Below, piece by piece: positions 1 to 64,000 of a stretch of 64,000 nt of DNA. The notes under the pieces are model-generated. The model did not search any database, had not been told where the DNA came from, and saw nothing but the letters and a program-made list of their open reading frames with translations. Positions within the stretch are counted from its first letter, which is position 1; every line of letters starts with the position of its first letter. The DNA lies in assembly GCA_949297775.1 (NCBI GenBank), contig CASFTM010000001.1, positions 1-64,000 on the forward strand, read 5' to 3'. The position numbers were made by a program, and so were the translations under genes. The stretch is from an uncultured bacterium (GTDB taxonomy: Bacteria > Elusimicrobiota > Elusimicrobia > Elusimicrobiales > Elusimicrobiaceae).

Positions 1-200
1 CCAGGTAGGCTTTGGCCTTTTCGGCCTCCCGGGCCAGGGGGCCCACCCGGCTTTCCAGCTCGCCCAGGATGTCCCGCAGGCGGGAAAGGTTGTCCTCCGC
101 GCCGGCCAGCCGGCGCTCGGCCTCGTTTTTGCGGTAGCGGTATTTGGCGATGCCGCTGGCCTCCTCAAAAATTTCCCGCCGCTCGGCGGATTTGGCGCCC
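1..200 (-). other. Probable foreign (chimeric) SMC head segment
   Basis: This stretch is more GC-rich than the rest of smc and is in frame with it. It encodes an SMC head segment (SAERREIFEEASGIAKYRYR, followed by a coiled-coil start) that already occurs in a different version earlier in the same protein (EQRREMFEEVAGVSKYK). An SMC protein has this element once, before the first arm, never after the hinge. The best explanation is a contig-end misjoin with a Firmicutes SMC. Confidence 0.75.
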
Positions 201-2149
201 ATCTCCCCGCGGACGGTTTCTTCTTCCCCCCAGTAGGCTTCCGGCGCGCGCACATCCGCCGCGCCGCCGCCCACAAAGAACCCGCCTTTTACCGCGCCGT
301 CCTGATACGTATACCCGCCGATAATGCAATGAATCAGATTTTCCAAATCCGGCGCATACGAAAGCTGGCCTTTAAGCGTATTTTCCGCCCCGGCTGCCGC
401 CGTCTGCGGGACTTTAGATAAAACGATAAATTTGGCGCGCGCTTTGCCGTGTTGCTGTAACAGGGAAAGGGCTTGTTCCACAGCGGCTTCATCGGTACAG
501 AGCACGGCATCCAAATATTTGCCAAAAGCTTCTTCCACCGCCACACTCAGCGAAGACGGATATTTAAGCGCTTTTCTAAGCGTGCCTTTTACGCCGGGCA
601 AATTGCTCTGCGCCACCGTCTTGGCGCCAACCCAGTACGGGTCGTTTTTGCCCTGGGTTTGGATCATTTCCAATTTGGCGTTTAAAGCGGCACGGGCCGA
701 TTTTACGGCGGAGAGCTTTTCGTTCAGCGAAGTGCGCTGCGCCTGCAAATTGCGTACATTTTCTTCCCCCGCGGAAATAGCTTGGCGCGCCTCATCGGCT
801 TCCCGCTTTTTATCCTGCAAGCGGGCGGAAATTTCTTCCAAGGATTGGCGCAAAGCATTCAGGCCGTCCGTTTGGGCTTGGCTGTTCTTTTCAACCGTGA
901 TTAAATCTTCGTTTTCGCGCTGGGCGGAAGATTCTTCCAAAGAAATATGGTTGGAAACTTCCATTTGTCTGCGCACCAGCGTCATCAGCTCATTGGAAAC
1001 GCGCTGCATTTCCCCTTCGGCTTGGCGCAATTCGTTTTCCAACTTTTGGGCTTGGGCGACTTGCGTGTTGTAGTTTTCCTGCAACGGGGTCAGTTCCGCC
1101 GACACGCCCGCCAGTTGCTCTTTCAGTTTGGCAATAGCCGGGGCCAGCTCCTGCAAACGGTTTTGCCCGCGTTGGGCTTCGGCCCCAGAGGAGGCGATTT
1201 GCTCCGTCAATTCGGCGGTTAAATTATCGCAGTTTTTAATAGCCCCTTCCAACAAACCTACTTGATATTTGCTGGCGGAAATTTTCTCGTTAAATTCCGC
1301 CGCTTCTTTTTGTTTGTGCGTTAAATTTAAGTCCAGCGCCGCGGCCGCGCCTTCCTGTGCGGAAATGCGCGCTTCCAAATCTTGTAACTTGCGCACAATC
1401 GGTTCCAATTCCCCGGTGTGCTTGGCAATCAGCGCATCGGATTCTTTAATAGAGCAAACGGAAATAGCGATTTCGCTTTCTTTCAATTCTTCGCGGTAGC
1501 GTTGGTACAGTCGCGCTTTTTTGGCTTCGCTGTCCAGTTTTTTAATTTGTTCCTCTATTAACGCTACGGTGTCCGCCAGGCGGGCCAAATCCAAATCCAC
1601 GCGTTCCAACCGTTTGATACATTCTTCGCGTTTGGCCTTATACTTGGAAACGCCGGCTACCTCTTCAAACATTTCGCGGCGTTGTTCCGGCGAAGCGGAA
1701 AGCACGCTTTCCACGCCCCCCTGGTCAATAATGGCATACCCTTCGCCGCCGATGCCGGTATCCAAAAACAAATCGCGTATGTCGCGCAGGCGGCACTGCA
1801 CCTTATTTAAATAGTATTCACTTTCGCCGGAGCGGAAAATTTTGCGGGTAACGGTAATTTCGTTAAAATCAAGCGGCAGTTGGCGGGTGGCGTTGTCGAA
1901 CACCATACTTACTTGCGCCATATTTAAAGGAGCGCGTTTGGCGGTGCCGTTAAAAATGATATCTACCATAGAAGCGGAGCGGAGGGACTTCCAGCTCATT
2001 TCGCCAATGGCCCAGCGCACGGAGTCAATCACGTTGGATTTACCGCAGCCGTTTGGCCCGACCACGCACGTAATGCCGGGTTCAAAATCCAGGCGGGATT
2101 TGTCGGCAAAGGATTTAAAACCAATAATTTCAATAGCTTTTAAATACAT
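1..2149 (-). CDS. smc: Chromosome partition protein SMC, 3'-truncated and with a suspect junction
   Basis: SMC is the ATPase of the bacterial condensin that compacts and segregates the chromosome. The start is ATG at 2149, preceded by a GAGGGG ribosome site. The N-terminal head carries the Walker A motif GPNGCGKSN near residue 32. Further on come the Q-loop region, the RREMFEEVAGVSKYK segment, a long coiled coil, and a glycine-rich hinge (GGFFVGGG) near residue 620. The second coiled-coil arm should follow the hinge. Instead, from about position 200 to 1 the frame reads GAKSAERREIFEEASGIAKY, which is again an N-terminal head sequence and of a clostridial type. The reading frame stays open across the join. 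The identity of the gene is clear; the last ~65 codons probably belong to another genome. Confidence 0.9.
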   Translation of the reverse strand, partial: MYLKAIEIIGFKSFADKSRLDFEPGITCVVGPNGCGKSNVIDSVRWAIGEMSWKSLRSASMVDIIFNGTAKRAPLNMAQVSMVFDNATRQLPLDFNEITVTRKIFRSGESEYYLNKVQCRLRDIRDLFLDTGIGGEGYAIIDQGGVESVLSASPEQRREMFEEVAGVSKYKAKREECIKRLERVDLDLARLADTVALIEEQIKKLDSEAKKARLYQRYREELKESEIAISVCSIKESDALIAKHTGELEPIVRKLQDLEARISAQEGAAAALDLNLTHKQKEAAEFNEKISASKYQVGLLEGAIKNCDNLTAELTEQIASSGAEAQRGQNRLQELAPAIAKLKEQLAGVSAELTPLQENYNTQVAQAQKLENELRQAEGEMQRVSNELMTLVRRQMEVSNHISLEESSAQRENEDLITVEKNSQAQTDGLNALRQSLEEISARLQDKKREADEARQAISAGEENVRNLQAQRTSLNEKLSAVKSARAALNAKLEMIQTQGKNDPYWVGAKTVAQSNLPGVKGTLRKALKYPSSLSVAVEEAFGKYLDAVLCTDEAAVEQALSLLQQHGKARAKFIVLSKVPQTAAAGAENTLKGQLSYAPDLENLIHCIIGGYTYQDGAVKGGFFVGGGAADVRAPEAYWGEEETVRGEMGAKSAERREIFEEASGIAKYRYRKNEAERRLAGAEDNLSRLRDILGELESRVGPLAREAEKAKAYL

Positions 2150-2290
2150 AAAGTCCCCTCAGGCAGATATATTTTGATTATAGCATTTCCCTATACAATA
2201 TAGGGCAAAACACGCCTGATGAGAATAATTTTCCGTTCTACGCGTACGAGGAGAAAACCCTCCCGAGGAAGCCCCGACGAAAAAAACCCC

Positions 2291-2319
2291 TTGCAAAGCA
2301 AAGAAAATTTTATTAGACT
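2291..2319 (+). promoter_or_regulatory. Sigma-70-type promoter for the 2361 gene
   Basis: TTGCAA at 2291-2296 and TAGACT at 2314-2319 are separated by 17 bases. The predicted start of transcription lies about 35 bases before the ATG at 2361. Confidence 0.45.
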
Positions 2320-2360
2320 TTTTCGGTAAGACTGTTTTCCTTAAAAGGAGGATTATCCAC

Positions 2361-2585
2361 ATGGCAGAAAAAGTACTGAAAGTTGGTATGGACCGCGAAG
2401 ACGGCTTCCTCTATTACATTGACAAAGACGGCGACATCGCCCGCGTGCAAATGGCCAGAGGCGGCAAAAAAGGCGGCAAACCGAAAAAAGTAGAAAAATG
2501 CGGTATCAAAAAAGAAAAAGGATATCTCTACTTCTTGGACAAGAAGGGTGATATTTCCAGAGCTAAAATGGTAAACGCGAAATAA
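2361..2585 (+). CDS. Small basic protein with a duplicated GxLYxxDKxGDI motif
   Basis: A 74-residue protein of unknown function. ATG at 2361 follows a strong AAGGAGGA ribosome site, and the gene ends in a strong terminator, so it is a compact monocistronic unit that looks well expressed. The sequence is an internal duplication: GFLYYIDKDGDIARVQM near residues 15-31 and GYLYFLDKKGDISRAKM near residues 53-69, joined by a Lys/Gly-rich linker (GGKKGGKPKKVEK). There is no signal peptide and no membrane segment. The basic linker would suit a nucleic-acid or ribosome partner, but that is only inference. Confidence 0.75.
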   Translation: MAEKVLKVGMDREDGFLYYIDKDGDIARVQMARGGKKGGKPKKVEKCGIKKEKGYLYFLDKKGDISRAKMVNAK

Positions 2586-2593
2586 AAGGATTT

Positions 2594-2627
2594 AAAACAC
2601 CCCGCGGGAGCGCGGGGTGTTTTGTTT
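2594..2627 (+). terminator. Intrinsic terminator
   Basis: The arms ACACCCCGCG (2597-2606) and CGCGGGGTGT (2611-2620) form a perfect 10-bp stem with a 4-base loop, followed by TTTGTTT. It lies 12 bases after the stop of the 2361 gene. Confidence 0.9.
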
Positions 2628-2830
2628 AAGTTAGGCCGTCCGCACTTCAAAACGTTTTTTGCGCGGACGAATAATCCGACGCAAAAGGGGCGCATCTCGC
2701 ATTGTACGACATCTCGCAGTGCCTCAGCGTTTTGCGCCTCTTTTTATTTTTGTACAAACCGCCCGCGGGCTCTTCTTAGCCCCCGTGCGCTACCAGTTGC
2801 CGGGCAGTTTGCTGTTGTAACGTACCCTTC
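2628..2830. other. Intergenic stretch, no gene
   Basis: I find no convincing gene here. A direct repeat CATCTCGCA occurs twice near 2693-2720. A long-loop stem (GGGGCGCA near 2685, TGCGCCTC near 2735) is followed by a T-rich run (TTTTTATTTTT), so a small RNA or an end-of-transcript structure is possible. Confidence 0.4.
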
Positions 2831-3802
2831 TTACCGGAAAATTTTACTCCAAAAAAAAACGCTTTCCTCCCCGCTTTGCTGCACCAGCCAACAAAACAGT
2901 CCCCACCGTATTTTGGCCCAACCGCAAAGGGAAGCCTGTTCCTGGCAGACGGTTTGAAATATCCAGTCCAACAACGGTTGCTGTTGCGCCCGCTGCTCCG
3001 CCGAAAATTTACGGAACCGGCAAATCCCCCATACCGCCGCATGCACCCACGCAGAGGCGAGTTGTTCATTCCACCGGCCCCGCCGCTTCAGTTCCTGCCG
3101 CAATTCCACCAGGTTAAGCAAAATTCCCACCGCCATCCGAAAAGCCTGGCTGGTAATTGCCCCGGGGACATTTTTGCGGTAAGCATACAATTTTTCAGGA
3201 ACCACCGTTACCTGCGCCGCATAGAGAAAAGCCAATATCACAAAAGAAAAATCTTCCGCCACCCGCCCGGGCCAAAAGCGGAACCGATGCCGCGCCAAAA
3301 AAGAACGTTCAAACAATTTTCCCCACAGGACCGCATCCTCATAACCGGCCCGGAACCGCGGGCCGTCCCCGGCAGGAACCGGGCGGTAAAAACTCCGGTG
3401 GCAATGCGTTTTGTTCCGCGGAGTACCGTCTTCTTCCAATTCATAAAAGAAGCATTTCGTCACTTCCGCCCGGGTTTGGACCGCAGCCGTATGCAAAATT
3501 TCCAAATACCGGGGAAGCACCAAGTCATCGGCATCCACAAAGGCCACATAACGACCCCGCGCTTCGTCCAGCAATCGGTTGCGGGCCGCCGCCACCCCCT
3601 GATTGGTCTGCGTCAGCACCCGCACGCGGGAATCCTCCCGGGCGGTTTGCCGCAAAACGGACAACGATTGGTCCACAGAACCGTCATCCAAGCACAACAC
3701 CTCTATATCCGCAAAGGTTTGGTGCAACACAGACGCCAAACACAACGGCAAGTATTTCTCCGCATTATAAACGGGAATTAAGACAGAAACTGCAGGGCGC
3801 AT
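2831..3802 (-). CDS. Family 2 glycosyltransferase
   Basis: This protein probably transfers a sugar from a nucleotide donor to an envelope polysaccharide or lipid. The start is ATG at 3802, 7 bases after AGAGGAGG, giving 323 residues. The N-terminus is a typical GT-A fold: PAVSVLIPVYNAEKYL, then LCLDDGSVDQS, then AARNRLLDEARGRYVAFVDADD, where DAD is the metal/donor site. The C-terminal ~120 residues are Arg/Trp-rich and resemble no domain I can name. The gene stands alone between non-coding stretches and has no polysaccharide cluster beside it. The acceptor cannot be inferred. Confidence 0.88.
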   Translation of the reverse strand: MRPAVSVLIPVYNAEKYLPLCLASVLHQTFADIEVLCLDDGSVDQSLSVLRQTAREDSRVRVLTQTNQGVAAARNRLLDEARGRYVAFVDADDLVLPRYLEILHTAAVQTRAEVTKCFFYELEEDGTPRNKTHCHRSFYRPVPAGDGPRFRAGYEDAVLWGKLFERSFLARHRFRFWPGRVAEDFSFVILAFLYAAQVTVVPEKLYAYRKNVPGAITSQAFRMAVGILLNLVELRQELKRRGRWNEQLASAWVHAAVWGICRFRKFSAEQRAQQQPLLDWIFQTVCQEQASLCGWAKIRWGLFCWLVQQSGEESVFFWSKIFR

Positions 3803-4511
3803 AAGGCCTCCTCTTGTGATATTGCAGCACACCCCCAGCCGCGCACAGCGGCAGGCGGAGTTATACACAGAAGCAATGAAAACTCTCTAGCAGGAAGCGG
3901 GCTTCTAACACCCGCGCAGAACAAGAAGAGGACAAAAAACGGCCGTTTGCCCCGAGCCACATCACTAACCCAGAACAAACAGCCGTAGCTGCCTTGCCAT
4001 AATAAATATGGCAAGGAGCATTCAACGCAATCTAAGCGGGTAATTAGGCCGCAAGGGTTGCGTTTTAAAACGGCTGTTTTTGGCGTGATGTGTGCCGCTT
4101 TCGCAGCGCAGCCTGTTCCGCGCAGGCTTCCAAAAACAGCAGAAAGGGTGGAACGAATGTTCCAGCCGGAACTGCTCCGGCTATTATATGGTAACAAATT
4201 TTCCGCCGTACCCCAACCGGAACAGCCTTGATTTTTATCCAAACCGGCCTACACTAGTTATATCTGACGTACCCGGAGGCGCATCAAATAATTCTTCAGC
4301 TTTATAAGCGGCTCTCCGCCGCCGGCAATAACTCCCGCGTCGGGCGCGTGCGTTATTGTTTCCGTTTATCATCCGCGCCGCTTTGGAACCGGTTCCGGTT
4401 TGTTTTTGCGGCGCAGCTGCCCCCGCAGCTTCATCCTTCCGGCAGGGTCCGGATAAACCGTCTGTCAGGCAAAAACGCTCCACGCCCGTACGCGCGGGCG
4501 CGCGGGTTTCA
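3803..4511. other. Non-coding hairpin-rich region upstream of hpf
   Basis: This ~700-base stretch has no convincing coding sequence on either strand. It is dense in inverted repeats. The 3958-4182 part is described separately. Further examples are CAATAAC/GTTATTG around 4325-4357, the palindrome GGAACCGGTTCC near 4375, and GCCCG/CGGGC near 4485-4500. It ends at the hpf promoter. Confidence 0.6.
3958..4182 (+). ncRNA. Candidate structured RNA upstream of hpf
   Basis: Perfect inverted repeats are nested here. P1 is CACATCAC (3958-3965) with GTGATGTG (4085-4092). P2 is AAACAGCCGT (3977-3986) with ACGGCTGTTT (4070-4079). Inside are an arm CCTTGCCATA/TATGGCAAGG (3992-4016) and an arm AACGCAA/TTGCGTT (about 4024-4064). 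A competing 11-bp stem pairs GCTGTTTTTGG (4073-4083) with CCAAAAACAGC (4130-4140). Two short hairpins follow, TGGAAC/GTTCCA (4149-4164) and AGCCGG/CCGGCT (4164-4182). The strand is uncertain because the pairings are symmetric. It could instead be a miniature inverted-repeat element. Confidence 0.45.
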
Positions 4512-4540
4512 TTGACAGGGGGCCTGATTAATGGTTTAAT
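4512..4540 (+). promoter_or_regulatory. Promoter of the hpf-hprK-PTS operon
   Basis: A perfect TTGACA at 4512-4517 and TTTAAT at 4535-4540 are 17 bases apart. The leader is about 37 bases and contains a GGAGGA ribosome site just before the ATG at 4584. Confidence 0.75.
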
Positions 4541-4583
4541 AACTCTACGGGGGTTTCTCTCGTAATTATTTAACGGAGGAATT

Positions 4584-5135
4584 ATGGATATTAAAATTAC
4601 GGCCAAAAATATTAAATTAACTCCGGCCATCAAAGAATTTATTAATACGCGCGTGGGAAAAGTGGAAAACTTTTTTGACAATATCGTTTCCGCGCAAGTG
4701 CTCATTTCCGTAGAAAAGAAAATCAACCAGCGCGCCGAAATTATTTTGCACACCGGTGCCAAAACCACCATCAGCGCCAGCGCCGTGGAAAGCAACCTCT
4801 ACAAAGCCATTGACGCCGCCGCCGTGAAAGCCGAAGCGCAGGCCAAAAAAATCAAAAACAAAGCCAAAGCCCGCAAAGTAAGCAAAAAATCCGTCAAGGA
4901 AGTGGACTTAAACCCCTTTGCCGAACACGTGCTTTTGCCGCAAGATGATGTGAAATTTTCCGTCATCAAGCAGGTGGAAGTTTCCCCGATGAACCCGGAA
5001 GACGCCGCCTACGAAATGGAACGCCTCGGGTATTCGTTCTGGATTTTCTTAGACGAAGATTCCAAACAAATCAACCTGATTTTTAAACGCCTGGACGGCA
5101 CCTACGGTTTAATTAAACCGGTAAAAAAGAAATAA
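4584..5135 (+). CDS. hpf: Ribosome hibernation promoting factor, long form
   Basis: HPF binds the 30S decoding region and, in the long form, dimerises 70S ribosomes into inactive 100S particles in stationary phase. At 183 residues it has the long architecture. The RaiA/YfiA domain (MDIKITAKNIKLTPAIKEFINTR) covers about residues 1-100. A Lys-rich linker follows, and the C-terminal dimerisation domain (VEVSPMNPEDAAYEMERLGYSFWIFLDEDS) covers about 128-183. It is the first gene of the PTS operon, 18 bases before hprK. This hpf-hprK-rapZ-PTS order is also known from proteobacterial rpoN regions. Confidence 0.95.
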   Translation: MDIKITAKNIKLTPAIKEFINTRVGKVENFFDNIVSAQVLISVEKKINQRAEIILHTGAKTTISASAVESNLYKAIDAAAVKAEAQAKKIKNKAKARKVSKKSVKEVDLNPFAEHVLLPQDDVKFSVIKQVEVSPMNPEDAAYEMERLGYSFWIFLDEDSKQINLIFKRLDGTYGLIKPVKKK

Positions 5136-5153
5136 GCCGCACGGAGGCCTGGT

Positions 5154-6104
5154 TTGGAATTTACCAAATCCATTACGGTAGCAGAACTGCTCCAGGTTAA
5201 ACGCCTTAACCTGGAGCTGGTCTGCGGCAAACGTTACATCCACCGCGAAATTACGCTCGGCAGCGTCAACCGCCCCGGTCTGGCGTTGTGCGGGCACCTG
5301 GACAGCTTCCGCGCCAATTCCGTACAAGTGTTCGGGCGCGGAGAACACGCTTTTTGCGTCAAAGAAAACAAAGCCCGCCTGCGCGCCAATGTAGAAAAAA
5401 TGCTCAACGAAGGCCATGTGCCCTGTGTGATTATGGCCGCCGGGCTGGACCCGCTGCCCGCCATCCGCAAGGCGTGTTTGAGCTCGGATGTGCCGGTGCT
5501 GAAAACGGAGATGGAATCCTCGGCCTTTGTGGCGGAATTTACGCGTTTTTTGGATGAAAAATTATCCCCCGTTACGCATATGCACGGCGTACTAGTGGAC
5601 GTAAGCGGAACCGGGGTGCTTATCCGCGGGGACGCGGGCATCGGAAAAAGCGAATGCGCGCTGGAACTAATCAAGCGCGGCCATATTTTAGTAGCAGACG
5701 ATGTAGTGGAAGTGCAAAAACGTTTTGGGCGTTTTCTGGTCGGCTCCTGCCCGACAATGCTAAAGCACTATATGGAAGTGCGGGGGTTGGGTATTTTGGA
5801 TGTGCCGCTGCTGTTTGGCGTAGGTTCTACGCTGGATGAAACCAATATTGATATGGAAGTGGTTCTTACCTCCCCCAACAAACAACCGATTGACCGGTTG
5901 GGAGTAGAGCAGAAAACGACTAATATTTTGGGGATAGAAATCCCCTCCCTGGGGCTGCCTGTAACACCCGGGCGGAACCTGGCTGTATTGATTGAAGTGG
6001 CTTCCCTAAACCAACAACTAAAAAGCCAAGGGATTTTTTCAGCTAAAGAATTCAGCCAAAAAATCTTAGATAAAATAAAAAAGGGGACACATGGCAGACA
6101 ATAA
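5154..6104 (+). CDS. hprK: HPr kinase/phosphorylase
   Basis: HprK phosphorylates and dephosphorylates HPr on Ser46 in response to glycolytic intermediates and phosphate, and so sets carbon regulation. The start is TTG at 5154, with GGAGG 7 bases upstream and no better ATG. In 316 residues it has the N-terminal DRTGG-like domain and the catalytic Walker A loop GDAGIGKSE (near 159-167). It also has the HPrK signature [16 protein letters not shown] (near 206-221). Its substrate, an HPr with a serine at position 46, lies in the same operon. The 3' end overlaps rapZ by 14 bases. Confidence 0.96.
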
Positions 6105-6948
6105 ACGCCGCATCTTTATCATTACCGGCTTAAGCGGAGCCGGTAAATCCCAGGCGCTGAAAATTTTCGGCGACTTCGGTTTTTATTGCGTAGACAACCT
6201 GCCGCTGGCACTGTTTAAAAACTTTACCGATTACGCCAAGCAGAGCGGTGAACGCAAAGATATTGCGCTGGGCATTGACGTGCGCGAAGGCGGACGTTTA
6301 AAAGATATGCCCAAAATTTTAAACTCTATGGTGGCGGACGACTTTGTAGTAAAAGTGATTTTTTTGGACGCCTCGGAAGAATGCCTGATACGCCGCTTCT
6401 CGGAAACCAAACACCGCCACCCCATCCATAAAAAACTGGCCGCAGCCATTGCGCACGAACGGGAACTGATGAGCCCGATACGCACCATGGCGGACAAAGT
6501 GATTGACACTTCCGACTTAAAACTGGGAGAACTGAAAGAAAAGCTATCGGCTTTGTTGGGCTTGACGCGGGAAGGCGATATGCAAATCTCCGTTGTATCG
6601 TTCGGATTTAAAAACGGCATTTTAAAAGACTGCGATATTGTAATGGACGTACGCTTTTTGCCCAACCCTTATTATATCCCCGAGTTACGGGAAAAAACAG
6701 GCTTGGACAAAGACGTACAAAATTATATTATGTCGTTTAAGGAAACAAAAGAGTTTGCCGGGAAATTTGCCGATTTGATTAAATATTTAATACCTAAATA
6801 TATTAAAGAGGGCAAAAGTTACCTGACTATTGCCATGGGCTGCACCGGTGGCAAACACCGCAGCGTGTTTATGGCGCACGAACTGGCGCAGCAGTTGGCA
6901 AAAGCCGGCCTTAATGCGACGGAATTTCACAGGGATATAGGACTTTAA
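6091..6948 (+). CDS. rapZ: RapZ/YvcJ family nucleotide-binding regulator
   Basis: In enterobacteria RapZ is an RNA adaptor controlling GlmS through small RNAs; elsewhere its targets are less clear. The 285 residues contain the Walker A motif GLSGAGKS (near 12-19), followed by the family segment GFYCVDNLP. The C-terminal domain has [11 protein letters not shown] (near 249-259). The start overlaps hprK and translational coupling is likely. A link to amino-sugar metabolism cannot be inferred here, since glmU is 45 kb away and glmS is not in the window. Confidence 0.93.
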
Positions 6949-6950
6949 TT

Positions 6951-7358
6951 ATGGTAAAAATTATCTTAGTAACTCACGGGCACCTGGCCCAGGAAATGTT
7001 GGAAACGGCGGCGCAAATCATCGGCAAACCGTCCGATGAGGGCTTGGCCGCATTCTCCGTTACAGCAGCTTCTTCGGTAGAAAAAGAAGCCGCCAAACTG
7101 CATGAAATGCTTCAATCCTGCACAGAGGGGGCCGTAATTCTAACGGATATCTTTGGTGGGAGCGCCACAAATATTTCTCTTACCGCAAGCAAAGACCTCC
7201 CCCTCTGCCACGTCATTACGGGGCTGAATTTGAGCATGCTGCTCACCGCGCTTAACAGCCGCAAAAAATTATCGGCTAAAGAGCTGGCGGAAAAAATAGA
7301 AGCGGACGGCAAACGCGCCGTCATTAATGCAACGGAATTGTTAATCAAGGGGCTGTAA
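6951..7358 (+). CDS. PTS mannose/fructose/sorbose-family EIIA component
   Basis: Cytoplasmic EIIA accepts phosphate from phospho-HPr and passes it to EIIB. The protein has 135 residues and is a single-domain EIIA of the mannose family. The phosphorylated histidine is His9 in VTHGHLAQ. The conserved segment VILTDIFGGSATNIS lies near residues 61-75. The start is only 2 bases after the rapZ stop, and the end abuts EIIB by one base, so these genes are co-translated. Confidence 0.93.
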   Translation: MVKIILVTHGHLAQEMLETAAQIIGKPSDEGLAAFSVTAASSVEKEAAKLHEMLQSCTEGAVILTDIFGGSATNISLTASKDLPLCHVITGLNLSMLLTALNSRKKLSAKELAEKIEADGKRAVINATELLIKGL

Positions 7359-7825
7359 TGCCGATTATTTTCGCACGGGTGGATGACCGCCTGATTCACG
7401 GGCAAATTGTACAAGCCTGGCTGCCGGAACTGAATGTGGATGAGATTTTGATACCCTGCACCAAGGGCAAAGAATCTTGCCTCAACCGCGGTATGCTGCG
7501 CTTGAGTTTGCCGTATGAATATGATTTGACCATCCTGGACGCACACGACTGTGCCCGGTATGCGGCACAGTCCAAGCGGCGCATCTTTTTGTTAATGGGC
7601 TCTCTGCAGGAATTTGCAGAACTGGTAAAAGACGGGCTGCAGATCAAATCGTTAAACATTGGCGGAATGCATTTTAAAGAAGGCGCCCAAAAACTGGACG
7701 AAAATGTGTTTTTAGATGCTGAGGACAAACAATTTCTAAAACTGATCCGGGATTTAGGCATCGCCATTGAAACGCGCGCGGTGCCCAATTCGCCTTCCGT
7801 ATCGGTCAGCGAGGCCATTAAATGA
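7358..7825 (+). CDS. PTS mannose/fructose/sorbose-family EIIB component
   Basis: EIIB transfers phosphate to the sugar as it enters through EIIC/EIID. The 155 residues begin with the family signature ARVDDRLIHGQIVQAW, in which His14 is the phosphorylation site. This family uses histidine, not cysteine. It overlaps EIIC by 4 bases (ATGA type). The exact sugar cannot be told from the sequence. Confidence 0.94.
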   Translation: MPIIFARVDDRLIHGQIVQAWLPELNVDEILIPCTKGKESCLNRGMLRLSLPYEYDLTILDAHDCARYAAQSKRRIFLLMGSLQEFAELVKDGLQIKSLNIGGMHFKEGAQKLDENVFLDAEDKQFLKLIRDLGIAIETRAVPNSPSVSVSEAIK

Positions 7826-8427
7826 CGCCAGAAATTTTTATGTTATGCGTACTAGCCGCGCTGTTGGAATTGGATACCACGTACGCTTTCCAGCTGACGT
7901 TTTCGCGCGGGATTATCGCCGCGCCGCTAATTTCACTGGTAACCGGGGACATCCTGGCCGGGATACAGGTGGGTGTATTTACCGAGCTTATTTTTGCAGA
8001 CGTAAATCCGTTGGGCGGTATTTTGCCCCCCAGCGCGGTTATTTGTGCCGCTGTTTCTTTGGCCCTGCATGCTATGGGATTAGAGTTGTATTTCGCTTTC
8101 TTTTTTGGCGTAGTGGGGGCAATTTTATTTGCCGTTGCTGAAAAATTAATGCGTAAAAACCGCTTTAAATGGCTGGTGTTTTGGGAAACTCAAATCCTCA
8201 AAACGCCCAACGCCGTTGTGCGCGCTGTATTTATGGCGCTGGCAACTTCGTTTTTAATGAACTTTATTTTACTGTTCGGTTTTATTTGGCTTTGCGCCAA
8301 AGGGATGTTCTGGTTGTTGCCGCATATTCCCATGCAGGCGCATTTTGCGTGCCGGTTTGCCTATATGGCAGTTCCCTGGATTGGACTGGCCACGCTGATA
8401 CCGGCTTTCCGCCTAAAGGCAAGGTGA
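7822..8427 (+). CDS. PTS mannose/fructose/sorbose-family EIIC component
   Basis: EIIC is the integral membrane permease that together with EIID forms the sugar channel. The 201 residues contain several hydrophobic segments and the conserved segment near residues 37-66 (LVTGDILAGIQVGVFTEL, then NPLGGILPPSA). Family members are usually about 230-265 residues, so this one is short, mainly at the C-terminus. The reading frame is intact and the next gene begins 4 bases later. Confidence 0.9.
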   Translation: MTPEIFMLCVLAALLELDTTYAFQLTFSRGIIAAPLISLVTGDILAGIQVGVFTELIFADVNPLGGILPPSAVICAAVSLALHAMGLELYFAFFFGVVGAILFAVAEKLMRKNRFKWLVFWETQILKTPNAVVRAVFMALATSFLMNFILLFGFIWLCAKGMFWLLPHIPMQAHFACRFAYMAVPWIGLATLIPAFRLKAR

Positions 8428-8430
8428 GTT

Positions 8431-9252
8431 ATGCATTTTTCCATACGTTTACAAATTTTTCTGCGTTCGTTTCTGCTGCAGACGGGCTGGAATTATATGA
8501 AATATCAAAACCTGGGCCTCACTTTTGTTATGCTTCCCTTTTTAAGGCACACCTATCAAAACGATAAAGAAGCCATGCCCTCGGTATTGCAGCGCTATTT
8601 GGAAATTTTCAACACCCAGCCGGTTATGGCCTCCTTCTGTTTTGGCGCACTGGCTAAACAAGAAGAAGCCATCGCCAAGGCGGAATCGCTCACCAGATTT
8701 AAGGAAAAAGTAACAGAATGGGAGTCTATCAAAAAAAGTTTATCCATTACCACGGCCTCTATTGGAGACAGATTATTTTGGGGAGCGCTCAAACCGCTCA
8801 CTTTACTGATTGCACTATTTATTTGGCTGATGTTAGGCATAAACTTTTTTGAAATCAATTCCTCCGTTAAAATACCGCTGGCTTATGTGTTTTGTGCGGG
8901 AGGAATCGCATTTTTTATATTTAACGCCATTTCCCTATTTGTAAAATGGCAAGGCATTAAAATCAGTTACGACGCCTCCGAAAAAACCTGCTTCGGACTA
9001 ACGCGTTTTGACTGGAACAAAACCATCTACAACGCCAAACGCATTGGCTTGGTGTTTGCGGTGGGGATGATTTTGTTCGGCATCTATCATTACCTGAAAG
9101 ATTTTACAGCGCTGGACGTGCACTTTGTTACGCGGGCCGTTATCGTGTTGTTCTTTGTAATGATTAGCTTCGTTACCCGCAAGTTACGTATACCGAACAT
9201 GTACTTATATCTGGCGGCGGTGGGCGTATTCAACATCGTCTGCTATTTATAA
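8431..9252 (+). CDS. PTS mannose/fructose/sorbose-family EIID component
   Basis: EIID is the second membrane subunit of the mannose-type permease. In 273 residues the N-terminal part has the family pattern (FLLQTGWNYMKYQNLGLTFVMLPFL) and the C-terminal half has three to four membrane spans. The ATG at 8431 follows a weak AAGGTGAG ribosome site directly after the EIIC stop. With EIIA, EIIB and EIIC this completes a four-gene permease, followed by its own HPr and enzyme I. Confidence 0.92.
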   Translation: MHFSIRLQIFLRSFLLQTGWNYMKYQNLGLTFVMLPFLRHTYQNDKEAMPSVLQRYLEIFNTQPVMASFCFGALAKQEEAIAKAESLTRFKEKVTEWESIKKSLSITTASIGDRLFWGALKPLTLLIALFIWLMLGINFFEINSSVKIPLAYVFCAGGIAFFIFNAISLFVKWQGIKISYDASEKTCFGLTRFDWNKTIYNAKRIGLVFAVGMILFGIYHYLKDFTALDVHFVTRAVIVLFFVMISFVTRKLRIPNMYLYLAAVGVFNIVCYL

Positions 9253-9266
9253 AGCAAGAGGCATAT

Positions 9267-9536
9267 GTGATACAGCAAGACATTAAAATTATTAACCGCT
9301 TGGGCCTGCATGCCCGCCCTGCTGCTTTAATTGCGCAGACGGCAGCCGGCTTCGCCTGTGATATCCAGCTTTCCAAAGACCAGGTAAACGTCAACGCCAA
9401 AAGTATTATGGGCGTGATGATGCTGGCTGCGGAATTTGGCTCCCAGGTGCGCCTGACCACAAACGGGTCGGACGAAAAAGAGGCTTTTGAAGCTATAAAA
9501 AAATTGTTTGAAGACAAATTCAATGAAGAATTCTAA
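9267..9536 (+). CDS. ptsH: Phosphocarrier protein HPr
   Basis: HPr passes phosphate from enzyme I to EIIA. The start is GTG at 9267 (ATG at 9265 is followed at once by a stop), with an AGAGG-like site upstream. In 89 residues, His15 in LGLHARPA is the catalytic phosphorylation site. Ser46 in AKSIMGVM is the HprK target. Both regulatory residues are therefore present, so the hprK-ptsH switch in this operon should be functional. Confidence 0.96.
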   Translation: MIQQDIKIINRLGLHARPAALIAQTAAGFACDIQLSKDQVNVNAKSIMGVMMLAAEFGSQVRLTTNGSDEKEAFEAIKKLFEDKFNEEF

Positions 9537-9549
9537 CCAGGAACGCAGT

Positions 9550-11292
9550 ATGCTTGTATTAAAAGGCGTGGCCGCCAGCCCGGGCGTAGCCATCGGGCCG
9601 GCTGTACTGCTTCCGGGTGAAAGTTTTGCCGTTACACGGCAATATGTAGAAGCAAGCGAAGTAAAAAGCGAACTGCAAAAAATACGGACAGCGATGCAAA
9701 AAACGTTGGCGGAACTGGACGCCTGCGAGCAAAAAGTTCTGTCTACCCTGGGGGCGGAATACGCCAATTTGATGTCCACCCACAAACTGATTTTGCAGGA
9801 CCCTTCGCTAAAAGATTCCGTTTCCAAAAAAATCCGCACGGAACACCTTTCCGCACAAGCGGCTATTTTCCTGACGCTGCAAGAGCTGGCTGCCAGTTTT
9901 GATAAGATAGAAGATCCCTTTTTTAAAGAGCGCCGCAACGATATTTTTGACGTAGGCAAGCGCCTCGTCAACAATTTGGAAGGAGGCAAGCAGGAATTTC
10001 TAGCCGCTATCCACAAGCCTTCCCTGTTGGTGGCGCACAATCTGTATCCATCCGATACCATTAACCTGCAGGAAAACCAAGTAATCGGTTTTTGCACCGA
10101 TGTCGGCGGCAAAACCAGCCACACCGCTTTGCTGGCCCAAAGTTTGAATATTCCCGCCGTGGTAGGGTTATCCACCGCGTCCAAAGACGTGCAATCCGGC
10201 GACACGCTGATTATTGACGGAGAAAACGGCCTTTTGGTAATCAATCCGGACAAATACACGCTGTCCAATTACCGCAAAATCCAGCGGGAGCTGAAGAAAA
10301 CCGAAGCGCTTTTAAAAACAATCAATCACCTGCCGGTCATCACGGAAGACGGGCACGCCGTCAAACTGTTGGTAAACTTTGACCCGCGAACCGATACCAA
10401 GGAAAACAAACGTTTAATTACCGACGGTTTGGGCCTGCTGCGCACGGAATTTTTGTATATGAACACGCCCACTCCCCCCGCTGAGGAGGAGCAGTATCAG
10501 GCCTATTTGGCTATCGCCAAACGCTTTGATATGCGCCCGGTTACCATAAGGCTGGCGGATTTGGGGGCGGACAAACTGCCCGATTTTCCGTTGGATGAAT
10601 TTGATCAGGACGAAAACCCCTTTATGGGATGCCGCGGTATCCGGCTTTTCTTAAAAAACCCGGATTTAATGCATACCCAGCTGCGCGCCATTATCCGCGC
10701 CGCCTGCGAAGTGCCCGCCCAAATGAAAATTATGATCCCGATGCTTTCTTCAGTGGAAGAAGTTCGCCACGTGCGCGCTGCTTATGACCAGGCGTTAAAA
10801 GAAATTGAAGCCGAAGGCAAAAAACCCGTCAACCGCGTGGCCCTGGGTGCGATGATTGAAGTGCCCGCCGCCGCCATTGCACTGGACGGGATGATCCATT
10901 TGCTGGATTTTATTTCCATTGGCACTAATGACTTGATACAATATTTAGTAGCGGTGGACCGCGTCAACCAGGAAGTAGCCCATATGTACGACCCCTGCCA
11001 CCCGGCAGTAGGGCGCACCATTAACCAAATTATCCAGACCGCCCATAAGCGCGGCAAGAAGGTAAGCATCTGCGGGGAAATTGCTTCCGACAGCAAAATG
11101 CTGCCCCTTTTATTAGGCTGGGGGATAGACGCGCTTTCCGTCACGCCGCGGATGTATCTGCGGGTGAAGAACAACATCCGCAATTTGAATTTTGAAACTT
11201 GTTCCGACCTGGCCCAGGCGGCTCTTTTGATGGGAAGTTCGGAAGAAATTAGAAACTTAATTGAGCAGAACGACAAAAATGAAGATTCGTAA
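9550..11292 (+). CDS. ptsI: PTS enzyme I (phosphoenolpyruvate-protein phosphotransferase)
   Basis: Enzyme I takes phosphate from phosphoenolpyruvate and gives it to HPr. I place the start at ATG 9550 behind CAGGAA. In-frame ATGs at 9508 and 9523 would overlap ptsH and add 14 or 9 residues. The 580 residues carry the N-terminal start VLKGVAASPGVAIGPA and the phospho-histidine motif GGKTSHTALLA (His near 191). The PEP-binding barrel has LADLGADKLPD, NPFMGCRGIRLF, SIGTNDLIQY and ICGEIAS. It overlaps lepA by 14 bases. Confidence 0.96.
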   Translation: MLVLKGVAASPGVAIGPAVLLPGESFAVTRQYVEASEVKSELQKIRTAMQKTLAELDACEQKVLSTLGAEYANLMSTHKLILQDPSLKDSVSKKIRTEHLSAQAAIFLTLQELAASFDKIEDPFFKERRNDIFDVGKRLVNNLEGGKQEFLAAIHKPSLLVAHNLYPSDTINLQENQVIGFCTDVGGKTSHTALLAQSLNIPAVVGLSTASKDVQSGDTLIIDGENGLLVINPDKYTLSNYRKIQRELKKTEALLKTINHLPVITEDGHAVKLLVNFDPRTDTKENKRLITDGLGLLRTEFLYMNTPTPPAEEEQYQAYLAIAKRFDMRPVTIRLADLGADKLPDFPLDEFDQDENPFMGCRGIRLFLKNPDLMHTQLRAIIRAACEVPAQMKIMIPMLSSVEEVRHVRAAYDQALKEIEAEGKKPVNRVALGAMIEVPAAAIALDGMIHLLDFISIGTNDLIQYLVAVDRVNQEVAHMYDPCHPAVGRTINQIIQTAHKRGKKVSICGEIASDSKMLPLLLGWGIDALSVTPRMYLRVKNNIRNLNFETCSDLAQAALLMGSSEEIRNLIEQNDKNEDS

Positions 11293-13108
11293 CTTTTCCA
11301 TTGTAGCCCACATTGACCACGGCAAAACGACCCTTTCCGACCGTATTTTAGAAGATACCGGCACCGTACCCAAACGCAAAATGCAAGCCCAGCTGTTAGA
11401 CGGCATGGACCTGGAACGCGAACGCGGCATTACTATTAAAGCCAAGGCGGTACGCATCCAATACAAAGACTATATTTTAAACTTAATTGACACGCCCGGG
11501 CACGTAGATTTTTCCTACGAAGTGGCCCGCTCCCTGCGCGCGTGCGAAGGGGTGCTTTTGTTGGTGGACGCCTCGCAAGGGGTGGAAGCGCAGACCGTCG
11601 CCCACGCCCATTTGGCGCAAAGCCTGGGGCTGAAAATCATCCCGGTAATGAACAAAGTGGATTTGTCCCAATCTGACGCGGACGCCTCGGAAGAACAGCT
11701 GTGGGATATTTTAAAAGAACCCGTGGAAGCCGAACGCGTCAGCGCCAAAACCGGGATGGGGATTGAACATTTGCTGGACCGCATTGTGGCGGATATTCCC
11801 GCCCCGCAGGGCGACCCAAACGCCCCGTTGCGTGCACTTATTTTTGATTCGTATTACGACCCTTTCCGCGGCGTGATTATGTACATCCGGCTGGTGGACG
11901 GCAGCATTAAACCGGGGCAGGTCATTCAGTTTATGTCTTCCGGCTCTTCCTATAAAACGGAAGAAATCGGCTTTATGACGCCCAAACAACTGCATAAAAC
12001 CGACCGGCTTTCCGCCGGAGAAGTAGGCTATTTGGTCGCCGGGATAAAAGACATACACCAGGTAAAAGTGGGCGATACCGTCACCCTGGCGGAACGCCCG
12101 GCGCAGGAAGCCTTGCCCGGATACGCCGACGCAAAACCCGTGGTGTTTGCCAGTATTTTCCCAGTAGAAACGACGGATTTCCCACTGCTTCGCAAAGCAT
12201 TGGAAAAATTGAATTTGTCAGATTCTTCCTTCCACTACCAAAGCGAAACTTCCAAAGCGCTGGGCTTTGGGTTCCGCCTGGGATTTATGGGCATTTTGCA
12301 TATTGAAATTGTAAAAGAACGCTTGGAGCGCGAGTTTAATCTCTCGCTCATCGCCACAAGCCCCAACGTGGTGTATCACGTCAAATTTACGCCGCGCAAA
12401 TCCCACCCGCAGGAGCTGGCCGCCCTGCCGGACGCACCGGACGATCCCGGTTATAAAATCATTGATAACCCGGCCAATTTCCCACCGCACGGCGATATTA
12501 TAGACATCAAAGAACCCGTCATTCACATTACGCTCGTGACCCCGGTGGAATTTATGGACGGCGTGATGACTCTTTTAAAAGAAAAACGCGGAACTTTTAT
12601 GAGTATGGACCATTTGTCCAACCAACGCGTGATTATCAAATACGAAATGCCTATGGGAGAAATGGTAATTGATTTTTACAACAAATTAAAATCCGTTTCC
12701 AAGGGCTACGCGTCGTTTGACTATGAAGTGGCCGGATTTAGAAGCTCCGACGTGGTGTTGATGGAAATTTTACTGCATGGTTCGCCGGTGGATGCATTGT
12801 CCGTCGTGGTGCATAAGGACAAAGCCCAAACGATGGGCCGCGCGCTGTGCGCCAAACTCAAAGAGCTCATCGGGCGGCAACAGTTTGAAGTGGCCGTACA
12901 GGCGGCGGTAAACGGAAAAGTCATCGCGCGCGAAACCATCCCTGCCTTCCGCAAAGATGTTATCGCCAAATGCTACGGCGGCGATATTACCCGCAAACGC
13001 AAATTACTGGAAAAACAGAAAGAAGGTAAAAAGAGAATGAAGTCTATCGGCAGTTTGAACATTCCGCAGGAAGCGTTTGTGGCAATGCTGAAAATTGACG
13101 AAGAATAA
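11279..13108 (+). CDS. lepA: Elongation factor 4 (LepA) GTPase
   Basis: LepA is a ribosome-associated GTPase linked to 30S maturation and to back-translocation of stalled ribosomes. The start is ATG at 11279, giving MKIRNFSIVAHIDHGKTTL; a TTG at 11261 would add six residues. It has G1 AHIDHGKTT, G3 DTPGH, G4 NKVD and the LepA C-terminal domain with the basic tail KRKLLEKQKEGKKRMK. At 609 residues it has the usual length. It is the last gene of the PTS operon, a placement that looks like read-through and not shared function. Confidence 0.96.
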   Translation: MKIRNFSIVAHIDHGKTTLSDRILEDTGTVPKRKMQAQLLDGMDLERERGITIKAKAVRIQYKDYILNLIDTPGHVDFSYEVARSLRACEGVLLLVDASQGVEAQTVAHAHLAQSLGLKIIPVMNKVDLSQSDADASEEQLWDILKEPVEAERVSAKTGMGIEHLLDRIVADIPAPQGDPNAPLRALIFDSYYDPFRGVIMYIRLVDGSIKPGQVIQFMSSGSSYKTEEIGFMTPKQLHKTDRLSAGEVGYLVAGIKDIHQVKVGDTVTLAERPAQEALPGYADAKPVVFASIFPVETTDFPLLRKALEKLNLSDSSFHYQSETSKALGFGFRLGFMGILHIEIVKERLEREFNLSLIATSPNVVYHVKFTPRKSHPQELAALPDAPDDPGYKIIDNPANFPPHGDIIDIKEPVIHITLVTPVEFMDGVMTLLKEKRGTFMSMDHLSNQRVIIKYEMPMGEMVIDFYNKLKSVSKGYASFDYEVAGFRSSDVVLMEILLHGSPVDALSVVVHKDKAQTMGRALCAKLKELIGRQQFEVAVQAAVNGKVIARETIPAFRKDVIAKCYGGDITRKRKLLEKQKEGKKRMKSIGSLNIPQEAFVAMLKIDEE

Positions 13109-13123
13109 TGTTTCTTTCCCAAC

Positions 13124-13155
13124 AAAAAGCCCGGCTTTCAGCCGGGCTTTTTTAT
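13124..13155. terminator. Terminator shared by lepA and pilin 1
   Basis: AAAGCCCGGC and GCCGGGCTTT flank a 5-base loop. A T run follows on the plus strand and an A run precedes, so it can act in both directions. It lies between the convergent lepA and pilin genes. Confidence 0.9.
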
Positions 13156-13168
13156 GGTTTGGATGGAA

Positions 13169-13687
13169 TTATTGTGTTACAAAACTAAAACTTTTACACA
13201 CTTCCGTGCAGTGAGGCAAAGGGCCAGAACAAGTAATCCGTCCGGGATAGTCGGAATTGTCAAAATATACATGGAACAAGCAGGAATCTTCAAAGGAAGC
13301 CCAGCAATTACTGCCGACCCCTCCTCTGACCAACCACCCGTTGGAAGAAGTCGGCGAACTGATATTATCTATACAGGTTCCATTGCTATAAGCGACTTGT
13401 CCCACTGACTCTCCAAAATGGACCTCCCCTTTTGGAAGAGCCACATCCAACTGCGTCAAATCATCCGTATAACTGCCGTTGGCCATATAGTAGGTTTCCT
13501 GTGCGTCTTTGATTCCTTTTAACAAAGGCCACATACTGTTCATACGGCTTTTTAAGACTGCTTTTTGATATTGAGGCAATGCCACCGCCGCCAAAATACC
13601 AATGATTAAAACAACTACTAACAGTTCTATTAGCGTAAATCCGGCGTTTTTCTGGCCCGGGAAGGTTTTTTGATAAATTTTGGTCAT
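13169..13687 (-). CDS. Type IV pilin-like protein (pilin 1)
   Basis: This is a major-pilin or pseudopilin-type subunit. After a short leader with KNAG comes the prepilin peptidase site and the hydrophobic helix [20 protein letters not shown], then ALPQYQKAV. The globular C-domain of about 130 residues has cysteines that can form disulfides and ends [19 protein letters not shown]. The start is ATG at 13687 (TTG at 13693 is possible). There is no SD. A -10-like box ends 6 bases upstream, so the mRNA may be leaderless. The gene stands alone, with no assembly genes nearby. It is close to pilin 2 at both ends but differs in the middle. Confidence 0.92.
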
Positions 13688-13721
13688 AGCCAAAATTTAT
13701 CAAAAAAAAAAAACAAATCAA
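13672..13721 (-). promoter_or_regulatory. Pilin 1 promoter module: TTGATT, T12 spacer, palindrome over the start codon
   Basis: Read on the minus strand: TTGATT (13721-13716), a 16-base spacer containing T12 (13713-13702), TAAATT (13699-13694), six bases, then ATG at 13687. A perfect palindrome with 12-bp arms, GATAAATTTTGG at 13672-13683 and CCAAAATTTATC at 13690-13701, surrounds the start codon. The same module occurs at the two other pilin genes. Confidence 0.6.
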
Positions 13722-13836
13722 GGTCTCCTAGGCCCGGGGGCTCTGCCTCGGACAGGGCTTGGCAAAAACGGTACTTACACCATAGGGAACAACCTGTTGG
13801 GGGCGCTCACGCAAAAGCAAGCCGTCCCTTCCCTTT

Positions 13837-13915
13837 CTTTGTCCGTTAACGCGATTAGTGGCGCCAGACTGCTTTCGCAATGCCGCGCCCTTGCGCAACG
13901 GCCCTCCAGGCCGCG
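13837..13915. repeat. Interspersed repeat unit upstream of pilin 1
   Basis: A degenerate copy of the ~88-base repeat family also seen at 16032, 48381 and 59836. The core GTCCGTTAACGCGATTAGT begins at 13841. It is followed by the ACTG...CGCAATG...GCGCAAC segment and a GGCC-rich hairpin near 13900. Confidence 0.6.
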
Positions 13916-13954
13916 TGCCCCGCACGTCCCCTCGTTATTTGCTAAAATAATACT

Positions 13955-14827
13955 ATGATTTTGGAAGGACGTGCATTGGCTGCCCATATCCGCAAAACCC
14001 TGCCCGCCAGGGCCGAGGCTGTTTGCCAAAAAATGGGACGCCCGATTAAACTTTGCGCCATCGGCTCTACCGAAGACTATGGGGCTTACCTTTACTTAAA
14101 AAAAGAAGTGGAAGCCGCCCAAAAATTAGGCGTACAAACCCAAATTTTTGAAATTAATAACGAAACGCCCGCGTCCGATTTTTTGGCCCTGGTGGAACGA
14201 TTGTCCGCGGATAACGGCACTGACGCGATTTTAATTCCGCGGCCGTTGCCGGCTCATTTAGCCGCCACGGACTTTGCCGACCGCCTGGCCCCGCAAAAAG
14301 ACATTGACGGAATGTCCAACATCAACGCCGGTAACTTGTTTTTATGCAAAACCTGGGCGGAAATCCAAGCTTTAAAAGGTTTTGTGCCCTGCACGGCGGC
14401 GGCAGTTATCCGATTGCTGCAATACCACCATATCCCGCTGGAAGGAACCGAAACCGCCGTCATCGGCCGTTCCAGCACCGTAGGCCGGCCGCTGGCGCAT
14501 TTGCTGACGTGCCAGAACGCTACTGTCAAAATTTGCCATACCAAAACGGATTTGCCGCGCGCCGTAAAAGACGCGGATTTAATCTGCTCCGCCGCCGGCG
14601 CTCCCGGGTTGATTAATGCCGCCTGGCTGCGGCCCGGAGCCACCTTGATAGATATTTCCACCAATTGGCACAACGACCGCCTTTGCGGCGACGCCGACCC
14701 TCAAACCCTGGAATTGCGCGGAATATCGTATTCTCCGGTACCCGGCGGAGTGGGGCCGGTAACTCTTGCAGTATTGCTGGAAAACATTATACTATCAGGT
14801 GAGAGAAAACTTAAGGAGAACGTATGA
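13955..14827 (+). CDS. folD: Bifunctional methylenetetrahydrofolate dehydrogenase/cyclohydrolase
   Basis: FolD interconverts 5,10-methylene-, methenyl- and 10-formyl-tetrahydrofolate with NADP. The 290 residues have the catalytic region GAYLYLKKEVEAA (Lys near 49), LIPRPLPAH, KDIDGMSNINAGN, PCTAAAVIRLL, the nucleotide motif VIGRSSTVGRPLA and the end signature PGGVGPVTLAVL. ATG at 13955 has no ribosome site. TAAAAT at 13943-13948 ends six bases before it, so the transcript is probably leaderless. The gene overlaps the following lipoprotein gene by 4 bases. Confidence 0.95.
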   Translation: MILEGRALAAHIRKTLPARAEAVCQKMGRPIKLCAIGSTEDYGAYLYLKKEVEAAQKLGVQTQIFEINNETPASDFLALVERLSADNGTDAILIPRPLPAHLAATDFADRLAPQKDIDGMSNINAGNLFLCKTWAEIQALKGFVPCTAAAVIRLLQYHHIPLEGTETAVIGRSSTVGRPLAHLLTCQNATVKICHTKTDLPRAVKDADLICSAAGAPGLINAAWLRPGATLIDISTNWHNDRLCGDADPQTLELRGISYSPVPGGVGPVTLAVLLENIILSGERKLKENV

Positions 14828-15243
14828 AAACATTTCCCGCCCTTTTGGCTGTTCTTGTATGCGCCGGGTTCTTAACCGCGTGCACCACCAACAAACAACG
14901 TGAAGAAAAATACCACCGCAAAATTTATTTGACGGAAGAAGATTATTTGGAAGATTTATCCGCTGATGCCGTAAAAGAACGGCGCGAAACACCGCCGAAT
15001 GTGGAATCCGAATACATCTTTAACGTCGGGCCCGAAACCGTAAAAAATGTGTATTTCTTTGACGACCGCCAACAACCCAAAGTGCCGGGCCAGCCCAGCG
15101 AGGCCGATTACAAAAAGGAAAAACGCCTGTGGCAAAAGCCCAAACGCTACACCCCGGAACAATACTACGGGATGCAGGCCCCGGCGGAAGATTCTTCCCA
15201 AAGCGAAACCTCTTCCGCAATGGATTACGGGTACGATTATTAA
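14824..15243 (+). CDS. Small lipoprotein of unknown function
   Basis: A 139-residue predicted lipoprotein. The signal peptide MKTFPALLAVLVCAGFLTAC ends in the lipobox LTAC with the acylated cysteine near residue 20. The mature part is hydrophilic, rich in Tyr, Glu, Lys and Pro, and has no domain I recognise. The ATG at 14824 overlaps the folD stop and has AAGGAGAA upstream. No functional link to folD is evident. Confidence 0.8.
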   Translation: MKTFPALLAVLVCAGFLTACTTNKQREEKYHRKIYLTEEDYLEDLSADAVKERRETPPNVESEYIFNVGPETVKNVYFFDDRQQPKVPGQPSEADYKKEKRLWQKPKRYTPEQYYGMQAPAEDSSQSETSSAMDYGYDY

Positions 15244-15256
15244 ACCTTATCTAACC

Positions 15257-15288
15257 AAAAGCCCCTCTCAAATGAGCGGGGCTTTTTT
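15257..15288 (+). terminator. Terminator after the folD-lipoprotein unit
   Basis: AAAAGCCCC and GGGGCTTTTTT close a stem with inner pairing CTCA/TGAG, followed by a T run. Confidence 0.85.
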
Positions 15289-15301
15289 GTGGTTCCATTC
15301 G

Positions 15302-15997
15302 TTATACAAACAAATCAATGCAATCCGTAAAAATACCGTCCGCACCCTGTGCCTGCAAGGTCCGCGCCAGCGGCGCTTCGTTTACGGTATACAGGTAAAT
15401 TTTTAACCCGTTTTGGCGGCACACTTGCGCTATTTCCGGCGTAAAACGGGTGTAATTCATATGGACGCTTTCCGCCCCCAGGTGAAGTGCTTGTGAAACA
15501 TCAAAAGAGCGCGTTAATAGCCCGATACGCGCGTTTTTATTAAGTTGCCTTATCCGGGCCAGGGTATCGTAATCAAAGCTGGAAAAGAGAATTTTGGAAA
15601 GCAACTGCGGCGCCCGGTTTTGCAATTCCGTCAACAAGCGTTTTTCCAAGCCCGGGTAACGGTTATCATCGTTTTTGAGTTCTATATTTAATAAGGCCAG
15701 GTCGGGTTCCACCACCGGCAAAATTTCTTTCAGCTCCGGCACAAACACTTTTTGCCCGTCAAAGCGGTTCATCAGCGCATAGCGTTGCAAATCCGCCCGG
15801 GTAAGGTCTTTTAGCAGCACGTCCGCGCCGGCAGTAGACAGCAGGGAATAATCGTGGTGGACCGCCAAGGCACCGTCTTTTGTTAGGTGGACATCCAGCT
15901 CATAACAGGACGCCCCCAACTGCTGCGCCAAAGCAAAAGCGGGCACCGTATTTTGGACTTGGCGGGCCGAAGCCCCGCGATGTGCAAAGTAAAGCAT
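15302..15997 (-). CDS. Glycerophosphodiester phosphodiesterase
   Basis: This enzyme cleaves glycerophosphodiesters, the products of phospholipid turnover, to glycerol-3-phosphate and an alcohol. The 231 residues show the GDPD barrel: FAHRGASA with the catalytic histidine near residue 6, YELDVHLTKDG with the metal-binding Glu/Asp, VHHDYSL with the second histidine, then NIELKND, and VNEAPLARTLQAQGADGIFTD at the end. There is no signal peptide, so it is cytoplasmic. A TACACT box lies 5 bases before the ATG and SD support is poor, so it may be another leaderless gene. Confidence 0.93.
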   Translation of the reverse strand: MLYFAHRGASARQVQNTVPAFALAQQLGASCYELDVHLTKDGALAVHHDYSLLSTAGADVLLKDLTRADLQRYALMNRFDGQKVFVPELKEILPVVEPDLALLNIELKNDDNRYPGLEKRLLTELQNRAPQLLSKILFSSFDYDTLARIRQLNKNARIGLLTRSFDVSQALHLGAESVHMNYTRFTPEIAQVCRQNGLKIYLYTVNEAPLARTLQAQGADGIFTDCIDLFV

Positions 15998-16031
15998 ACC
16001 TTAGTGTAAAAAAATAAAAATCCCCTGACAA

Positions 16032-16310
16032 GGCCCAGAGCCTGGGCCCCCTACTCTATGCCCGTTCATGTGATTAGGTTAAGCCACACTATTTCAGCAA
16101 TGTTGCACGCTTACGCAACTGCCCAGATCCTGGGCCCCAGCTCTATGCCCGTTCATGTGATTAGATTAAGCCACACTATTTCAGCAATGTTGCACGCTTA
16201 CGCAACTGCCCAGAGCCTGGGCCCCCTGCTCTATGCCCGTTAACACGACTAGTCTAAGCCACACTGCTTTAAAATGTCGCACTATTCAAAAGAAAGCTGT
16301 TTCCTCTTAT
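16032..16310. repeat. Tandem array of the ~88-base interspersed repeat
   Basis: Three head-to-tail units have cores starting at 16059, 16146 and 16234 (spacings 87 and 88). The first two are almost identical; the third is degenerate after about 16260. Each unit begins with a short hairpin GGCCCAG-AGC-CTGGGCC (first at 16032-16048), followed by CTCTATGCCCGTT..., GCCACACT and a GCACGC-TTACGCAACTG segment. Open frames across it are a by-product of its period. Confidence 0.85.
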
Positions 16311-16439
16311 GCCGTTGCCGTTTAACCGGCCCTTTAGCCCCGTTTATAAAAATCCTTCCGGGCGGAAAAGAAATTTTATTGTTTGAGCGCGGGGCGAAGC
16401 GCCCGCGTGAGTTATAAAATTTCCCGTTTGGAAGTGATT

Positions 16440-16600
16440 TTTATGGGGCCCTGGGCCAGCGCTCTTTTTCGCCCTTTTTCTGGCGCCAGAAAAAGGGCCC
16501 TAGAAGAGGGGTCCTTCTCTATGCCCGCCAACGCAATGCCGGGAAGCACACGGTTTCTACACTGCCGCGCACGGCTAAAGCCGGCAAAGCCGGGCTTCCG
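16440..16600. repeat. Degenerate repeat copy with a 28-base perfect palindrome
   Basis: The palindrome has arms GCCCTTTTTCTGGC and GCCAGAAAAAGGGC (16471-16498) with no loop. It is followed by CTCTATGCCCGCCAACGC (from 16517) and ACACTGCCGCGCACGG, a worn copy of the repeat family. No gene lies in 15998-16672. Confidence 0.6.
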
Positions 16601-16626
16601 CTTTTTGGACGCGCCCCGACGCCAAC

Positions 16627-16659
16627 AAAAAGCCCTTTCCAAAAAGGAAAGGGCTTTAA
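16627..16659 (-). terminator. Terminator of the mscL operon
   Basis: AAAGCCCTTTCC and GGAAAGGGCTTT form a 12-bp stem with a 5-base loop. On the minus strand it is followed by TTTTTGTT. It lies just after the mscL stop. Confidence 0.88.
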
Positions 16660-16672
16660 AAACAACCGCAAT

Positions 16673-17140
16673 CTATTTTATTTCAGAGGTGCAGTTCGGG
16701 CACCGCACCGCCGCCAACGGAATATCCGTACAGCAATAGGGGCATTTTTTGGCAGTGGGGGCGGCAGCAGCATCTTGTTTTTTTAGTTTATTAATTTTAT
16801 TAATCATTTTAATCAAGACAAAAATACACGCCGCCACAATTACAAAACTGATAATGGCATTTAAAAAATTGCCGATATTAATGGTCGTAGCGCCGGCGGC
16901 CTGCGCCGCTGATAAAGAGTCATACGGGCCAGGCACCGTCCCACCCTGTTTCAGTACAATAAACCAATTGGAAAAATCCACCTTGCCCATCAACAGTCCT
17001 AAGGGCGGCATTAAAATATCCGCCACCATAGAATTCACAATTTTGGTAAACGCCGCGCCGATGATAATACCGACCGACATATCAATCACACTGCCGCGCA
17101 TAATGAAATTTTTAAACTCATTAAATATGCTTTTAAACAT
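16673..17140 (-). CDS. mscL: Large-conductance mechanosensitive channel with C-terminal zinc ribbon
   Basis: MscL opens under membrane tension to release solutes in osmotic downshock. In 155 residues the N-terminal helix and first span (FIMRGSVIDMSVGIIIGAAF) and the second span (near 88-112) are typical. After the usual end, a zinc-ribbon-like tail has CPYC near residue 133 and CPNC near residue 149. Such a tail occurs in some MscL proteins but is absent from the E. coli one. The gene is last in a minus-strand series. Confidence 0.94.
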   Translation of the reverse strand: MFKSIFNEFKNFIMRGSVIDMSVGIIIGAAFTKIVNSMVADILMPPLGLLMGKVDFSNWFIVLKQGGTVPGPYDSLSAAQAAGATTINIGNFLNAIISFVIVAACIFVLIKMINKINKLKKQDAAAAPTAKKCPYCCTDIPLAAVRCPNCTSEIK

Positions 17141-17154
17141 TCCTTTTTCCCCCG

Positions 17155-17862
17155 TTACTTTACCAATCCGACCGCTTTCAAAAGCGGCGTATATAAGTCG
17201 TTCTCCGGCGGATATTTAATTTCCCCCGGGTCCGTTTGATCCACAAATTCCACCGGCGCACGGTCCACCCGGCACAGCGGGCATTGTTCGGCGGCTTCCC
17301 CCATCGTCAGCGCGCAGGCGGCTGCCAGCGCATCCGCCGCGTTAACCAGCGTTACCTCTAATTTCTTTCCATAAATATCCGGCGCGCCGCGCAAATCTTT
17401 TACCCCTTTAAACCCTGCATACGCCACCGCCGCACCGATGACTCCCGCCCGAAGCGGCAAAATCATACTGTCGGTAATAATCACGCCCAACTCTTTTACC
17501 CGCCACGCTTGTTGCAAAATCGCACGCAGTTCTGCCGCGCACGCGTAGCAATCGGACGGCAGCAACAAAAGTTTCCCGTCCGCGTTGGACTCGTCAATCC
17601 CGGCATTGGTCATTATCATTCCGTTTTTAATCGTCAGCCATGCCAGCGGCGTTTGCAAAGCCGCGGCGCTTTCCTGCCGGATGAGCGCTTCTTTTTGTGC
17701 GCGGCTTTTGTACGGCACGCTAAGGCCTTTCCACAAACAAACCAGCTTGGACGAAACGGTAAGGATGGTCTTTTCCGGCACGGACGGCAAATGCTCCGCC
17801 ACAAAAGCGGGCAAGTTTTCGCTTTCCTGAAACAACCGGGTATGGACAGGTGTAATTTGCAT
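17155..17862 (-). CDS. CofE-like (F420:gamma-glutamyl ligase family) protein
   Basis: The family adds glutamate in gamma linkage, in methanogens and actinobacteria to coenzyme F420-0. In 235 residues I see the family segments LTVSSKLVCLWKG, IKNGMIMTNAGIDESNA, VIITDSMILPLRAGVIGAA and FKGVKDLRGAPDIYGKKLEVT. No F420 genes are present here. Homologues in bacteria lacking F420, such as Chlamydia, have been linked to folate glutamylation in place of FolC; that is from memory and an inference for this gene. The start is ATG at 17862, right after the hemW stop; a longer start would overlap hemW. Confidence 0.78.
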   Translation of the reverse strand: MQITPVHTRLFQESENLPAFVAEHLPSVPEKTILTVSSKLVCLWKGLSVPYKSRAQKEALIRQESAAALQTPLAWLTIKNGMIMTNAGIDESNADGKLLLLPSDCYACAAELRAILQQAWRVKELGVIITDSMILPLRAGVIGAAVAYAGFKGVKDLRGAPDIYGKKLEVTLVNAADALAAACALTMGEAAEQCPLCRVDRAPVEFVDQTDPGEIKYPPENDLYTPLLKAVGLVK

Positions 17863-17863
17863 A

Positions 17864-18961
17864 TTAATCAAACGGGGCGACAAAACTGCAAAAAACTTCG
17901 TTCGCCAAAAACATTCCTTCAAAAGATAATTTTATTTTTTTGCCGTCTTTTTCCAGCAAGCCGCGCCGGAGGTGGCGTTCAATCTCTTTGCCAAACAACG
18001 CCTTTTGGGCAGGGGTCAGTTCTACGCCGTCCAACTTCCGCAGGCCCAGCATTAAGGTTTCGCCTTCGCGCGCTTTGCCGGTAAGCGTTTCGGACGAAAC
18101 CGCCGGGCTTTCGCCCGCTTCCATACGGCGGATGTATTCCTGCACGTCCGGCGTGTTCTGCCGCCGGCAGCCGTTTATGTACGAGGCCGCCGAACTCCCC
18201 AGCCCGATGTACTCTCCGTTATTCCAATAATGGGTGTTGTGTTTGGCTTCATACCCGGGCAAGGCAAAATTGGAAATTTCGTAATGGTGATATCCGGCCT
18301 TTCGCAAACGCCAGTGCGTTTCTTCCAGCATTCGGCGCATAAGTACTTGGTCGCACACAATCCCCTGCGCGTAAAACGGGGTGCCTTCTTCTATCTGCAG
18401 GCCATACACGGAAATATGCTCCGGACGCAAGGCAATTAGTTTTTCAAGCCCGTCCACAAACTGTTCCAATGTTTGCTCCGGAAGCCCGGCAATCAGATCC
18501 ACATTGATATTAAAAAATCCGCCTTCGCGCGCTTGTTCAAACGCCTGTAAAAAAGTTTTTACATCGTGCACGCGCCCTAATTTTTTTAGTTCTTTGTCAT
18601 TAAAACTTTGCAGCCCCAAGCTCAGCCGGTTAAAACCGGCTTCCCGCAAGACGTGAATTTTGTCCGCCGTTAAACTTTCCGGGTTCGCCTCCAAGGTGCT
18701 TTCTTCCAGGCTGGAAATGGCCCCAAACCACCGCCGGACAATCCCGCACAGCGTGCGCAGCTGCGCCGCGGAAAGCAAACTGGGCGTTCCGCCCCCCACA
18801 TACAACGTTTGCACCATTAAGGCCGGGGGAAAAGTGGCCTCTTTTTCCAGTGCAGCCAAATAAGCCGGAATCATATCCTCCCGCCCCGCAAACGACGCGA
18901 AATCGCAATAATTGCATTTTTGTTTGCAAAACGGAAGATGAATGTAGAGCGCGGTTTTCAT
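17864..18961 (-). CDS. hemW: Radical SAM heme chaperone HemW-like protein
   Basis: HemW proteins bind heme and a 4Fe-4S cluster; they were formerly annotated as oxygen-independent coproporphyrinogen oxidase. The 365 residues begin ALYIHLPFCKQKCNYCDF with the CX3CX2C cluster (Cys12, 16, 19), then YVGGGTPSLL, GLQSFND and ISVYGLQIEEGTPF. The C-terminal HemN-like domain is present (GLRKLDGVELT). It starts at the prfB stop in a TAATG overlap. Since I see no heme genes here, its role in this organism is open. Confidence 0.9.
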   Translation of the reverse strand: MKTALYIHLPFCKQKCNYCDFASFAGREDMIPAYLAALEKEATFPPALMVQTLYVGGGTPSLLSAAQLRTLCGIVRRWFGAISSLEESTLEANPESLTADKIHVLREAGFNRLSLGLQSFNDKELKKLGRVHDVKTFLQAFEQAREGGFFNINVDLIAGLPEQTLEQFVDGLEKLIALRPEHISVYGLQIEEGTPFYAQGIVCDQVLMRRMLEETHWRLRKAGYHHYEISNFALPGYEAKHNTHYWNNGEYIGLGSSAASYINGCRRQNTPDVQEYIRRMEAGESPAVSSETLTGKAREGETLMLGLRKLDGVELTPAQKALFGKEIERHLRRGLLEKDGKKIKLSFEGMFLANEVFCSFVAPFD

Positions 18962-20082
18962 TATTTTTTATGTTCGGCTTCGTAGTTTAAAAAGGCGAAG
19001 ATAAACGGATCCAAATCGCCGTCCATGACGGCGTTGATTTGCGAGGTTTCATACCCGGTGCGCAAATCCTTTACCAGCTGGTACGGCATAAAAACATAGG
19101 AGCGGATTTGGTGCCCCCAGGCGATTTCGCCTTTTTGCCCGTAGCGTTTTTCGGCCTCGCTGCGTTTTTTGTCCATTTCCATTTCATATAACCGCGCTTT
19201 GAGCATTTTCATCGCGGTTTGACGGTTTTGCAGCTGGCTGCGCTCAATGCGGCAGGAAACCACAATCCCCGTAGGAATGTGCAGCAATCGCACGGCAGAT
19301 TCCACTTTGTTGACGTTCTGTCCGCCGTGCCCGCCGGCGCGGGATGTTTCCAGCTGGATGTCTTTTTCGGGGATTTCAATGTTTATGTCTTCATCAATAT
19401 CGGGCAATACATCGCACGATGCAAAAGACGTATGGCGGCGGGCGTTGGCGTCAAACGGCGATACGCGCACCAGACGGTGCACGCCGTTTTCCCCTTTCAA
19501 ATATCCATAAGCAAAAGGACCTTCCACCATGGCGCTAAGCGTTTTGATGCCGGCTTCGTCGCCGGGCTGGGCGTCCAATACCGAAAATTTAAACCCGTGC
19601 TGTTCGGCCCAGCGCGTGTACATACGCACCAGCATTTGCGCCCAATCGCACGACTCTGTGCCGCCGGCCCCGGCGTGGATAGTTAAAATGGCATTTAATT
19701 TGTCGTTCGGGTCCGACAGGCGGATTTCTCCTTCTTTCTGGGCAATCTGTTTTTCCGTTTCCGCCAAAGAAGCGTCCAAAGAAGCTAGTTCGGTTTGGTC
19801 CTGCATTTCTTTGCACAAATCAAACCAGGCGCGGGCGTCTTCTATTTTTTTGTGCAACAAATGGAAAGTGTCTATAGACGTTTTCAAAAAATCAATTTGC
19901 CGGCTGACGTCTTTGGCCTTTTTGGTGTCATTCCAAAAGGCTGGGTCGGCCGATTGCGCCTGCAAAGAGGCCAGCTCCTGCTGTTTGCCGGCGATATCAT
20001 CAATAGATTCTATCTTGGCGACGCGCGCCGCCAAGTCCTCTATTTTTTGTTCTACATCTTTAAATTCAATATTATTATTCAT
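18961..20082 (-). CDS. prfB: Peptide chain release factor 2
   Basis: RF2 ends translation at UGA and UAA. The 373 residues contain the stop-codon-reading region with SPFD ([17 protein letters not shown]) and the catalytic GGQ motif in [17 protein letters not shown]. The start ATG at 20082 lies inside the lnt stop (TATGAATAA), an 8-base overlap. Unlike E. coli prfB, the frame is continuous from the first codon, with no internal UGA and no programmed frameshift near codon 26. Confidence 0.95.
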
Positions 20083-21718
20083 ACGCAAAAACCATCGTGG
20101 AAAAAAGTAACGTAAAATAAAAAGCCGCACACAGCCAGGCAAACCAATCCCCCCATTGGGTGTAAAAATTTACCCGGTCCCCGAGCGGAAGCGGAAGCGC
20201 GGCCCGCAAAATCTCTTGCGTAAACAAGCCGGACTGCTGGCTGATGCGCCCAAACGGATCTATCACGGCGGAAATGCCTGTGTTTGCCGCGCGCAATACC
20301 GGGCGCCCGGTCTCCACCGCGCGGAGCACGTTCACCGCCAAGTGCTGGTGCGGGGCCGCGGTTTCAAAAAACCAGGCGTCGTTGGTAATGTTTACAAAAA
20401 ATTTCGCGCCCTGCTTGTTCTGCCCCCGCCACAACTGCAGGAAAATAGATTCGTAGCAGATCGTTTCCCCTACCGGCACGCCGCCTAAATCCAGCGGCTG
20501 CTGCCCGCGCGGGCCGGGCGTAAACGTCCCTAATGCTCCCAGTACTTCCACATTTTTAAACAGAGAACGCACCGTGTTTTCCAGCGGGATATATTCCCCA
20601 AACGGCACCAATTTTATTTTACGGTAACTTTGCAGCGCTCCGTCTTCCTGCGGGGGCAGCAAATAAGCTCCCACATATTGCTTGCCGTCTTGGGTAATGT
20701 TAGAACCGATAAATTGATAGGCCCCAGTTGAACGGCCTATTGTGCGAAACAAATCCAAATAAGGCGCTTCCGTTAATTCTCCCGGAACGGCGCTTTCCGG
20801 CCATACCACCAACCGCACGCCGGTTCCCGCCAGGCTGTTGCCCATTTTATCCAGCGTAGCCAGGATTTCCGCCTCGTACTGCGGGCTCCATTTTTTGTAT
20901 TGGTCTATATTGGGCTGAATCAGGGCGGCGCTTAAACTTAAAATGGGTTGGTGGCGGCGCGGAGAAGAAGCGTCGGAAGCGGCGGGCAAAGAATAATGTC
21001 CATAGGCAAACACACCTAAAAAGACTACCGCCGCCGTTACCATATGGCGAATCCCGTCTTTGACGCCCGGCGTGGCAAACGCCCACCCCAGGGACGCCCC
21101 TACAAAAGCAATAGCAAAGCTGATGCCGTATACGCCGGTGAACGAAGCCAGCTGCAGCATTTCCGGTGCATTCCACTGGGTGTACCCCAACATCACCCAC
21201 GGGAAGCCCAACCCGTAAAAAGCCAGGGTTTGATGAAGCCATTCCCACGCGACCCATCCGCACGCCGCCAACAGCGGGAAAACCCCCCCCGTCCTTCTTA
21301 AAAAATAACAGCTCCCTCCAAATAAACCCATCTGCACCGCCAGCAGCCCTGCCAATCCCAGCCACGCCGCAAGCGCTAGCCCGTTGGAAAGCCCCCCGCC
21401 GTGCACACAAGTATAATAAATCCAATAAAAAATGCCGGCATTAAACAAAAAAGCCGTCAGCCATCCATAGAAAAAAGAGGACCAAAACCCTTTGGTTTTG
21501 GTCACTCCCCAGATAAACGGCGCCAGCGCGAACCACGCCAGTTCATGGCGGGCCGCCCCGGGATAGCTCAGGTATACCAACAACGCCGAAGCCCCCGCAC
21601 ATACCAGCAAAAAAGAATGCCGGCCCAAATTTTTTAGGCAGGCCAACAGACGGGCGCTGAAAGCGTGTTTAGCTTTCAGCGCATCCTGTTCAGTAATGCT
21701 TTGGCGAAACTCACGCAT
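20075..21718 (-). CDS. lnt: Apolipoprotein N-acyltransferase
   Basis: Lnt adds the third acyl chain to the N-terminal cysteine of lipoproteins in the inner membrane, a step before outer-membrane sorting. The 547 residues have an N-terminal membrane bundle (about 40-240) and a nitrilase domain. The catalytic triad is visible: Glu in [10 protein letters not shown], Lys in [12 protein letters not shown], and Cys in [10 protein letters not shown]. Its presence agrees with the several lipoproteins in this window and with a diderm envelope. It overlaps prfB. Confidence 0.95.
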
Positions 21719-21723
21719 ACCAA

Positions 21724-22155
21724 TTAATAAACAATTTTACAATAATGGCGTTCGCATACCGCTTGGGCCGTGGGGCTGCATTCTTTTTCCGTAGAAGGCT
21801 CCCCTTCTGGGCAAGCCTTTGCAATCGGGCTGGTATTCTGGCGGTTGAATTCCAGCGTATAAGAAGCGTTAATCGCCACCACGCCCTTAGGACCGACCAA
21901 ACAACCGCAGGGGTCTTTATCCACAATGATACAATCCTCATCCACCGTGCAGCTGTACATCCGGCGTTGGCGGAGCTGGGCCGCCGCCTGGGCGGCTTCT
22001 TTTTGTTTTTGGGCTTCTTTTTCTTCCAACTGGGCCTGGTCCAAAAACGGCACATACACTTCTATCGGTTCATCTTTGCTTAAAAAAACCGGAATGAGCA
22101 ATATCGCTGCGGCGGCACACGCCAACAGCCACACCGCTTTTATTTTTGCTTTCAT
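21724..22155 (-). CDS. Membrane-anchored or secreted cysteine-rich protein
   Basis: A 143-residue protein of unknown function. ATG at 22155 overlaps the secA stop. An N-terminal hydrophobic segment (AVWLLACAAAAILLIPVF) is followed by a Gln/Ala-rich coiled coil. The C-terminal domain starts CTVDEDCIIVDKDPCGC and goes on to AINASYTLEFNRQN and a Cys-rich end; eight cysteines fall after residue 65. The pattern resembles eight-cysteine domains of exported bacterial proteins. Disulfide bonding outside the cytoplasm is an inference. Confidence 0.75.
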   Translation of the reverse strand: MKAKIKAVWLLACAAAAILLIPVFLSKDEPIEVYVPFLDQAQLEEKEAQKQKEAAQAAAQLRQRRMYSCTVDEDCIIVDKDPCGCLVGPKGVVAINASYTLEFNRQNTSPIAKACPEGEPSTEKECSPTAQAVCERHYCKIVY

Positions 22156-24746
22156 AAATGGGCTCCACAGCATTTTTTATATTTTTTGCCGCTTCCGCAC
22201 GGGCACGGGTCGTTGCGCCCAATGTGTTTGGCCACTGGGGCGTCGGTTTGGTCCGGGTTTTTAGCGGCGGCCACCTGGGCGCGTTCCGCCGCGGTGCGCC
22301 GGGGCGGAAGCTGCAGGCGGAAAATGTAGCTGACCATCAAATCGCGTATGCGGTTAAGCATAGAAGAATACAGCTTGTACGATTCTTTTTGATATTCAAT
22401 CAGCGGGTCCTTTTGGGCATATCCGCGCAGGCTGACGCTGCTTTGCAGCTGGTCCAATTCGTACAAATTCTGCTTCCACGCGTTATCAATAATTTGCAAC
22501 AAGAGCATCCGTTCTATTTCCGAAAAGTTAATGCCTTGCTCGGTAAAATACAGCACGCGCGCCTGGTACAAATCTTTAACCTGGGCGATAATCTCATCCA
22601 CCAGCTGGTCGTGGGATTTGCGGCCCACGTTTTCCGAAGTAAAATGGAAATCCCCGGGGAAGAAATTGCGCAGGCTCACGTTTAAGGCTTCAAAATCGCT
22701 GCGCTGCGGATGGGACGGATGATAGTATTGTTCCACCAGTTCGTCCACGATTTCTTCCATCATCTGCATCGATTTTTCCGCCATATTTTCGCCGTCCAAA
22801 ATGGCGTTGCGCAAGCCGTAAATGGCGGTGCGCTGCTGGTTCATCACTTTGTCATAATCCAAGAGCTGTTTGCGGATATCAAAGTTGCGCCCTTCCACCA
22901 TGCGCTGGGCGCCTTCAATTTGGCGCGTCATCAAGCGGGACTCTATGGCTTCGCCTTCTTTCATACCCATCGTGCTCAAAATAGACGCAATCTTGGTCGT
23001 GTTGGCAAACAAGCGCATCAGTTCGTCATCCAGTGAGATGTAAAAACGCGAGCACCCCGGGTCCCCCTGGCGGGCACAGCGCCCGCGCAGCTGGTTGTCA
23101 ATACGGCGCGATTCGTGCCGCTCGCTGCCGATAACGTGCAGCCCGCCCAGCTCAACAATCTGTTTTTGTTCCTCCGGATCGGCCGGGTTTCCGCCCAGCA
23201 CGATATCCGTTCCGCGCCCGGCCATATTGGTGGCAATCGTTACCGCCCCTTTGCGGCCCGCCTGGCTGATGATTTGCGCTTCCATTTCGTGATATTTGGC
23301 GTTTAACACTTTGTGCGGAATGCCTTTGGCGCGCAGCATATGGCTGAGTTTTTCCGATTTTTCAATAGAACGCGTGCCCACCAACACCGGAGCGCCTTGT
23401 TTCCACAAGCTTTCCACTTCCTCCACAATGGCGTTGAACTTTTCCCGTTCCGACAAATACACCAAATCCGGGTAGTCAATGCGTTTGGAAGGACGGTTGG
23501 GGCGGATTTCCACCACGTCCAGCTTGTAAATCTGCCAAAACTCGTTGGCTTCCGTCATAGCGGTACCGGTCATACCGGACAGTTTTTTATACAGTTTAAA
23601 GAAATTCTGGAAGGTAATGGTGGCCAGCGTCTGGTTTTCTTCTTTAATTTGCAAGCCTTCTTTGGCTTCCACCGCTTGGTGGAGCCCATCGCTCCAGCGG
23701 CGGCCCGGCATCAAACGCCCGGTAAATTCATCCACAATGACCACTTCGCCGTCTTTTACCACATAATCCACATCGCGTTCGTACAAATGGTGCGCACGGA
23801 GAGCTTGGTTAATGTGGTGCACCCATTCGGATTCCACATCGTTGTATAAGTTGGGCACGTTCAAAAATTTTTCCGCTTTGGCAATACCCGTATCCGTCAG
23901 GGTGGCGGTGTGCGCTTTTTCGTCAATAATGGCGTCCACGCCTTCGTCTAAGTTTACGCCTTCGTATTTAGCTTTTACTTCGTCTTTTTCCGTAATCAGG
24001 CGCACTTTTAGGGACGGGATGAGGCGGTTGACGATATAATATTTATCGGTGCTCTTCTCGGACGGGCCGGAAATGATAAGCGGGGTGCGGGCTTCGTCAA
24101 TTAAAATGGAGTCTACCTCGTCCACGATGCAGTAGTTCAGCGGGCGCAGCACGCGGTCGGTGCGGCTGATGACCATATTGTCGCGCAGGTAATCAAACCC
24201 CAGTTCGTTATTGGTTACATAGGTAATATCTTTGGCATACATCTCGCGGCGTTCGTTGCTGTCCATATCGTGGTTGATGTACCCCACGGTAAGGCCTAAA
24301 AATTCGTGAATGGGGCCCATCCATTGGCGGTCGCGGCGGGCCAGGTAATCGTTGACGGTTACCACATGCACCCCTTTGCCGGTTAATGCGTTTAAGTAAG
24401 AAGGCAATACGGCTACCAGCGTCTTCCCTTCCCCGGTGCCCATCTCGGCAATTTTGCCTTGGTGCAAAACGATACCGCCCAACAGCTGCACGTCATACGG
24501 GCGCAGGCCAATCACGCGCTGGGCCGCCAACCGGACCACGGCAAAAGCTTCTGGAAGGAGTTGGTCCAGCGTTTCGCCTTTAGCTAAGCGGTCTTTAAAT
24601 TCCTGCGTTTTGGCTTTTAGCTGGTCATCGGAAAGGTTTTCAAATTCCGCGGTGAATTTATTGGCATCGTCTACATAATGTTGGATTTTTTTAAGGTCGC
24701 GTTCGCTTTTGGTTCCAAAAATTTTATCAATTACCGTTCTAATCAT
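22152..24746 (-). CDS. secA: Preprotein translocase ATPase SecA
   Basis: SecA drives unfolded proteins through SecYEG. The 864 residues include Walker A in AEMGTGEGKTLVAVLPSY, the DEAD-type VDEVDSILIDEARTPLIISG, the preprotein cross-linking domain, the second nucleotide-binding fold (NMAGRGTDIVLGG) and a C-terminal SEC-C zinc motif (IGRNDPCPCGSGKKYKKCC) that binds SecB and phospholipids. ATG at 24746 follows AAGGAAC. It is followed without gap by the Cys-rich membrane protein and lnt, a block concerned with export and lipoprotein maturation. Confidence 0.97.
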   Translation of the reverse strand: MIRTVIDKIFGTKSERDLKKIQHYVDDANKFTAEFENLSDDQLKAKTQEFKDRLAKGETLDQLLPEAFAVVRLAAQRVIGLRPYDVQLLGGIVLHQGKIAEMGTGEGKTLVAVLPSYLNALTGKGVHVVTVNDYLARRDRQWMGPIHEFLGLTVGYINHDMDSNERREMYAKDITYVTNNELGFDYLRDNMVISRTDRVLRPLNYCIVDEVDSILIDEARTPLIISGPSEKSTDKYYIVNRLIPSLKVRLITEKDEVKAKYEGVNLDEGVDAIIDEKAHTATLTDTGIAKAEKFLNVPNLYNDVESEWVHHINQALRAHHLYERDVDYVVKDGEVVIVDEFTGRLMPGRRWSDGLHQAVEAKEGLQIKEENQTLATITFQNFFKLYKKLSGMTGTAMTEANEFWQIYKLDVVEIRPNRPSKRIDYPDLVYLSEREKFNAIVEEVESLWKQGAPVLVGTRSIEKSEKLSHMLRAKGIPHKVLNAKYHEMEAQIISQAGRKGAVTIATNMAGRGTDIVLGGNPADPEEQKQIVELGGLHVIGSERHESRRIDNQLRGRCARQGDPGCSRFYISLDDELMRLFANTTKIASILSTMGMKEGEAIESRLMTRQIEGAQRMVEGRNFDIRKQLLDYDKVMNQQRTAIYGLRNAILDGENMAEKSMQMMEEIVDELVEQYYHPSHPQRSDFEALNVSLRNFFPGDFHFTSENVGRKSHDQLVDEIIAQVKDLYQARVLYFTEQGINFSEIERMLLLQIIDNAWKQNLYELDQLQSSVSLRGYAQKDPLIEYQKESYKLYSSMLNRIRDLMVSYIFRLQLPPRRTAAERAQVAAAKNPDQTDAPVAKHIGRNDPCPCGSGKKYKKCCGAHL

Positions 24747-24819
24747 AACAAGTTCCTTTTAAAATTTAAGATAAATATGTATTCCTTTGGGTAGGGCTCC
24801 GCCAGGCGGAGCGGAACTG

Positions 24820-25542
24820 TTATTTGGCGACGGGTTTTTTATTTTTGGTTTTAATTTGCAGATTTTCGGCTTGCTGCGCTTCTTGCGAAACCGCTTCCGC
24901 ACGGGCCAAAGCGGCTTCTTGGCGGCGGGCAAGCAGTTCCTCCGTTTGCGCTATATAAGCTTCCGCGGCGGCAACCACCTGCTGCCCGGGATCTCGCTGC
25001 AATGCTTTAAGTTGGGCGTCCGCCCCCGCGAGCTGTTTGCGCAAAGAGGCTTCCCGCCGGGAGTGTTCCTCCTGGAAAAGATTTTTTTCTTGGACAAGCT
25101 GTTCCAGCGCCGCTTGGGCTTGGGCGGCCTGATATTGATAGATTTGAATGCTGACGGCCCAAATTCGGGCAAAAACAGACAGCATTTCCCGCCGGAAGCG
25201 CGTTGCCGCCATGGGGATTTCATTCCCGCTCATTTGCGTATAGAGCCAAGCGTCTTCATAGGCAAGCGTTGCCGCACGCAGGCGGATAGAATTGTTAAAA
25301 TTACGCGCAACCGCAATCAATTCATAGCGGTTTTCCGGGGTAAGAGGCTCTTGGTAAGAGGAAACGAAACTTTCCAATATGGCATTATAGTCGGCATTTT
25401 GGTCGGCATATTCCAACACGGCAGGATTATACTGGGCAAAAATATCCAGCACCTGTTCCCGCGTGTAGCCGCCAGACGCCCCCTGGGCATACAAAGCAGA
25501 CGACATCGCCAATGTAGCGAGTATAAATAGGCTTCGTTTCAT
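24820..25542 (-). CDS. Exported coiled-coil protein of unknown function
   Basis: A 240-residue protein. The signal peptide MKRSLFILATLAMSSALYAQ has a likely signal peptidase I site at YAQ/G. The mature part is almost wholly helical, with an Ala/Gln/Glu-rich coiled coil from about residue 130 onwards and a basic tail (KTKNKKPVAK). No known domain is evident. It lies 73 bases upstream of secA on the same strand, so it may share its transcript. A periplasmic structural role is a guess. Confidence 0.78.
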   Translation of the reverse strand: MKRSLFILATLAMSSALYAQGASGGYTREQVLDIFAQYNPAVLEYADQNADYNAILESFVSSYQEPLTPENRYELIAVARNFNNSIRLRAATLAYEDAWLYTQMSGNEIPMAATRFRREMLSVFARIWAVSIQIYQYQAAQAQAALEQLVQEKNLFQEEHSRREASLRKQLAGADAQLKALQRDPGQQVVAAAEAYIAQTEELLARRQEAALARAEAVSQEAQQAENLQIKTKNKKPVAK

Positions 25543-25559
25543 AGTTTTCGCTCTCTTTT

Positions 25560-25588
25560 ATTTTGCTATTTCTATAGAATATAGTCAA
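25560..25588 (-). promoter_or_regulatory. Promoter of the 24820-secA series
   Basis: On the minus strand, TTGACT (25588-25583) and CAAAAT (25565-25560) are 17 bases apart, and the ATG is 17 bases further on. Confidence 0.45.
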
Positions 25589-25636
25589 GCTTTTTGCCCC
25601 GGAGCCGTTAGCCTTTTTTCTTTTCGGATGTTGATA

Positions 25637-25674
25637 CAAAAACCCCGGAACCTGAACGGTTCCGGGGTTTTTTA
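25637..25674. terminator. Terminator (bidirectional), end of the 25685 gene
   Basis: AACCCCGGAACC and GGTTCCGGGGTT flank a 5-base loop, with A and T runs on the two sides. It serves the minus-strand gene ending at 25685. Confidence 0.88.
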
Positions 25675-25684
25675 AAAAACAGTT

Positions 25685-26155
25685 TTAGCGGGCTGCCGTG
25701 CGGAAGAAATTTCCTTTCACGTTGCGGGCCAACTGCACGCGGCCCATCGTTTTATCCGCTTGGACCATTATATGCTTAGTATTGGGCTGGATGGTGCCTT
25801 CCACCGCACCAAAAATATCGCCTTGTTTAATCACTCCCAACTGGCCGTGATTGTTGATTTGCACTTCCAACTTCAGGTTTCCATCCACGCTGGAAGCCAG
25901 CAAATCCGCTTCGCCCATAGAAAATTCCAACGGAAATTTGGGGTTCACCACCCGTTTGATAGCTACCGGCACATCGGCTTCATTTTTTACAATGATGGCG
26001 CAGGAATTGTTATCGGCTTCAGCCATGCGCGCCAAGCGGTCCGGAACGGTTACCGTGCCGGAGATATTAAAACGTCCTTCGCTGACGGAGCGGGCCAGGC
26101 AGCACACACACGCTACCACACTGACCGCCGCTACCGTAATTAAAATCTTTTTCAT
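25685..26155 (-). CDS. Exported protein with CcmI/CycH-type Ig-like domain
   Basis: A 156-residue protein with an N-terminal hydrophobic signal or anchor (ILITVAAVSVVACVCCLA). The rest, ISGTVTVPDRLARMAE, then CAIIVKNEADVPVAIKRVV, FPLEFSMGEADLL and GDIFGAVEGTIQP, follows the pattern of the C-terminal beta-sandwich of the cytochrome c maturation protein CcmI/CycH. In CcmI that domain follows TPR repeats; here it stands alone and no ccm genes are nearby. A role in cytochrome c assembly is therefore doubtful. It has its own promoter and terminator. Confidence 0.65.
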   Translation of the reverse strand: MKKILITVAAVSVVACVCCLARSVSEGRFNISGTVTVPDRLARMAEADNNSCAIIVKNEADVPVAIKRVVNPKFPLEFSMGEADLLASSVDGNLKLEVQINNHGQLGVIKQGDIFGAVEGTIQPNTKHIMVQADKTMGRVQLARNVKGNFFRTAAR

Positions 26156-26174
26156 ATTTATATTTTACCCTTTT

Positions 26175-26244
26175 CCGCTTGTTCTTGGCAAGCGGACCTG
26201 TTGCGCCGTTATTTGTATTATAGGCGTTACGTTTACTTTTTCAA
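26175..26244 (-). promoter_or_regulatory. Promoter and leader hairpin of the 25685 gene
   Basis: On the minus strand, TTGAAA (26244-26239) and a perfect TATAAT (26222-26217) are 16 bases apart. The leader then contains a 7-bp hairpin CCGCTTG/CAAGCGG at 26175-26195. There is no clear ribosome site before the ATG at 26155. Confidence 0.6.
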
Positions 26245-26264
26245 GCCCCCCAAAAGGCCAAAAA

Positions 26265-26294
26265 AAGGGAACCCTGAAAGGGCTCCCTTTTTGC
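26265..26294 (-). terminator. Terminator of the SH3 protein gene
   Basis: A stem GGGAxCCCT/AGGGxTCCC with one internal mismatch is flanked by A and T runs. On the minus strand a T run follows. Confidence 0.7.
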
Positions 26295-26307
26295 TTTAAA
26301 TAAAAGC

Positions 26308-26775
26308 TTATTGCTTAAAAAATCCCCACAAGTTAACGTTGTACACCCACCCTTTGCATTTGCCGTCTTTGGCATTGGCGGGTTCGTCTTCCACTTGGAT
26401 CCAGCTGCCTTTTTTGGAGATATATTTAAACGGATAGCCTTTTTCCACCGTGCAGACGATATCGGCATTAGAGGACGGGCCCTTGCGTACGTTTAAATCC
26501 ACCTTGGCAGACATTCCGCCGTTGGGGCTGAGCAGGCTGGCGGAAATCCAGCCGCTGTATCCTTCAAAATCTTTAACGAGCACCCAGCTTTTGTCTTCGT
26601 TGGTTTTAACCATAATTACCGGGGTGTATCTCCACGCATACCATTTAATGGCGCATTTGGTGCCGGCGCAGGCGCGGATATTGGCTCTTTTAGCGTTTAC
26701 GCTGGCATACTTTTGGGCAAAAACAGGTGCGCTGACAAACAACATAAGCGTGCACAAAGCGATTACTTTTTTCAT
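26308..26775 (-). CDS. Secreted protein with two bacterial SH3 domains
   Basis: A 155-residue protein starting at ATG 26775 behind GGAGAAGAAGG. The signal peptide is MKKVIALCTLMLFVSAPVFAQ. Two SH3b repeats follow. The first begins KYASVNAKRANIRACAG, with the end motif YSGWISASLL; the second begins SAKVDLNVRKGPSSNADIV and ends CKGWVYNVNLWG. Bacterial SH3 domains usually bind peptidoglycan, so a periplasmic wall-associated role is likely. No enzymatic domain is attached. Confidence 0.88.
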   Translation of the reverse strand: MKKVIALCTLMLFVSAPVFAQKYASVNAKRANIRACAGTKCAIKWYAWRYTPVIMVKTNEDKSWVLVKDFEGYSGWISASLLSPNGGMSAKVDLNVRKGPSSNADIVCTVEKGYPFKYISKKGSWIQVEDEPANAKDGKCKGWVYNVNLWGFFKQ

Positions 26776-26821
26776 ATACCTTCTTCTCCTCTGCAATAAA
26801 GCCTAAAAACTCTACCCAAAA

Positions 26822-26850
26822 AGTATAGCAATACTCCTGCAACTTTGCAA
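26822..26850 (-). promoter_or_regulatory. Promoter of the SH3 protein gene
   Basis: On the minus strand, TTGCAA (26850-26845) and TATACT (26827-26822) are exactly 17 bases apart. The leader is about 40 bases. Confidence 0.65.
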
Positions 26851-26926
26851 GTCTTTTCCGCACGGACGCCCCACGGCGTTGTCCTAAAAAGCTATAATAA
26901 AAGAAATTTAGCTTTTGGAGAACTTT

Positions 26927-27151
26927 ATGAAAGAACAAGTACAACAAGTAATTGACGACATCCGCCCCATTTTGCAATCCGACGGCGGGGATATTGAACT
27001 AATCGGCGTGGACGAAAAGACCGGCATCGTAACCGTGGGCCTGCGCGGACGCTGCGGCGGCTGCCCGCACGCGCAAATGACGCTGCAAGCCGTAGTGGAA
27101 AAAAAGATTAAAGAACTGGTCCCCGGTGTAACGGCGGTAGAACGCGTATAA
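26927..27151 (+). CDS. NifU C-terminal-domain (Nfu) Fe-S scaffold protein
   Basis: Nfu proteins carry and deliver Fe-S clusters to apo-enzymes. In 74 residues the whole protein is one Nfu domain: ILQSDGGDIELIGVDE, then the cluster-binding CXXC in GRCGGCPHAQMTL, then KIKELVPGVTAVERV. ATG at 26927 is preceded by TTTGGAG; a TTG at 26915 is in frame but overlaps that site. TATAAT at 26893-26898 may be its -10 box. The PHP gene starts one base after its stop. Confidence 0.9.
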   Translation: MKEQVQQVIDDIRPILQSDGGDIELIGVDEKTGIVTVGLRGRCGGCPHAQMTLQAVVEKKIKELVPGVTAVERV

Positions 27152-27152
27152 T

Positions 27153-27968
27153 ATGCCTAAAGTGGATTTGCATACCCATTCGGATTTTTCAGACGGCACC
27201 AGCACGCCGGAGGAAGTCGTCCGGGCGGCGCTTAAAACGGGCATTACCGTTTACGCGCTGACCGACCACGATACTACCGACGGCGTGCGCCGCGCCGAAG
27301 CCGTGTGCAAAGAACACCGCATTCTGTTCACCCCGGGGGTGGAAATCAGTACCCGGGACCACGACCACCTGCATTTTACCGGATACAATCTGGATTTAAA
27401 CAACACCGAGTTTCAGGCGTTTTTGGAGCAAAACCGCGCCCAACGCCAAGAACGTATCCGCAAAATCATCCGCCAGCTGCAGCAAGCCGGGGTGGACCTA
27501 ACGGAAGAAGAGGTGTTTTCCCGTGCGCCCAACACCGTTTCGCGCGCCCATGTGGCGGACGCTTTAAAAGCCAAAAAAATCGTAGCCACCCGTCAGGAAG
27601 GCTTCCGCAAATATTTGGTCCCCGGGCAGCCGGGCTATGTGCCTTCGGCCGGGGTAACCGCGCTGGAAGCCATCCGGCAAATCAAGCAGGCGGGCGGCAT
27701 AGCCGTTATCGCTCATCCGGGGATTGTCGCCGAACATTGGAACTTTCCGGCCTGGACGGAAACCGGGCTGGACGGGGTGGAAGTGTTTTATCCCGCCCAT
27801 ACCTATACGATGAGGCAAGATCTGCTGGCTATCACCCGCAAATACGGCCTTTTGGCTACCGCCGGGTCCGATTACCACGGCCCGCAAGGCGGGCGTAACA
27901 GCACGCCGGGAATGCAAATTCCGCAATCCCACTACGACAGACTGCTCCGCAAATTATTTAACCGTTAA
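27153..27968 (+). CDS. PHP-domain phosphoesterase (YciV/RNase AM-like)
   Basis: The 271 residues have the PHP metal centre: KVDLHTHSDFSDGTSTPEE, ALTDHDTTDG, TPGVEIST, HLHFTGYN, the later AVIAHPG, and GSDYHG near residues 240-250. The family includes 3',5'-nucleoside bisphosphate phosphatase and the 5'-3' exonuclease that trims rRNA ends. This length and motif set fit that subgroup better than histidinol phosphatase or DNA polymerase PHP domains. It is tightly spaced with nfu and the SulP gene. Confidence 0.88.
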   Translation: MPKVDLHTHSDFSDGTSTPEEVVRAALKTGITVYALTDHDTTDGVRRAEAVCKEHRILFTPGVEISTRDHDHLHFTGYNLDLNNTEFQAFLEQNRAQRQERIRKIIRQLQQAGVDLTEEEVFSRAPNTVSRAHVADALKAKKIVATRQEGFRKYLVPGQPGYVPSAGVTALEAIRQIKQAGGIAVIAHPGIVAEHWNFPAWTETGLDGVEVFYPAHTYTMRQDLLAITRKYGLLATAGSDYHGPQGGRNSTPGMQIPQSHYDRLLRKLFNR

Positions 27969-27971
27969 TTT

Positions 27972-29651
27972 ATGATTTTAAAACCTAAATTGCTTACCCT
28001 GCTGCAAAACCGCCCCGAAGAATTTTCTTCCCGGCGGATTTTAAAAGACCTAAGCGCCGGGCTGGTGGTTGCCTGTGTGGCGCTGCCGCTGTCCATTGCG
28101 CTGGCTATCGCGTCCGGCGTAACGCCCGAAAAAGGCCTGATTACCGCTATTGTGGCGGGATTTATTATTTCCCTGTTGGGCGGCAGCCGCGTACAAATCG
28201 GCGGGCCGACGGGGGCATTTGTCGTAATCGTATACGGCATTATTCAGGAATTTGGAATGGCCGGCCTGCTGACGGCTACCTTGATGGCAGGCGTGTTTTT
28301 AATGCTGATGGGCCTTTTGAAATTCGGCGCCTTCATCAAATTTATTCCCTACCCCGTCACCACCGGGTTTACCAGCGGGATTGCCGTAGTGCTGTTTTCC
28401 ACCCAAATTAACGACTTTTTGGGCCTGGGACTGAAGGACATCCCCAGCGATTTTTTTGCCAAATGGGCCGCCTATTTCCAGCACTTGGACCTTGTTAACC
28501 TGCCCACGCTGGCGGTCGGTCTTTTAACGTTGGCTATTATTATTTTTTGGCCCAAAAAATGGCGGGTGTTTCCCGGCTCTTTGGCCGCTTTGATTATTAC
28601 TGCGCTGTTAGTCAAATTCGCCAAGTTGGACGTACCCACTATTACCTCCACTTTCGGGCAGGTGGACGGAACGCTGGTAATGCCGCATATGCCGGGAGAA
28701 ATTTCGCTGGAAGTGGTGCGCAAGCTCCTGCCGCCCGCATTTACCATCGCCTTTTTAGCCGGCATTGAAAGCCTGCTTTCCGCCGTAGTGGCGGACGGGA
28801 TGATTGGCAAAAAGCACCGCTCCAATATGGAACTGGTTGCCACCGGGGCCGCCAATGTGGCTTCGGCCCTGTTTGGCGGGCTGCCCGCCACCGGGGCCAT
28901 CGCCCGCACTGCCGCCAATATAGAAAACGGCGGACGCACCCCTATTGCCGGGATGGCGCACGCCGTGTTTTTGCTGATTATGATGCTTTGCCTGATGAAA
29001 TACATCGGGCTTATCCCGATGACCTCGCTGGCGGCCATTTTGTTCCTGGTAGCCTACCGGATGAGCGGGTGGCGTTCGTTTACCGCGCTGTTTAAAGCCC
29101 CCGCCGGGGACATTGCCATTTTGCTTACGACATTTACCTTAACCGTTGTAGAGGACCTGGTAGTGGCCATTGAATTTGGTATGGTGCTGGCGGCGGTATT
29201 GTTTATGAAACGGATGTCCGACGTGTATCAAATCACCAATGCGGACGATGATATTTTTGACGAAGTGCGCCGCAAAGATGATATAGACACCAAGGTAATT
29301 GCGCGGCACGTAACGGTATACGAAATTAACGGACCTTTCTTTTTTGGCGCCGCAAACAAATTTTTGGACACTTTGGAAAACCACAAAGACTGCAAAGTGC
29401 TTATTCTGCGTATGCGCAGCGTGCCCGCCATAGACGCTACCGGCTTCCACGCGCTGGAACGTATTTACGACCGCTGCCGCAAAGACGGCGTACAGCTGAT
29501 TTTATCCCACGTGCAAAAGCATGTGCTCAAAACGTTGGAAAAGTACGATTTCGTCCGAAAAATAGGCGAAGACCATATTTGCAAAAATATTGATATTTCC
29601 CTTATGCGCGCCGAGTCTATCGTCAGCGGGCGGCAGCATTTTATGGAATAA
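27972..29651 (+). CDS. SulP-family anion transporter with STAS domain
   Basis: SulP proteins carry sulfate, bicarbonate or dicarboxylates across the inner membrane. In 559 residues the membrane domain (about 25-415) has the family pattern GLVVACVALPLSIALAIASG and GPTGAFVVIVYGI, with ten or more spans. The C-terminal STAS domain (about 440-550) contains YEINGPFFFGAANKFLDTL and the conserved RMRSVPAIDATGFHALE. The substrate cannot be told from sequence; there are no sulfur-assimilation or carbonic anhydrase genes beside it. It starts 4 bases after the PHP gene. Confidence 0.93.
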   Translation: MILKPKLLTLLQNRPEEFSSRRILKDLSAGLVVACVALPLSIALAIASGVTPEKGLITAIVAGFIISLLGGSRVQIGGPTGAFVVIVYGIIQEFGMAGLLTATLMAGVFLMLMGLLKFGAFIKFIPYPVTTGFTSGIAVVLFSTQINDFLGLGLKDIPSDFFAKWAAYFQHLDLVNLPTLAVGLLTLAIIIFWPKKWRVFPGSLAALIITALLVKFAKLDVPTITSTFGQVDGTLVMPHMPGEISLEVVRKLLPPAFTIAFLAGIESLLSAVVADGMIGKKHRSNMELVATGAANVASALFGGLPATGAIARTAANIENGGRTPIAGMAHAVFLLIMMLCLMKYIGLIPMTSLAAILFLVAYRMSGWRSFTALFKAPAGDIAILLTTFTLTVVEDLVVAIEFGMVLAAVLFMKRMSDVYQITNADDDIFDEVRRKDDIDTKVIARHVTVYEINGPFFFGAANKFLDTLENHKDCKVLILRMRSVPAIDATGFHALERIYDRCRKDGVQLILSHVQKHVLKTLEKYDFVRKIGEDHICKNIDISLMRAESIVSGRQHFME

Positions 29652-29828
29652 GCCGGGGGCCGGGTAAGCCGCCGGCTAAGGGCCGGGCCTTACCCAAAAC
29701 ACCGGGTTCTGCCAGTCCATCCAATTCAAGACAGGCCGCGCCGATGCCCAGGGAACAGGCCGCATCCAGCCACGGGTCAGCAGAGAGATTTCCCTTCGGC
29801 CCCACTTTTTGCCTTAGAAGAACAAAAC
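29652..29828. other. Intergenic stretch
   Basis: GC-rich non-coding stretch after the SulP gene, with inverted-repeat matches GGGTAAG/CTTACCC and CCGGC-rich stems near 29656-29700 that may end the SulP transcript. No gene is supported. Confidence 0.4.
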
Positions 29829-29861
29829 AAAAACGCCCCGGCCTAAAGCCGGGGCGTTTTA
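29829..29861 (-). terminator. Terminator of the giant MFS fusion gene
   Basis: AAACGCCCCGGC and GCCGGGGCGTTT form a 12-bp stem with a 5-base loop. On the minus strand TTTTTGTTTTG follows. Confidence 0.9.
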
Positions 29862-29872
29862 TATAGAACGGT

Positions 29873-32800
29873 TTAATGCGCCGGAGCCGGGTTATCCAAG
29901 GAAGCGCCCGCCACACCGCCGGCGGCGCCGCCGTTTTTATTCCCGCCGCGCTTAAAGATGTTTTTCACTCCTTTCCATAAGCGGCCGGCTTCGTATTTCA
30001 TCCCTTTAATGAGGGAGGAATTTTTCATCATTCCGGGCGTTAACAGCAAGCTCAGCCCTAAGGCTACGCCGGCGTAAATCAATCCTGGGGCATCCCCAGC
30101 CGCCGCCGTCAAATAACCAGCCGGGATAGCGCCCAACCCGCCGATAGCCATCGTTAATGACAAGATGGACGAAATTTCGCGGTTTTGTTTGGGATACAGG
30201 TTCATAATATAGTCATACATCTGGGTAAAGAAATTCCCAATCCCAAAGCTGGCAATCGCCGCACCCGCGACCATTTGAGCAACGCTGTCCCCAGCGGTAG
30301 CCATTGCCCCCGTTCCCAGTGCAGAAAAAGCCGAGCACAAGATATACATCGTATCCGCACTGATGCGGCGGCTGATCAGGTTTCCGCCTAAGCGGCCGGC
30401 CAACAGCGGCACATACAACGAACAGGCAATCAAGAAGTTAGCTAATTCGCCCTGGTCAATAAGCGTCTTCATGGCATTGGCAAACGAACTGGATACCACA
30501 AACTCGTGCACCGTTGCCAAGGACATAGCCGTCGCCAGCGAAGCCACCCCCGGCGCCTTGAGCATTTTAAGCATATTGCCGATTGTGTTTTCCTGCACCG
30601 AAATGGAAGCTTTTATCTGGTCCACCACTTTTTTGGCCTGAGGGGCTTGCATTCCTTCTTCTTGGACCAAGCGGCCTTCCAAGGCGCTTAAAAACTGTCC
30701 TTTTTCCTGTTCGTACAGAGCGGATTTTTGTTTGCCCGGATTAACTTTTATATCCGCAAAGACCAACGCATCCAACGCATCTTTAAAAGTACGGGCAGCG
30801 TCGTCAATTTGGGTAGAGGTGAGCTTATTGCCCGCAGCAGCCAGCGCTTTGGAACCGCTTGTCAAAGCCAGCTGCAGGTTCCTTTGGCTTTGCTCCAAAT
30901 TTTTGGCAGAATAAGCGTCGCGTAATTTAGCGCGTCTTACCCGCCACGCCACAATGCTGCTGTAAACCGCGTAAATCGGAAAGCTGATGGAATAGTCTAT
31001 GCCGTAATTATGCCCCGTGGCCAAAGTAACGCCGTAGTTAATCAAATACGGCGATGCCAAGAAAGCCAAAGTCCCCATGTTTTTATAAACGAAACTTAAG
31101 TTATACAGCACCACATCTTTTAAACTGACGTTAGACTTCTTGGTAAAGAACTCTTTCAGCCGCTGGCCCATCAGCGCAAAACCTTGCTTTTCTTGGACGG
31201 TCATTTCCGTTTCCGATTTTTTAATTGCTTCTTTCGCTTCTTCCAAAATTACTTCACCGCGGTTGGCGCGGATGAGCATATTGGAAACCAATTGTTTTAA
31301 AATACTGGACCCGCTCATTAAGAACAACGCGGTAATAAACATCCCTTTGGAAACTGGCCCCAGCGAAAGCCCTTCCACAAACCCGTAGAAACCACCTGCA
31401 CTGGCCAGGATACCCGCCGCGGAAGACATCGCCAGCGAAAGTACCATCATTTTCTTCTCCCCGTATTTTTTCAAAATCGGAGTAAGCAACGAAGCTAAAC
31501 CGGGCAGGATGTAGTTAATCGTAAACATCATGCTGCTGGCGGTTTCCACTTCAATACCCAGCGCATTATTTACCACCGGGCCCATCGTTTTGCCCAGGCT
31601 TACGTTCGTCAGGGACGCATCGCGCATAATCAAATCGGCGCGGTTGCGGGTGGGATGAACCGACACATTAAACGGGGTCGGGCTGTTCTGCAAAACTTTG
31701 ACAAAATTGGCAATTTGGTTTTTCGGCAAGCGGACATACATCCCCGTAATGGCGCGCGGGGCCGATTCTCCGGACTTGCGCAAACCTAAGGTGCCGTTTT
31801 CCATAATACCCAGCTGGGCATCCTTGGGATACGCCTTTGCCGGCATTTCCACTTTTATCGGCAAAGTCCGTCCGGTGGCGAAATCAATAACCGACAGCGT
31901 GACCGATTTATAAGTTACATTCGGATTGCTTTCTAATTTTAAAAAGAAATTATCCACGCCAGATACTTCAATCAAATCTGCTAAGGCCCCCACTTGGCTG
32001 GGCTGCAACCGCATATAGAAATGGGCCATACGCAGGGGCTCTTGCTCTTGGTTGCGCAGCTCAGCCACATACCCATTTTTAAAATTGGCATGTTCCGTAA
32101 AGGCAATCCGGTTATACCCTTTCACCCGGAAGCGGTTGCTGATTTCCAAATTTACCGGCAAAATCCGTTCTATGCCCGATTGATCCACCAGCGTTAATTT
32201 AAACCCTTTTTCCGAAACCGGGATCAAGCTGGTTTCTCCCGCGCTGATAACTTCATCAGCGGAAGCCGGCGCTTCGGGAGAACGCAGGGTGCTGAATACT
32301 TCGTGGATTTCCGAATCGTCATGCAAGCCCGGGTCTTCCGGTGCCGCCGGCTGGGACGCGGGAACGTTTTCTTTCTTCCCTTTGCCGCGCAGCCAATTGG
32401 CAAACCGTTTAAATGCTTTCCCCAGTGCAAAAACCGGCACGCCGCTGTAGAGTTCGCCAGAATTAGCAGCCGGCGCGATAGCCGCGGCTTGTTCAGTTTG
32501 ACTCTGCAGGGCCGAAGAGACGGCTTCTTGTGCGCCACCCGGAACCTCCGGTATAGCCGCCGCCTGTAAATTGGTTTGGGCCAGGTTAATTTCCGGCAGT
32601 TTTACTTGCAGACCAACCGCCGAGGAGGCTGTTGCTTCGCGCGATACCGGAGCGCGGACGGCGGCTTTCCCGTTGCCCAAAGCCAGCCATTCTTCCGTCG
32701 CACGGCGGGAAACATCCGCATTTAAGCGGTTAGCCGCACAACCGGACTGCAGGAACAGGGCCAGCTCGGAAGAAGTTTTGGCGGGTGCCGCCGCAGAAGC

Positions 32801-33718
32801 GGCAACTTCCAGCGGAATATTTTGCTCCTTGGCAAAAGCGGATAAATCGTTCCAAAAAGCGGCCGGTTCTTTGGCTAAAGCAGCTAATTCGTTTAATTCT
32901 GTATACGCTTTCTGGCGCAATAGGCCGCGGGCGGCGATTACCGCCGCTGCGTCTTTTAACGTGCTTTGGGAAGCTTGTTTATAAAAGGATACCAGCAAGT
33001 CCGCATCCGCCTTTGAACCCAATATCCCCAAGGCCGCCGCGGAAGACAAAGCCTGGTGGCTCTGCAAAACCGTTTGATACGCGGAGTGTTTTTTATTTTT
33101 AAGGATTTGCAACAGGGCGTTTACATCCCCCTGCGGCAGTTTGGAAAACGCTTGAGAAGCCGATTTAAGATCTTTGCGGTAAAAAGAAACCGCCTGCGCA
33201 ATCTGCGCTGCGGTTGCATCGCCCGCCAAGGCTACGGTTACAAATTCGTTGCGAAGCAATCCTTCCCGCACCGCGGGGTTGGTATGCCCCAAAATGCGGG
33301 AGGCCATTCCTTGCGTATTGCCCGCTTTTACCGCGGAGCGGATATCCCGCCCGCTCATGAGCATTTGCTTTTTAACGGCGCGTTCTACCGATACATCCAA
33401 CCCAGGAGCTTGTTTAGCCGATAAAGAAACCCCGCCCGGAGGCAGCTGCAGAGAGGAAGAGAAAGAAAGCCGGGCTGCGGCGGAAAAACGAGTTGCGGCC
33501 GGTACCCGCTGGGCGGCAGCAGGTACGGAAGCGGCAGCACTGGCGGGAACGACGCCTTTGAGCGCTTGTTTGCCCGTTTGAGTCGGGAGGCTCTTTACCC
33601 CGCTGCCGGCGGCACTTTTAATAACTTGGCGTCCAGCCGGCACGACTTGTGCCAGCGACGGAGTAACGCTGCTAAACAAGATGCTGAAGCTCAACAAGGC
33701 GGACAATAGCTTTTTCAT
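29873..33718 (-). CDS. Giant exported protein fused to a major facilitator (MFS) membrane domain
   Basis: A 1281-residue protein. ATG at 33718 follows AGAGGAG. The signal peptide is LLSALLSFSILFSSVTPSLA (residues 4-23). An Ala/Ser-rich segment and a helical-repeat region follow to about 350. A low-complexity linker and basic stretch lie near 430-460. Two similar beta modules are near 515-715 (LTLVDQSGIERILPVNLEI; VTLSVIDFATGRTLPIKVEM). From about 740 to 1245 it is an MFS-like membrane domain with about 12 spans (LTPILKKYGEKKMMV) and two large loops with coiled coil. I know no transporter with this order. The substrate is unknown. Confidence 0.85.
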   Translation of the reverse strand: MKKLLSALLSFSILFSSVTPSLAQVVPAGRQVIKSAAGSGVKSLPTQTGKQALKGVVPASAAASVPAAAQRVPAATRFSAAARLSFSSSLQLPPGGVSLSAKQAPGLDVSVERAVKKQMLMSGRDIRSAVKAGNTQGMASRILGHTNPAVREGLLRNEFVTVALAGDATAAQIAQAVSFYRKDLKSASQAFSKLPQGDVNALLQILKNKKHSAYQTVLQSHQALSSAAALGILGSKADADLLVSFYKQASQSTLKDAAAVIAARGLLRQKAYTELNELAALAKEPAAFWNDLSAFAKEQNIPLEVAASAAAPAKTSSELALFLQSGCAANRLNADVSRRATEEWLALGNGKAAVRAPVSREATASSAVGLQVKLPEINLAQTNLQAAAIPEVPGGAQEAVSSALQSQTEQAAAIAPAANSGELYSGVPVFALGKAFKRFANWLRGKGKKENVPASQPAAPEDPGLHDDSEIHEVFSTLRSPEAPASADEVISAGETSLIPVSEKGFKLTLVDQSGIERILPVNLEISNRFRVKGYNRIAFTEHANFKNGYVAELRNQEQEPLRMAHFYMRLQPSQVGALADLIEVSGVDNFFLKLESNPNVTYKSVTLSVIDFATGRTLPIKVEMPAKAYPKDAQLGIMENGTLGLRKSGESAPRAITGMYVRLPKNQIANFVKVLQNSPTPFNVSVHPTRNRADLIMRDASLTNVSLGKTMGPVVNNALGIEVETASSMMFTINYILPGLASLLTPILKKYGEKKMMVLSLAMSSAAGILASAGGFYGFVEGLSLGPVSKGMFITALFLMSGSSILKQLVSNMLIRANRGEVILEEAKEAIKKSETEMTVQEKQGFALMGQRLKEFFTKKSNVSLKDVVLYNLSFVYKNMGTLAFLASPYLINYGVTLATGHNYGIDYSISFPIYAVYSSIVAWRVRRAKLRDAYSAKNLEQSQRNLQLALTSGSKALAAAGNKLTSTQIDDAARTFKDALDALVFADIKVNPGKQKSALYEQEKGQFLSALEGRLVQEEGMQAPQAKKVVDQIKASISVQENTIGNMLKMLKAPGVASLATAMSLATVHEFVVSSSFANAMKTLIDQGELANFLIACSLYVPLLAGRLGGNLISRRISADTMYILCSAFSALGTGAMATAGDSVAQMVAGAAIASFGIGNFFTQMYDYIMNLYPKQNREISSILSLTMAIGGLGAIPAGYLTAAAGDAPGLIYAGVALGLSLLLTPGMMKNSSLIKGMKYEAGRLWKGVKNIFKRGGNKNGGAAGGVAGASLDNPAPAH

Positions 33719-33754
33719 AAGATCTCCTCTCTTATATAATTATCGGCTAAATAA

Positions 33755-33844
33755 CTGCAAAAAAATAGGGCCAAAAGACCTAGATAAACCCGGTTTTTGG
33801 CCCTATAAAAATTTGGGTCCTTCAGACACTGCAGATAGATTGTA
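33755..33844 (-). promoter_or_regulatory. Candidate leader attenuator of the MFS fusion gene
   Basis: On the minus strand, a TACAAT -10 box is followed by a leader. Its stem ATAGGGCCAAAA/TTTTGGCCCTAT (33806-33795 and 33776-33765, 18-base loop) is followed directly by a run of T, like an intrinsic terminator before the gene. AAGGACC (33822-33816) can pair with GGTCTTT (33780-33774), which overlaps the terminator arm, so the two foldings compete. Confidence 0.55.
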
Positions 33845-34054
33845 TAGGAAACAACTAAAATATTGCGGAAAATTTGCGGAAAGGAAATAGAGCGGGAAAA
33901 AGGGAAAACGGCAACGCTTGCCGCCGTCTGCGGCTTAAGCCGCTGAGGCAGGCACAGACACGCAAAAAGCTTGTGGCTGGTGCAATGCATACAAACTCCT
34001 TTTATCCTTCTCCATAGATATTATAGTAAACTACCGGGATGTTCCTCAACCGGA

Positions 34055-34085
34055 CAAAAGACCTATTTAGGCACTAGGTCTTTTG
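34055..34085. repeat. 11-bp inverted repeat CAAAAGACCTA/TAGGTCTTTTG
   Basis: Perfect arms at 34055-34065 and 34075-34085 with a 9-base spacer. The same 10-mer (AAAAGACCTA) recurs at 33773-33782 in the attenuator, and a relative (GGGTCTTTGGGCC) lies at 36685-36697 before the ankyrin-like gene. Confidence 0.6.
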
Positions 34086-34106
34086 GATTACCTTCCGTCG
34101 GGCAGA

Positions 34107-34138
34107 AAAAAGCCCCGGTTTGAAAACCGGGGCTTTTT
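34107..34138 (-). terminator. Terminator of coaD
   Basis: AAAAGCCCCGGTTT and AAACCGGGGCTTTT form a long stem with a very short loop, and a T run follows on the minus strand. Confidence 0.9.
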
Positions 34139-34141
34139 AAA

Positions 34142-34627
34142 TTATCCGCCGCGTTTTTTGGCTAATGCTTCCGCCACACACGGCGGCACCAAATCCGAAA
34201 CATCTGCTCCATATCCAAACGCCTCTCGTACGGCGGAAGAGCTTAAAAAGGCATATTCTGCCCGACAAGGAAGTAAAACCGTTTCCGCCAACGGAAAAAA
34301 CTTTTTATTGTAGTGTGCATTTGTCATTTCGTGCGCTACATCTTCCGGGCCGCGCACGCCGCGCACCAACACCCGCAAGCCGCGTTCCTTTAAATAATCC
34401 GTCAAGAGGCCGCAGGCACGATCCACGCGGATGCCCGGTTCGTCTTTAAAGGTTTGTTGCAACAGAGCAAAACGCTCATCTTCGCTAAACAAAGAGCGTT
34501 TGTTCCCGTTGGCAATCAGCAACACTACCACGTTTCCAAACACCTCGCGCGCTCGGCGGGCAATATCAATATGTCCGTTGGTAACGGGGTCAAAACTTCC
34601 GGCATACACCACAGGGATGGCGGTCAT
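34142..34627 (-). CDS. coaD: Phosphopantetheine adenylyltransferase
   Basis: CoaD transfers AMP from ATP to 4'-phosphopantetheine, the next-to-last step of coenzyme A synthesis. The 161 residues contain the nucleotidyltransferase motif GSFDPVTNGHIDI (TxGH-type active site), then LVRGVRGPEDVAHEM with the RGxR substrate loop, and FLSSSAVREAF. ATG at 34627 follows AGGAGAA. It is a single gene with its own terminator. Confidence 0.96.
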   Translation of the reverse strand: MTAIPVVYAGSFDPVTNGHIDIARRAREVFGNVVVLLIANGNKRSLFSEDERFALLQQTFKDEPGIRVDRACGLLTDYLKERGLRVLVRGVRGPEDVAHEMTNAHYNKKFFPLAETVLLPCRAEYAFLSSSAVREAFGYGADVSDLVPPCVAEALAKKRGG

Positions 34628-34689
34628 TTTTTCTCCTGCGCCAAAAAGGCGGCTTCTAGAATACTTCTATATTATGGTATCATAATTTT

Positions 34690-35811
34690 ATGATAAAAAA
34701 TCCGTTTGCAGATGAAATCTATCTCCGCCGCACCCATCCGCACCAGCCCGATTTGCGGGATGAATATTTCCGGGACCAGACGAAAATTATCCACTCGCTG
34801 CCCTTCCGCCGTTTAAAACACAAAACCCAAGTTTTTTTTGCTCCCAACAACGACCATATCTGCACCCGGATTGAACATGTTTTGCACGTCGCCACGATTG
34901 CCGCCACTATTTGCCGGGGCCTCAACAAAAGCGGGCACTGGCAGCTAAGCGAAGATATGGCCTACGCCATCGGCTTGGGGCACGACATCGGGCACGCGCC
35001 TTTCGGGCACGAAGGAGAACGCGCCCTGGACGCCTGCATCCGGCCCAAACGATTCTTGCACGAACTCAACAGCTACCGCGTCGTGGAACACCTGGCAAAC
35101 TACGGAGAAGGATTAAACTTAACCTTTGCCGTCAAAGACGGCATCATCTGCCACTGCGGCGAAGATTTTGCCAATAACCAGCTCCGCCCGGCAAAAACCC
35201 CCAACGATTTGGAGAAAATTACCGGACGCACCCAAATGCCCTCCACCTATGAAGGGTGTATTGTGCGGCTGTCAGATAAAATCGCCTATTTGGGCCGCGA
35301 TATTGAAGACGCTATTAAAGCCGATTTAATTACCACCGCCGATATACCCCAAAACGTACGCGAGGAAATAGGCACCTCCAACGGAGAAATTATCAATACG
35401 CTGACATTGGACCTAATCAACCATTCCAAAGACAAGGATTTTATAGGCTTTTCCGACGATAAATTTGCGCTCCTTTCCCAACTGCGCACTTTTAACTACG
35501 AACGCATTTACCACAACGAACAAATGCGCCAACGCAAGGAAACCATTGATAAGTGTATCCGGGATTTGTTTGATTATTTCCGCACTATTTTCCACCGCTA
35601 TGGGTTTGATTACTCCGCTTACGAACGGGAAGGAAAACAAACGGCACGCAGTTTTGCCAATTACCTCAAATCTATGAATAAAGTCTACCAGGAAGACCCC
35701 TCTCAAGTGGACACGGCTATCGCCGACTACATTGCCGGGATGACCGATTCGTTTGCGTTGGGCGTAATGGAAGACGTTATTCTGCCCAATTCCATTAAGT
35801 TTTTTAGTTGA
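34690..35811 (+). CDS. dgt: Deoxyguanosinetriphosphate triphosphohydrolase-like HD protein
   Basis: The family splits dNTPs to deoxynucleoside and triphosphate, limiting the nucleotide pool. In 373 residues the HD metal centre is RIEHVLHVATIAATI (His), GLGHDIGHAPFGHEGE (His-Asp pair plus catalytic residues), and later VRLSDKIAYLGRDIEDA. The preceding segment SLPFRRLKHKTQVF is typical of the dGTPase subfamily. ATG at 34690 lacks an SD; TATCAT (34678-34683) ends six bases before it, suggesting leaderless mRNA. Confidence 0.93.
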   Translation: MIKNPFADEIYLRRTHPHQPDLRDEYFRDQTKIIHSLPFRRLKHKTQVFFAPNNDHICTRIEHVLHVATIAATICRGLNKSGHWQLSEDMAYAIGLGHDIGHAPFGHEGERALDACIRPKRFLHELNSYRVVEHLANYGEGLNLTFAVKDGIICHCGEDFANNQLRPAKTPNDLEKITGRTQMPSTYEGCIVRLSDKIAYLGRDIEDAIKADLITTADIPQNVREEIGTSNGEIINTLTLDLINHSKDKDFIGFSDDKFALLSQLRTFNYERIYHNEQMRQRKETIDKCIRDLFDYFRTIFHRYGFDYSAYEREGKQTARSFANYLKSMNKVYQEDPSQVDTAIADYIAGMTDSFALGVMEDVILPNSIKFFS

Positions 35812-35836
35812 CGCCTGGACGCGCCAACCGTTCTCG

Positions 35837-35863
35837 GACCCGGGGCCTGAACCCCGGGTTTTT
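35837..35863 (+). terminator. Terminator of dgt
   Basis: ACCCGGGG and CCCCGGGT flank a 6-base loop, followed by TTTT. Confidence 0.85.
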
Positions 35864-35904
35864 GCACGCCTGAAAGCGTGCTGCCGGGAAGTATATGAAG
35901 CGGT

Positions 35905-35940
35905 ATAAAAAGGAACACCTCCGGAGGGGGACCGGAGGTG
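35905..35940 (-). terminator. Terminator of the ankyrin-like gene
   Basis: CACCTCCGG (35916-35924) and CCGGAGGTG (35932-35940) form a 9-bp stem. On the minus strand TTCCTTTTT follows. Confidence 0.8.
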
Positions 35941-35958
35941 CAGGGGTATGAAAAGAAA

Positions 35959-36639
35959 TTACAGATAAGAAGCGTTATGGGCAAAAAACGCTACGACACG
36001 GTCCATCCCGGGGGTGGAAACATTATCCCGCGCCGCTTGGGCAATAGTGCGTCCGCTGGCGTCTTTGCTCAGCTTGACCACTTCTTCCACTTCCGTCGTT
36101 TTGGCCACTTCCGCCAATACGCCGCCTTTGTCCAGTTTGGATTTGGCAGACATCATCCGCTCATATAACTCCGTATAAGGAAACGCAATCATAAACGTGT
36201 CGGAACGCCCATAATTAATTTGCGCGTGGACCGGCGTTTCGCCCAAATCGTTGCGTTGGTTCATCATTTGGCGGATTTTGATTTTATAGTCCTGCGGGTA
36301 AAATTTGCGCACCATACGGGCTAACGCCTGGAACGTTTGCGCATTGCGCGCCACATGGAAAACATTGTTGCCGTTTTTGCCTTTTTGAAGCAAAAACGCA
36401 CCGGAAAGGCTTTCGTTGCCATATCTTAAAATGGCATTCACATCACCTTTCTGGGCCGCTTCAAAAAGGGGCGTATCCCCGAATTCATTTTCCTTATTTA
36501 AATTCGCCGCCACAATTGTCCGGGTTAAATATTCGTGCACCCGTTTCTGGCGGATTTCCTGCCGTTGCTGAAGCGACGGCTCGGCCTGCGCGGCTACGAC
36601 CAAAACACCCATAAAAAATGCAAAAAGTATTTTTTTCAT
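35959..36639 (-). CDS. Exported ankyrin-repeat-like protein
   Basis: A 226-residue protein. ATG at 36639 follows AAGAGG. The signal peptide is MKKILFAFFMGVLVVAAQA. The mature part has ankyrin-like units: NEFGDTPLFEAAQKGDVNAI near 52-71, GNNVFHVARNAQTFQAL near 90-106, NDLGETPVHAQI near 130-141, and a degenerate DASGRTIAQAARD near 193-205. Ankyrin repeats bind proteins, and the signal peptide places this one in the periplasm or outside. Its leader shares sequence motifs with that of the giant MFS fusion gene. Confidence 0.8.
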   Translation of the reverse strand: MKKILFAFFMGVLVVAAQAEPSLQQRQEIRQKRVHEYLTRTIVAANLNKENEFGDTPLFEAAQKGDVNAILRYGNESLSGAFLLQKGKNGNNVFHVARNAQTFQALARMVRKFYPQDYKIKIRQMMNQRNDLGETPVHAQINYGRSDTFMIAFPYTELYERMMSAKSKLDKGGVLAEVAKTTEVEEVVKLSKDASGRTIAQAARDNVSTPGMDRVVAFFAHNASYL

Positions 36640-36684
36640 AATAACCTCTTACCTTAGTATTCCTTTTTGATGTTTTTTTTACGA

Positions 36685-36736
36685 GGGTCTTTGGGCCTAG
36701 AAAAAAGAGAATTTGGACCTATATATTTTTAGGCCT
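36685..36736 (-). promoter_or_regulatory. Candidate structured leader of the ankyrin-like gene
   Basis: On the minus strand GGCCTA (36735-36730) can pair with TAGGCC (36699-36694), and AGGTCC (36720-36715) with GACC (36689-36686). The pairings are interleaved, like those in the leader of the MFS fusion gene, and use the same GGCC and GGTC words. Confidence 0.4.
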
Positions 36737-36761
36737 TGTTAAAATGGGTAAGTATACAAAA

Positions 36762-36790
36762 GGCCGCCTGCGCTTTAGCGCAAGCGACCC
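36762..36790 (-). terminator. Probable terminator of the MBL hydrolase gene
   Basis: TTGCGCTAAAGCGCA forms a tight hairpin at 36769-36783, and GGCCTTTTG follows on the minus strand. The T run is short. Confidence 0.5.
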
Positions 36791-36804
36791 TGGGCACATA
36801 GCTG

Positions 36805-37590
36805 CTATTTATTAAAAACCAAGGTTTCTCCGTCTGCCGGGATTTTCACTTGGGATAAAAGTTTGGCTTCTGCAAACTGTCGCAAGTCTTCCCGCGTAAC
36901 GGTCAAATGGCTGACGGTATCCATATGGCTGGCTACAATTATCGCCTGGGGGGCATATTCGGCCACTTGTTTGACGTCTTCTTGCGCCATAATCAGGCGG
37001 TCCCCCGTTGTCACCCGCGCGCCGCACGCATTGACGACCACCACCGCCGGCCGGTAGGTGTCCAGTGCGAGGCAGAGTTCCGGGCAGAAAATGGTGTCCC
37101 CCGCCACATACAGGGTGGGTTCCTGTTCAGCCTGAAAAACAACCCCCATAGCATCATAGGGCATGCCCAGTTGCCTGCATACCGGTTCTATTTTGGCACG
37201 TTCGCCGTGTTGCCCCGCGGTCCGATGCAAGGTGACTCCTCGGAATTCCGTTCCGTGTTCCGAAAGAACCTCCACTTGGACGAATCTTTGGCGGGCAATA
37301 AATTGCCGGTCCTCTTCCGACTGCACAAAAAATGGTATGTCTTTACGCAGGGCATTGGCGGCAAAATCGTCCCAATGGTCCGGGTGTACGTGCGTTAAAA
37401 TCACGGCGTCCGCCGCGGCAACTTGTTCCACGCTAAAAGGCAGTTCCGTACGCGGCTGGCGCACGTGTGCATTGACCGCTCCTTCAAACCCGGGCATACA
37501 GCCTTTAGGCCCTAGCCATGGGTCCACTAAAAAACGCGTGCTGTTGTAATCAATATGCAGGGTTGCATTGCGTATTTGGGTTATTCTCAT
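36805..37590 (-). CDS. Metallo-beta-lactamase-fold hydrolase
   Basis: A 261-residue cytoplasmic protein of the UlaG/YcbL-like MBL group. The metal motif HVHPDHWDD lies near residues 67-75. Further ligands are the histidine in TAGQHGE (near 125), the aspartate in YVAGDTIF (near 164) and the histidine in VASHMDT (near 222). ATG at 37590 follows GTAGGAGGAA. It is transcribed away from the HxlR regulator at 37710, which probably controls it. The substrate is unknown. Confidence 0.88.
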   Translation of the reverse strand: MRITQIRNATLHIDYNSTRFLVDPWLGPKGCMPGFEGAVNAHVRQPRTELPFSVEQVAAADAVILTHVHPDHWDDFAANALRKDIPFFVQSEEDRQFIARQRFVQVEVLSEHGTEFRGVTLHRTAGQHGERAKIEPVCRQLGMPYDAMGVVFQAEQEPTLYVAGDTIFCPELCLALDTYRPAVVVVNACGARVTTGDRLIMAQEDVKQVAEYAPQAIIVASHMDTVSHLTVTREDLRQFAEAKLLSQVKIPADGETLVFNK

Positions 37591-37620
37591 AGGTTCCTCC
37601 TACCCAATAGGATAAAAATT

Positions 37621-37685
37621 TGGTATCTTTTTAGCAAGAATGTACTTTTTGGTAGTATATTTACTTTTTTGTATATTACTATCTT
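37621..37685. promoter_or_regulatory. Divergent promoter/operator between the MBL gene and hxlR
   Basis: This AT-rich stretch contains repeated GTAC/GTA words (GTACTTTTTGGTAGTATA, then TTACTTTTTTGTATATTAC) and an imperfect palindrome TAGTATAT...ATATTACTA. It is the expected place for HxlR operators acting on both genes. Confidence 0.45.
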
Positions 37686-37709
37686 ATAAGAGTCCAAGGA
37701 ACTCCTTCT

Positions 37710-38090
37710 ATGAAAGATAAGAAAAAAGAATATAAATGCCCGCTGGAAGCCACGATGGATATTATCGGCGGAAAATACAAAGGGATTATTTTAGGTTATT
37801 TAATTGGAAGAACCTTGCGTTATAATGAATTACAAAAACTCATCCCGCAGGCCACCCCAAAAATGCTCATCCAACAGCTTAAAGAGTTAGAACGCGACGG
37901 AATTATTGTGCGCAAGCTCTACCCGGTAGTACCACCCAAGACGGAATACTCTCTTTCCAAGCGAGGGCAAACCTTGGTGCCGATTATTTTGGAACTGAAT
38001 ATATGGGGTATCCGATATTTAAAAGAAGAACATATCCCCTGCAAATACAACCCGGGAATTCTTCCTCCACCCAAGAAACAAAAACGTTGA
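37710..38090 (+). CDS. HxlR-family winged-helix transcriptional regulator
   Basis: HxlR regulators respond to electrophiles, oxidants or metabolites and usually control a neighbouring divergent gene. The 126 residues contain the family start CPLEATMDIIGGKYKGIILGYL (with the conserved cysteine near residue 10), the helix-turn-helix RYNELQKLIPQATPKMLIQQL, and the wing LERDGIIVRKLYPVVPPKTEYSLS. ATG at 37710 follows AAGGAA. The MBL hydrolase opposite is the obvious target. Confidence 0.92.
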   Translation: MKDKKKEYKCPLEATMDIIGGKYKGIILGYLIGRTLRYNELQKLIPQATPKMLIQQLKELERDGIIVRKLYPVVPPKTEYSLSKRGQTLVPIILELNIWGIRYLKEEHIPCKYNPGILPPPKKQKR

Positions 38091-38100
38091 TTAAAACAAC

Positions 38101-38132
38101 AAAAAAAGCCCGGAACATTGTTCCGGGTTTTA
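38101..38132 (+). terminator. Terminator of the HxlR gene
   Basis: CCCGGAAC and GTTCCGGG flank a 3-base loop (stem at 38109-38127), with an A run before and TTTT after. It lies just after the hxlR stop and before tRNA-Gly, and can act in both directions. Confidence 0.8.
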
Positions 38133-38134
38133 AA

Positions 38135-38208
38135 TGGAGCGGGCGAAGAGAATCGAACTCTCGTCTCAACCTTGGCAAGGTCGCGTTCTACCATTGAACC
38201 ACGCCCGC
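38135..38208 (-). tRNA. tRNA-Gly (GCC anticodon)
   Basis: On the minus strand the 74-base sequence folds as a full cloverleaf. The acceptor stem is GCGGGCG/CGCCCGC, the D arm is GTTCAATGGTAGAAC, the anticodon loop is TTGCCAA, and the T arm is GAGAGTTCGATTCTCTT. The discriminator U and an encoded CCA follow. Anticodon GCC reads GGC and GGU. Confidence 0.97.
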
Positions 38209-38266
38209 AAAATCTGTTTGCCTTCAACAATAAAATTATATCACATTTGCCGCAGGACACACAAGC

Positions 38267-39181
38267 TTATTTTTTCGTCCGACGGGAATTAGCCGTTTTG
38301 GAAGTGGATGCCGGTTTGGCTCCGGACGTACCCAGCAGGACAGAAGCGATGCTTTTTAAATACGGGTTTTCTTTCACGGCAATTTGCACGTTGGGGTTTT
38401 CCTGCAGTTCTTTTAAATACGGGTTCGCCGCAATAATGCCCGCCGCTTCCTGCGGGCGGTCGCGGAAGTATTTAGCCGCTTTACTGATCAGCAAGTAACT
38501 CATAAACCGACTGCCGGCTACGGTACGGAGCATTTTTTCATTGGCTAAAACTGCTTTTACGGTATCGCTGTCAAAAAAATCGCGCATCGCCGCCGTGTCC
38601 TGCGTAAGCGCCAGCAACAGCTGCGGGTCCTCTAGCAAGGGGGCGACGTCTTCCCGCTTTAAAAAAGCCTGTATCATATCGTCATTGGACAACAAATACC
38701 GCATTAAATCCGGATCATTTAAATTGGAAGAAAAATTGGTGGTCAACGCCCAGGGAGCAGCCCCGATAATTTTATAATTATCCGGCGTAAAAGATTTATA
38801 ATTGTACCGGCTGATAATAGGCAATGTAGAGCCCAGTTCATCTACGGTTACGCTGCGGTTCTGCCCCTCGCGTACTTGGATATAGGTTACCCCTGTATTG
38901 GGATTAAATTCCGTCGTTTCCACCGACAGGCCCTTTATCTGTTCCGGGTCCAACGACGCCGTTAAGTTTTCCGCGCGGTTTTTCGCTGACATAATAACCA
39001 GCAGGGTTACCAGCACCAGTCCCACCACGCCCAAGCCAACCCACAGCAGCAGCCTGTCCTGCCCGGCTGACGCAGCCGTCAGCTTCTCCGCCGCAGCCGG
39101 CTGGTCCGGTTGGGAGGCCTGTTTGTCTTTGCGGTATTGCGCCGGATTGCGCAAAAGCTTCATCAATTCTTCTTTTTTCAT
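38267..39181 (-). CDS. Single-span membrane protein with helical repeats, unknown function
   Basis: A 304-residue protein starting at ATG 39181 (MKKEELMKLLRNPAQYRKD). A cytoplasmic N-tail is followed by one membrane span near residues 44-66 (LLLWVGLGVVGLVLVTLLVIM). The large outer part from 67 is mostly helical. It has short aspartate-containing units (DPDLMRYLLSNDDMIQAFL, EDVAPLLEDPQLLLALTQD) and two related NPYLKE and NPYLKS motifs near the end. I recognise no family. There is no SD; TACAAT (39193-39188) ends six bases before the ATG, so it is probably leaderless. Confidence 0.75.
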   Translation of the reverse strand: MKKEELMKLLRNPAQYRKDKQASQPDQPAAAEKLTAASAGQDRLLLWVGLGVVGLVLVTLLVIMSAKNRAENLTASLDPEQIKGLSVETTEFNPNTGVTYIQVREGQNRSVTVDELGSTLPIISRYNYKSFTPDNYKIIGAAPWALTTNFSSNLNDPDLMRYLLSNDDMIQAFLKREDVAPLLEDPQLLLALTQDTAAMRDFFDSDTVKAVLANEKMLRTVAGSRFMSYLLISKAAKYFRDRPQEAAGIIAANPYLKELQENPNVQIAVKENPYLKSIASVLLGTSGAKPASTSKTANSRRTKK

Positions 39182-39242
39182 ATGCTTATTGTAACACATT
39201 GGGGCGCCCTGTGCCCGTTCATATCAAGTATAATTTAATTAT

Positions 39243-39659
39243 ATGAAATCTTATACCCGCTATTTAACCGTTTGCACCGACAAACGCTACGACATCGTAA
39301 ACATTACCCCGCAGGTGGAAGACGCCCTGGCCGAAAGCGGCATTCAGGAAGGGCTGTGCCTGGTAAACTCCATGCATATTACTTCCAGCGTGTTCATCAA
39401 CGACAACGAACGCGGCCTGCACGCCGATTTTTTGCGCTGGACGGAAAAACTGGCTCCCTACGGCATAGACAAATACCAGCACAATTTGACCGGAGAGGAT
39501 AACGGCGACGCACATTTAAAACGCACGCTTTTAGGGCGCGAAGTGGTGGTAGCCGTTACCAAAGGCCGGCTGGACTTTGGCCCCTGGGAAACCATTTTTT
39601 ACGGGGAATTTGACGGACAGCGCAACAAGCGGATTTTAATTAAAATTATCGGAGAATAA
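39243..39659 (+). CDS. YjbQ/UPF0047 family protein
   Basis: The family has 130-140 residues and has been associated with a weak thiamine-phosphate synthase activity; its true role is unsettled. In 138 residues I see the typical [60 protein letters not shown] and the end [19 protein letters not shown]. His and Asp residues in these motifs form a metal-like site. TATAAT (39229-39234) ends 8 bases before the ATG and there is no SD. It is divergent from the membrane protein at 39181. Confidence 0.9.
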
Positions 39660-39665
39660 AACCAT

Positions 39666-40052
39666 ATGAAAAAAACTATTTTTTACCACGATACCGACTG
39701 CGGCAACGTGGTTTATTACGCCAACTATTTAAAATATTTTGAAGAAGCCCGCACCCTCTATATGGCGGAAAAAGGGTTTTCCGTGCCCGCGCTTATCCAA
39801 CGGGGGCTGTACTTTGTAGTCGCCCGGCAGGAAGTGGAATACAAGTATTCCGTGCGCTACGCGGATGTGATTGACGTTTCCACCAAAGTGCTGGAAGTGT
39901 CCGACATTAAAATCGTGTTTGAAAACATCATCACCAACCAAAACGGGCGGCTGTGCACCAAAGGCAAAACGACGTTGGTGTGCGTGAACAGCTCGGGCAT
40001 GCCTACCCCCATGGGGGCGGATGTAAAAGCCGCTATGGCGCCCGCCGCATAA
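39666..40052 (+). CDS. Hotdog-fold acyl-CoA thioesterase (YbgC/FadM-like)
   Basis: The family hydrolyses acyl-CoA or acyl-ACP thioesters. In 128 residues the catalytic region is YHDTDCGNVVYYANYLKYFEEART, with Asp near residue 10 as in the 4-hydroxybenzoyl-CoA thioesterase type. VVARQEVEYKYSVRYADVIDV follows. It starts 6 bases after the YjbQ stop and is probably translated from the same transcript. No Tol-Pal genes, the usual YbgC partners, are nearby, so the substrate is open. Confidence 0.88.
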   Translation: MKKTIFYHDTDCGNVVYYANYLKYFEEARTLYMAEKGFSVPALIQRGLYFVVARQEVEYKYSVRYADVIDVSTKVLEVSDIKIVFENIITNQNGRLCTKGKTTLVCVNSSGMPTPMGADVKAAMAPAA

Positions 40053-40102
40053 GCGTTGGGCCTAATTTAACATCCCCGGCCCAGCCGGAGATTTTTATAT
40101 GC

Positions 40103-40136
40103 AAAACCGGGGCTCTTTTAAGAGCCCCGGTTTTTG
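40103..40136 (+). terminator. Terminator after the thioesterase gene
   Basis: AAACCGGGGCTCTT and AAGAGCCCCGGTTT form a 14-bp stem followed by TTG. It also faces the convergent 40155 gene. Confidence 0.88.
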
Positions 40137-40154
40137 TTAAATCGCGCCAAAGGT

Positions 40155-40415
40155 TTAAACGATTTTTTTGGCTTCGTCCTGCGCTTTGGCAATCTCTTTA
40201 TCCAGCTTGGCGGAAAGACGCTTTAAAACAGCCTGCGTATTGCGCTTCCATTCTTTCAGGGCGCGCGCTTCACCTTCGGACGCTTTCAGTTTTTCCACAT
40301 TGTCCTCCAGCGTGCGCACTTTGGCTTTCAGCGCGGCGTTCTCGCCCTGCGTTTCCTTCTGCCGGGCGAGCAGCTGCGTAACCAAAAGTTCCAGCTGTTT
40401 CAGTTTTTCCTGCAT
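40155..40415 (-). CDS. Short coiled-coil protein, possibly ZapB-like
   Basis: An 86-residue protein made almost entirely of one heptad-rich coiled coil (LKQLELLVTQLLARQKETQG, then ENAALKAKVRTLEDNVEKL). The start lies 1 base after the pheT stop. In several bacterial groups a ZapB-type division protein follows pheT and precedes zapA. A ZapA-like gene is indeed found here on the other side of pheS. The assignment rests on this context and on size; coiled coils alone are not specific. Confidence 0.6.
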   Translation of the reverse strand: MQEKLKQLELLVTQLLARQKETQGENAALKAKVRTLEDNVEKLKASEGEARALKEWKRNTQAVLKRLSAKLDKEIAKAQDEAKKIV

Positions 40416-40416
40416 A

Positions 40417-42801
40417 TTACCTCAGTTCCGCGCCTACCTGTGTGCGAAGCTGTTCCACAATGCGGTTAAACGCTTCGTCGATTTCTTTGTCTTTGAGCGT
40501 ACCCTTCGGGCTGGAGAACGCAAGCGAAAACGTAACGCTCTTTTTGCCTTGCGGCAAGTGTTCGCCTTGGTATAAGTCAATCAAATGATAGCTCATTTGC
40601 ACGTCCAACGGCGTTTTATCCAGCGCGCTCACCACGGAGGCATACGGCACCGTTTCATCCAACACGACCGACAAATCGCGCAAAGACGGCGGGAACACCG
40701 CCACATCTTTCGCCGGTTTAAAATCCTGCGCAGAGAAAGCTTTTTCAATCAGCTTAGTGGCAAATTCAAACGCCCACACATCCTGCGTTTTGACGTTAAA
40801 CGCTTTGAGCGTCAGCGGATGGACTTTGCCGAACACGCCAATCACTTTGCCCCCCAGCACGATATCCATACAAATTTTGGGGTGCATATACACCGGCGCC
40901 GTTTTAGACGGCACCAGCGTCAACCCGTCCACATCCGCCAGCAGGGCCTGCATTAAGCCTTTGAGCCAATAAAAATCCACCGGGCGCAGCGCTCCGCCGA
41001 AGAATTTTTCCTGCTCCAGCGTGCCCGTCAGCACGCCGGCGACGGAATACCCTTCCACCGGGAAGCCTTTAATAGACTGGAAGGTTTTGGTGGTTTCAAA
41101 CAACGCCAGGTTGTGGTTGCCAAAGCGGAAATTGCTTTCCACGTTTTTTAATAACGCAGGCAGCAGCACCGGGCGCATATAGTCCCAGCCTTGGGCCAGC
41201 GCGTTTTTGATTTTAATGCAGAACTTGGGGTCAAAGCCAAAGGCTTTTAATTCTTTTTCACCCAGGAAATCAATGTTTTTGCATTCGCAAAAACCCGCCC
41301 CGATCAGCGCCGCGGCATATTTCTTGCCGATATCAATGCCTTTGGGGTTATCGGCAAAAGCCAGGCTGGCTTTGGTTTCGGAAACGGGAATCATATCATA
41401 GCCGGCAAAGCGGGCGGCTTCTTCCGCCAAATCCCACTTGTGGTTTAAATCGCGGCGGTGGGTGGGGGCTTTAAAGGTCCACTTTTCGCCGTCTGCGTGA
41501 AATTCGGCCGCCAGGCGGGAGAAAATTTCTTTCAGCCGTTCTTCCGGGATTTGCGCCCCCAAAATACCGTTGATTTCCGCCGGCGTAAACGTAACCACCG
41601 GGCTTTCGTAGCGGGAGGGATACACGTCCGCCACTTCCGAGGCCGTCCCGCCGCACAGCTGCAGGAACAAATCCGTAGCGCGCTGCATGGCAAGCGTTAC
41701 GCCTTCAATATCCGTGCCGCGTTCAAAGCGTTGGGAAGAATCGGACGAAATGGCAAATTTTTTGACGGTCTTGTTCACGGTCGGCGCGTCAAAGTACGCG
41801 GCTTCAATAAAAATGTCCTGCGTATCGTCCTTAATACCGCTGTCCAACCCGCCCATAATGCCCGCCAAGGCGGTGGCTTTGTGCGCGTCGGCAATCATCA
41901 GGCAGTTTTCGTTTAACGTCAGTTCGCGCCCGCCCAAGACGGTAAATTTTTCGCCTTCCTGCGCGTTACGCACGATGATTTTGCCGCCTTCCACTTCGCG
42001 CAAATCAAAGGCGTGCAAAGGGTGCCCCAATTCAAACATTACGTAGTTGGTCACGTCCACCAGCGCGTTTTTGGGGTTGAGCCCCATCGCGGCCAAACGC
42101 TGTTTCATCCATTCGGGCGATTCGGCGTTTTTCACGCCGCGGATAATCCGCCCCGTATAGCGCGGGCAGCCCTGCGGGTTTTGGATTTCAATTTTCAGCG
42201 CTTTGCCTTCGCCTTTTACCTTTTTTACTTCCGGCAGTTTGACGGGCTTGTTTAACAGTGCGCCCAATTCGCGCGCGACGCCCAAGTGGGAAAGCAAATC
42301 CGGACGGTTGGAAGTAATTTCCAAATCAAATAAAGAGTCGGGCTTTCCGTACAAGGAGGAAACATCCGTCCCCAGCGGAATATTTTCATCCAACACCATA
42401 ATCCCGCGGGCGCGGGTCTGCGTAAGGCCCAGTTCGTCCGAAGAGCAAATCATTCCTTCCGATTCTACCCCGCGGATGACGGCGGCTTTCAAAACGTTTT
42501 TGCCCAGCCGCGCCCCTACGCGCGCCAGCGGCACCTTCTGCCCCACGGCTACGTTCGGCGCGCCGCATACCACGCGCTGTGTCTTGCCGTTGCCCAGGTC
42601 CAGCGTTACCAGGTGCAGGTGGTCAGAATCCGGGTGGTCCTCAATTTTAATAATCTGCGCCACGTTCACGCCTTCAAAATCCGCCCCCGTGGTTTCCACG
42701 GACGCCACTTCAATACCCAAATCGGTCAGTTTTCTGACTAATTCTTCGGGCGTTAAGTCCAGGTCAATAAAATCTTTCAGCCAAGAATACAATATCTTCA
42801 T
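40417..42801 (-). CDS. pheT: Phenylalanyl-tRNA synthetase beta subunit
   Basis: This is the tRNA-binding and editing subunit of the alpha2-beta2 enzyme charging tRNA-Phe. In 794 residues the domains run: N-terminal Met-type tRNA-binding fold (about 40-150; AQIIKIEDHPDSDHLHLVTLD), the B3/B4 editing domain (RPDLLSHLGVARELGALLNK), B5 (TFTPAEINGILG), the inactive synthetase-like core, and the C-terminal ferredoxin-like anticodon-binding domain (FPPSLRDLSVVLDETVPYASV). It lies 12 bases after pheS, as usual. Confidence 0.96.
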   Translation of the reverse strand: MKILYSWLKDFIDLDLTPEELVRKLTDLGIEVASVETTGADFEGVNVAQIIKIEDHPDSDHLHLVTLDLGNGKTQRVVCGAPNVAVGQKVPLARVGARLGKNVLKAAVIRGVESEGMICSSDELGLTQTRARGIMVLDENIPLGTDVSSLYGKPDSLFDLEITSNRPDLLSHLGVARELGALLNKPVKLPEVKKVKGEGKALKIEIQNPQGCPRYTGRIIRGVKNAESPEWMKQRLAAMGLNPKNALVDVTNYVMFELGHPLHAFDLREVEGGKIIVRNAQEGEKFTVLGGRELTLNENCLMIADAHKATALAGIMGGLDSGIKDDTQDIFIEAAYFDAPTVNKTVKKFAISSDSSQRFERGTDIEGVTLAMQRATDLFLQLCGGTASEVADVYPSRYESPVVTFTPAEINGILGAQIPEERLKEIFSRLAAEFHADGEKWTFKAPTHRRDLNHKWDLAEEAARFAGYDMIPVSETKASLAFADNPKGIDIGKKYAAALIGAGFCECKNIDFLGEKELKAFGFDPKFCIKIKNALAQGWDYMRPVLLPALLKNVESNFRFGNHNLALFETTKTFQSIKGFPVEGYSVAGVLTGTLEQEKFFGGALRPVDFYWLKGLMQALLADVDGLTLVPSKTAPVYMHPKICMDIVLGGKVIGVFGKVHPLTLKAFNVKTQDVWAFEFATKLIEKAFSAQDFKPAKDVAVFPPSLRDLSVVLDETVPYASVVSALDKTPLDVQMSYHLIDLYQGEHLPQGKKSVTFSLAFSSPKGTLKDKEIDEAFNRIVEQLRTQVGAELR

Positions 42802-42813
42802 TTGTTACGTTCC

Positions 42814-43854
42814 TTAAAATTGTTTCAGCACGCGCAAGTCATTTTCATAAAATGTGCGGATGTCCTTGATGTTAAGCATCATCATCGCCAGGCGCTCTAC
42901 GCCCATACCAAACGCGTAGCCGCTGTACACTTCGGGGTCAATGCCGCAGTTGCGCAGCACGTTGGGGTGCACCACGCCGGCCCCTAGCATTTCAATCCAG
43001 CCGCTTCCTTTGCAGACGTTGCAGCCTTTGCCCTGGCAGAACACGCATTTTACGTCCACTTCCACGCTGGGTTCCGTAAACGGGAAGAACGACGGGCGGA
43101 AGCGGATTTCGGCCTTGTTGCCAAAGAGTCCTTTCATAAAAGCGGACAAATCGCTCTTCAAATCCGCCAGGCTGACGTTTTTGTCCACATACAGCCCTTC
43201 AATTTGGTGGAACACGGGGCTGTGGGTGGCGTCTAAGCTGTCGTTTCTAAATACACGCCCGGGCGCCATAATGCGCAGCGGCGGTTTGTGTTTTTCCATA
43301 TACCGGCTTTGCACGTTGGACGTATGCGTGCGCAGTACAAGCGGCATTTTGCCGTCTACAAAAAAAGTGTCCTGCGCGTCGCGCGCCGGGTGGTGCAGCG
43401 GGATGTTAAGCAAGTCAAAATTGTGTTTTTCGTCCTCCACCCAGGGGCCTTCGGCCCATTCAAACCCCAGGCGGGAAAGAATGGCCGTCATCCGGTCCTG
43501 CGCTACGGAAAGCGGGTGGCGGTGGCCTTTGGCTACGGGGTAGCCGGGCAGGGTTAAGTCCAGATTTACTTTGTTCAGTTCGTCATTAATCGCTTTTGCG
43601 GCAAAAAATTCGGTTTTTTCGTCCAACGCCGCCGCCAAAGCGGCCTTCAGCGCGTTGCCCAGCGGGCCGGCTTCTTTCTTTTCTTCAATGGAAAAATCTT
43701 TCAGTCCTTTCAGCAGTTCGGTCAGTGCGCCTTTGCGCCCCAGGGCGGCCACGCGCAATTCTTCCACGGCGGCCAAATCGGCGGCTTGGCCGATTTTGGC
43801 CTTGTATTCCTGTTCAATGGCAGAGCAGGCGGATTTAAATTCGTTGATAGTCAT
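42814..43854 (-). CDS. pheS: Phenylalanyl-tRNA synthetase alpha subunit
   Basis: This catalytic subunit activates phenylalanine and charges tRNA-Phe. The 346 residues have an N-terminal coiled coil (about 1-90) followed by the class II core: GHRHPLSVAQDRMTAILSRLGF, FDLLNIPLHHPARD, motif 2 (VLRTHTSNVQSRYM, then GRVFRNDSLDATHSPVFHQIEG), CFCQGKGCNVCKGSGWIEMLG-type segment and motif 3 GFGMGVERLAMM-like AFGMGVERLAM. The start has no SD; TATAAT (43867-43862) ends seven bases before the ATG. Confidence 0.96.
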   Translation of the reverse strand: MTINEFKSACSAIEQEYKAKIGQAADLAAVEELRVAALGRKGALTELLKGLKDFSIEEKKEAGPLGNALKAALAAALDEKTEFFAAKAINDELNKVNLDLTLPGYPVAKGHRHPLSVAQDRMTAILSRLGFEWAEGPWVEDEKHNFDLLNIPLHHPARDAQDTFFVDGKMPLVLRTHTSNVQSRYMEKHKPPLRIMAPGRVFRNDSLDATHSPVFHQIEGLYVDKNVSLADLKSDLSAFMKGLFGNKAEIRFRPSFFPFTEPSVEVDVKCVFCQGKGCNVCKGSGWIEMLGAGVVHPNVLRNCGIDPEVYSGYAFGMGVERLAMMMLNIKDIRTFYENDLRVLKQF

Positions 43855-43972
43855 ATATCTTATTATATCTTTTTAGGCGGTTGTATAGGGGAATTTTCTT
43901 ATTTTTTCGGGTTTTTTGCCGCAACTGAGCTAAAACCGCCCAAACACGCGGCAAAAAAGTTACAATACCAAT

Positions 43973-44269
43973 ATGCCCAAAGACATTGTACAAGTGGAAA
44001 TTAAACGCATTCCGCTGGATATAGAAGCTTCCGGCTTAGGGATGGTGGAACTAACTGATTTAGCCGCCTCCGTGGAAAAATATATGCTCCAGCTGCAGGA
44101 AGAAGGCGAAATTGACACCTTAAAACAAGCCTTGATGACCGCCCTGCACTTTGCCGCGCAAGCTTATTTGCAAAACCAAAACGAAGGCGGCAAACGCAAG
44201 GAAGATGAATCCCGCGTGGACGATTTAATCATTAAATTAAAAGCGTCGTTGGACGCTTCACACAAATAG
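43973..44269 (+). CDS. ZapA-like small protein
   Basis: A 98-residue protein that fits a short ZapA form: an N-terminal beta strand (VQVEIKRIPLDIEA), a region predicted helical with LTDLAASVEKYMLQLQEEG, then a long helix with TLKQALMTALHFAAQAYLQ. ZapA bundles FtsZ at mid-cell. The motifs are weak and the context next to pheS-pheT with a coiled-coil partner supports the call. TACAAT (43961-43966) ends six bases before the ATG and there is no SD, so the mRNA is probably leaderless. Confidence 0.5.
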   Translation: MPKDIVQVEIKRIPLDIEASGLGMVELTDLAASVEKYMLQLQEEGEIDTLKQALMTALHFAAQAYLQNQNEGGKRKEDESRVDDLIIKLKASLDASHK

Positions 44270-44273
44270 CATT

Positions 44274-45524
44274 ATGACGGACGAACAGGAAAATATCCCG
44301 CTGGCGGCGCGCCAGGCGCCCAAAAAACTAGAAGATTTTGCCGGCCAGCCCCATTTGTTGGGGCCGGGCAAAATGCTGCGCCGGCTGCTGGAAGCGGATA
44401 TGATTAAATCCGCCGTGTTTTTTGGTCCGCCCGGCTGTGGCAAAACCGCCACGGCGCGCTATATTGCTTCGCGCACCCAATCCTATACGGTGGAGCTAAA
44501 CGCCGCCGCGGCAGGTGTGGCGGACATCAAAAAAGTACTGGCCGAAGCCCAGGAACGCGCCCGCACCCCCGCTTTTGAACAAAAGCGGACGCTCGTGATT
44601 TTGGACGAAATCCACCACTTTAACAAAACCCAGCAGGACGTGCTGCTCCCCTCCGTGGAACGGGGCGACATCATTTTAATCGGCATTACTACCGAAAACC
44701 CGTATTTTTACATCAATACCGCGCTTTTGTCGCGCTTTTCCGTATTTGAATTTAAGGCGCTGGGCGAAAAAGATTTGCTTAAAATCCTCACCCGCGCCGC
44801 CGAAAAAGAAAAAGCCCAAATAGACGCCGACGCCGCGGACTATTTCATTACCCAGGCCAACGGCGATTCGCGCAAAATGCTAAACGCGGCCGAACTTGCG
44901 TTTGTAACCACAGAACCCGGAAAAGACGGCCTAAAACACATCAGTTTAGACATTGCGAAAGAGTGCATCCAGCGCCGCCACTTAAATTACGACAAAAAAG
45001 GCGACGAACACTACGACATCATTTCCGCTTTTATTAAATCCATGCGCGGCTCGGACCCGGACGCCGCCGTCTACTGGCTGGCGCGTATGCTGGAAAGCGG
45101 GGAGGACCCGCGCTTTATCGCCCGGCGTATCCTCATCTGTGCGTGCGAGGACGTGGGGCTGGCGGAACCTTATGCCATTATGATTGCCCAAGCCGCCTTC
45201 GCCGCCGCCGAAGAACTCGGTATGCCCGAAGTGCGCATTCCTCTGGCGCACGCCGCCATTTACGTGGCCTGCTGCCCCAAGAGTAATTCCGCCTACCTGG
45301 CGGTGGACGCCGCTTTGCAGGAAGTGCGCGAAGGGCGCTACCGCCCCGTGCCCGACCACCTGCGCTCCGGCGGCAAGAACCGCGGCTATAAGTACGCGCA
45401 TGATTTTCCGAACCACTATGTAAAACAGCTCTATATGCCTTCGCCTATGCAATTTTTCAAACCGGGTGTGCTGGGCAAAGAAGCGGCTATCATAGAGCGC
45501 CTGAAAAAAATCAAAGGAGAATAA
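44274..45524 (+). CDS. rarA: Replication-associated recombination AAA+ ATPase RarA (MgsA)
   Basis: RarA acts at stalled forks and double-strand ends with SSB and RecA. In 416 residues it has the clamp-loader-like AAA+ core with Walker [18 protein letters not shown] (near 43-59), Walker [16 protein letters not shown], sensor 1 ITTENPYF and the RarA C-terminal tetramerisation domain ([17 protein letters not shown], then [12 protein letters not shown]). It starts 4 bases after the ZapA-like gene and its end abuts xseA. Confidence 0.95.
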
Positions 45525-46730
45525 ATGGAGCCCGAAGCCCCTTTCCGCGGACAGGTCTTTACCGTTACCGCCATCACGCTGGCCCTGAAGCAAATGATTG
45601 AGGGCGTGTTCCGCGACGTATTTGTAGAAGGCGAAGTAAGCAATTTGCGCGAAGCCGCCAGCGGACACATTTATTTTGATTTAAAGGACCGCGAGTCCCT
45701 TTTATCCGCCGTTATGTTTAAGTGGGACGCCCGCAAATACGGCGGCGAACTGCAGGAAGGCGTTCAGGTGCGGGTGTGGGGCAGTTTATCGTGCTATGCC
45801 AAGCAAGGGCGGTATCAAATCGTCGTTAAAACCGCCGAAGCGTTAGCCAAAGGCAACCTGTTTTTGGAATTTGAAAAACTCAAAAAGAAATTGGAAGCCG
45901 AAGGGCTGTTCGCCCCGGAACACAAAAAGCCCATTCCGGCCTACCCGCAGCGGATAGCGGTGGTCACTTCCCCCACGGGGGCGGCGGTGCGCGATATTTT
46001 ATCCGTATTAAAACGCCGCAGCCCGCATTTGGAAGTACTCATCGCGCCGGTACTGGTGCAGGGGGACGAAGCCGCCCCGCAAATTGCCCAGGCGATTGCC
46101 GATTTAAACCGTTTTAAACCCGCGCCGGACGTACTTTTGGTAGGGCGCGGCGGCGGAAGCATAGAAGATTTATGGGCGTTTAACGAGGAAATTGTCGCGC
46201 GCGCCATTTTTAAAAGCAAAATCCCCGTCATTTCCTGCGTCGGGCACGAGGTGGATTTCACTATTGCCGACTTCATAGCCGACCTGCGCGCCCCCACCCC
46301 TTCCGCCGCCGCGGAGCTGGTGGTTCAAAATTCCCAAAATACGCAGCAGCACATCGCGCAGCTGCAAAAGAGGCTGCTGCAATCGGTCAGTTTATTTTAC
46401 GAACGCGCCAAACGCCGCTTTGATTTAGCCGTCCACAGCCGGGTATTTAAAAACCCGGAAACCTTAACGCTGGCCAAAGAACAGGAGCTGGACGATTTGA
46501 CCCTGCGGCTGGAAACGGCATGGAAGGAGCGCCTGGCCGCCTTTGAACACCGTTTTGAATTGGCCCAAAACCAACTGCAGGCTTTAGGGCCGCAAGCCGT
46601 ATTAAAACGCGGGTATAGTATTTCCCGCCGGGCAGACGGCTCCGTCATCAGCCGGGTGAACCAAACCGCCCCCGGTGAAACGCTTTTTATTCAGGTACAG
46701 GACGGAATGATCCGCTCCGAAGTAAAGTGA
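45525..46730 (+). CDS. xseA: Exodeoxyribonuclease VII large subunit
   Basis: XseA is the catalytic subunit of ExoVII, which degrades single-stranded DNA from both ends. In 401 residues: an OB-fold N-terminus (VFTVTAITLALKQMIEG, then FVEGEVSNLREAASGHIYFDLKD), the catalytic domain with VTSPTGAAVRDILSVLKRR and LVGRGGGSIEDLWAFNEE, and a long coiled coil that binds XseB. ATG at 45525 comes directly after the rarA stop with GGAG inside rarA. Confidence 0.96.
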   Translation: MEPEAPFRGQVFTVTAITLALKQMIEGVFRDVFVEGEVSNLREAASGHIYFDLKDRESLLSAVMFKWDARKYGGELQEGVQVRVWGSLSCYAKQGRYQIVVKTAEALAKGNLFLEFEKLKKKLEAEGLFAPEHKKPIPAYPQRIAVVTSPTGAAVRDILSVLKRRSPHLEVLIAPVLVQGDEAAPQIAQAIADLNRFKPAPDVLLVGRGGGSIEDLWAFNEEIVARAIFKSKIPVISCVGHEVDFTIADFIADLRAPTPSAAAELVVQNSQNTQQHIAQLQKRLLQSVSLFYERAKRRFDLAVHSRVFKNPETLTLAKEQELDDLTLRLETAWKERLAAFEHRFELAQNQLQALGPQAVLKRGYSISRRADGSVISRVNQTAPGETLFIQVQDGMIRSEVK

Positions 46731-46740
46731 GGTTTGATGT

Positions 46741-46989
46741 ATGCCAACCAAAGTAACTTTTGAAAAACAACTCGCCCGCTTGGAGGAAATTGTCTCCCAG
46801 CTGGAAGAAGAACAAACCGATTTGGACGCTTCCGTAAAATTGTTTGAGGAAGGCGTCGTGCTGTCCAAAGAATTGGCACAAAAATTGGAAACAGTTAAAT
46901 TTAAGGTGGAAGAACTGAAAAAGAAAGGTGCCGAAATGATGACCGCTCCGTTTGATACCGATTTAGCCGAGGGGTCCGATGGCAACTAA
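46741..46989 (+). CDS. xseB: Exodeoxyribonuclease VII small subunit
   Basis: XseB coats the coiled coil of XseA and is needed for activity. In 82 residues the family core is FEKQLARLEEIVSQLEEEQTDLDASVKLFEEGVVLSKELAQKLE. It lies 10 bases after xseA and overlaps tlyA by 11 bases. Confidence 0.95.
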   Translation: MPTKVTFEKQLARLEEIVSQLEEEQTDLDASVKLFEEGVVLSKELAQKLETVKFKVEELKKKGAEMMTAPFDTDLAEGSDGN

Positions 46990-47740
46990 AAAACTGCGTT
47001 TGGATATGGCCTTAGTGGAACAAGGCTTCTTCCCAAGCCGCAACCGCGCCCAAGCCAGCATTATGGCGGGCGAAGTATTGGTAAACGGCGAGGTGGACAC
47101 CCGCGCCGACCGCACCGTACTGCCGGAAGACGTGATTGCGCTCAAAGAAAAATCCTGCCCCTATGTATCGCGCGGCGGGCTGAAGTTGGCGGGCGCGATG
47201 AAGGAGTGGAACATAGACGTAACCGGAAAAGTGTGCGTGGACATTGGCGTAGCGACGGGCGGATTTTCCGACTGTATGCTGCAGGCCGGTGCCAAAGACG
47301 TGTACGGCGTGGACGTGGGTAAAGGCCAATTAGCCGATGAAATGCGCCGCTATAAAAATTTCCATTTTAAGCCCGAAACCAACGCCCGGTATATGACGCC
47401 CGATTTGTTTGAACACGCCCCGCAGTTTGCAGCGGTGGACGTGTCGTTCATTTCCTTAACGATGATTATGGAACCGCTGTTTAAAGTAATGGCGAAAGAG
47501 GCAGAAATCGTATTTTTAATTAAGCCGCAGTTTGAACTGACCCCCAAACAAGTGCCGCACGGCATTGTAAAAACGGAAGAAAACCGCCAGCTGGCGATTA
47601 AACGCGTGCAGGACTTTTTTGAAGAAAACCTGAAAGAAAAATACGGCGGCTTATCGGGCGAAGTGATAGAAAGCCCCATCAAAGGCACGCACGGGAATAC
47701 CGAATACCTGTGGCACGTGAAATTAAACAAACCGGCGTAA
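46979..47740 (+). CDS. tlyA: TlyA-family rRNA 2'-O-methyltransferase (hemolysin A type)
   Basis: TlyA proteins methylate ribose in 16S and sometimes 23S rRNA; the hemolysin label is historical. The 253 residues begin with an S4 RNA-binding domain (LRLDMALVEQGFFPSRNRAQASIMAGEVLVNG). The SAM-dependent methyltransferase follows: YVSRGGLKLAGAM, VDIGVATGGFSDCMLQ (SAM motif), VDVSFISLT and LIKPQFELT. The xseA-xseB-tlyA order is common in other bacteria, usually with an isoprenoid synthase between. Confidence 0.93.
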   Translation: MATKKLRLDMALVEQGFFPSRNRAQASIMAGEVLVNGEVDTRADRTVLPEDVIALKEKSCPYVSRGGLKLAGAMKEWNIDVTGKVCVDIGVATGGFSDCMLQAGAKDVYGVDVGKGQLADEMRRYKNFHFKPETNARYMTPDLFEHAPQFAAVDVSFISLTMIMEPLFKVMAKEAEIVFLIKPQFELTPKQVPHGIVKTEENRQLAIKRVQDFFEENLKEKYGGLSGEVIESPIKGTHGNTEYLWHVKLNKPA

Positions 47741-47755
47741 ATTTCCCGCCCAATT

Positions 47756-47791
47756 AAAACCCCCGCGGGTTTTTCCGCGGGGGCTTTTTTG
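47756..47791. terminator. Terminator shared by tlyA and pilin 2
   Basis: ACCCCCGCGG and CCGCGGGGGC (47759-47784) flank a short T-rich loop. T6 follows on the plus strand and A residues precede it. It lies between convergent genes. Confidence 0.88.
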
Positions 47792-47803
47792 GATATGCAT
47801 TCA

Positions 47804-48325
47804 TCACTGCGTTACAAAACTGAATGATTTGCAAACCTCTGTGCAGTGCTTCAACGGGCCAGAACAGGTAATCCTCCCGGGAGAGGAAGAATTATCAAAA
47901 TAAACAAGAAAAAGGCACGTATCTTGTAAGTTGAGCCAACAGTCTTTCCCTACTCCACCTCTGAGTAGCCACCCATTTGGAGAAGATGAGGCCATATTAT
48001 CAAAGCAGGTACCGTTGCTGTACCCTTCTTGCCCAGCTTCCGGTTTAGAATAAATTTCCCCTTTGGGAACACTGATATCCAACTGCGTCAAATCGTCGGT
48101 ATAACTGCCATTGGCCATATAGTAGGCTTCCTGCGCGTCTTTAATTCCCTTTAGTAAAGGCCACATACTGTTCATACGGCTTTTTAAGACTGCTTTTTGA
48201 TATTGAGGCAATGCCACCGCCGCCAAAATACCGATGATTAAAACGACCACTAACAGTTCTATTAGCGTAAATCCGGCGTTTTTCCCCGCCGGGAGGGGTT
48301 TTTGATAAATTTTGCTCAGACGCAA
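47804..48325 (-). CDS. Type IV pilin-like protein (pilin 2), non-ATG start
   Basis: This protein has the same architecture as pilin 1: KNAG, then [40 protein letters not shown], and the end [19 protein letters not shown]. The first ~80 and last ~20 residues match pilin 1 almost exactly, while the stretch between differs in many positions. An in-frame TAA lies three codons before the TTG at 48325. Only ATT, TTG (48325) and CTG (48319) remain as starts; the CTG sits where pilins 1 and 3 have ATG. Expression may therefore be low, and the gene may act as a sequence donor. Confidence 0.85.
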   Translation of the reverse strand: MRLSKIYQKPLPAGKNAGFTLIELLVVVLIIGILAAVALPQYQKAVLKSRMNSMWPLLKGIKDAQEAYYMANGSYTDDLTQLDISVPKGEIYSKPEAGQEGYSNGTCFDNMASSSPNGWLLRGGVGKDCWLNLQDTCLFLVYFDNSSSPGRITCSGPLKHCTEVCKSFSFVTQ

Positions 48326-48353
48326 AATTTATCAAAAAAAAAAAACAAATCAA
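48304..48353 (-). promoter_or_regulatory. Pilin 2 promoter module
   Basis: The same layout as pilin 1: TTGATT (48353-48348), T12 (48345-48334), TAAATT (48331-48326), six bases, then CTG at 48319 where ATG is expected. The palindrome arms are GATAAATTTTGC (48304-48315) and GCAAAATTTATC (48322-48333). The innermost pair is exchanged relative to pilin 1, so symmetry is kept. Confidence 0.6.
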
Positions 48354-48374
48354 GGGGTGAGCCGCCCCTCCCCT

Positions 48375-48545
48375 TTCCTTTGCCCGTTAACACGACTGAT
48401 TGGGCCACACTATTCTCGCTATGTCGCGCTGTTTCAAAAGGAAAGCTGTTCCGCTTTTGCCGTTGTCGGGCCAGCGCCTGGCCTGCCCACTCTATGCCCG
48501 TTAACACAACTGGTTGGGCCACACTGTTCCCGCCCTGCCGCGCCC
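48375..48545. repeat. Interspersed repeat copies upstream of pilin 2
   Basis: Two copies have cores TGCCCGTTAACACGACTGAT (from 48381) and TGCCCGTTAACACAACTGGT (from 48495), each followed by GGGCCACACT. Between them is the hairpin GGCCAG-CGC-CTGGCC near 48471-48485. The rest of 48354-48694 has a small stem CTTTTTCC/GGAAAAAG near 48570 and no gene. Confidence 0.75.
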
Positions 48546-48644
48546 TAGCATAAACTCCCTTCTTTGGTGCTTTTTCCCGCCGGAAAAAGTACATATAACC
48601 TCGGGCAAGCTTCCGCTTGATACGACCTCAACGCTGCAGTGCAA

Positions 48645-48678
48645 CAAAAAGGGCGGAGAAATTTTCTCCGCCCTTTCT
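48645..48678 (-). terminator. Terminator of the glmU-prs-rplY-pth operon
   Basis: AAAGGGCGGAGAAA and TTTCTCCGCCCTTT form a long stem, followed on the minus strand by TTGTTG. It lies after the pth stop. Confidence 0.85.
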
Positions 48679-48694
48679 ATATAAAAATCTCAAA

Positions 48695-49255
48695 TCAGTT
48701 AAACGTATTCATCGCCTTTTCTATCCCTTGCGATAAAACCATTTCCAACGCCTCCACCGCACGCGAAAGCGCGTCCTCCAGCGCGGGCTCGTCCGCCTTA
48801 GGGAAATTAGAAAGCACAAAATTGGCTAAATCAAATTTTTCGGGCTTGGGACCAATTCCCAAACGCAGCCGGGGAATGTCCTGCGTACCCAACTGCTCTA
48901 TCACGCTTTTCATCCCTTTTTGCCCGCCGGCCGAACCGTTCTTGCGGATGCGCAATTTACCCACGTCCAACGAAACATCATCAAAGCACACCAAACAATT
49001 TTGCGGCGCAATTTTATAGAACCGGGCCAAGCTGGATACAGCTCGGCCCGATTCGTTCATATAAGTAGTAGGTTTGATGAGAAAGACATCTTTCCCTGCC
49101 ACCGTAACTTTTGCATATACTCCCAGGTTCTGCCAGGTTTTCCAATCGGCTCCCCATTTGCGGGCCGCGGCGTCCAACACCATAAAACCGGCGTTGTGGC
49201 GCGTATGCTCGTATTGGGAACCGGGATTGCCAAGCCCTGCCAGGAGATATTGCAT
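48695..49255 (-). CDS. pth: Peptidyl-tRNA hydrolase
   Basis: Pth frees tRNA from peptidyl-tRNAs that drop off ribosomes. In 186 residues: YLLAGLGNPGSQYEHTRHNAGFMVLD, with the catalytic His near residue 20, then KPTTYMNESGRAVSSL, LVCFDDVSLDVGKLRIRKNGSAGGQKGMKSVIEQLGT and RLRLGIGPKP. It starts 3 bases after the L25 gene, a very common pair. Confidence 0.96.
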   Translation of the reverse strand: MQYLLAGLGNPGSQYEHTRHNAGFMVLDAAARKWGADWKTWQNLGVYAKVTVAGKDVFLIKPTTYMNESGRAVSSLARFYKIAPQNCLVCFDDVSLDVGKLRIRKNGSAGGQKGMKSVIEQLGTQDIPRLRLGIGPKPEKFDLANFVLSNFPKADEPALEDALSRAVEALEMVLSQGIEKAMNTFN

Positions 49256-49258
49256 ACG

Positions 49259-49927
49259 TTATTTCTTCGCGGCGTCCTTGGTAAGGTTGCCTTCTTCGTC
49301 TTTCTTGCCCTTGGTGGAAGAGCTTTCCGGCTGGGTGGCAGCATCGGCAGCGGCCGGAGCGGGAGCGGCTTCTTCTTTCGGAATAGCCAAGTGCACTACC
49401 GGGGCTTCCGGATCGGTCACCAGTTCCACGCCTTCGGGCAGTTTAATATCCCCCGCAAGAATACCTTTGTTGATTGTCATCGGGGTAATGTCTACCACGA
49501 TTTCGTGCGGAATGGAGCTGACCAAAGCACGCACTTCAATTTCGCGCAGGATGTGCTCAATCATTGCACCATAGTTGACCACATCAGCAGGCGTTCCTTC
49601 CAGTTTAAGCGGGACGACCACATCCATTTTGTCTTTCATGCTAACGCGTTGGAAATCGGCGTGAATCGGGTTATCGGTTACGGCGTGGTATTGGATTTCT
49701 TTTACCAACGCCAGTTCCTTAGCACCGCTTAAGTCCATTTCCACCAGCGTATTTTTACCGGCTTTTACGATTTTTTCCAAATCTTTTACGCTTACGGTAA
49801 CGCTAACGGGTTCTTTGTTCCCGCCGTAGATGACGGCCGGGATTTTCTTTTCGGCTCTGATTTTAGATAGAGCCCCTTTGACGCCAATCCCTTCGCGGGC
49901 AGCGGCAGAGATAGTTACTTTTTCCAT
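49259..49927 (-). CDS. rplY: Ribosomal protein L25 (general stress protein Ctc form)
   Basis: L25 binds 5S rRNA in the central protuberance. The start is ATG at 49927 behind GGAGGAAAC; a TTG at 49939 would be upstream of this site. The 222 residues have the N-terminal L25 fold (PAVIYGGNKEPVSVTVSVKDLEKIV) and the TL5/CTC C-terminal domain (VPLKLEGTPADVVNYGAMIEHIL), then a low-complexity acidic/Ala tail. It lies in the usual glmU-prs-rplY-pth order. Confidence 0.95.
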   Translation of the reverse strand: MEKVTISAAAREGIGVKGALSKIRAEKKIPAVIYGGNKEPVSVTVSVKDLEKIVKAGKNTLVEMDLSGAKELALVKEIQYHAVTDNPIHADFQRVSMKDKMDVVVPLKLEGTPADVVNYGAMIEHILREIEVRALVSSIPHEIVVDITPMTINKGILAGDIKLPEGVELVTDPEAPVVHLAIPKEEAAPAPAAADAATQPESSSTKGKKDEEGNLTKDAAKK

Positions 49928-49965
49928 TGTTTCCTCCAAATTTTCATCCGAAAATTTTGAAATTT

Positions 49966-50910
49966 TTAATTAAACATATCGCTGATAGAACGACCGTCGT
50001 GGTTGCGCTTAATCGCATCCGCCAATAAGTACGAAACGGACAGCACATCCACTTTCGGGCCCAAGTCGCGGATAGGAAGAGAGTCCGAAATGACCAGCTT
50101 CTTAATATCCGACTTGTTGATTTTATCTATGGCGTTGCGGGACAGCAGCCCATGCGTACACGCCGCATAAATTTCCCGCGCGCCCTGCTCTTTGATTTTT
50201 TGCGCCACGATGGTCAGCGTACCCGCCGTGTCCACAATATCATCAAAAATAATCGCCACTTTATCTTTTACATCCCCGATAACGTTGTACACCACGGCTT
50301 CGTTAGCTTTCGGGCGGCGTTTATCAATAATAACCAACCCCGCGTCCATACGGGCCGCAAACTTGCGGGCGCGTTCCACGCCGCCCACATCCGGGGAGAT
50401 GACCACTAAATCCTTGCGGTCAAAATCTTTAAAATAATCCAAAAACACTTTGCGCGCGCGCAAGTGGTCCACCGGGATGTCAAAAAACCCCTGGATTTGC
50501 CCGGCGTGCAGGTCCACCGTCATAATACGGTCCGCGCCAGCTTCCGCAATCAGGTTACAGGCCAGCTTGGCGGTAATCGGCACGCGCGGGGAAGCCTTGC
50601 GGTCCGCCCGGGCATAGCCGAAATACGGAATAACCGCCGTGATTTTGCCGGCACTGGCGCGTTTGAACGCGTCAATCATAATCAGCAGTTCCATCAAATT
50701 TTCGTTGACGGGCGGGCAAGTGGGCTGGATGATGTAGCAATCGTGCGCGCGGACGCTTTCCAAAATTTGCACGTCAATTTCTCCATCCGCAAAGCGCTCT
50801 ACGCGCAGTTTGCCCATCTCCATATTCAGGTGATTGCAAATCTTCTGCGCCAGGGCAATGTTGGCATTGCCGGAGAAAATTCTCAAATCGCCGTTTACGC
50901 TTTTAGTCAT
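49966..50910 (-). CDS. prs: Ribose-phosphate pyrophosphokinase
   Basis: Prs makes PRPP from ribose-5-phosphate and ATP, feeding nucleotide, His and Trp synthesis. The 314 residues show IFSGNANIALAQKICNHL, VQILESVRAHDCYIIQ, the catalytic flexible loop FGYARADRKASPRVPI, the metal site TVDLHAGQIQGFFDIPVDHL and the PRPP loop VAIIFDDIVDTAGTL. It overlaps the glmU 3' end by 8 bases. Confidence 0.97.
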   Translation of the reverse strand: MTKSVNGDLRIFSGNANIALAQKICNHLNMEMGKLRVERFADGEIDVQILESVRAHDCYIIQPTCPPVNENLMELLIMIDAFKRASAGKITAVIPYFGYARADRKASPRVPITAKLACNLIAEAGADRIMTVDLHAGQIQGFFDIPVDHLRARKVFLDYFKDFDRKDLVVISPDVGGVERARKFAARMDAGLVIIDKRRPKANEAVVYNVIGDVKDKVAIIFDDIVDTAGTLTIVAQKIKEQGAREIYAACTHGLLSRNAIDKINKSDIKKLVISDSLPIRDLGPKVDVLSVSYLLADAIKRNHDGRSISDMFN

Positions 50911-52306
50911 TTTTCTTTACACCTTTTTTTTCCAGAACGACCTGACGCGAACGGGCAATCGCCAGAGATTCCGCAGGAACCTCTTTAGTGACAGTAGACC
51001 CCGCGCCGATTTTTGCATATTCGTGCACCGTTACCGGCGCTACAAAATTCACGTTAGACCCTACAAACACATGGTCCCCTATAACCGTTTGGTGTTTGTT
51101 CTTTCCGTCATAATTGCAGGTAATCGTGCCGGCCCCCACGTTCACCCCGGCGCCCATTTGAGTATCGCCGATGTAGCTTAAGTGGTTTACTTTGGAACCT
51201 TCCCCAATGACGGACTTTTTAATTTCTGAAAAATTGCCCACTTTCGCGCCCTTCTTTAAAACGGATTTCGGACGTAAATGCGCATACGGCCCCAGCTGGC
51301 AGTTCTCAGATACTTCAGATTCTTCAATATAAGTACCCATTTTAATGGTAACGTTATCGCCGATAACAGAGTCTTTGATATAGACGTTTCCTTCAATGTC
51401 GCAATTCTTGCCGATAACGGTGTTACCGCAAATATAACAACCGGGGCAAATCCGCGTATCGGTACCGATTTTTACCCCCGGGTCTATATACACTTCTTTC
51501 GGGCGCACCAAGGTAACGCCTTGGTCCATCAAATCCGCGGCGACGCGGTCGCGCATAATTTGCTCGGCTTCCGCCAGCTGTGCTTTGCTGTTAATGCCCA
51601 ACGCCTGCTGATAATCCGTTCCGGCAAATACCAGCACCGGTTGGTTCATTTGTTTAATTAAAGCCAAAGTATCGGTTAAATAGTATTCGTGTTTAGGGCC
51701 CTGGGGCGTCAGTTGGGTAAGCGCGGTCTTGAGCGATTGGGAATTAAATACATACATGCCGCTGTTGATTTCGGTAATTTTTTTGGTTTCTTCGTCCGCG
51801 TCCGACTCTTCCACAATATTTTCAAACGAACCGTCCGCCGCGCGGATAATGCGCCCGTACCCGGTCGGATCCGGGACGGGAACACCCAACACCATAGCGC
51901 CGGCTTCGTTATGTTCAAATACATCCGCCATATGTTCCAGCGTTTGGGCTTTAACTAATGGAGTATCCCCATTTAAAACCATAACGGTTTCAAACTTTTG
52001 CAAGAGCGGTTCCGCCGCTTTTACCGCAGAAGCGGAGCCAGACAAATCGGTTTGATTGACAAACACCACCGGAGCTGTAACGCCCCACTTTGGCAAACCC
52101 GCTTTGACAGCCTCCACCACCGTGTCCGCCTCGTGGCCGACAACAATGCCGATAGCGGCAGGACCCAATGATTGGGCCGCCTTTAAAATATGTGCGAGTA
52201 TCGGGATTCCGCAAACGATGTGCAGCGGTTTGGGGAGAGGAGATTTCATCCGGGTGCCTTTGCCGGCTGCCAGGATAAGAACACACAGATTTTTTTTGGC
52301 TACCAT
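50903..52306 (-). CDS. glmU: Bifunctional GlmU: GlcNAc-1-P uridyltransferase and GlcN-1-P acetyltransferase
   Basis: GlmU makes UDP-GlcNAc for peptidoglycan and lipid A. In 467 residues the N-terminal uridyltransferase has LILAAGKGTRMKSPLPKPLH and VLNGDTPL. The C-terminal left-handed beta helix (about 255-455) carries hexapeptide repeats and the acetyltransferase residues in RPKSVLKKGAKVGNFSEIKKS and ITCNYDGKNKHQTVIGD. It leads the operon glmU-prs-rplY-pth from a strong promoter. Confidence 0.97.
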   Translation of the reverse strand: MVAKKNLCVLILAAGKGTRMKSPLPKPLHIVCGIPILAHILKAAQSLGPAAIGIVVGHEADTVVEAVKAGLPKWGVTAPVVFVNQTDLSGSASAVKAAEPLLQKFETVMVLNGDTPLVKAQTLEHMADVFEHNEAGAMVLGVPVPDPTGYGRIIRAADGSFENIVEESDADEETKKITEINSGMYVFNSQSLKTALTQLTPQGPKHEYYLTDTLALIKQMNQPVLVFAGTDYQQALGINSKAQLAEAEQIMRDRVAADLMDQGVTLVRPKEVYIDPGVKIGTDTRICPGCYICGNTVIGKNCDIEGNVYIKDSVIGDNVTIKMGTYIEESEVSENCQLGPYAHLRPKSVLKKGAKVGNFSEIKKSVIGEGSKVNHLSYIGDTQMGAGVNVGAGTITCNYDGKNKHQTVIGDHVFVGSNVNFVAPVTVHEYAKIGAGSTVTKEVPAESLAIARSRQVVLEKKGVKKND

Positions 52307-52376
52307 TGTTTTATCTACTCTTGCCTAAAAAAGAATCTAACTTGTTAATGACGAATCAGGAACAAATTATATATAT

Positions 52377-52405
52377 ATTATACCAATAATCCACCCAACC
52401 TGCAA
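52377..52405 (-). promoter_or_regulatory. Promoter of the glmU operon
   Basis: On the minus strand, TTGCAG (52405-52400) and a perfect TATAAT (52382-52377) are exactly 17 bases apart. The leader is about 65 bases. Confidence 0.75.
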
Positions 52406-52481
52406 AGCGGAAATGTTGGCACTTCCTGCCATAGGCGGGGCATTACAAATATTGTAGCATTTTAGTCCCCTGGCAGGCAGA

Positions 52482-53714
52482 TTACTGTATTTTCCCCACG
52501 CAAAGGGGACCTTCCGCCCGGGCAATGAATGCCCGCACCAACCCACGGGCAGAAGAAGGAGCCCCTTCCAGGACCACCTGTTGAAAATTGGAGGTTATCC
52601 CGTGCGGACGGCCGGCTTTATGCTCTTCAATAAATACTTCCTGTTCCGTTCCCACCAAAGAGGCGGCAAATGCGGCGCGCAACTCTTTATCCAAGGCGCG
52701 CAGTGCGTCTGCACGGCGTTTGATTTCTTCGTGCGGCAGCTGCTTAAACGCCGCCGCCGGGGTGCCAGGGCGGGGCGAATAGCTAAATACGTGAAGGCCC
52801 GCCAGGCGGATATCGCGGATAAAAGCGGAGGTGGCTTCAAAATCGGCTTCCGTTTCGGTGGGGTAGCCGGCAATGACGTCTGCAAAAATGCCGATTTGCG
52901 GCACCCGGCGGCGCAGCTCTTCCACGCGCGCGCGGTAAGCGGACGTATCATAATGGCGGTTCATGTCCTTTAAAATTTTATCGCATCCGGCTTGCAGCGG
53001 CAAGTGGAAGTAATTGCAAAACCGCTCCGGGTGCCGGGCCATTTGGTCCATAATGCCATCCGTAACCGTTTGCAGTTCAATAGAGGAAAAACGCACCCGG
53101 AATTTGCCCGGCAGGGCGGCAATCCGCTCGCACAGGGCGGCCAAATCCGCACCGGTTTGCGGGCACAGATAGTTACCAATGTTTATGCCCGTTAGTACAA
53201 TTTCGGCAAACCCTTTTTGCTCCAAGGTTTGGATTTCGCTCAGCACATCCGCCAGCGGTTTGGAACGCTTGACCGGACGGGCATACGGCACAATGCAGTA
53301 AGAGCAAAAGCAGTCGCACCCGTCCTGGATTTTGATAAACGCGCGGCTGTGGCCTTCGTGCCCGGACACTGTCCAGCACACGTCCGGCACGTGAAACAGC
53401 GTTTTGCCTAAATCGTATTTGCCGATCACTTCGGCCTGCGGGAATTTTTCGCGCACGAGTTTTTCGTGTGCGGCAGCGTAACAGCCGGTTAAAATGAGCC
53501 GCGCGCGCGGGTTGCGCCGCAGGATTTGGCGGATTTGTTTTTCCACATCTTTATCGGCCTGGTGGGTAACGGTACAGGTGTTGAGCAGGCAAACGTCCGC
53601 CGTTTCAAACGAGTCTGCCGGCGCAAAGCCGGCCCGCAGGAACGCTTCCCACAAAGCTTGGCTTTCCACCTGGTTGACGCGGCAGCCGAATGTTTTTAAA
53701 AAGAAAGTAGCCAT
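52482..53714 (-). CDS. mtaB: tRNA (t6A37) methylthiotransferase MtaB-type radical SAM enzyme
   Basis: MtaB converts t6A37 to ms2t6A in tRNAs reading ANN codons. The start is ATG at 53714, overlapping the rsmE stop. The 410 residues have the N-terminal UPF0004 domain with three cluster cysteines (KTFGCRVNQVES, LLNTCTVTHQADKD, ILTGCYA). The radical SAM core (QDGCDCFCSYCIVPYARP, CX3CX2C) and a C-terminal TRAM-like segment follow. The NTCTVTHQAD pattern places it with MtaB and not MiaB or RimO. Confidence 0.92.
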   Translation of the reverse strand: MATFFLKTFGCRVNQVESQALWEAFLRAGFAPADSFETADVCLLNTCTVTHQADKDVEKQIRQILRRNPRARLILTGCYAAAHEKLVREKFPQAEVIGKYDLGKTLFHVPDVCWTVSGHEGHSRAFIKIQDGCDCFCSYCIVPYARPVKRSKPLADVLSEIQTLEQKGFAEIVLTGINIGNYLCPQTGADLAALCERIAALPGKFRVRFSSIELQTVTDGIMDQMARHPERFCNYFHLPLQAGCDKILKDMNRHYDTSAYRARVEELRRRVPQIGIFADVIAGYPTETEADFEATSAFIRDIRLAGLHVFSYSPRPGTPAAAFKQLPHEEIKRRADALRALDKELRAAFAASLVGTEQEVFIEEHKAGRPHGITSNFQQVVLEGAPSSARGLVRAFIARAEGPLCVGKIQ

Positions 53715-54409
53715 TATAATAGTTTTGCGGCAACGGCAATGCAGGCCGTTTCCGCCCGCAAGATATATACCCCCAGCGTAACCGGGAGCACATTGCATTG
53801 GGCGGCGATGACGATTTCTTCATCCGTCCATCCCCCCGCGGGCCCCACATACACGCGCAAACGCTTGGGGTTTCCCAATTTTTCCTGCCCCCAGGCTAAG
53901 GTGTGGGTTTCTTCAGCCTCGTAAGCAATCAGCGAAGGAATTTCCTGCTGGAGGGCTTCGGTAAATTTAACGGGCGGCAAAATCTGCGGGACAAAAGGCG
54001 TATCGCACTGTTTGCACGCTGCCACCATAATTTGGCGCCAACGGTCATTTTTGCCATCCCACTTTTTTAGCACATCATACTCGCTTCGCTCCGTCCATAC
54101 CGGGCGGAAGGCCGCCACCCCCAGCTGGGTGCATTTATCCAACACGTCTTCCAGCCCCGTGCGGGAATTAGGCGCAAAGCACAGCTCCAGCTCCAAGGCC
54201 GGGCGGCGCACCGGGCACGGTTTCAACAGCGTACCGCGGACAAACTTCTTTTGAATACGGTCTATGCGCGCCATATACTGGCGGCCCGTACCGTCAAACA
54301 CGCGGATTTCGTCCCCCTCTTTATGCCGCGCTACCGCGCTGGCGTGGTGGGCTTCCGCGTCCGTTAAGAAAAATTCGGTTTCTTTGATGTCTGCAAAATA
54401 CTGGGGCAT
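53714..54409 (-). CDS. rsmE: 16S rRNA (uracil1498-N3)-methyltransferase
   Basis: RsmE methylates U1498 of 16S rRNA in the assembled 30S subunit. In 231 residues: a PUA-like N-terminus (HHASAVARHKEGDEIRVFDG) and the SPOUT knot with VDKCTQLGVAAFRPVWTERSEY, VAACKQCDTPFVPQI, YVGPAGGWTDEEI and LGVYILRAETACIAV. The start has no SD; TAAAAT (54421-54416) ends six bases before the ATG, so it is likely leaderless. MtaB follows with a one-base overlap. Confidence 0.94.
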   Translation of the reverse strand: MPQYFADIKETEFFLTDAEAHHASAVARHKEGDEIRVFDGTGRQYMARIDRIQKKFVRGTLLKPCPVRRPALELELCFAPNSRTGLEDVLDKCTQLGVAAFRPVWTERSEYDVLKKWDGKNDRWRQIMVAACKQCDTPFVPQILPPVKFTEALQQEIPSLIAYEAEETHTLAWGQEKLGNPKRLRVYVGPAGGWTDEEIVIAAQCNVLPVTLGVYILRAETACIAVAAKLL

Positions 54410-54612
54410 ATAGTTATTTTACTTTTTAAGGGTTCAAAAGTAAAAATGCACCCTGGCCGGAAACGTCTTCCTGCCCATATGGGGCATACATTGGACGTTT
54501 TGCGGGTTGAACAAAGAAGGCAACGTCTCGTTTTCTTTTTAATGTGTCCTTCGGCTTATTTATCCCCGGGGTTGCAGTTCGGTTTTATGAAAATTAAACA
54601 TCTGTCTGTTTG

Positions 54613-54641
54613 TTGCACTGGCATAACGGTTTTATTATAAT
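54613..54641 (+). promoter_or_regulatory. Promoter giving a leaderless mRNA for the YdeI-like gene
   Basis: TTGCAC (54613-54618) and a perfect TATAAT (54636-54641) are 17 bases apart. The ATG at 54648 falls on the expected transcription start. Confidence 0.75.
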
Positions 54642-54647
54642 GTTGCT

Positions 54648-55217
54648 ATGTCTCCAATTACGGAAACGTTTTACCCCCATACAAGAGAAGACTGGCGTTT
54701 ATGGCTTAGCCAAAATCATCAAAATAAAAAAGAGATCTGGCTTCTCTATCCACATAAAGACACCCATTTGCCCAGCATAGCCTACGCTGACGCTGTGCAA
54801 GAAGCAATTTGTTTCGGATGGATCGACGGACAGCGATGCAAGTTTAACGAAAAATTCTCCTGCCAACGCTGGACTCCTCGTTCCGCTGCCAGTTCTTGGA
54901 GTGAATTAAATAAACATCTTGCTCGTTTGGCATTAAATAAAGGGATGATGACCCCTGCCGGGTTAAAAACACTGCCAGATCTAAACCCAAATACGTTTGT
55001 TATTCCTCCCCTTCTGTTACAAGAGCTTAAAAAAGATAGGCTGGTTTGGAAGCACTTTTGCGCATTTCCCCCGCATTATCAGCGCATACGTCTGGATTAT
55101 ATAATCCGCCGGATGAACCGCCCCGCACTATACAAAAAAACTTTGGAGCATTTTATAAAACAGACCCGGGACGCAAAACGCTACGGCCCTTTCAAAGACA
55201 GCCCGGATATTTATTAA
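54648..55217 (+). CDS. YdeI/OmdA-family protein
   Basis: The family includes Salmonella OmdA/YdeI-type proteins implicated in resistance to peptides, with unsettled biochemistry. In 189 residues: FYPHTREDWRLWLSQNHQNKKEIWLLYPHK, the conserved YADAVQEAICFGWIDGQRCKF, RWTPRSAASSWSELNKHLARLALNKGMMTPAG, and a Lys/Arg-rich C-terminus matching the short helical end of the family. No signal peptide. The gene is single, with a consensus promoter and no leader. Confidence 0.85.
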   Translation: MSPITETFYPHTREDWRLWLSQNHQNKKEIWLLYPHKDTHLPSIAYADAVQEAICFGWIDGQRCKFNEKFSCQRWTPRSAASSWSELNKHLARLALNKGMMTPAGLKTLPDLNPNTFVIPPLLLQELKKDRLVWKHFCAFPPHYQRIRLDYIIRRMNRPALYKKTLEHFIKQTRDAKRYGPFKDSPDIY

Positions 55218-55369
55218 CATACTTGCCGCTAGGCGGATTTATTTGCTTCCCTAAAAATAAAACCCCCGCTAAAAAGCGAGGAACAAGAAATAGAAACAGA
55301 CACTAAAATGCCAATAATTCTATAATGTAAACCCTTTGTTTATAAATTCTCCATACTGGATATTTACCA

Positions 55370-55402
55370 TAAAAAAGGGGCCGGATATACCAGCCCCTTT
55401 TC
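55370..55402 (-). terminator. Terminator of hrcA-grpE-dnaK
   Basis: AAAAGGGGC and GCCCCTTTT close a stem with inner pairing around GGTATATCC, and a T run follows on the minus strand. Confidence 0.8.
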
Positions 55403-55419
55403 GGATTTATCACCCAAAC

Positions 55420-57288
55420 TTATTTATCCACGACTTCGGCTTCCACCACGTCGTCCTTGCCGCCGTTATTGGCAGCACCGGCTTGGGCCGAGGCGTCCGG
55501 ACCCGGCTGGGCTCCGGCCTGCGCCTGCTGTTGAGCTTGCGCGTTTTTGTACATCGCTTCGCCCAATTTCTGACCGGCCTGCAAGGCTGCTTCCGTAGCG
55601 GATTTGATTTTTGCCGCATCGTCCGTTTTCAGCGCTTCTTTCAGGTCGCCCAGCGCGCGGTCAATCGCCAAGCGGTCGTCCTGGGACACTTTGTCGCCGT
55701 AATCTTTCAGAGCCTTTTCGGTCTTATAGAGCACACTGTCGCCTTCGTTTTTGGCTTCCACGAACTCTTTATGTTTTTTATCTTCTTCGGCGAATTTCTC
55801 GGCGTCTTTGACGAATTTTTCCACTTCCGCATCGCTCAGCTTGTTAGGAGAACTGATGGTAATGTGCTGTTCTTTATTGGTGCCCAGGTCTTTGGCGGAA
55901 ACGTTCAAAATACCGTTGGCGTCAATATCAAACGTCACTTCAATCTGCGGTACGCCGCGCGGAGCCGGCGGAATACCGTCCAGGTCAAATTTACCCAGCG
56001 GCACGTTGTCTTTGGCCATCGGGCGTTCACCCTGCAGTACGTTAATGGTTACCGCGGGCTGGTTGTCCGACGCCGTGGAGAAAATTTGCGTCTTGCGCAC
56101 CGGGATCGTGGTGTTGCGTTCAATGAGGCGCGTGCACACACCGCCCAAGGTTTCCAAGCCCAAGGACAGCGGCGTAACGTCCAACAAGAGCACATCCTTG
56201 ACTTCACCGGTCAAAATACCGGCCTGTACCGCCGCGCCGATGGCTACGCATTCCATCGGGTCAATGCCGCGTTCAATTTTCTTGCCTACGAGGTCTTCCA
56301 CGTATTTCTGCACAATCGGCATACGGGTCGGACCGCCGACCAAGATGATGCGGTCAATCTGCGAAGCGGTTAATCCCGCATCGGACAACGCCTGGTTGAC
56401 GGATTTGCCGCAGCGTTTGACGATGTCGTCCACCAAGCTTTCCAGTTTGGCGCGGGAAAGTTTGAGCTCCAGGTGTTTGGAACCGGTGCTGTCTACGCTG
56501 ATGAAAGGCAGGTTGATGTCCGTTTCCATGGTGGTAGACAGTTCAATTTTGGCTTTTTCGGCCGCGTCTTTCAGGCGCTGCTGGGCCTGTTTGTCCTGGG
56601 ACAAATCAATGCCGGTCTGTTTGCGGAATTCGTCCACCATCCACTGGATGATGGCGTTATCCATATCCGTACCGCCCAGCTGCGTATCGCCGGAGGTGGA
56701 AAGCACGTCAAAGGTGCCTTCTTTGCCCATTTCCATAATGGTTACATCCAGCGTACCGCCGCCTAAGTCAAACACCATTACTTTTTGTTCTTTGCCGGCT
56801 TTATCAATACCGAAAGCCAACGCGGCGGCGGTCGGTTCGTTTACCAAGCGGACCACTTCCAAGCCCGCAATGCGCCCGGCGTCTTTGGTGGCCTGGCGCT
56901 GGTTGTCGTTAAAATAAGCGGGTACGGTGATAACGGCTTTTTCCACCGGTTCGCCCAAGAAGGCTTCGGCGTCTTTTTTCACTTTCTGCAAGATGAAAGC
57001 CGAGAGCTGCTGGGGCGTAAATTCCTGCCCGCGCAAATTGTATTTATAGTTTTCCCCCATTTTGCGTTTGAAGGCGGTTACGGTGCCTTCCGGGTTGGCA
57101 ATAGCCTGACGGCGGGCCGGTTCACCCACCAGACGCTGTCCGTCTTTGGTAAACGCCACATAAGACGGGAACGCCTTGCCGCCGATGGAGTTGCCTTCGG
57201 CAGACGGAATGATGGTTCCTCTGCCTCCTTCCATCACCGCCGCAGCCGTGTTGGAAGTTCCTAAGTCAATACCAATGATTTTAGCCAT
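55420..57288 (-). CDS. dnaK: Chaperone DnaK (Hsp70)
   Basis: DnaK binds exposed hydrophobic peptides under ATP control. In 622 residues: ATPase domain ([19 protein letters not shown], then [17 protein letters not shown] and [17 protein letters not shown]), the conserved linker [16 protein letters not shown], the substrate domain and helical lid. It ends in a Gln/Ala/Gly-rich tail and the conserved EAEVVDK-like end. ATG at 57288 follows AAGGAG. No dnaJ follows; the operon stops here. Confidence 0.97.
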
Positions 57289-57342
57289 ACTGTTGTTTCT
57301 CCTTGTAAATCAAAAAATGTTTTACCCCAAAGCGGAACGGCC

Positions 57343-57930
57343 TTACCCTTCCGCGTGCTGGCCGACAATCACCCGCGCCGGGCGCAGGACTTTGCCGTCC
57401 ATTGTAAAGCCCATTTGCACTTCTTGCAACACCATTCCGTCCTGGGCTTCGGAAGACGGAATCATCGCTACCACTTCCTGGGTAGCCGGGTCATAGGGTT
57501 TATCCAGCACGTCCATATGCTCAATCCCTTCGGCCTTGAAGGCCTTTTCCAGCTCCGTAAAAACCATATTCAGTCCGTCTTTTACGGCTTTTAACGAAGA
57601 GGAACATTCTTCTTCTGTCTGTTTTTTGGTTAACTCCTCGCGCTGGCGCAGTAACACTTCGTATGCGGGCAGCAGTTTTTCGGCAAATTGTTTTTTACCA
57701 TAGGCCAGAAAAGACGCTTTTTCGCGTTCGGTCCGTTTGCGGTAATTTTCAAAATCCGCGCTTAGGCGGACCAACTGGTCGTAATAATCAGGCTTGGTTT
57801 CTTTGGCGGGTTCGTCTTCCGGTTTTGTTTCCATTTCCGGTTCACTTACTTCCGGCAAATCCTGTTCGTTTAATTCTTCGGCGTCGGCTGCGCCGTGTTT
57901 CTGATGTTTCTTACTCATAATCCTTTTCAT
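57343..57930 (-). CDS. grpE: GrpE nucleotide exchange factor
   Basis: GrpE releases ADP from DnaK. In 195 residues a disordered acidic N-terminus and Pro/Glu stretch is followed by DYYDQLVRLSADFENYRKRTEREK (long dimer helix) and the beta domain with LDKPYDPATQEVVAM and VLRPARVIVGQ. The start could be ATG 57930 or the later ATG 57918 (MSKKHQKHG); both overlap the hrcA end, and the second has AAGGA close before it. Confidence 0.95.
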   Translation of the reverse strand: MKRIMSKKHQKHGAADAEELNEQDLPEVSEPEMETKPEDEPAKETKPDYYDQLVRLSADFENYRKRTEREKASFLAYGKKQFAEKLLPAYEVLLRQREELTKKQTEEECSSSLKAVKDGLNMVFTELEKAFKAEGIEHMDVLDKPYDPATQEVVAMIPSSEAQDGMVLQEVQMGFTMDGKVLRPARVIVGQHAEG

Positions 57931-59011
57931 CCTCAGCAGGCAATGCCGCCCAATGGTTCATAGACGCCTGCAAAAGCTCCCCTATAAAATTGACCAGGGA
58001 CATTACTCTGGTATATTCCATATGCTTGGGCCCGATAATGCCCAGCATCCCTACTGTTTTATCCCCCACGCGGCAAGCGGTGGAAACGATACTGAGGTTT
58101 TTCAGTTCCGTTAGTTCGTTCTCGCTGCCGATACTGACGTTCACTTTTTGGTTGGATTTCTCCATATCCGTCATTTTCTCGTTAAGCAACGAGGAAAACC
58201 GTTCGCGCTCTTCTACCACGCGCATCATTTGTTTCAAATCTTCGTAATCGGCCTGGGTGGTGTTTTCAAGCAACCGTCCAATGCCTTCCACATATAATTC
58301 ATCCGCACCCGTTTGCGGGCGTTCAATATCTTTAAGCACCTGGGTTGCCAAATCCGCCAGGTCCGAAATTTCGCGGTGGCCCGAATGAATGTGCTGCCAC
58401 AGCACCTGCCGGGCCTGCGCCAACGTCAGGCCGGCAATTTCCGCATTAATGAACCGGCTGAGCACCCGCAGGCGGGAAGGCTCTATCACGTACCCCGTAC
58501 GCACCGGCCAGTGCCGCACCGTACCCGGCTGGGTGACCAAGACCGCCAAAATCATACCCGGCGCCACCGGAATAAAATCCAACCGCTGGATGCGCTGGTC
58601 CGCCACGTGGGCCGCATACACAAACCCCGCCGCGCCGGAAAGCATAGCCAGCAGGCGCGAGGTCTGCACGAGCATATTGTCCACTTCGTTCACGCGGGCG
58701 TCGTATTGTTCTTCAATGCGCTGGCGTTCGCGGGCGGCCATTTTTTGCACGTTAGCCAAATAATCCACATAATAGCGGTAGGCTTTATCCGTAGGAATAC
58801 GACCGCCGGAGGTGTGCGGCTGGTAGAGGTAGCCCTCTTCTTCCAGTTCTTTCATAATGTTGCGGATGGTCGCACTGGATACATCCTGCAGGGCGCCTTC
58901 GGCAATCATCTGCGAACCGACCGGGCGGCGGGTTTCTACAAACTGTTGGATAACCCACCGCAAAATTTTTTCTTTGCGGGCTTTAGCAATTTCCGGTTTT
59001 AAAATTCTCAT
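57911..59011 (-). CDS. hrcA: Heat-inducible transcription repressor HrcA
   Basis: HrcA binds CIRCE and represses chaperone operons, with GroEL as co-factor in well-studied species. In 366 residues the winged helix is at the N-terminus (RKEKILRWVIQQFVETRRPVGSQMI, then VSSATIRNIMKELEEEGYLYQPHTSGGRIPTDKAYRYYVD). The GAF-like inserted region and dimerisation domain follow (GMLGIIGPKHMEYTRVMSLVNFIGE). It is the first gene of hrcA-grpE-dnaK and should regulate itself through the CIRCE at 59051. Confidence 0.96.
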   Translation of the reverse strand: MRILKPEIAKARKEKILRWVIQQFVETRRPVGSQMIAEGALQDVSSATIRNIMKELEEEGYLYQPHTSGGRIPTDKAYRYYVDYLANVQKMAARERQRIEEQYDARVNEVDNMLVQTSRLLAMLSGAAGFVYAAHVADQRIQRLDFIPVAPGMILAVLVTQPGTVRHWPVRTGYVIEPSRLRVLSRFINAEIAGLTLAQARQVLWQHIHSGHREISDLADLATQVLKDIERPQTGADELYVEGIGRLLENTTQADYEDLKQMMRVVEERERFSSLLNEKMTDMEKSNQKVNVSIGSENELTELKNLSIVSTACRVGDKTVGMLGIIGPKHMEYTRVMSLVNFIGELLQASMNHWAALPAEDEKDYE

Positions 59012-59050
59012 ACCTTTTTCCTGGAGAGCCGTCTGTGCATTCGGTTTATT

Positions 59051-59077
59051 TTAGCACTCTTTGGTCGTCACTGCTAA
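59051..59077. promoter_or_regulatory. CIRCE operator (HrcA-binding)
   Basis: TTAGCACTC (59051-59059), nine bases, then CACTGCTAA (59069-59077). One half matches the CIRCE consensus perfectly, the other differs at two positions. It lies just downstream of the hrcA promoter, over the expected transcription start. Confidence 0.9.
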
Positions 59078-59078
59078 T

Positions 59079-59107
59079 ATTATATGCAATTATTTTATTT
59101 TTGTCAA
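59079..59107 (-). promoter_or_regulatory. Promoter of hrcA-grpE-dnaK
   Basis: On the minus strand, a perfect TTGACA (59107-59102) and a perfect TATAAT (59084-59079) are 17 bases apart. The CIRCE begins two bases after the -10 box. Confidence 0.9.
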
Positions 59108-59169
59108 CCCCTTTTTTAGACTGCTAATTTTGAACCCTTCCGCTCCGTCGGGCAGGCGCTTATCAAAGA

Positions 59170-59210
59170 GCATAAAAGAAACCCTTTCTATCTGCAAGTA
59201 TAGAAAGGGT
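59170..59210 (-). terminator. Terminator of pilin 3
   Basis: ACCCTTTCTAT (59181-59191) and ATAGAAAGGGT (59200-59210) form an 11-bp stem with an 8-base loop, followed on the minus strand by TTCTTTT. Confidence 0.8.
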
Positions 59211-59253
59211 GATGCCCAAAAACAAGCCGATTTTTATACTAGATGAAAAATCG

Positions 59254-59793
59254 TTATGGAAGTTTATAACTGCGGTAAGGGCCAGTGCTATCATTCCCCG
59301 GAGCAGAAGAGACTTTCACCCCTCCGAGCGCTTGGCAGACTTTATCTCTTATTCCTTCCGTGGCGCCATACGCCCGGCAATAGCGGTTGGAAGAATTTAA
59401 AGAACGGAAATACCGCGGAACGGTTTTGTTAATTGAAGCAGCCGGGGAGCAATATACTTCCATATATGTAGAAGCGTCAATATGGCAACTGAATTTATTG
59501 GCCACCGCCACGTGATTCCCCTCCGCCGTAACATTTCCAGGGAAGGAGATATCCAAATCTTCAAACTTAGTTGTATAGGATCCATTTGCCATATAATACA
59601 CGGCCTGCGCCTGACGCAACGCATCCCCCAATAACATCATTTGCGTATAGCGGGCTTTGGCAACTGCCAACTGATACTGCGGCAACGCTACTGCCGCCAA
59701 GATACCGATAATTAAAACGACCACTAACAGCTCTATTAGCGTAAATCCGGCGTTTTTATACACCGGGAAGATTTTTTGATAAATTTTGTTCAT
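59254..59793 (-). CDS. Type IV pilin-like protein (pilin 3)
   Basis: This pilin shares the N-terminal module of the other two ([30 protein letters not shown]), then diverges: [35 protein letters not shown]. The C-domain is different from pilins 1 and 2 (end SSAPGNDSTGPYRSYKLP), with cysteines for internal disulfides. ATG at 59793 gives 179 residues; there is no SD and the same T12/palindrome module lies upstream. It stands alone, and no pilus assembly genes occur in the window. Confidence 0.9.
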   Translation of the reverse strand: MNKIYQKIFPVYKNAGFTLIELLVVVLIIGILAAVALPQYQLAVAKARYTQMMLLGDALRQAQAVYYMANGSYTTKFEDLDISFPGNVTAEGNHVAVANKFSCHIDASTYMEVYCSPAASINKTVPRYFRSLNSSNRYCRAYGATEGIRDKVCQALGGVKVSSAPGNDSTGPYRSYKLP

Positions 59794-59827
59794 AGCCAAA
59801 ATTTATCAAAAAAAAAAAACAAATCAA
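59778..59827 (-). promoter_or_regulatory. Pilin 3 promoter module
   Basis: TTGATT (59827-59822), T12 (59819-59808), TAAATT (59805-59800), six bases, ATG at 59793. The palindrome has 11-bp arms GATAAATTTTG (59778-59788) and CAAAATTTATC (59797-59807) around an 8-base centre. Confidence 0.6.
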
Positions 59828-59835
59828 GCCCAGAG

Positions 59836-60070
59836 GCGGGGTTCCCTTCTCTATGCCCGTTAACACGACTAGTTTAGGCCACACTGTTCCGATATGTCGC
59901 ACTCTAACGAAACAGCCCTTGCCAGGGGCAGGGCCAGAGCCTGGCCCCCTTCTCTATACCCGTTAGCGCGATTAGTTTAAGCCACACTGTTTCCGCCATG
60001 ACGCGCCCTTACGCCACGGCCCAGAAGCTGGGCTCCCCTCTCTATGCCCGCCAACACGATTAGTTTAAGT
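59836..60070. repeat. Interspersed repeat array upstream of pilin 3
   Basis: Three copies have cores starting at 59854, 59957 and 60045 (spacings 103 and 88). Hairpins lie between them: GGGCCAG-AGC-CTGGCCC at 59931-59947 and GGCCCAG-AAG-CTGGGCT near 60019-60035. The arms differ between copies but remain self-complementary. Confidence 0.8.
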
Positions 60071-60148
60071 TATATTGAAATCCCGCCCAAACCATTTGTC
60101 CTGCCCGCAGCCGTGCGAAGCCTCTCCACAAAAAGCTACAATATAGAT

Positions 60149-60958
60149 ATGCAATTTATTGATTCCCATGCCCATCTAAATGACCCGGCTTTTGACGCCG
60201 ACCGGGAAGAGCTCCTCTCCCGCACCCTGCCGCAGGCAGGTATCAGCCATAGTATAGAAATCGGCTGTTCGCCCGAAGAATGGCAACCCGCCTTGGAATT
60301 GGCTTCCCGCTATCCGGCTTTAGTCCACGCGGTGTTGGGAGTGCACCCGGAATATGCCTGCAAAACGACAAGCACCCATTTGCAGGAACTCGCCGCCCTC
60401 CTGCCCGACCCGCGCAACGTTGCCGTGGGCGAAATCGGGCTGGATTACACCTGTTTTGAATACACCGATAAAGAAACCCAGCAAAAAACTTTTTCGCAAA
60501 TGCTGGCGCTTGCCAACCAAACCCAAAAACCCGTTGTACTGCATGTGCGGCGCATAGGTGAAGATTACGCCGCTTACGAAGATACGTTTTATGCCTTAAA
60601 GCACGAATGGAAAGGCTCCTCCGTTACCGCGCACCCGGGGGTATTGCACTGCTTTTGCGCCCGGTATGAAGAAGCCAAACGCGCGCTGGATATGGGATTA
60701 CTGCTCGGCCTAAACGGTTGTTTTTCTTATAAGAAAAATGAATATATCCGCGAAGCCGTCAAAAAAGCCGGCGCAGACAAAATTATTTTGGAAACGGACT
60801 GCCCCTATTTATCCCCCCAGGGAAAACGCGGCCAGCGCAACGACCCGGCAAATATCCCACTCATTGGGCAATTTGTGGCTGATTATCTGAATATACCGCT
60901 GGAAGCACTGGCGGAAATCACCACACGCAACACAAAAGCATTGTACGGCTTATCTTAA
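60149..60958 (+). CDS. TatD-family metal-dependent hydrolase
   Basis: TatD proteins are 3'-5' exonucleases/DNases and D-aminoacyl-tRNA-type hydrolases with a TIM barrel. In 269 residues: MQFIDSHAHLND (two His), LGVHPEYA, VGEIGLDY with Glu ligand, PVVLHVRR with His, GVLHCFCA with His, and LETDCPYLSP with Asp. The start is ATG at 60149; a longer frame from 60044 runs into the upstream repeat. TACAAT (60137-60142) ends six bases before the ATG, without SD. Confidence 0.93.
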   Translation: MQFIDSHAHLNDPAFDADREELLSRTLPQAGISHSIEIGCSPEEWQPALELASRYPALVHAVLGVHPEYACKTTSTHLQELAALLPDPRNVAVGEIGLDYTCFEYTDKETQQKTFSQMLALANQTQKPVVLHVRRIGEDYAAYEDTFYALKHEWKGSSVTAHPGVLHCFCARYEEAKRALDMGLLLGLNGCFSYKKNEYIREAVKKAGADKIILETDCPYLSPQGKRGQRNDPANIPLIGQFVADYLNIPLEALAEITTRNTKALYGLS

Positions 60959-60990
60959 ATTTGTTATATTTTGGGAACAGAGGATTTATT

Positions 60991-61659
60991 ATGAGAAAAA
61001 CTTTTCCTTTTTTGCTTCTTTCTTCCGTACTGCTCTGCGCTTGTACGTCCCCTGAACAAGACGCCCAAATCCGCTTGTTTTGGATTCAACAATATGCCAA
61101 ATTGATGGCGTCAAAAGCGGAAAAGCAACTCCAAAATGCGGCGGATAACCCGCAGCTGCGCCAGGCCATCCAACTCCTGCAGGCACAGCTCCAAACGCAA
61201 ATGTCCGCCTCGCAAACTCCGGCCGAAAACGCCCAGACAGGCCCTTCGACCAAAAATTCCGTACAACAGCCGGCCGCGGCCCCAAAAACCCAAACAGCCC
61301 AACCCGCACGCAAAGCCAAACCCGCTCCGCAAATTATGGACGTAACGCTGGACAACGAATCCTTGCCGGGCAAAGCCTCCGCCCAAGACCGCGCCAAAAT
61401 GAAAAAAGCGCTGGAAGAAGTGCAGCTTTCCAACCAAAGTACGTTAAACGATATCGCCACCGCGTTTGGCGAAGAAGTAAAATACCAAGCCTTCCTGCTT
61501 ACCGCTGAGACGGAACGGAAATTAAAACAAGCTGCGGCCAAAAGCGCAAATTATGCCGCTTATTCCGCCACTCAAAAGCGGTTGCTGCAGGCGCAAAACA
61601 AAGCGTTGAACCAGTTGATGCAGCAAAATGCACATAACTTAAAAAATCTCCGCCGCTAA
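60991..61659 (+). CDS. Predicted lipoprotein, Ala/Gln-rich
   Basis: A 222-residue protein starting at ATG 60991 behind AGAGGA. The signal peptide is MRKTFPFLLLSSVLLCAC, with the lipobox LCAC and the acylated cysteine at residue 18. A helical segment, a Pro/Ala/Gln-rich linker (near 85-125) and a second helical region follow. No domain is recognised. It lies 32 bases after tatD and 15 bases before the next membrane protein. Confidence 0.75.
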   Translation: MRKTFPFLLLSSVLLCACTSPEQDAQIRLFWIQQYAKLMASKAEKQLQNAADNPQLRQAIQLLQAQLQTQMSASQTPAENAQTGPSTKNSVQQPAAAPKTQTAQPARKAKPAPQIMDVTLDNESLPGKASAQDRAKMKKALEEVQLSNQSTLNDIATAFGEEVKYQAFLLTAETERKLKQAAAKSANYAAYSATQKRLLQAQNKALNQLMQQNAHNLKNLRR

Positions 61660-61674
61660 TAAAGACCCATTCAT

Positions 61675-62406
61675 ATGGCCCGGCTGCGTTTTATCGTAAG
61701 TTTATTGTTATTGGCAGGTTTTTTACTGTTTTTTGCCCGCTCATTGGAGTGGGTGTTGGCTTTGGTAAAAGGAACGAGTGCCCCCGGGGCCCTTACCGTT
61801 CCACACCCCGCTTTGGAAATGCCTGGGGGAAATACAGCAGCCCTTTCGCAAACCTGGGCAGACCAAATGACGGGTTGGAAACAATTGTTGTCCGAGTTTG
61901 CCGCAAAATTAACTTTGCCCAAGGGGCTTAGCCCAGCAGATTTGCCTGCGCCAAAAACGCCGCCGAAGGCAACCGCAGCCACCCCCAAACCAGAAGAACC
62001 GTCCCTCTTGCATATTACGATGGAGGATGAACGCCCCCCGCTGGAAAATCCATTAGTCGGGCCGGAAATATCCGCCCTGCTGGATGATTTTTTAGCCCGC
62101 CGCCGGGCCTATAATTCCCAGCAAGTGCAAGCCGTGCAAACGCTCTTTGGCACCCCAGCCGCGCAGGAAGCCGTGCGGATTTTGCACACTGACGAAACCG
62201 CCTCTTTTGCCAATGCCGCTACCTGCCAAACGCCCCGCGCCTTTGCCGCCAACCAGCAACGCATTGATGACCAAACAGAACAAGCCATGCTGGCTCTCTT
62301 TAACCGCTATAAACGGGAAATCGGAAAACAAAAAGATGTTTCGCCTGAATGGAAAGCGTTTTTTAAACGGGTAGAAAATTATAAACGCGCCGCCGGACAG
62401 AACTGA
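61675..62406 (+). CDS. Single-span membrane protein, unknown function
   Basis: A 243-residue protein with an N-terminal membrane anchor (FIVSLLLLAGFLLFFARSLEWVL, residues 6-28). A Pro/Ala-rich linker lies near 85-115, and a helical C-terminal part from about 125 contains PLVGPEISALLDDFLARRRAY. The layout (anchor, linker, helical end) mirrors the preceding lipoprotein, so the two may work together at the envelope. I do not recognise a family. Confidence 0.7.
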   Translation: MARLRFIVSLLLLAGFLLFFARSLEWVLALVKGTSAPGALTVPHPALEMPGGNTAALSQTWADQMTGWKQLLSEFAAKLTLPKGLSPADLPAPKTPPKATAATPKPEEPSLLHITMEDERPPLENPLVGPEISALLDDFLARRRAYNSQQVQAVQTLFGTPAAQEAVRILHTDETASFANAATCQTPRAFAANQQRIDDQTEQAMLALFNRYKREIGKQKDVSPEWKAFFKRVENYKRAAGQN

Positions 62407-62485
62407 TTGCCCCCGCCAAAAGGCTCCCGCCGGCAGGCCATCCAATCCTCCGCCGATAGAAGCTCCCTTTTCCTCCGGATGCCAA

Positions 62486-62515
62486 CAAAAACCCCGCTCT
62501 TAGAGCGGGGTTTTA
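62486..62515. terminator. Terminator between the 61675 gene and rplT
   Basis: AAACCCCGCTCT and AGAGCGGGGTTT form a 12-bp stem with almost no loop, flanked by A and T runs. It can serve both convergent genes. Confidence 0.85.
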
Positions 62516-62533
62516 CTTGCAAAGCAGAAACGC

Positions 62534-62881
62534 TTAGGCGGCTTTGACTACGTCCACCAATTTCTTGAAGGACACCGGGTCTTTAATCGCCATTTCGGAC
62601 AACATCTTGCGGTTAAGCGTGATGTTGGCTTTGGCTAAGCCGCTGATGAATTTAGAGTAAGACAAGCCTTCCTCTCTCACCGCGGCGTTGATGCGGGTAA
62701 TCCACAGCTGGCGGTAAGTGGTTTTTTTGTCTTTGCGGCCAACGTAAGCATGCACGCCGGATTTATCCAGCTGCTGGGTGGCCATGCGCAAGCGGCGGGA
62801 TTTATCTCCGTAGTAGCCGCTGGCTCTTTTCAATACTTTTTTCTTTCTTGCGTGTCTGGGAACGCTGAATTTAATTCTCAT
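62534..62881 (-). CDS. rplT: Ribosomal protein L20
   Basis: L20 is needed early in 50S assembly and in many bacteria represses its own operon. The 115 residues match the family throughout: the basic N-terminus HARKKKVLKRASGYYGDKSR, then KKTTYRQLWITRINAAVREEGLSYSKFI and NITLNRKMLSEMA. It follows rpmI by 12 bases. Confidence 0.97.
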   Translation of the reverse strand: MRIKFSVPRHARKKKVLKRASGYYGDKSRRLRMATQQLDKSGVHAYVGRKDKKTTYRQLWITRINAAVREEGLSYSKFISGLAKANITLNRKMLSEMAIKDPVSFKKLVDVVKAA

Positions 62882-62893
62882 GTTTCTAACCTC

Positions 62894-63100
62894 TTATTTG
62901 GCCATCGGGAGATATTTTTCCAAAATCTTCCCTTTGTTGGACTCGGGCGTAATCACGCCGGTCTTTCTGGTTTCGTGCTTCCGGGAGGCAGAAACAGGCG
63001 TAAGCAAGTGTTTTCTGCCGGCTTTTCTGTGGGTGAATTTACCCGTGGCGGTTTTTCTGAAGCGTTTTTTGCCGCCGCTGTGGTTTTTCAATTTAGGCAT
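62894..63100 (-). CDS. rpmI: Ribosomal protein L35
   Basis: A 68-residue basic protein with the L35 signature: MPKLKNHSGGKKRFRKTATGKF (residues 1-22), then RKAGRKHLLTPVSASRKHET. It lies between infC and rplT, the universal order. Confidence 0.97.
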   Translation of the reverse strand: MPKLKNHSGGKKRFRKTATGKFTHRKAGRKHLLTPVSASRKHETRKTGVITPESNKGKILEKYLPMAK

Positions 63101-63201
63101 TTTTATAGTACCTCTGTTTAATTAGCCCTTTTTCCGAACAACCTGCGCCGGGAGCCGGTCAAGCCCCGCACGCAGTACACTAAAAAGGACCTAAAAATCG
63201 T

Positions 63202-63741
63202 TTAGTTTTTGGGCACAAACGTCATAGACATCCGGTTCCCCATAGACTGCAGTCCGCCGTCTACGTTGGCAATTTCTGCCAAGCGTTTGGCAGTATCGTT
63301 TAAAATCTGGATGCCGATATCCTTGTGCTGGTTTTCGCGGCCGTGGAACACCACTACGAAACGGACCATATCTTTCTTGCGCAAAAATTCTTCAATCTGG
63401 CGTATTTTAACGTCCAAATCGTGCGGAGCAATGCGCGATTTAATGCGCAGCTCTTTCAAGGTTACTTTGGCTTGTTTCTTTTTGGCTTCCGCCGCTTTCT
63501 TTCCCTGTTCGTAAACATACCGGTTGTAATCAAGTATTTTACAGACAGGAGGTTGGGCGTTGGGTGAAATTTCCACCAGGTCCAACTCTTGTTCTTTGGC
63601 CAGGGCGATGGCTTGCGCCACCGGCATGACCCCAATCATTGCGCCGTCGGAATTGATGACTCTCACTTCCGCAACGCGGATATTCTGGTTTCTGCGATAG
63701 AGATCTTTTTTGTATTCTCTTCTAGTATCGTATCTGGCCAT
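63202..63741 (-). CDS. infC: Translation initiation factor IF-3
   Basis: IF-3 keeps ribosomal subunits apart and checks the start codon. In 179 residues: NIRVAEVRVINSDGAMIGVMP, then VEISPNAQPPVCKILDYNRYVYEQGKK, and the C-domain with KELRIKSRIAPHDLDVKIRQIEEFL. Here the start is ATG at 63741, with TAA directly upstream in frame. The AUU start used for feedback in E. coli is therefore absent. SD is weak. Confidence 0.96.
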   Translation of the reverse strand: MARYDTRREYKKDLYRRNQNIRVAEVRVINSDGAMIGVMPVAQAIALAKEQELDLVEISPNAQPPVCKILDYNRYVYEQGKKAAEAKKKQAKVTLKELRIKSRIAPHDLDVKIRQIEEFLRKKDMVRFVVVFHGRENQHKDIGIQILNDTAKRLAEIANVDGGLQSMGNRMSMTFVPKN

Positions 63742-63788
63742 TTAATTATTCTTTCAAAAAAATAGTTCCCCTATACAGGAACACATTT

Positions 63789-63818
63789 ATTATACCAACT
63801 TATTCGAAAACGTGTCAA
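63789..63818 (-). promoter_or_regulatory. Promoter of infC-rpmI-rplT
   Basis: On the minus strand, a perfect TTGACA (63818-63813) and a perfect TATAAT (63794-63789) are 18 bases apart. The -35 box covers the stop codon of the gene upstream. Confidence 0.85.
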
Positions 63819-64000
63819 TTCTCCTGAGGATTGGGGGCCGTATACAACAGGCGGCCTTGGTGCCAGCATTCCCACCCTTGCGGCAGGCGTTTTAACAGCC
63901 AGGAGTTTTGGGGAGCGGTCCAATAAGGGCCGTCCGGCGTAAAAGCACGCACCAAAAGCGGCGGGCGGGTTTTGACAGGTACAAACAACTCGGCCTGGGA
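63815..64000 (-). CDS. C-terminal fragment of an unidentified protein
   Basis: An open minus-strand frame enters at the window edge and ends in TGA at 63817-63815, giving 61 residues. The sequence has RPPLLVRAFTPDGPYWTAP and SWLLKRLPQGWECWHQGRLL, a Trp-rich compact end. Codon use looks like the neighbouring genes. I cannot name a family from this part. The 5' portion lies outside the window. Confidence 0.6.
   Translation of the reverse strand, partial: SQAELFVPVKTRPPLLVRAFTPDGPYWTAPQNSWLLKRLPQGWECWHQGRLLYTAPNPQEN

Follow-up and report, generated by a model that had tools for sequence, protein, structure and literature searches.

A structured RNA of about 210 nucleotides, encoded on the minus strand at positions 3934–4143 of the window (the whole 64,000-nucleotide stretch of Elusimicrobiaceae DNA analyzed here), represents a previously uncatalogued RNA class that belongs to none of the Rfam families tested. 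Comparative sequence evidence supports it well as a cis-acting transcription attenuator, whose terminating action we infer. Moreover, most copies in the family of the window genome contain a hairpin, named H3, with a self-complementary apical loop, and we assign a probability of about 0.62 to the reading that the element is an attenuator equipped, in the copies bearing H3, with a homotypic kissing-loop module.

The leader RNA and its alternative pairings

The 225-base segment 3958–4182 contains, on inspection, the inverted repeats that an earlier note on this DNA had described, and its surroundings (3940–4200) fold far better than dinucleotide shuffles (z = −6.95 on the plus strand and −6.56 on the minus strand), with none of 200 shuffles equally good on the plus strand. 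The 11-bp stem 4073–4083/4130–4140 proposed in that note is an exact perfect complement. The competing stem exists as well, as a perfect 10-bp pairing of 3977–3986, although its partner is 4070–4079, three bases off the coordinates first given, and the strand common to both pairings covers approximately 4070–4083. Further hairpins are formed by 3992–4001/4007–4016 and 4024–4039/4049–4064. The functional strand is the minus strand, since a terminator stem followed by a U-run is found there (3986–3939, then TTTTTT) and the genes located 3' of homologous elements lie in the minus direction; the plus strand was rejected, as homologues, terminator and genes all indicate the opposite one.

All parts of the system described next are on the minus strand and are given in the direction of transcription. 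A TATAAT sequence at 4183–4188 is, judging from the sequence and its relatives, a possible −10 box of the leader; its context, AAATTTGTTANNATATAA, is conserved among close relatives, and the sequence offers no good candidate for a partnering −35 box. Between this putative promoter and the first switch strand, one or two small hairpins (H0, 4150–4181) are located, and similar ones occur upstream of other copies. Switch strand A (GCUGUUUUUGG, 4130–4140), the perfect 11-bp complement of strand B, is invariant in the 24-sequence alignment of subtype I (A1) and is exchanged as a set in subtype II. It is followed by hairpins H1 (4110–4128, covarying helix 2) and H2 (4094–4107, covarying helix 3), by the 5' strand of an antiterminator extension, P1ext (CACAUCAC, 4085–4092), which pairs with 3958–3965, and by switch strand B (CCAAAAACAGCCGU, 4070–4083), whose partner is either A or A' according to perfect repeats and covariation. 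Hairpin H3 (4024–4064, helices 4–5) has a covarying stem with double-sided changes in 15 of 15 pairs and displays the self-complementary loop core UAAUUA at 4041–4046, while hairpin H4 (3988–4019, helix 6) shows such changes in 13 of 14 pairs. Switch strand A' (ACGGCUGUUUG, 3976–3986) pairs with B in the antiterminator or with B' in the terminator, whose loop holds the 3' strand of P1ext (GUGAUGUG, 3958–3965). The 3' half of the terminator comprises strand B', delimited as 3950–3939 in the pairing scheme, and the U-run (GCAAACGGCCGUUUUUU, 3934–3950 in total, helix 7). Downstream, the Shine–Dalgarno sequence GAGGAGG (3807–3813) precedes the regulated gene, which encodes a family 2 glycosyltransferase of 323 residues (about 2831–3802; Pfam PF00535, E 6.4e-33) and has an ortholog 3' of the element in close relatives. 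Between the leader and the start of this gene, a sub-threshold match to the twister-P1 ribozyme (3802–3867, minus strand, 18.3 bits, E 0.73) is probably due to chance.

The covariance model of subtype I (R1) matches the entire element with 175.2 bits and an E-value of 5e-54, E-values of this kind being rough. In alignment A1, 49 of the 73 pairs present double-sided, compensatory changes; double-change cells number 241 versus 85.5 in shuffles that ignore relatedness, and the paired fraction of cells is 88.5% versus 38–46% in slid controls. In a second, distant family (f21), double-change cells amount to 899 versus 281 in the control, in an alignment that was fitted to the model. This conservation of the stems in relatives bears out the suggestion of a structured, switch-like RNA with competing stems and excludes the absence of conservation that the earlier note had named as a refutation.

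Covariation supports all three of A:B, B:A' and A':B' as mutually exclusive pairings; A':B' forms the intrinsic terminator. They combine into two sets: A:B with A':B' (terminator), and B:A' with P1ext (4092–4085 with 3965–3958), sometimes accompanied by A:B'. The letters of A, B, A' and B' are nearly invariant across subtype I and are weakly informative alone. P1ext, by contrast, is highly variable in sequence, yet complementary inside each element: the longest pairing averages 10.1 bp within the own element versus 5.3 bp with the partner strand of other elements, and a pairing of at least 7 bp is reached by 100% of the 191 copies in the family of the window genome (f1) versus 17% of mismatched combinations, and by 95.5% versus 18% in f21. 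An intrinsic terminator upstream of the gene is present, with AACAGCCGUUUUU conserved among copies, and the mutually exclusive antiterminator shows covariation both in the P1ext comparison and in the exchanged letters of subtype II. Since the terminator set is predicted to be lower in energy, by 5.7 ± 4.1 kcal/mol over 166 copies, the default state is probably OFF. Sequestration of the Shine–Dalgarno sequence by the stretch that follows the U-run is not claimed, given a weak excess in f1 (33% own versus 19% other pairings of at least 7 bp) and no own-versus-other excess in f21.

In subtype II, captured by a separate model (R2), the letters of A, B, A' and B' are replaced by UUAUUUGUUGGA-type strands while the pairings are kept. 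H3 is missing from this subtype and from some other copies, and kissing would therefore be dispensable for the switch. With R2, matches are obtained in 106 of 341 genomes and in 26 of 100 genera, some of them being subtype I copies detected a second time; the class thereby reaches 26 genera. The genes 3' of subtype II copies encode pilins, glycosyltransferases and an EcoRI-like methylase.

According to the proposed mechanism, the 5' strand A would pair with B during transcription, freeing A' for B' and generating the intrinsic terminator (OFF). Alternatively, B:A' together with a 10-bp P1ext would block the terminator, and the polymerase would read into the pilin gene, or other surface gene, located about 38 nt further on (ON).

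Distribution of the class and the genes it precedes

The genomes surveyed are mostly metagenome assemblies. R1 matches 95 of 341 Elusimicrobiota genomes, including 80 of the 90 in f1; the matches that carry a name belong to Elusimicrobiaceae/Elusimicrobiales, and many of these assemblies come from rumen or gut. Diverged copies are also present in f21. When the GTDB set was scanned for the exact pattern, essentially all of the matches listed were from Elusimicrobiota, and the two others (L143, Scytonema, and L156) have R1 scores at chance level. The number of copies per genome ranges from one to at least 131, the maximum being reached in a single 1.7-Mb genome (G020), and differs widely among related genomes; the window genome has two strong R1 copies. 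The element was absent from the viral, phage and plasmid collections searched, and an origin in such entities was rejected on that account. With regard to known RNAs, scans with all Rfam 15 models at gathering score detected nothing but tRNAs, both in the window and at 20 homologous loci, no family matched at E ≤ 0.1 in 13 further homologous loci, and scanning 3700–4700 at E ≤ 10 produced weak chance matches only. No prior report of the element was found in the open-access papers searched.

A same-strand ORF follows the element in 147 of 151 distinct copies, at a median distance of 38 nt. The prepilin N-methylation motif (N_methyl, type IV) is present in 86 of the 123 downstream proteins that were scanned, and 31 match ComP, a minor pilin of DNA uptake. 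Other downstream products comprise glycosyltransferases, polysaccharide pyruvyl transferase, outer-membrane proteins, lipoproteins and TM2 proteins, as well as DNA methylases (EcoRI type) and HSDR_N proteins. Across 370 kb of G020, the element lies directly upstream of 28 of 45 pilin genes, and one more gene there carries subtype II (G020:C16:48837). The link to pilins is lineage-dependent, since in the window genome N_methyl matches number at least 80, yet neither of the two strong copies precedes a pilin: one precedes the glycosyltransferase gene and the other a gene for a secreted-looking protein of unknown family.

Several additional features of these genomes deserve mention. Prepilin genes are extremely expanded in f1 genomes, that of the window included: each genome, 1–2.3 Mb in size, has between 12 and at least 80 N_methyl matches. 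EcoRI-type adenine methylases are encoded 3' of the leader in both f1 and f21 (L126, L105, L008, L331 and L195), and two tandem leaders precede the gene at L195. In G020, the similarity between leaders and that between their downstream pilins are uncorrelated (rho −0.004, 55 leader–gene pairs), which led to the rejection of leader/pilin co-duplication; it is as if leaders and pilins had been reshuffled, or the leaders homogenized. Upstream of pilin genes devoid of the RNA element there is usually a conserved block that resembles a promoter and has an uninterrupted T12–T13 tract in its −35/−10 spacer, namely TTGACGCG-T12-GATATTCT in G020 (L283–L302; contigs C29, C16 and C22) and TTGATTTG-T12-GATAAATT in the window (minus strand, at about 48325, 13687 and 59793). 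Such a T-tract hints at phase variation by strand slippage. In G020 the block is followed by a hairpin predicted to sequester the Shine–Dalgarno sequence. Moreover, an 87–88-bp tandem unit contains TAATCGYGTTAACGGGCA, a sequence with 9 matches in the window versus 0.38 expected; the arrays of this unit are short (16033–16265 and 59828–60067, also at 13840, 24377 and 48381), and several are found just upstream of pilin genes.

The self-complementary loop and competing explanations

Hairpin H3 is located between B and A', and its stem varies freely with covariation. Its loop is palindromic in 180 of the 191 f1 copies, with about 20 different palindromes that include UAAUUA, GAUC, UUAUAA, UCAUGA, UUCGAA, GGCC, UUGCAA, CUGCAG and CUCGAG. 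Compared with loop shuffles, a control that ignores relatedness, palindromes of at least 4 nt are found in 49 of 54 distinct f1 loops (23.7 ± 3.4 in shuffles) and 6-nt palindromes in 32 of 54 (4.9 ± 2.1), while the control loops of H1, H2 and H4 have palindromes at chance level. The 5' flank is one nucleotide longer than the 3' flank in 144 of the 180 palindromic loops, the commonest geometries being 2+6+1, foremost, and 2+4+1; six of the eleven non-palindromic f1 loops are GACG tetraloops. The excess is weak in f21 (14 of 22 loops versus 9.4 ± 2.2), where recurrent non-palindromic loops are GCUCGCUAC, GCUCAUUAC and variants of a conserved AAGCUAUGU loop. A self-complementary apical loop is, in short, kept across sequence change in f1 and less clearly in f21.

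Elements 80–86% identical outside H3 bear different palindromes, and loop class shows no association with how alike the elements are outside H3 (0.605 versus 0.597). Because of this independence, the H3 loop behaves like an interchangeable code. Palindromes made entirely of A and U have a length of six nucleotides, with two copies as exceptions; computed loop stacking reaches −5.6 kcal/mol or lower in every copy except these two, a modeled floor of the kind expected if duplex strength were selected; the commonest palindrome, UAAUUA, consists of A-U pairs throughout and would kiss weakly. A palindrome acting at the DNA level, as the site of a dimeric DNA-binding protein or recombinase, is disfavored, since H3 stems vary freely and the extra base of the 5' flank shifts the dyad of the loop relative to that of the stem.

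These data suggest dimerization through H3 loops. H3 would emerge immediately ahead of A', when the choice between the two sets is made, and its loop would probably kiss that of another leader with the same loop code, either a nascent transcript or a terminated leader acting as a small RNA. Docking would most likely stabilize the P1–H3–H4 junction and favor read-through, although this direction is a guess, and different palindromes would form insulated cross-talk groups. A more ambitious proposal is an RNA self-recognition code, in which leaders with the same palindrome dimerize in trans and jointly set the read-through of variant pilins in insulated groups, with no protein regulator. The dozens to more than 100 leaders per genome are candidates for such a code, which we advance tentatively, at somewhat below even odds.

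The same attenuator might instead receive its input from a small ligand or an RNA-binding protein at the H1–H2 or H3–H4 junctions, the palindromes being binding sites of a dimeric protein. The terminator/antiterminator logic suits any input, conserved single-stranded positions adjoin H1–H4, and subtype II works without H3. However, no compact invariant pocket is seen, the loops of H1, H2 and H4 vary freely, and some 20 different palindromes are ill-suited to one protein, as is the offset between the dyads of loop and stem, so that we consider this input unlikely, albeit the most credible of the alternatives. A search for ANTAR antiterminator domains in 21 relatives gave no match, and the control of that search likewise matched nowhere. 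A free-standing small RNA that acts in trans, equipped with a promoter and a terminator of its own and lying next to a gene that is a mere neighbor with a separate promoter, would account for the clear terminator and the possible promoters upstream, and terminated leaders would be RNAs of about 200 nt in any case. This is improbable in view of the ORFs that follow nearly all copies on the same strand, with a Shine–Dalgarno sequence and at a tight distance, and of an antiterminator that excludes the terminator, a purposeless device in a simple small RNA.

More improbable still is a dispersed mobile or recombination cassette, either MITE-like or a site swapping leaders between pilin genes, with the structure as a by-product. 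The earlier note had held that many dispersed copies with target duplications would indicate a miniature transposable element; copies are indeed dispersed, up to the large set in G020, their number varies among relatives, and the uncorrelated similarities reported above mean that leaders and genes may reshuffle. Against it, orientation and distance to the start codon are fixed, every helix covaries, the terminator looks functional, the letters of subtype II are very different, and the viral, phage and plasmid collections yielded nothing. Finally, the original assignment to the raiA motif, or to an RNA linked to hpf, is refuted and retains hardly any probability. The proximity of hpf (4584–5135, plus strand; Pfam PF02482/PF16321) is peculiar to this genome; it is a divergent neighbor outside the system, the element points on the opposite strand toward the glycosyltransferase gene, and hpf is near only 9 of 234 copy loci. 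Moreover, the raiA covariance model has no match at E ≤ 10 over 3700–4700 on either strand, and none at gathering threshold in the window and 20 homologous loci. The attenuator with a kissing-loop module in H3 copies is the reading that we prefer.

Relation to known RNAs and biological meaning

T-box leaders and purine and SAM-I riboswitches share with the element a 5' leader with exclusive terminator and antiterminator and an anti-antiterminator strand. The likeness to T-boxes extends to a specificity that is RNA-coded in a loop, but the loop is self-complementary here and complementary to tRNA in T-boxes. The element further differs from these systems in matching no Rfam family, the T-box model included (window and homologous loci), and in regulating genes for pilins and surface functions. 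The dimer initiation site of HIV-1 has a 9-nt loop with a 6-nt palindrome in 2+6+1 geometry. Retroviral sites of this type share with the element that commonest geometry, GACG loops and flanking unpaired bases. GACG tetraloops are found in the dimer initiation of MoMuLV and MVV (PMC516450, PMC5874298), and the motif has been implicated in retroviral RNA dimerization (PMC516450). Unlike these sites, the element is a bacterial mRNA leader with about 20 palindromes per family and many per genome, and nothing indicates viral descent. In the guanidine-II riboswitch, a pair of hairpins in the same RNA forms a kissing contact around guanidine through invariant ACGR loops (PMC7357161); it is likewise a bacterial leader with a short palindromic loop–loop contact, whereas the element has one such hairpin per RNA and diversified loops. 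The raiA motif RNA is alike only in adjoining a raiA/hpf gene, in this one genome, and differs in sequence, structure, strand and gene.

The analysis adds a large, unreported class of cis-regulatory RNA, phylum-wide in a poorly studied group. In several lineages the element stands ahead of many members of the surface gene family that has expanded most in these gut bacteria. Should the loops kiss as proposed, they would apparently constitute the first natural set of diversified, orthogonal homotypic modules by which cellular mRNAs recognize one another, and would point to an RNA-only choice among many pilin genes.
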